Of a stretch of DNA of 7,424 nucleotides, positions 1 to 7,424 are shown one piece after another (position 1 is the stretch's first letter; every line of letters starts with the position of its first letter). Under the pieces are notes generated by a model. That model was not told where the DNA came from, ran no database searches, and worked only from the letters and a program-made list of their open reading frames with translations. The stretch is from Thermoplasmata archaeon (lineage in GTDB: Archaea; Thermoplasmatota; Thermoplasmata; UBA184). The stretch spans positions 1 to 7,424 of the forward strand of contig DAHVAA010000072.1 in assembly GCA_027314845.1 (NCBI GenBank), read 5' to 3'. A program made the translations under genes and the position numbers.

Positions 1-56
1 CCTCGAGGAGGCAGGTGGCATACCAGCTCGTGACGACGGTCCGCACGCCGACCTAA
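1..56 (+). CDS. C-terminal end of an unidentified gene (partial)
   Basis: This is the tail of a plus-strand gene that begins before the window. The reading frame that starts at base 3 gives a peptide ending in QLVTTVRTPT, with a TAA stop at 54-56. Sixteen of its seventeen sense codons end in G or C. That matches the strong third-position GC bias of the sure genes here, while the other frames over these bases look random. The stop lies just upstream of the promoter of the crotonase gene. The peptide is too short to assign to a family. Confidence 0.45.
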   Translation, partial: SRRQVAYQLVTTVRTPT

Positions 57-66
57 CGTCACGGGG

Positions 67-74
67 ATTAATAG
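67..74 (+). promoter_or_regulatory. TATA box of the crotonase gene
   Basis: ATTAATAG is an AT-rich island in very GC-rich DNA. Its centre is about 26 nt upstream of the ATG at 97, the usual archaeal distance between TATA box and transcription start. The mRNA should therefore begin at or next to the start codon (leaderless). This is consistent with the lack of a Shine-Dalgarno sequence before the ATG. Confidence 0.65.
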
Positions 75-96
75 GCGGTCGCGACTGCGGGCGGCC

Positions 97-963
97 ATGC
101 CGACCGAGCCGGACCTCGTACGCGCGGAGCGGCGTGGGAGCTCGCTCCTTCTCACCCTGGACCATCCTCCGGTGAACGTGCTGTCGCGCCGGGTCCTCGA
201 CGCGCTGGCCGACCGACTCGATTCGGTCGAAGCGGACCCGGAGGTCCGTACCGTGGTGATCGCGAGTGCGGCCGAGAAGGCGTTCGCGGCCGGCGCCGAT
301 ATTCGCGAGATGGCCTCCATGGGCCCGGAGGCGGCGCACGAACACGGGGCCCGCGGCCAGGCCATAACTCGGAAGATCGAGCTCCTCCCGTTGCCGGTGA
401 TCGCGGCGGTCCATGGCGTATGTCTTGGGGGCGGTTGCGAGTTGTCCCTCGCCTGCGATTTCCTCGTCGCGAGCGAGGATGCCTCGTTCGGGCAACCTGA
501 GATCAACCTTGGTGTAATGCCCGGCTGGGGAGGTACCCGACGTCTCCCCCGTCGGGTCGGCGCGGCGCAGGCCCGTCGTTGGATCCTTACCGGACGGCCG
601 GTGTCGGCCACCGACGCCTTCCATCAGGGGCTCGTGCACCAGGTGGTCGCCCGCTCGGACCTTCTCCCCACCGCGCTCGCGCTCGCGGAGGAGCTCGCGC
701 TCAAGCCACCGGTCGCGCTCGCCGCGGCGAAGTCCGCAGTGTTGAACGCGCTCGATCCCGGGATCGACGCCGGACTCGAGTACGAGCTCGACCTCTGGTC
801 TCGCCTGTTCGGGACGACCGGCCAGAAGGACGGCATGCGGGCGTTTCTTGAGAAGCGGTCGTTGACCAAGGTGAGCCGAGAACGGTGGGCGGAGATGTCA
901 AGCGGGTTCCCCTGGGCCGGCTCTGCGAAGTCGGAGCGGCCCGGAAAGAGGAATAAGCTCTGA
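97..963 (+). CDS. Enoyl-CoA hydratase/isomerase (crotonase) family protein
   Basis: This is a cytoplasmic crotonase-fold enzyme, most likely a hydratase that adds water to 2-enoyl-CoA in fatty-acid or branched-chain acyl-CoA breakdown. AFAAGADI (residues 62-69) and GGGCE (111-115) form the CoA-binding oxyanion hole. Both catalytic glutamates of true hydratases are in place: Glu115 in GGGCE and Glu135 in FGQPEINLG. They are 20 residues apart, as in the rat mitochondrial enzyme. PGWGGTRRLPR (142-152) is the usual following motif. The family core ends near residue 257. The last 30 or so residues are an extra basic tail, and its codons also contain the likely TATA box of the downstream tRNA gene. 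The ATG at 97 fits the leaderless promoter. Substrate chain length cannot be read from the sequence; a dehydratase or isomerase of the same fold is possible. Confidence 0.92.
   Translation: MPTEPDLVRAERRGSSLLLTLDHPPVNVLSRRVLDALADRLDSVEADPEVRTVVIASAAEKAFAAGADIREMASMGPEAAHEHGARGQAITRKIELLPLPVIAAVHGVCLGGGCELSLACDFLVASEDASFGQPEINLGVMPGWGGTRRLPRRVGAAQARRWILTGRPVSATDAFHQGLVHQVVARSDLLPTALALAEELALKPPVALAAAKSAVLNALDPGIDAGLEYELDLWSRLFGTTGQKDGMRAFLEKRSLTKVSRERWAEMSSGFPWAGSAKSERPGKRNKL
950..958 (+). promoter_or_regulatory. Probable TATA box of tRNA-Thr, inside the end of the crotonase gene
   Basis: GGAATAAGC lies over the last codons of the crotonase gene, with purine-rich sequence (GGAAAGA) just upstream where a BRE would be. 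Its centre is about 28 nt upstream of the first base of the mature tRNA. No other AT-rich element lies between the stop codon and the tRNA. Read-through from the crotonase promoter is the alternative. Confidence 0.45.
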
Positions 964-982
964 GGCTCGGGTCCACGACCGC

Positions 983-1055
983 GCCGCGGTGGCTCAGCTG
1001 GTAGAGCGGCTCCTTGGTAAGGAGCAGGTCGAGGGTTCAAATCCCTCCCGCGGCT
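983..1055 (+). tRNA. tRNA-Thr (anticodon GGT)
   Basis: The full cloverleaf folds without an intron. The acceptor stem is GCCGCGG (983-989) with CCGCGGC (1048-1054). The D stem is GCTC/GAGC (992-995, 1004-1007). The anticodon stem is GCTCC/GGAGC (1009-1013, 1021-1025) around loop TTGGTAA, with the anticodon GGT at 1016-1018. The T arm is GAGGG, TTCAAAT, CCCTC (1031-1047). The discriminator base is U at 1055, and CCA is not encoded. The gene starts 19 nt after the crotonase stop codon. It reads ACC and ACU threonine codons. Confidence 0.96.
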
Positions 1056-1295
1056 CGCCGTTGGTCTCGAGCGCTAACGCCTCGCAGGGGGTGTCCGCGG
1101 GCTGGCGACCGACCGAGAAACCGATTGGGCTCAGAGCGAGTGATTGTGGCGAGCACCCCCTCGGAGATCCTCCTTCCGGCCCCACGAGCCGGGACAAGCA
1201 GCCGGTTCAGCACCCTCGGGGTTCCTCCGACAGCGGTCGCGCCCGTCGAGAGGACGCCCTCTAAGCGCGGCTTGCCCTCGCAGCTCCCGTCAGGG
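1056..1295. other. Gene-free stretch with a long-range inverted repeat
   Basis: I find no supported gene here. Open frames exist on both strands, but they cross the tRNA or lack the codon bias of the neighbours. The clearest structure is AGGGGGTG at 1086-1093, which is complementary to CACCCCCT at 1154-1161, with 60 nt between. CTCGC (1081-1085) could instead pair with GCGAG (1149-1153). A non-coding RNA is possible, but no known RNA family is recognisable and no clear TATA box precedes the stem. Confidence 0.4.
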
Positions 1296-1303
1296 TAAAA
1301 TTA
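1296..1303 (+). promoter_or_regulatory. TATA box of the M29-like gene
   Basis: TAAAATTA is the strongest AT-rich island in this part of the window. Its centre lies about 28 nt upstream of the GTG at 1328. That predicts a leaderless transcript and decides the GTG start, since no Shine-Dalgarno sequence precedes it. Confidence 0.7.
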
Positions 1304-1327
1304 GGCAGGTCGAATCGAGGCCGAGCC

Positions 1328-2434
1328 GTGACGGAAACCCCCTCGAAACTTCAACGCGACGCGGCGCGGTGCATCGTGACCAAGTACCTCCGGGTTCGAG
1401 CGGGGGAGAATGCGATCATAGAGTCCTGGAACCACACGCTCCCGATGGCCACCGCGATGCTCGATGAGGTCCGCCGGAGTGGTGGCAAGGCGCTCCTCGT
1501 GTTCAACGACGAAGCCGCGTGGTGGCGGGCGATCGACCGGAAGCAGAGCAAGCTTCTCGGCCAGTCGAGCGCGCCCGAGTGGGCGGCGCTCAAAGCCGCG
1601 GACGTCTACGTGAACTTCTGGGGTCCGGCGAACACCGACCGCCTCGAGGCGTTCCCCGACAGCGCCAACGACGCCTTCGACTGGAACTGGCCCTGGTACG
1701 AGGTCGCCCGGAAGACGGGGCTGCGCGGAGTGCGGATGTCCGGTGGGTTCGCGACGAAGGCCAGAGCCCGTCAGTGGGGTCTCGACCTCTCGCGGTGGGA
1801 GGAAAGCTTCCTTCGGGCGAGTCTCGTCGATCCGGAGACGATGGCCAAGACCGGGGCGCAACTAAGCCGGGCGCTCTCCCGCGGGAAGAAGGTGCGGATC
1901 ACTCACCCTAACGGAACCGACCTGGAGGTCGCCCTGGCCGGGGTCGCTCCGAGGATACAAGATGGGAGACCCCACGCGTGGACCAAGAGAGACTCTCCCT
2001 CGGGTATGCTAACGACTCTCCCGGCCGGGTTCGTCGACGTTGTCCTCGACTCGAAGACCGCGGAGGGGAGCTTCCGCGCCAACCGACGGACGAACATCTG
2101 GTGGAACTGGCACTCCGGGGGAACGCTCGAATTCCGCGACGGCAAGCTCACCTCGTACTCCTTCGGGGCCGGGGAGGAAGAGTTCGCCCGACAGTACAAG
2201 GTCGCCTCGTCGGGCAAGGACCGAGCGAGTGCTCTCTCATTCGGACTGAACCCGACCGTTCAGGACGTCCCCGACCTGGAAAAGTGGGAGCGTGGCGGCA
2301 TTTGCCTGCAGATCGGGGGGAACCGGGGTCTCGGAGGCGCCAACGGATCGAACTTCTTCACCTGGTTCTCGCTCGCCGGCGCGGAGATCGCGGTCGACGG
2401 GACTCCCGTCCTCCGCGCGGGAAGAGTCCTGTAA
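1328..2434 (+). CDS. M29 aminopeptidase-like protein lacking the metal ligands
   Basis: This 368-residue protein has the overall layout of the M29 (AmpS/aminopeptidase T, COG2309) metallopeptidases. An N-terminal alpha/beta region begins with DAARCIVTKYLRVRAGENAII (11-31). GKKVRITHPNGTDLEV (186-201), LPAGF (231-235) and AEGSF (245-249) follow, then the C-terminal GGICLQIGGN (323-332) and GGANGS (336-341). In active members the corresponding motifs are PAGE, a Glu before GxGxNP, HIALG and HWD, which supply the two-metal site. Here they read PAGF (Phe235), ALSFGLNP (302-309, no Glu), CLQIG (Cys326 for His) and TWF (345-347). The M29 catalytic site therefore appears absent, and the protein may bind or regulate rather than hydrolyse peptides. 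It is tryptophan-rich, for example DWNWPW (118-123) and WWNW (258-261). The GTG start is set by the TATA box. The gene stands alone, so context gives no role. Confidence 0.75.
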   Translation: MTETPSKLQRDAARCIVTKYLRVRAGENAIIESWNHTLPMATAMLDEVRRSGGKALLVFNDEAAWWRAIDRKQSKLLGQSSAPEWAALKAADVYVNFWGPANTDRLEAFPDSANDAFDWNWPWYEVARKTGLRGVRMSGGFATKARARQWGLDLSRWEESFLRASLVDPETMAKTGAQLSRALSRGKKVRITHPNGTDLEVALAGVAPRIQDGRPHAWTKRDSPSGMLTTLPAGFVDVVLDSKTAEGSFRANRRTNIWWNWHSGGTLEFRDGKLTSYSFGAGEEEFARQYKVASSGKDRASALSFGLNPTVQDVPDLEKWERGGICLQIGGNRGLGGANGSNFFTWFSLAGAEIAVDGTPVLRAGRVL

Positions 2435-2648
2435 GTTCGGGTCCGAAAGCGCCGTACGGGAAGCGGGCCGGTCCCACCAAGGTTCTGTGGGGGTCGATAG
2501 CGCGCCGGGCGGGGGTCCGGTACGTCGCACACCCACCGCGGCGGTCCTACGTCGAGACCGGTTCCCGTCGGGGAGTCCGGACGCTCGGTTCGGATCGGTG
2601 CGGTTGGCGGGTGTGACTTGGCCGAGCCTCGACGGGAAGGGACTCGGC
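2435..2648. other. Gene-free, GC-rich structured stretch
   Basis: No gene is supported between the M29-like stop and the methyltransferase remnant. Several inverted repeats are visible. CCCAC (2473-2477) pairs with GTGGG (2487-2491). CACACCCACC (2528-2537) pairs with GGCGGGTGTG (2606-2615) with one mismatch. GGCCGAG (2620-2626) pairs with CTCGGCC (2643-2649). The last hairpin overlaps the stop codon of the remnant and could be a 3'-end structure for it. No tRNA or known small RNA is recognisable. Confidence 0.35.
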
Positions 2649-2900
2649 CTACCCAGCCGTCTCGCCCGCGGCGCGGTCCTTCGTCCCTGAGGGAGTTGTC
2701 GTGCCGGATCCTTCCGGGGGCTTGACGGCGGTAAGTAACAACGCCCCTCCCGTTCCCTCAAAGACCTGCGCCACGTCTTCGGCGAGGCGCGCCTCCCGCG
2801 CATACGGCGCGAGGTCCGGTTCCTCCACGGTGACGTTCGCGAATCCTGCCCGCTGCGCGAGCCCGGCGATCTCCAGAGAGGTATGGAATCGGGAACGAGA
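2649..2900 (-). pseudogene. C-terminal remnant of a methyltransferase-like gene
   Basis: A minus-strand frame ends at TAG (2651-2649). It has strong third-position GC bias from about 2885 downwards, which is typical of real coding sequence here. Its peptide runs from RFHTSLEIAGLAQRAGFA through VTVEEPDLAPY to GALLLTAVKP. This resembles the last helix and beta-6/beta-7 strands of class I SAM-dependent methyltransferases, where an F-T-x-x-E-L...AGF segment is followed by a final (L)LTAxKP strand. The SAM-binding N-terminal part is missing. The frame is closed by a TGA at 2942-2940 and holds no ATG or GTG. An ATG at 2943, 25 nt from a TATA-like box, lies in a frame one base off. The locus is either a decayed gene or a short gene with a frameshift. 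The family assignment is by eye only. Confidence 0.45.
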
Positions 2901-2964
2901 GGCGAACCGTGGAGGGTCTCGCGGTCGGAGGGTCCACGGTCATCGGCACGCGACGGCGTCGGGA

Positions 2965-2972
2965 GAGATAAC
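2965..2972 (-). promoter_or_regulatory. Possible TATA box upstream of the methyltransferase remnant
   Basis: On the minus strand this reads GTTATCTC. Its centre is about 25 nt upstream of an ATG at 2943, the same spacing as the other leaderless starts here. The frame opened by that ATG runs 63 codons and is not the frame of the remnant, so the box may be a relic of the intact gene. Confidence 0.3.
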
Positions 2973-3048
2973 GGGGGGGAAGGCGAACGGACAGCCTTAC
3001 GGCCGCCCGGCTCGCCCGCGCCGCCCTCCGGCAAAAGGGGCGTCCGCT

Positions 3049-3975
3049 CTACTGGGGAACGTAGGTCAGCCACGCGTTGTACGCCGGATCGCGACCGTGG
3101 ATCGCGTCCTCGTACCGCTGCTGGAGCCGCTTAACGATCGGATGGGCACCGGTGCCGATCGGCCGTCCGTCCACCTCACGGATCGGTGTGATGCCCGCGG
3201 CGGTCCCACTGTAGAAGAGCTCGTCGGCGGTGAACAGCTCCTCGCGGGTGAAATCGGTGCGCTGGAACGGGATCCCCTCGTGGGCAAGGAACTGGATGAC
3301 GGTGTCCCGCGTGATGCCCCGGAGGATCCCCGAGCTGGCCGGCGGAGTGCTCACGATGCCGTTCTTCACGCGGAAGATGTTCTCTCCCGGACCCTCGGCG
3401 ACCATGCCGGCCGAGTTGAGGAGGATCGCCTCGTCGTACCCGCCGACGACGGCTTCCATCTTCGCGAGGGCGGAGTTCGCGTAGTTCGACGCGCACTTCG
3501 CCTGCGGGGGCAGGGATCGGGAATCCATGCGCACCCAGCTCGAAACGGTCGCCCGGACGCCGGTCTCCACGCCGGCGGCTCCCAGATACGCTCCCCACTC
3601 CCACTCCGCGACGGCGACCTGGACCGGGCTCTTGGTGGGGTCCAGTCCCATTTCCCCGTAGCCGGAGAATGCGATGGGTCGGAGGTAGACCGCGGGAACC
3701 CCGTTCGCGCGGACGAGCTCGACGCACGCCTTCGCGATCTCGGACCCCGTGAACGGGAGCTTCATCCGGTAGATCTTGGCGCTGCTCAGAAGCCGGTCGA
3801 TGTGCTCGGTGAGCCGGAAGATCGCGGGTCCGCGCGGCGTGTCGTGAGATCGGATCCCTTCGAACACCGCGTAACCGTAATGAAGCGCGTGCGTGAGGAC
3901 GTGGACCTTCGCCTCGCCCCAGTCGACGAGCTGTCCGTCCAGCCAGATCTTCTTGAGCGCGCGTATGCCCACCAT
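3049..3975 (-). CDS. ilvE: Branched-chain amino acid aminotransferase (class IV, PLP)
   Basis: This cytoplasmic PLP enzyme interconverts valine, leucine or isoleucine and their 2-oxoacids, using 2-oxoglutarate/glutamate as partner. At 308 residues it has the normal length. HALHYGYAVFEGIR (29-42) is almost identical to the E. coli IlvE segment. HIDRLLSSAKIYRM (58-71) carries the PLP-phosphate-binding arginine (Arg61). Lys160 in PPQAKCASNYANS is the Schiff-base lysine, with Tyr165 behind it. EGPGENIF (194-201) supplies the glutamate that contacts the pyridine nitrogen, and SGTAAGITP (256-264) closes the phosphate site. The ATG at 3975 has no clear Shine-Dalgarno sequence; a TATA-like box about 41 nt upstream implies a leader near 15 nt. 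The gene is divergent from the oxidoreductase operon, which consumes or makes 2-oxoacids. A D-amino-acid or aromatic class IV transaminase is a less likely alternative. Confidence 0.94.
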   Translation of the reverse strand: MVGIRALKKIWLDGQLVDWGEAKVHVLTHALHYGYAVFEGIRSHDTPRGPAIFRLTEHIDRLLSSAKIYRMKLPFTGSEIAKACVELVRANGVPAVYLRPIAFSGYGEMGLDPTKSPVQVAVAEWEWGAYLGAAGVETGVRATVSSWVRMDSRSLPPQAKCASNYANSALAKMEAVVGGYDEAILLNSAGMVAEGPGENIFRVKNGIVSTPPASSGILRGITRDTVIQFLAHEGIPFQRTDFTREELFTADELFYSGTAAGITPIREVDGRPIGTGAHPIVKRLQQRYEDAIHGRDPAYNAWLTYVPQ

Positions 3976-4012
3976 GAGGACACAACCCCGAGGAACGCGA
4001 GGGGCGCGCTGC

Positions 4013-4020
4013 GATTTAAG
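4013..4020. promoter_or_regulatory. TATA-like box shared by ilvE and the oxidoreductase operon
   Basis: GATTTAAG contains the nearly self-complementary ATTTAA core, so it can be read as a TATA box on either strand. Leftward it predicts a start near 3990, about 15 nt before the ilvE ATG. Rightward it predicts a start near 4043, giving a leader of about 44 nt before the ATG at 4087. It is the only good AT-rich element in the 111-nt divergent gap; CAAATG at 4029 is a weaker choice for the rightward gene. Confidence 0.5.
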
Positions 4021-4059
4021 AAGTTGTCAAATGGGGCTGACCCCCGCTTCATCAACTCC

Positions 4060-4082
4060 CCTCCGGCTCGTTAGACCGGAGG
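4060..4082 (+). promoter_or_regulatory. Hairpin sequestering the Shine-Dalgarno of the gamma-delta gene
   Basis: CCTCCGG (4060-4066) and CCGGAGG (4076-4082) form a perfect 7-bp stem around the 9-nt loop CTCGTTAGA. The Shine-Dalgarno sequence GGAGG (4078-4082), four nt before the ATG at 4087, lies wholly in the 3' arm. In the mRNA the stem would hide the ribosome site, so translation could be gated by temperature, a protein or an RNA. The same palindrome in DNA could be an operator instead. Confidence 0.55.
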
Positions 4083-4086
4083 TTGT

Positions 4087-4941
4087 ATGATCGAGATCCG
4101 GTTCCACGGCCGGGGAGGCCAAGGGGCGGTCGTCGCCTCCGAACTCCTCGCGCAGGCGGCCTTCCTCGATGGGAAGCAGCCGCAGAGCTTCCCGTTCTTT
4201 GGAGTGGAGCGGCGGGGAGCACCGGTCACGGCCTATGCGCGTGTCGACGACCGACCGGTAGGGCTCCGCACCTCGATCACCCATCCGGACGTCGTGGTCG
4301 TCCTCGACCCCGGCCTGCTGGCCACGGAGGCGGTCACCGAGGGCCTGCGGCCGAACGGCCTCCTCCTCGTTAACACGCCGCACGGACCCGAATCACTCGC
4401 GGCGCCGAAGGGGATCCGGCGCGCGGCCGTGGACGCCACGCACATCGCGCTGGCCCACAACCTCGGCACTCCGATGCTGCCGATCGTCAACACCGCGGTC
4501 CTCGGTGCGCTCTCCCGGGCGACCGGGGTCGTATCGCTGGAAGCGCTCAGCCGAGCGATCGGCCAGTTCGTCCCCGCGCATCCGGAGGAGAATCGTCTCG
4601 CCGCCCAGGACGGCTTTCTGGGAGTGAGCGTGACCGAGGCGGGCCCCTCGCCCCCGCTCCCGCCGACGAAGGAGCGAGCCCCCCCGCTCGTGCTCCCAGA
4701 AGGCCCGATCGCCACCCTCTCGAGCGAAACGATCCACACCGCCGCATGGAGGACCTTCACGCCGGTGATCCACCTCGACCGCTGCACGAAGTGCAACTTC
4801 TGCTGGAAGTTCTGCCCGGATGACGCGATCGAGTTCGACGCCCGCGGCTACCCCGTGCTCCGACTCGCCTACTGCAAGGGCTGTGGGATCTGTGCCGCGG
4901 AGTGCCCTCCGAAGACGATCGAGATGGTCGCGGAGGCCTGA
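4087..4941 (+). CDS. porGD: 2-oxoacid:ferredoxin oxidoreductase, fused gamma-delta subunit
   Basis: The protein joins two subunits that are separate in many archaea. Residues 1 to about 185 are the gamma subunit. It opens with [19 protein letters not shown] (4-22) and continues with [16 protein letters not shown] (35-50) and VVVLDPGLL (70-78). A proline-rich linker (about 186-207) leads to a delta-type ferredoxin domain with two [4Fe-4S] motifs: Cys233, 236, 239, 243 and Cys263, 266, 269, 273, each CxxCxxCxxxC. The domain passes electrons from the TPP centre to external ferredoxin. The gene is first in the operon and is followed 10 nt later by the alpha gene. Translation starts at the ATG behind GGAGG (4078-4082), which is embedded in a hairpin. 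Pyruvate and branched-chain 2-oxoacid enzymes share these motifs, so the substrate is open. Confidence 0.93.
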
Positions 4942-4946
4942 AGGAG
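4941..4946 (+). promoter_or_regulatory. Shine-Dalgarno that sets the alpha-subunit start
   Basis: AAGGAG overlaps the last base of the gamma-delta stop codon and sits 5 nt before the ATG at 4952. It decides that start over a longer in-frame opening at 4820, which would read 44 residues out of frame through the iron-sulphur domain of the gene before. Confidence 0.8.
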
Positions 4947-4951
4947 CGAAG

Positions 4952-6136
4952 ATGACGAAGAAAGTCCTGTCCGGTAACTACGCGCAGTCCTACGCGGCCC
5001 TGCTCGCTCGGGCTCAGGTCATCTCCGCCTACCCGATCACACCCCAGACCTCGATCGTCGAGAAGCTCGCGGACTTCGTAGCGTCGGGCGAACTGAAGGC
5101 GCAGTATGTCAAGGTCGAAAGCGAACACTCCGCGCTGCAGGTCGTGATCAGCGCGGCCGCGCTCGGCGCCCGTACCTACACCGCGACCTCGAGCCAGGGC
5201 CTCTTGCTCATGCACGAGCTTCTCCACTGGGCGAGCGGGATGCGCGCGCCGATCGTGATGGGGGTGATCAACCGGGCGGTCGCGCCCCCCTGGAACATCG
5301 GGGCCGACCACACGGATACGATGAGCCAGCGGGACACCGGCTGGATCCAGTTCTACGCCGAGAGCAATCAGGAGGTGCTGGACACCGTCCTCGAATCTTA
5401 CCGGCTCGCCGAGCACCCCGACGTGCGGCTCCCCGTCATGGTGACCGAGGACGCGTTCTACCTCTCGCACACCGTCGAGCCGGTCGATGTTCCGGAGCCG
5501 GAAGCGGTCGACCGTTTCCTCCCTCCGCGCGAACCCCATGCCGTGCTGGTCCCGGGGGAGGCCACGCGGCTCGGCTCGTTCACCGGGCCCGACCACTATG
5601 TCGACTTCCGCCACCAGGTGGGGGAGGCGATGGAGCGCGTTCCCACGATCCTCGCGACAGTCGAGCAGGAATTCGAGCGCGCTTTCGGTCGGTCGCACGG
5701 CGGGGCCCTCCCGACCTATCGAACCGAGGACGCGGACGCGGTGCTCGTCACGATGGGCACCTCGACCACCACCGCGCGGTCCGTGGTCGACGAGCTCCGG
5801 GCGGCCGGCCGCCGGGTCGGCCTCGCGAAACTGCGCCTCTTCCGGCCCTTCCCGGACGATGCGGTGCGCGAGCTCGCTCGCCATGTCGCCCGGATCGGTG
5901 TGGTCGACCGGTCCTACACCTTCGGCCGGATGGGTGCGGCGGCGACCGAGGTCGGGGCCGCGCTCTACACGGCGCCGCACCGCCCCCAGCTAACGAGCTT
6001 CCTTGCCGGGATCGGTGGGCGAGACGTGACCCCCGCCGAGGTCCGGGGTATGTTCGACACCCTGCTCTCCGGGACCTCGCCGACGACCCACTGGGAGGAC
6101 CTCGAGATGGAGGGGGTGACCACGACCTATGGCTAA
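4952..6136 (+). CDS. porA: 2-oxoacid:ferredoxin oxidoreductase, alpha subunit
   Basis: This 394-residue subunit carries the pyrimidine (PYR) half of the TPP site and the substrate pocket. YPITPQTSIVEKLA (27-40) contains the substrate-contacting threonine region. Glu58 in ESEHSA matches the glutamate that activates TPP. TSSQGLLLMHE (79-89), NRA (107-109, with the conserved Arg108) and DTMSQRDTGWIQFYAE (122-137) are signature stretches of domain I. LVTMGTSTTTAR (265-276) begins domain II, with LRLFRPFP (294-301) and VDRSYTFGRMGA (318-329) following. The length is normal for the four-subunit type archaeal enzymes. Its last codons overlap the beta gene by 8 nt (ATGGCTAA), which suggests coupled translation. 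Pyruvate (Por) is the default reading; 2-oxoisovalerate (Vor) is possible given the divergent aminotransferase. Confidence 0.94.
   Translation: MTKKVLSGNYAQSYAALLARAQVISAYPITPQTSIVEKLADFVASGELKAQYVKVESEHSALQVVISAAALGARTYTATSSQGLLLMHELLHWASGMRAPIVMGVINRAVAPPWNIGADHTDTMSQRDTGWIQFYAESNQEVLDTVLESYRLAEHPDVRLPVMVTEDAFYLSHTVEPVDVPEPEAVDRFLPPREPHAVLVPGEATRLGSFTGPDHYVDFRHQVGEAMERVPTILATVEQEFERAFGRSHGGALPTYRTEDADAVLVTMGTSTTTARSVVDELRAAGRRVGLAKLRLFRPFPDDAVRELARHVARIGVVDRSYTFGRMGAAATEVGAALYTAPHRPQLTSFLAGIGGRDVTPAEVRGMFDTLLSGTSPTTHWEDLEMEGVTTTYG
6109..6119 (+). promoter_or_regulatory. Shine-Dalgarno of the beta-subunit gene
   Basis: GGAGGGGGTGA lies inside the end of the alpha gene, 9 nt before the ATG at 6129. 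Its GGTGA part matches the archaeal anti-Shine-Dalgarno. It supports the start that overlaps the alpha stop codon. Confidence 0.65.
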
Positions 6137-7034
6137 GCTCACGATCCCGGCTCAGGAACTGATGTACAGCGGCCACGCCGCCTGCCCGGGCTGCGGGCCC
6201 GCGCTCGCGATGCGGCTGCTTCTGAAAGGGCTTGGCCCGCGCACGCTCGTTTCGATTCCGGCGTGTTGCTGGACGGTCATCGCGACGCCGTACCCGACGA
6301 CCGCGCTGCGCGTGGGAGTGCTCGACACCGCGATCGAGGCCACCGGGGCGTCGATCTCGGGACTCCGGGCCGCGGCGGATGCGCTGGGTCTGGAGAACGT
6401 GAACATCGTGGGGTTTGCGGGCGACGGCGGCACGGCCGACATCGGGTTGCAGGCGCTGAGCGGGATGCTGGAGCGGCGGACGAACGCGATCTACGTCATG
6501 TACGATAACGAGGCGTACATGAACACCGGCATCCAGCGGAGCGGCGCGACCCCGTGGGGTGCCTGGACGACGACGACCCCGGTGTCTCCCGGGGTCCCGG
6601 GGAAGCCCGAGCCGAAGAAGGATGTCATGGCGATCGTTCTGGCGCACCGACCCGCCTACGCCGCCACGCTCAATCCGGCGTTCCCGGAGGATTTCGACCA
6701 AAAGGTCGAGCGTGCGCGCGACATCGCCGGACCGCGGTTCCTCCACGTCTTCGCGCCCTGCCCGCCGGGATGGAAGTTCGACAGCGCGCAGACGATCGCG
6801 CTCGGTCGGCTCGCGACCGACACGGGCGTCTTCCCGCTCTACGAGGTCGTTGACGGCCGCCTCCGCATCACGCGGAAGACCGGGGAGCTGAAGCCGGTCG
6901 CGGACTATCTGGCGGCGCAGGGACGCTTCCGGCACCTCGCCTCCGACGACGTCGCGCGGATCCAGGCGCAGGTCCGGGGCGACTGGGAACGGTTGCAGAA
7001 GCGCGAGCGCGAGGACCTGAGCCGGGCCCATTAA
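6129..7034 (+). CDS. porB: 2-oxoacid:ferredoxin oxidoreductase, beta subunit
   Basis: This 301-residue subunit binds the diphosphate of TPP and the proximal [4Fe-4S] cluster. HAACPGCGPALAMR (16-29) gives Cys19 and Cys22. ACCW (45-48) adds Cys46 and Cys47, and APCPPGW (209-215) adds Cys211, which together match the cluster ligands of PorB proteins. The TPP/Mg motif runs from GDGG (98-101) to YDNEAYMNTG (125-134), with Asp99 and Asn127. SGATPWGAWTTTTP (138-151), PKKDVMAIVLAHRPAYAAT (162-180) and RLATDTGVFPLYE (227-239) are further family hallmarks. It completes the operon, so all functional parts of the complex are encoded. No T-rich terminator is visible in the 72 nt before the next tRNA gene. 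Confidence 0.95.
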   Translation: MAKLTIPAQELMYSGHAACPGCGPALAMRLLLKGLGPRTLVSIPACCWTVIATPYPTTALRVGVLDTAIEATGASISGLRAAADALGLENVNIVGFAGDGGTADIGLQALSGMLERRTNAIYVMYDNEAYMNTGIQRSGATPWGAWTTTTPVSPGVPGKPEPKKDVMAIVLAHRPAYAATLNPAFPEDFDQKVERARDIAGPRFLHVFAPCPPGWKFDSAQTIALGRLATDTGVFPLYEVVDGRLRITRKTGELKPVADYLAAQGRFRHLASDDVARIQAQVRGDWERLQKREREDLSRAH

Positions 7035-7075
7035 CTCCCGAGCGGCCGCCCTTCCGCGAATTTCGAGAGAACTGC

Positions 7076-7083
7076 CTAAATAG
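7076..7083 (+). promoter_or_regulatory. TATA box of the initiator tRNA gene
   Basis: CTAAATAG is centred about 27 nt upstream of the mature 5' end of the tRNA at 7107. The tRNA therefore has its own promoter, and the primary transcript would have almost no 5' leader. Confidence 0.75.
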
Positions 7084-7106
7084 GCCATCCTCCTCCCTCG
7101 CGCCGC

Positions 7107-7209
7107 AGCGGGGTAGGGTAGTCAGGAAAACGGTCGACGCTGTCGGTCGTCCTGAAATCCCGACGGGCTCATAACCCGTAGATCCATGGTTCAAATCCAT
7201 GCCCCGCTA
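7107..7209 (+). tRNA. Initiator tRNA-Met (CAT) with a D-loop intron
   Basis: The acceptor stem AGCGGGG (7107-7113) pairs with CCCCGCT (7202-7208), giving the A1:U72 pair typical of archaeal initiators. The anticodon stem ACGGG/CCCGT (7163-7167, 7175-7179) has the three G:C pairs next to the loop CTCATAA that mark initiator tRNAs; the anticodon CAT is at 7170-7172. The T arm is CATGG, TTCAAAT, CCATG (7185-7201), the discriminator is A7209, and CCA is not encoded. The gene is 103 nt long. Removing the intron at 7129-7156 leaves 75 nt with a normal 18-nt D arm (7116-7128 joined to 7157-7161). The ORF just downstream looks like an integrase, so the tRNA 3' end is a likely attachment site. Confidence 0.93.
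7129..7156 (+). other. 28-nt tRNA intron in a bulge-helix-bulge
   Basis: CAGG (7123-7126) pairs with CCTG (7151-7154) as the 4-bp central helix. It is flanked by two 3-nt bulges, AAA at 7127-7129 and AAA at 7155-7157. Inside, ACGGTCGAC (7130-7138) pairs with GTCGGTCGT (7142-7150) over 9 bp, including two G:U wobbles, around the loop GCT. Cutting after the second base of each bulge removes exactly 28 nt and restores an 18-nt D arm. The position is just before base 21, not the canonical 37/38. The outer helix is weak, so the motif is of the relaxed type. Confidence 0.85.
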
Positions 7210-7262
7210 TTCTCTCGGAGAGTCCATATACTCGAAAAACCCTGCTCCGGACCATGCCCCGC
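7197..7262 (+). repeat. 11-bp direct repeat: tRNA 3' end and integrase start
   Basis: CCATGCCCCGC occurs at 7197-7207, covering the T-stem and acceptor 3' strands of the initiator tRNA, and again at 7252-7262. The copies are 55 bp apart and the bases on either side do not match. The second copy contains the ATG of the integrase ORF. It could be an attachment-site core or recombinase binding site; chance is possible for so short a GC-rich word. Confidence 0.5.
7225..7232 (+). promoter_or_regulatory. TATA box of the integrase-like gene
   Basis: CATATACT is centred about 26 nt upstream of the ATG at 7254, which predicts a leaderless transcript beginning at the start codon. It lies between the end of the tRNA and the ORF, so the two have separate promoters. 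Confidence 0.6.
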
Positions 7263-7424
7263 AGGTCTCTCGGACGGGTCGAAGGTGCCCCGAGCCAATC
7301 CCGAAGACTCGGCCCGATCTTGGGCCGTCACAAGGCGTTGCTCGCGGACCCGAAAGTGCGGTCGTGGTACGACGCTCGTTCGCTTCGCTCCCGTCTCTCG
7401 GCGGACCAGTACCTCCGTCAGTTC
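7254..7424 (+). CDS. N-terminus of a probable tyrosine recombinase/integrase (partial)
   Basis: Fifty-seven codons are open from the ATG to the window edge. After a basic start the peptide contains LLADPKVRSWYDARSLRSRL (30-49) followed by SADQYLRQF. This resembles the first helices of the core-binding (SAM-like) domain of archaeal phage-type integrases, which often read D-P-x-V-R-x-W-Y then T/S-A-D-x-Y-L-R. The catalytic domain would lie beyond the window, so the R-H-R-Y residues cannot be checked. The start is set by the TATA box, and the gene begins 44 nt after the initiator tRNA in the same direction, the usual place for the integrase of an element inserted into a tRNA. By hand count about 14 of 57 codons end in A or T, somewhat more than in the host genes. 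An intact integrase, an SSV-type N-terminal fragment or an unrelated DNA-binding protein all remain possible. Confidence 0.55.
   Translation, partial: MPRRSLGRVEGAPSQSRRLGPILGRHKALLADPKVRSWYDARSLRSRLSADQYLRQF

Follow-up and report, generated by a model that had tools for sequence, protein, structure and literature searches.

A predicted non-canonical D-loop intron in the initiator tRNA-Met gene of a Thermoplasmatota order and the EndA type of its carriers

An initiator tRNA-Met gene close to the end of a 7,424-nt stretch of DNA from a Thermoplasmata archaeon (contig DAHVAA010000072.1; the whole stretch is called the window below) has a D arm of 46 nt (7116-7161), as had been predicted, rather than the usual 18. 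The locus raises the question of whether the additional letters are an intron that is removed from a functional transcript and, if so, which type of splicing endonuclease removes it. The original prediction had placed a 28-nt intron at 7129-7156, between bases 20a and 21; these coordinates proved exact, and the spliced form is a 75-nt tRNA-Met(cat). The features of the locus are as follows.

6129..7034, + strand: upstream neighbour, 2-oxoacid:ferredoxin oxidoreductase beta-type protein (TPP enzyme C-terminal domain)
7076..7083, + strand: TATA-box-like CTAAATAG, 24-31 bases upstream of the tRNA
7107..7209, + strand: initiator tRNA-Met gene, with A1 at 7107 and A73 at 7209
7107..7128, + strand: 5' exon, bases 1-20a, 22 nt
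7123..7126, + strand: 5' strand of the central helix (CAGG), exonic, holding G18 and G19 and pairing with 7151-7154
7127..7129, + strand: 5' bulge AAA, with the predicted cut at 7128/7129
7129..7156, + strand: intron, 28 nt, between bases 20a and 21, assigned from the sequence and from the same site in relatives
7130..7150, + strand: intron hairpin, a 9-bp stem (7130-7138 with 7142-7150) and a GCT loop
7151..7154, + strand: 3' strand of the central helix (CCTG), intronic, pairing with 7123-7126
7155..7157, + strand: 3' AAA, within an internal loop, with the predicted cut at 7156/7157
7157..7209, + strand: 3' exon, bases 21-73, 53 nt, comprising the D-stem 3' strand, the CAU anticodon arm, the T arm, the acceptor 3' strand, and A73

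The hallmarks of initiator tRNA-Met are a CAU anticodon, an A1-U72 pair, and three G-C pairs in the anticodon stem, and the window tRNA has all of them. When the intron was excised in silico, ARAGORN called a tRNA-Met(cat) of 75 bases. In the unspliced gene, ARAGORN found no tRNA at the locus, and the match to the Rfam tRNA model, placed in a false register, scored 27.8 bits against a cut-off of 29. Annotation tools can overlook or misname such genes; with introns allowed, ARAGORN called the initiator of one relative (L223 of genome G086) tRNA-Arg(cct). The inner stem of the window intron had all nine pairs formed, two of them G-U. Among 500,000 shuffles of the intron letters, the 4-bp helix arose in 1.7% and the helix together with a 9/9 stem in none, and the folding energy of 7108-7209 had a z score of -4.1 (200 shuffles).

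The splicing motif had been described as a perfect 4-bp helix with two AAA bulges. At the 5' site, the AAA bulge, the 4-bp central helix, and then the 9-bp inner stem were all present, whereas the 3' AAA lay in an internal loop and was not a bulge. On the 3' side, the D-stem GGG/CCC was split from the central helix by the internal loop UAGU/AAAU, indicating that the motif has a relaxed predicted 3' site of the bulge-helix-loop type and is no complete bulge-helix-bulge (BHB). The initiator of G086, whose letters are identical to those of the window, had an exon-side helix of 0 bp and did not take the strict hBHBh' form. In addition, the predicted minimum-energy fold was one pair off the textbook register (-46.2 versus -43.2 kcal/mol), which counts against the splicing model. 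The cut sites in the list above were predicted from the sequence together with the rule, stated in PMC4307357, that the cut falls between the second and third bulge bases. Both junctions read AAA, and the mature tRNA stays the same when the two cuts move together within AAA...AAA; the sequence therefore does not pin down their exact positions.

A pattern scan of genome contigs returned at least 120 loci, mostly bacterial. The bacterial loci among the matches listed were rejected, as they look like ordinary bacterial initiators with a chance AGCGG upstream. At least six Thermoplasmata loci from the scan had an insert at the same base (L025, L042, L077, L078, L113, and L117). One of them, L042, is AcS4-93, a genome tabulated in the paper that names Lutacidiplasmatales (PMC9287336); the main text of that paper contains no word starting with "intron". 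The order searched below is that of G002, the genome of L042, and is presumably equal to Lutacidiplasmatales, the Thermoplasmatota order to which the window probably belongs. The ferredoxin-oxidoreductase beta gene of the window had 90% identity to its counterparts in G193 and G157, where an interrupted tRNA likewise follows about 70 bases downstream. In the window, this gene lies in a 2-oxoacid:ferredoxin oxidoreductase cluster (4087-7034), in which a POR domain and 4Fe-4S domains are fused in one gene and two genes with thiamine-diphosphate domains follow. Elsewhere in the window, 1328-2434 encodes a divergent peptidase M29-like protein (21.7 bits against a Pfam cut-off of 27).

Exact-pattern searches of 106 genomes of the order showed that the initiator was interrupted at 20a/21 in 67, uninterrupted in 13, and without a match in 26, which may be incomplete drafts or have divergent letters; no genome had both forms. 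The intron is a clade-wide trait and not one confined to the gene context of the window. The 67 carriers comprised 62 found with the interrupted pattern and five found only with a broader pattern, which also takes uninterrupted genes and matched 73 of the 106 genomes. In 400 genomes of the class, 68 matched the interrupted pattern (62 in the order, five outside it, and one, G388, a chance upstream hit that was excluded from the count). Four carriers were first printed without exon 1, and in all four it was found directly upstream. Judged from the match spans, the insert is 26-32 nt long within the order. A second intact initiator in the genome had been named as evidence that would speak against the intron; by exact pattern, an uninterrupted copy was found in none of the 67 carriers. 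One genome, G304, had two interrupted initiators with identical printed letters on separate contigs (C76 and C112), perhaps through assembly duplication.

Interrupted initiators were also seen beyond the order. Five from other Thermoplasmata (L282-L286) had inserts of 35-36 bases at the same D-loop site. The central helix was good in L282; in L283-L286 it had three of four pairs, and the motif was absent from the predicted fold. A common origin with the intron of the order was considered and is not claimed, as four of the five inserts combine three of four helix pairs with a non-matching fold. The initiators of an uncultured archaeon (LFW-242_1, L022), a Nitrosopumilaceae MAG (L061), and a Woesearchaeota genome (L074) seem to carry interruptions within their 5' halves too, at sites that differ from this one.

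The history of the intron was compared with an EndA tree of 50 rows, taken from 52 loci of which two were unreadable by motif, and rooted at the midpoint; G143, G100, and G093 were flagged as long or unusual. All 32 carrier rows, together with four of unknown state, lay on one side of a branch with support of 100/98, and all 12 uninterrupted rows lay on the other. This single branch suggests one gain of the intron without visible loss as the simplest reading.

Covariation was examined in 23 distinct 102-base sequences obtained from 36 initiator matches, 13 being left out for length or pattern. The exons of these relatives varied only at base 9, although the collecting pattern fixes most letters of the 5' exon and many exon letters overall and thereby partly constrains this invariance. 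The exon columns free of the pattern (bases 27-28, the variable loop with the 5' T-stem, and the last 12 bases) were nevertheless invariant in all 23. In the inner stem, 92.3% of cells were paired and eight of the nine pairs showed two-sided change; none of 500 shuffles reached the observed covariation values on any of five measures. When the register was slid, 34-49% of cells were paired, compared with 97.9%. Two observations count against this support: slid registers still gave three to six pairs with two-sided change (versus eight), and one inner-stem pair was unpaired in 9/23 sequences and another in 4/23. The central helix had four of four pairs in all 23 sequences and was invariant (AGG is fixed by the pattern, CCTG is free), so the covariation supports the inner stem only. 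A single central-helix change, from C-G to U-A, was seen in another group, in L282.

Upstream of the gene, 46 distinct stretches had a TATA-like block at a fixed distance: columns -29 to -25 were 86-97% A+T, whereas the surrounding columns were mostly rich in G+C. Column -13 also reached 89% A+T, and the stretches otherwise mostly diverged. Of these stretches, 37 came from the main clade; the nine from outside it were three uninterrupted members of the order, five other Thermoplasmata, and L020. The L020 contig is filed as Candidatus Calescibacterium, a bacterium, and has an archaeal-looking initiator with a TATA-like box upstream; it is probably a binning error.

The splicing proteins were then considered in relatives. 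In each of six carrier genomes, one reading frame had two PF01974 and two PF02778 matches, and one RtcB per genome was found in all six relatives tested. Across the order, EndA matches were found in 96 of the 106 genomes, two in 91, one in four (G245, G339, G402, and G405), and three in G348. These results point to a single fused EndA of the alpha'2 type, on the plan of Archaeoglobus fulgidus. The original prediction of a broad-type endonuclease was not borne out by this architecture, which is that of a fused alpha'2 enzyme without CSL or ASL, the Crenarchaea-specific and ARMAN-specific loops to which broad specificity is attributed. The stretch in which these loops would lie was read in 41 loci, of which 38 were readable and 32 distinct; it was 16 residues long in 31 of the distinct sequences, the 32nd being a fragment. 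Neither a CSL nor an ASL insert was found in the 50 aligned EndA rows, carriers and non-carriers alike. At this stretch the relatives' EndA aligned without a gap to the A. fulgidus structure 1r0v, whereas 3p1y, which we take to be the A. fulgidus EndA with a CSL built in, required one.

The alpha'2 class is further characterised by a first unit with an incomplete catalytic triad; in an alignment to M. jannaschii EndA, the Tyr and His presumed to be catalytic were absent from the first unit of the relatives' enzyme, and the Lys position was apparently kept. Compared with A. fulgidus, this unit seems to contain an insert, which is nothing new, as the M. jannaschii subunit spans the same region with hardly a gap. 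Residue differences that might explain tolerance of the intron were sought at the 97% level between 32 carriers and 12 non-carriers and were set aside, because only two columns separated them, a W in the first unit and an L in the second. Both lie outside the loop stretch and so offer no candidate loop. Near the active site, an ASL has 11 residues and a CSL 15-18 (PMC12397907). The alpha'2 enzyme is tabulated as narrow in PMC6379350, is said to cut canonical BHB only in PMC4033280, and is described as limited to canonical BHB in PMC12397907.

Other tRNA introns were surveyed in G086, where 40 tRNA genes were resolved from 41 Rfam matches and one match (L195) was left over. Of the 40 genes, 17 were interrupted, 13 of them at non-canonical sites. 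Four introns lay in the anticodon loop (Tyr, elongator Met, Trp, and Leu-TAA), 11 in the T loop near 59/60 (L198, L201, L205, L208, L209, L215, L216, L218, L219, L220, and L222), and two in the D loop (the initiator and Arg-GCG). This count is probably a lower bound, because besides the leftover match in L195 no G086 gene was detected for six tRNAs: His, Lys(TTT), Glu(TTC), Pro(TGG), Pro(GGG), and Leu(TAG). The D-loop intron of tRNA-Arg(GCG) (L206) has about 33 bases and lies ahead of G18. In the T-loop introns, the central helix was TTCG/CGAA or similar with one mismatch, and the T-stem mostly served as a contiguous outer helix. This exon-side helix comprised 4-5 bp in nine of the 11 and, in the T-loop register, only a single pair in Glu and Gln. 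In eight of the 11 the T-loop solution ranked first, with Ser-GGA displaced by one base from 59/60; in Gly, Glu, and Gln it ranked second. Most of the T-loop motifs are of the strict form or close to it. With a contiguous outer T-stem in most of these motifs, the usual rules could suffice for an alpha'2 enzyme to cut most of the T-loop introns. The real challenge to those rules would be the D-loop pair, which has no contiguous exon-side helix.

T-loop introns were also found in other genomes. A loose pattern for them was rejected as a basis for counts, as a reversed control also matched in many genomes. Of 14 places drawn from this pattern, three were tRNAs with T-loop introns, three had unclear solutions (L295, L297, and L300), and eight had none. 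The three (L296, L299, and L302) formed at least three of the four helix pairs and had a continuous exon helix of 5 bp, with only 5/7 acceptor pairs in L299. L296 and L299 are tRNA-Lys genes of two other Thermoplasmata, and L302 is a tRNA-Gln gene of G027, which belongs to the order and has an uninterrupted initiator.

By all the comparative evidence at hand, the window's initiator gene appears functional. We consider it highly probable that the transcript from its own TATA box carries a non-canonical 20a/21 intron and is spliced as proposed here. The single alpha'2-type EndA would cut at the two AAA sites, and RtcB would join the exons to the 75-nt tRNA. The central helix would have to be undone, as it engages G18 and G19, on which the elbow of the mature tRNA depends. 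The intron would have been gained once, by insertion into the D loop in the ancestor of the main Lutacidiplasmatales clade, and then retained because a motif with a non-contiguous exon-side helix is acceptable to the lineage's enzyme. In support of this, bases 16-25 of the predicted spliced initiator read TCAGGAAATCCC, identical to the stretch of the native Thermoplasma acidophilum initiator tRNA to which a probe printed in PMC4307237 is complementary. The description of alpha'2 enzymes as narrow is a point against splicing. If instead the insert were retained, the mature initiator would have an enlarged D arm with a 28-nt hairpin. The stability of the stem and the same insert length in many relatives agree with this reading, but G18 and G19 would stay sequestered in the CAGG/CCTG helix, the AAA sites recur on both sides, the stem varies in sequence and in length (26-32 nt) with the free exon columns constant, and 13 relatives do without the insert; we regard retention as very improbable. 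It is scarcely credible that the gene is a decayed or surplus copy and that the true initiator lies elsewhere in the genome, since the pattern-free exon columns show no decay in the 23 sequences, none of the 67 carriers has an uninterrupted exact match, and the TATA box is conserved; the evidence on second copies comes from relatives of the window.

The remaining alternative concerns the enzyme and leaves the inferred splicing as it is. The context of a full-length pre-tRNA may let any alpha'2 EndA cut a bulge-helix-loop, so that the enzyme of the carriers would be an ordinary one. The A. fulgidus EndA removes a bulge-helix-loop intron at 37/38 from full-length pre-tRNA (PMC6379350), and no EndA loop distinguishes carriers from non-carriers. 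On structural grounds, however, such recognition would rely on the elbow of the mature domain, which with an insert in the D loop should not be able to form while G18 and G19 are paired with the intron, and we hold an ordinary enzyme to be possible but not the favoured explanation. Splicing by an alpha'2 EndA of unusual tolerance has a further consequence: an enzyme without CSL or ASL would cut a relaxed D-loop bulge-helix-loop site, the lysine-bearing loop would be dispensable for broad specificity, and translation initiation in the main clade would depend on this cut. We see the arguments for and against this extended proposal as evenly poised. The strongest claim that these sequence data allow, short of proof, is that a loop-less alpha'2 EndA would process relaxed motifs at sites other than the anticodon loop.

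Intron diversity has been linked to lineage-specific loops of EndA in reviews and in a structure paper of 2025 (PMC4033280, PMC6379350, and PMC12397907). A clade whose one visible initiator gene has its interruption outside the anticodon loop and whose alpha'2 EndA has no such lineage-specific loop offers a direct and cheap test of the model of intron-EndA co-evolution. In the literature searched, which mostly did not extend to subscription papers, there was no report of a D-loop intron in Lutacidiplasmatales or of an initiator intron at 20a/21. Position 20/21 is listed among the non-canonical archaeal sites (PMC4090602). D-arm introns are described in Aeropyrum pernix tRNA-Thr and Sulfolobus tokodaii tRNA-Glu, with cutting demonstrated for the latter (PMC4307357), and 92-95% of tRNA genes are interrupted in three Atabeyarchaeia/Freyarchaeia genomes (PMC11291895).

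The Lutacidiplasmatales intron resembles the non-canonical BHB introns of Crenarchaeota, Nanoarchaeota, Thaumarchaeota, and some Asgard archaea in being a short D-loop insert with a bulge, a 4-bp helix, an inner stem, the same cut rule, and a mature tRNA restored by its removal. In contrast to those introns, it occurs in Thermoplasmatota, with a predicted fused alpha'2 EndA without CSL or ASL, in the initiator, and at one site throughout a clade. Korarchaeum cryptofilum, which PMC4033280 singles out as the one archaeon with both an alpha2 EndA and non-canonical introns, likewise combines a homodimeric-type EndA with such introns; its enzyme is said there to carry a specific loop, whereas the Lutacidiplasmatales enzymes have none. 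Initiators that require splicing are also found in Thermofilum pendens, where the initiator gene is permuted and has a 37/38 intron (PMC3978253), and in S. tokodaii, where all three CAU tRNAs are predicted to be interrupted (PMC4307357). The T. pendens case differs in its permutation and its anticodon-loop intron. In S. tokodaii, 21 of the 24 interrupted genes have the intron at 37/38 and the exceptions named in PMC4307357 are other tRNAs, the initiator not being among them, whereas the Lutacidiplasmatales initiator is interrupted in the D loop.
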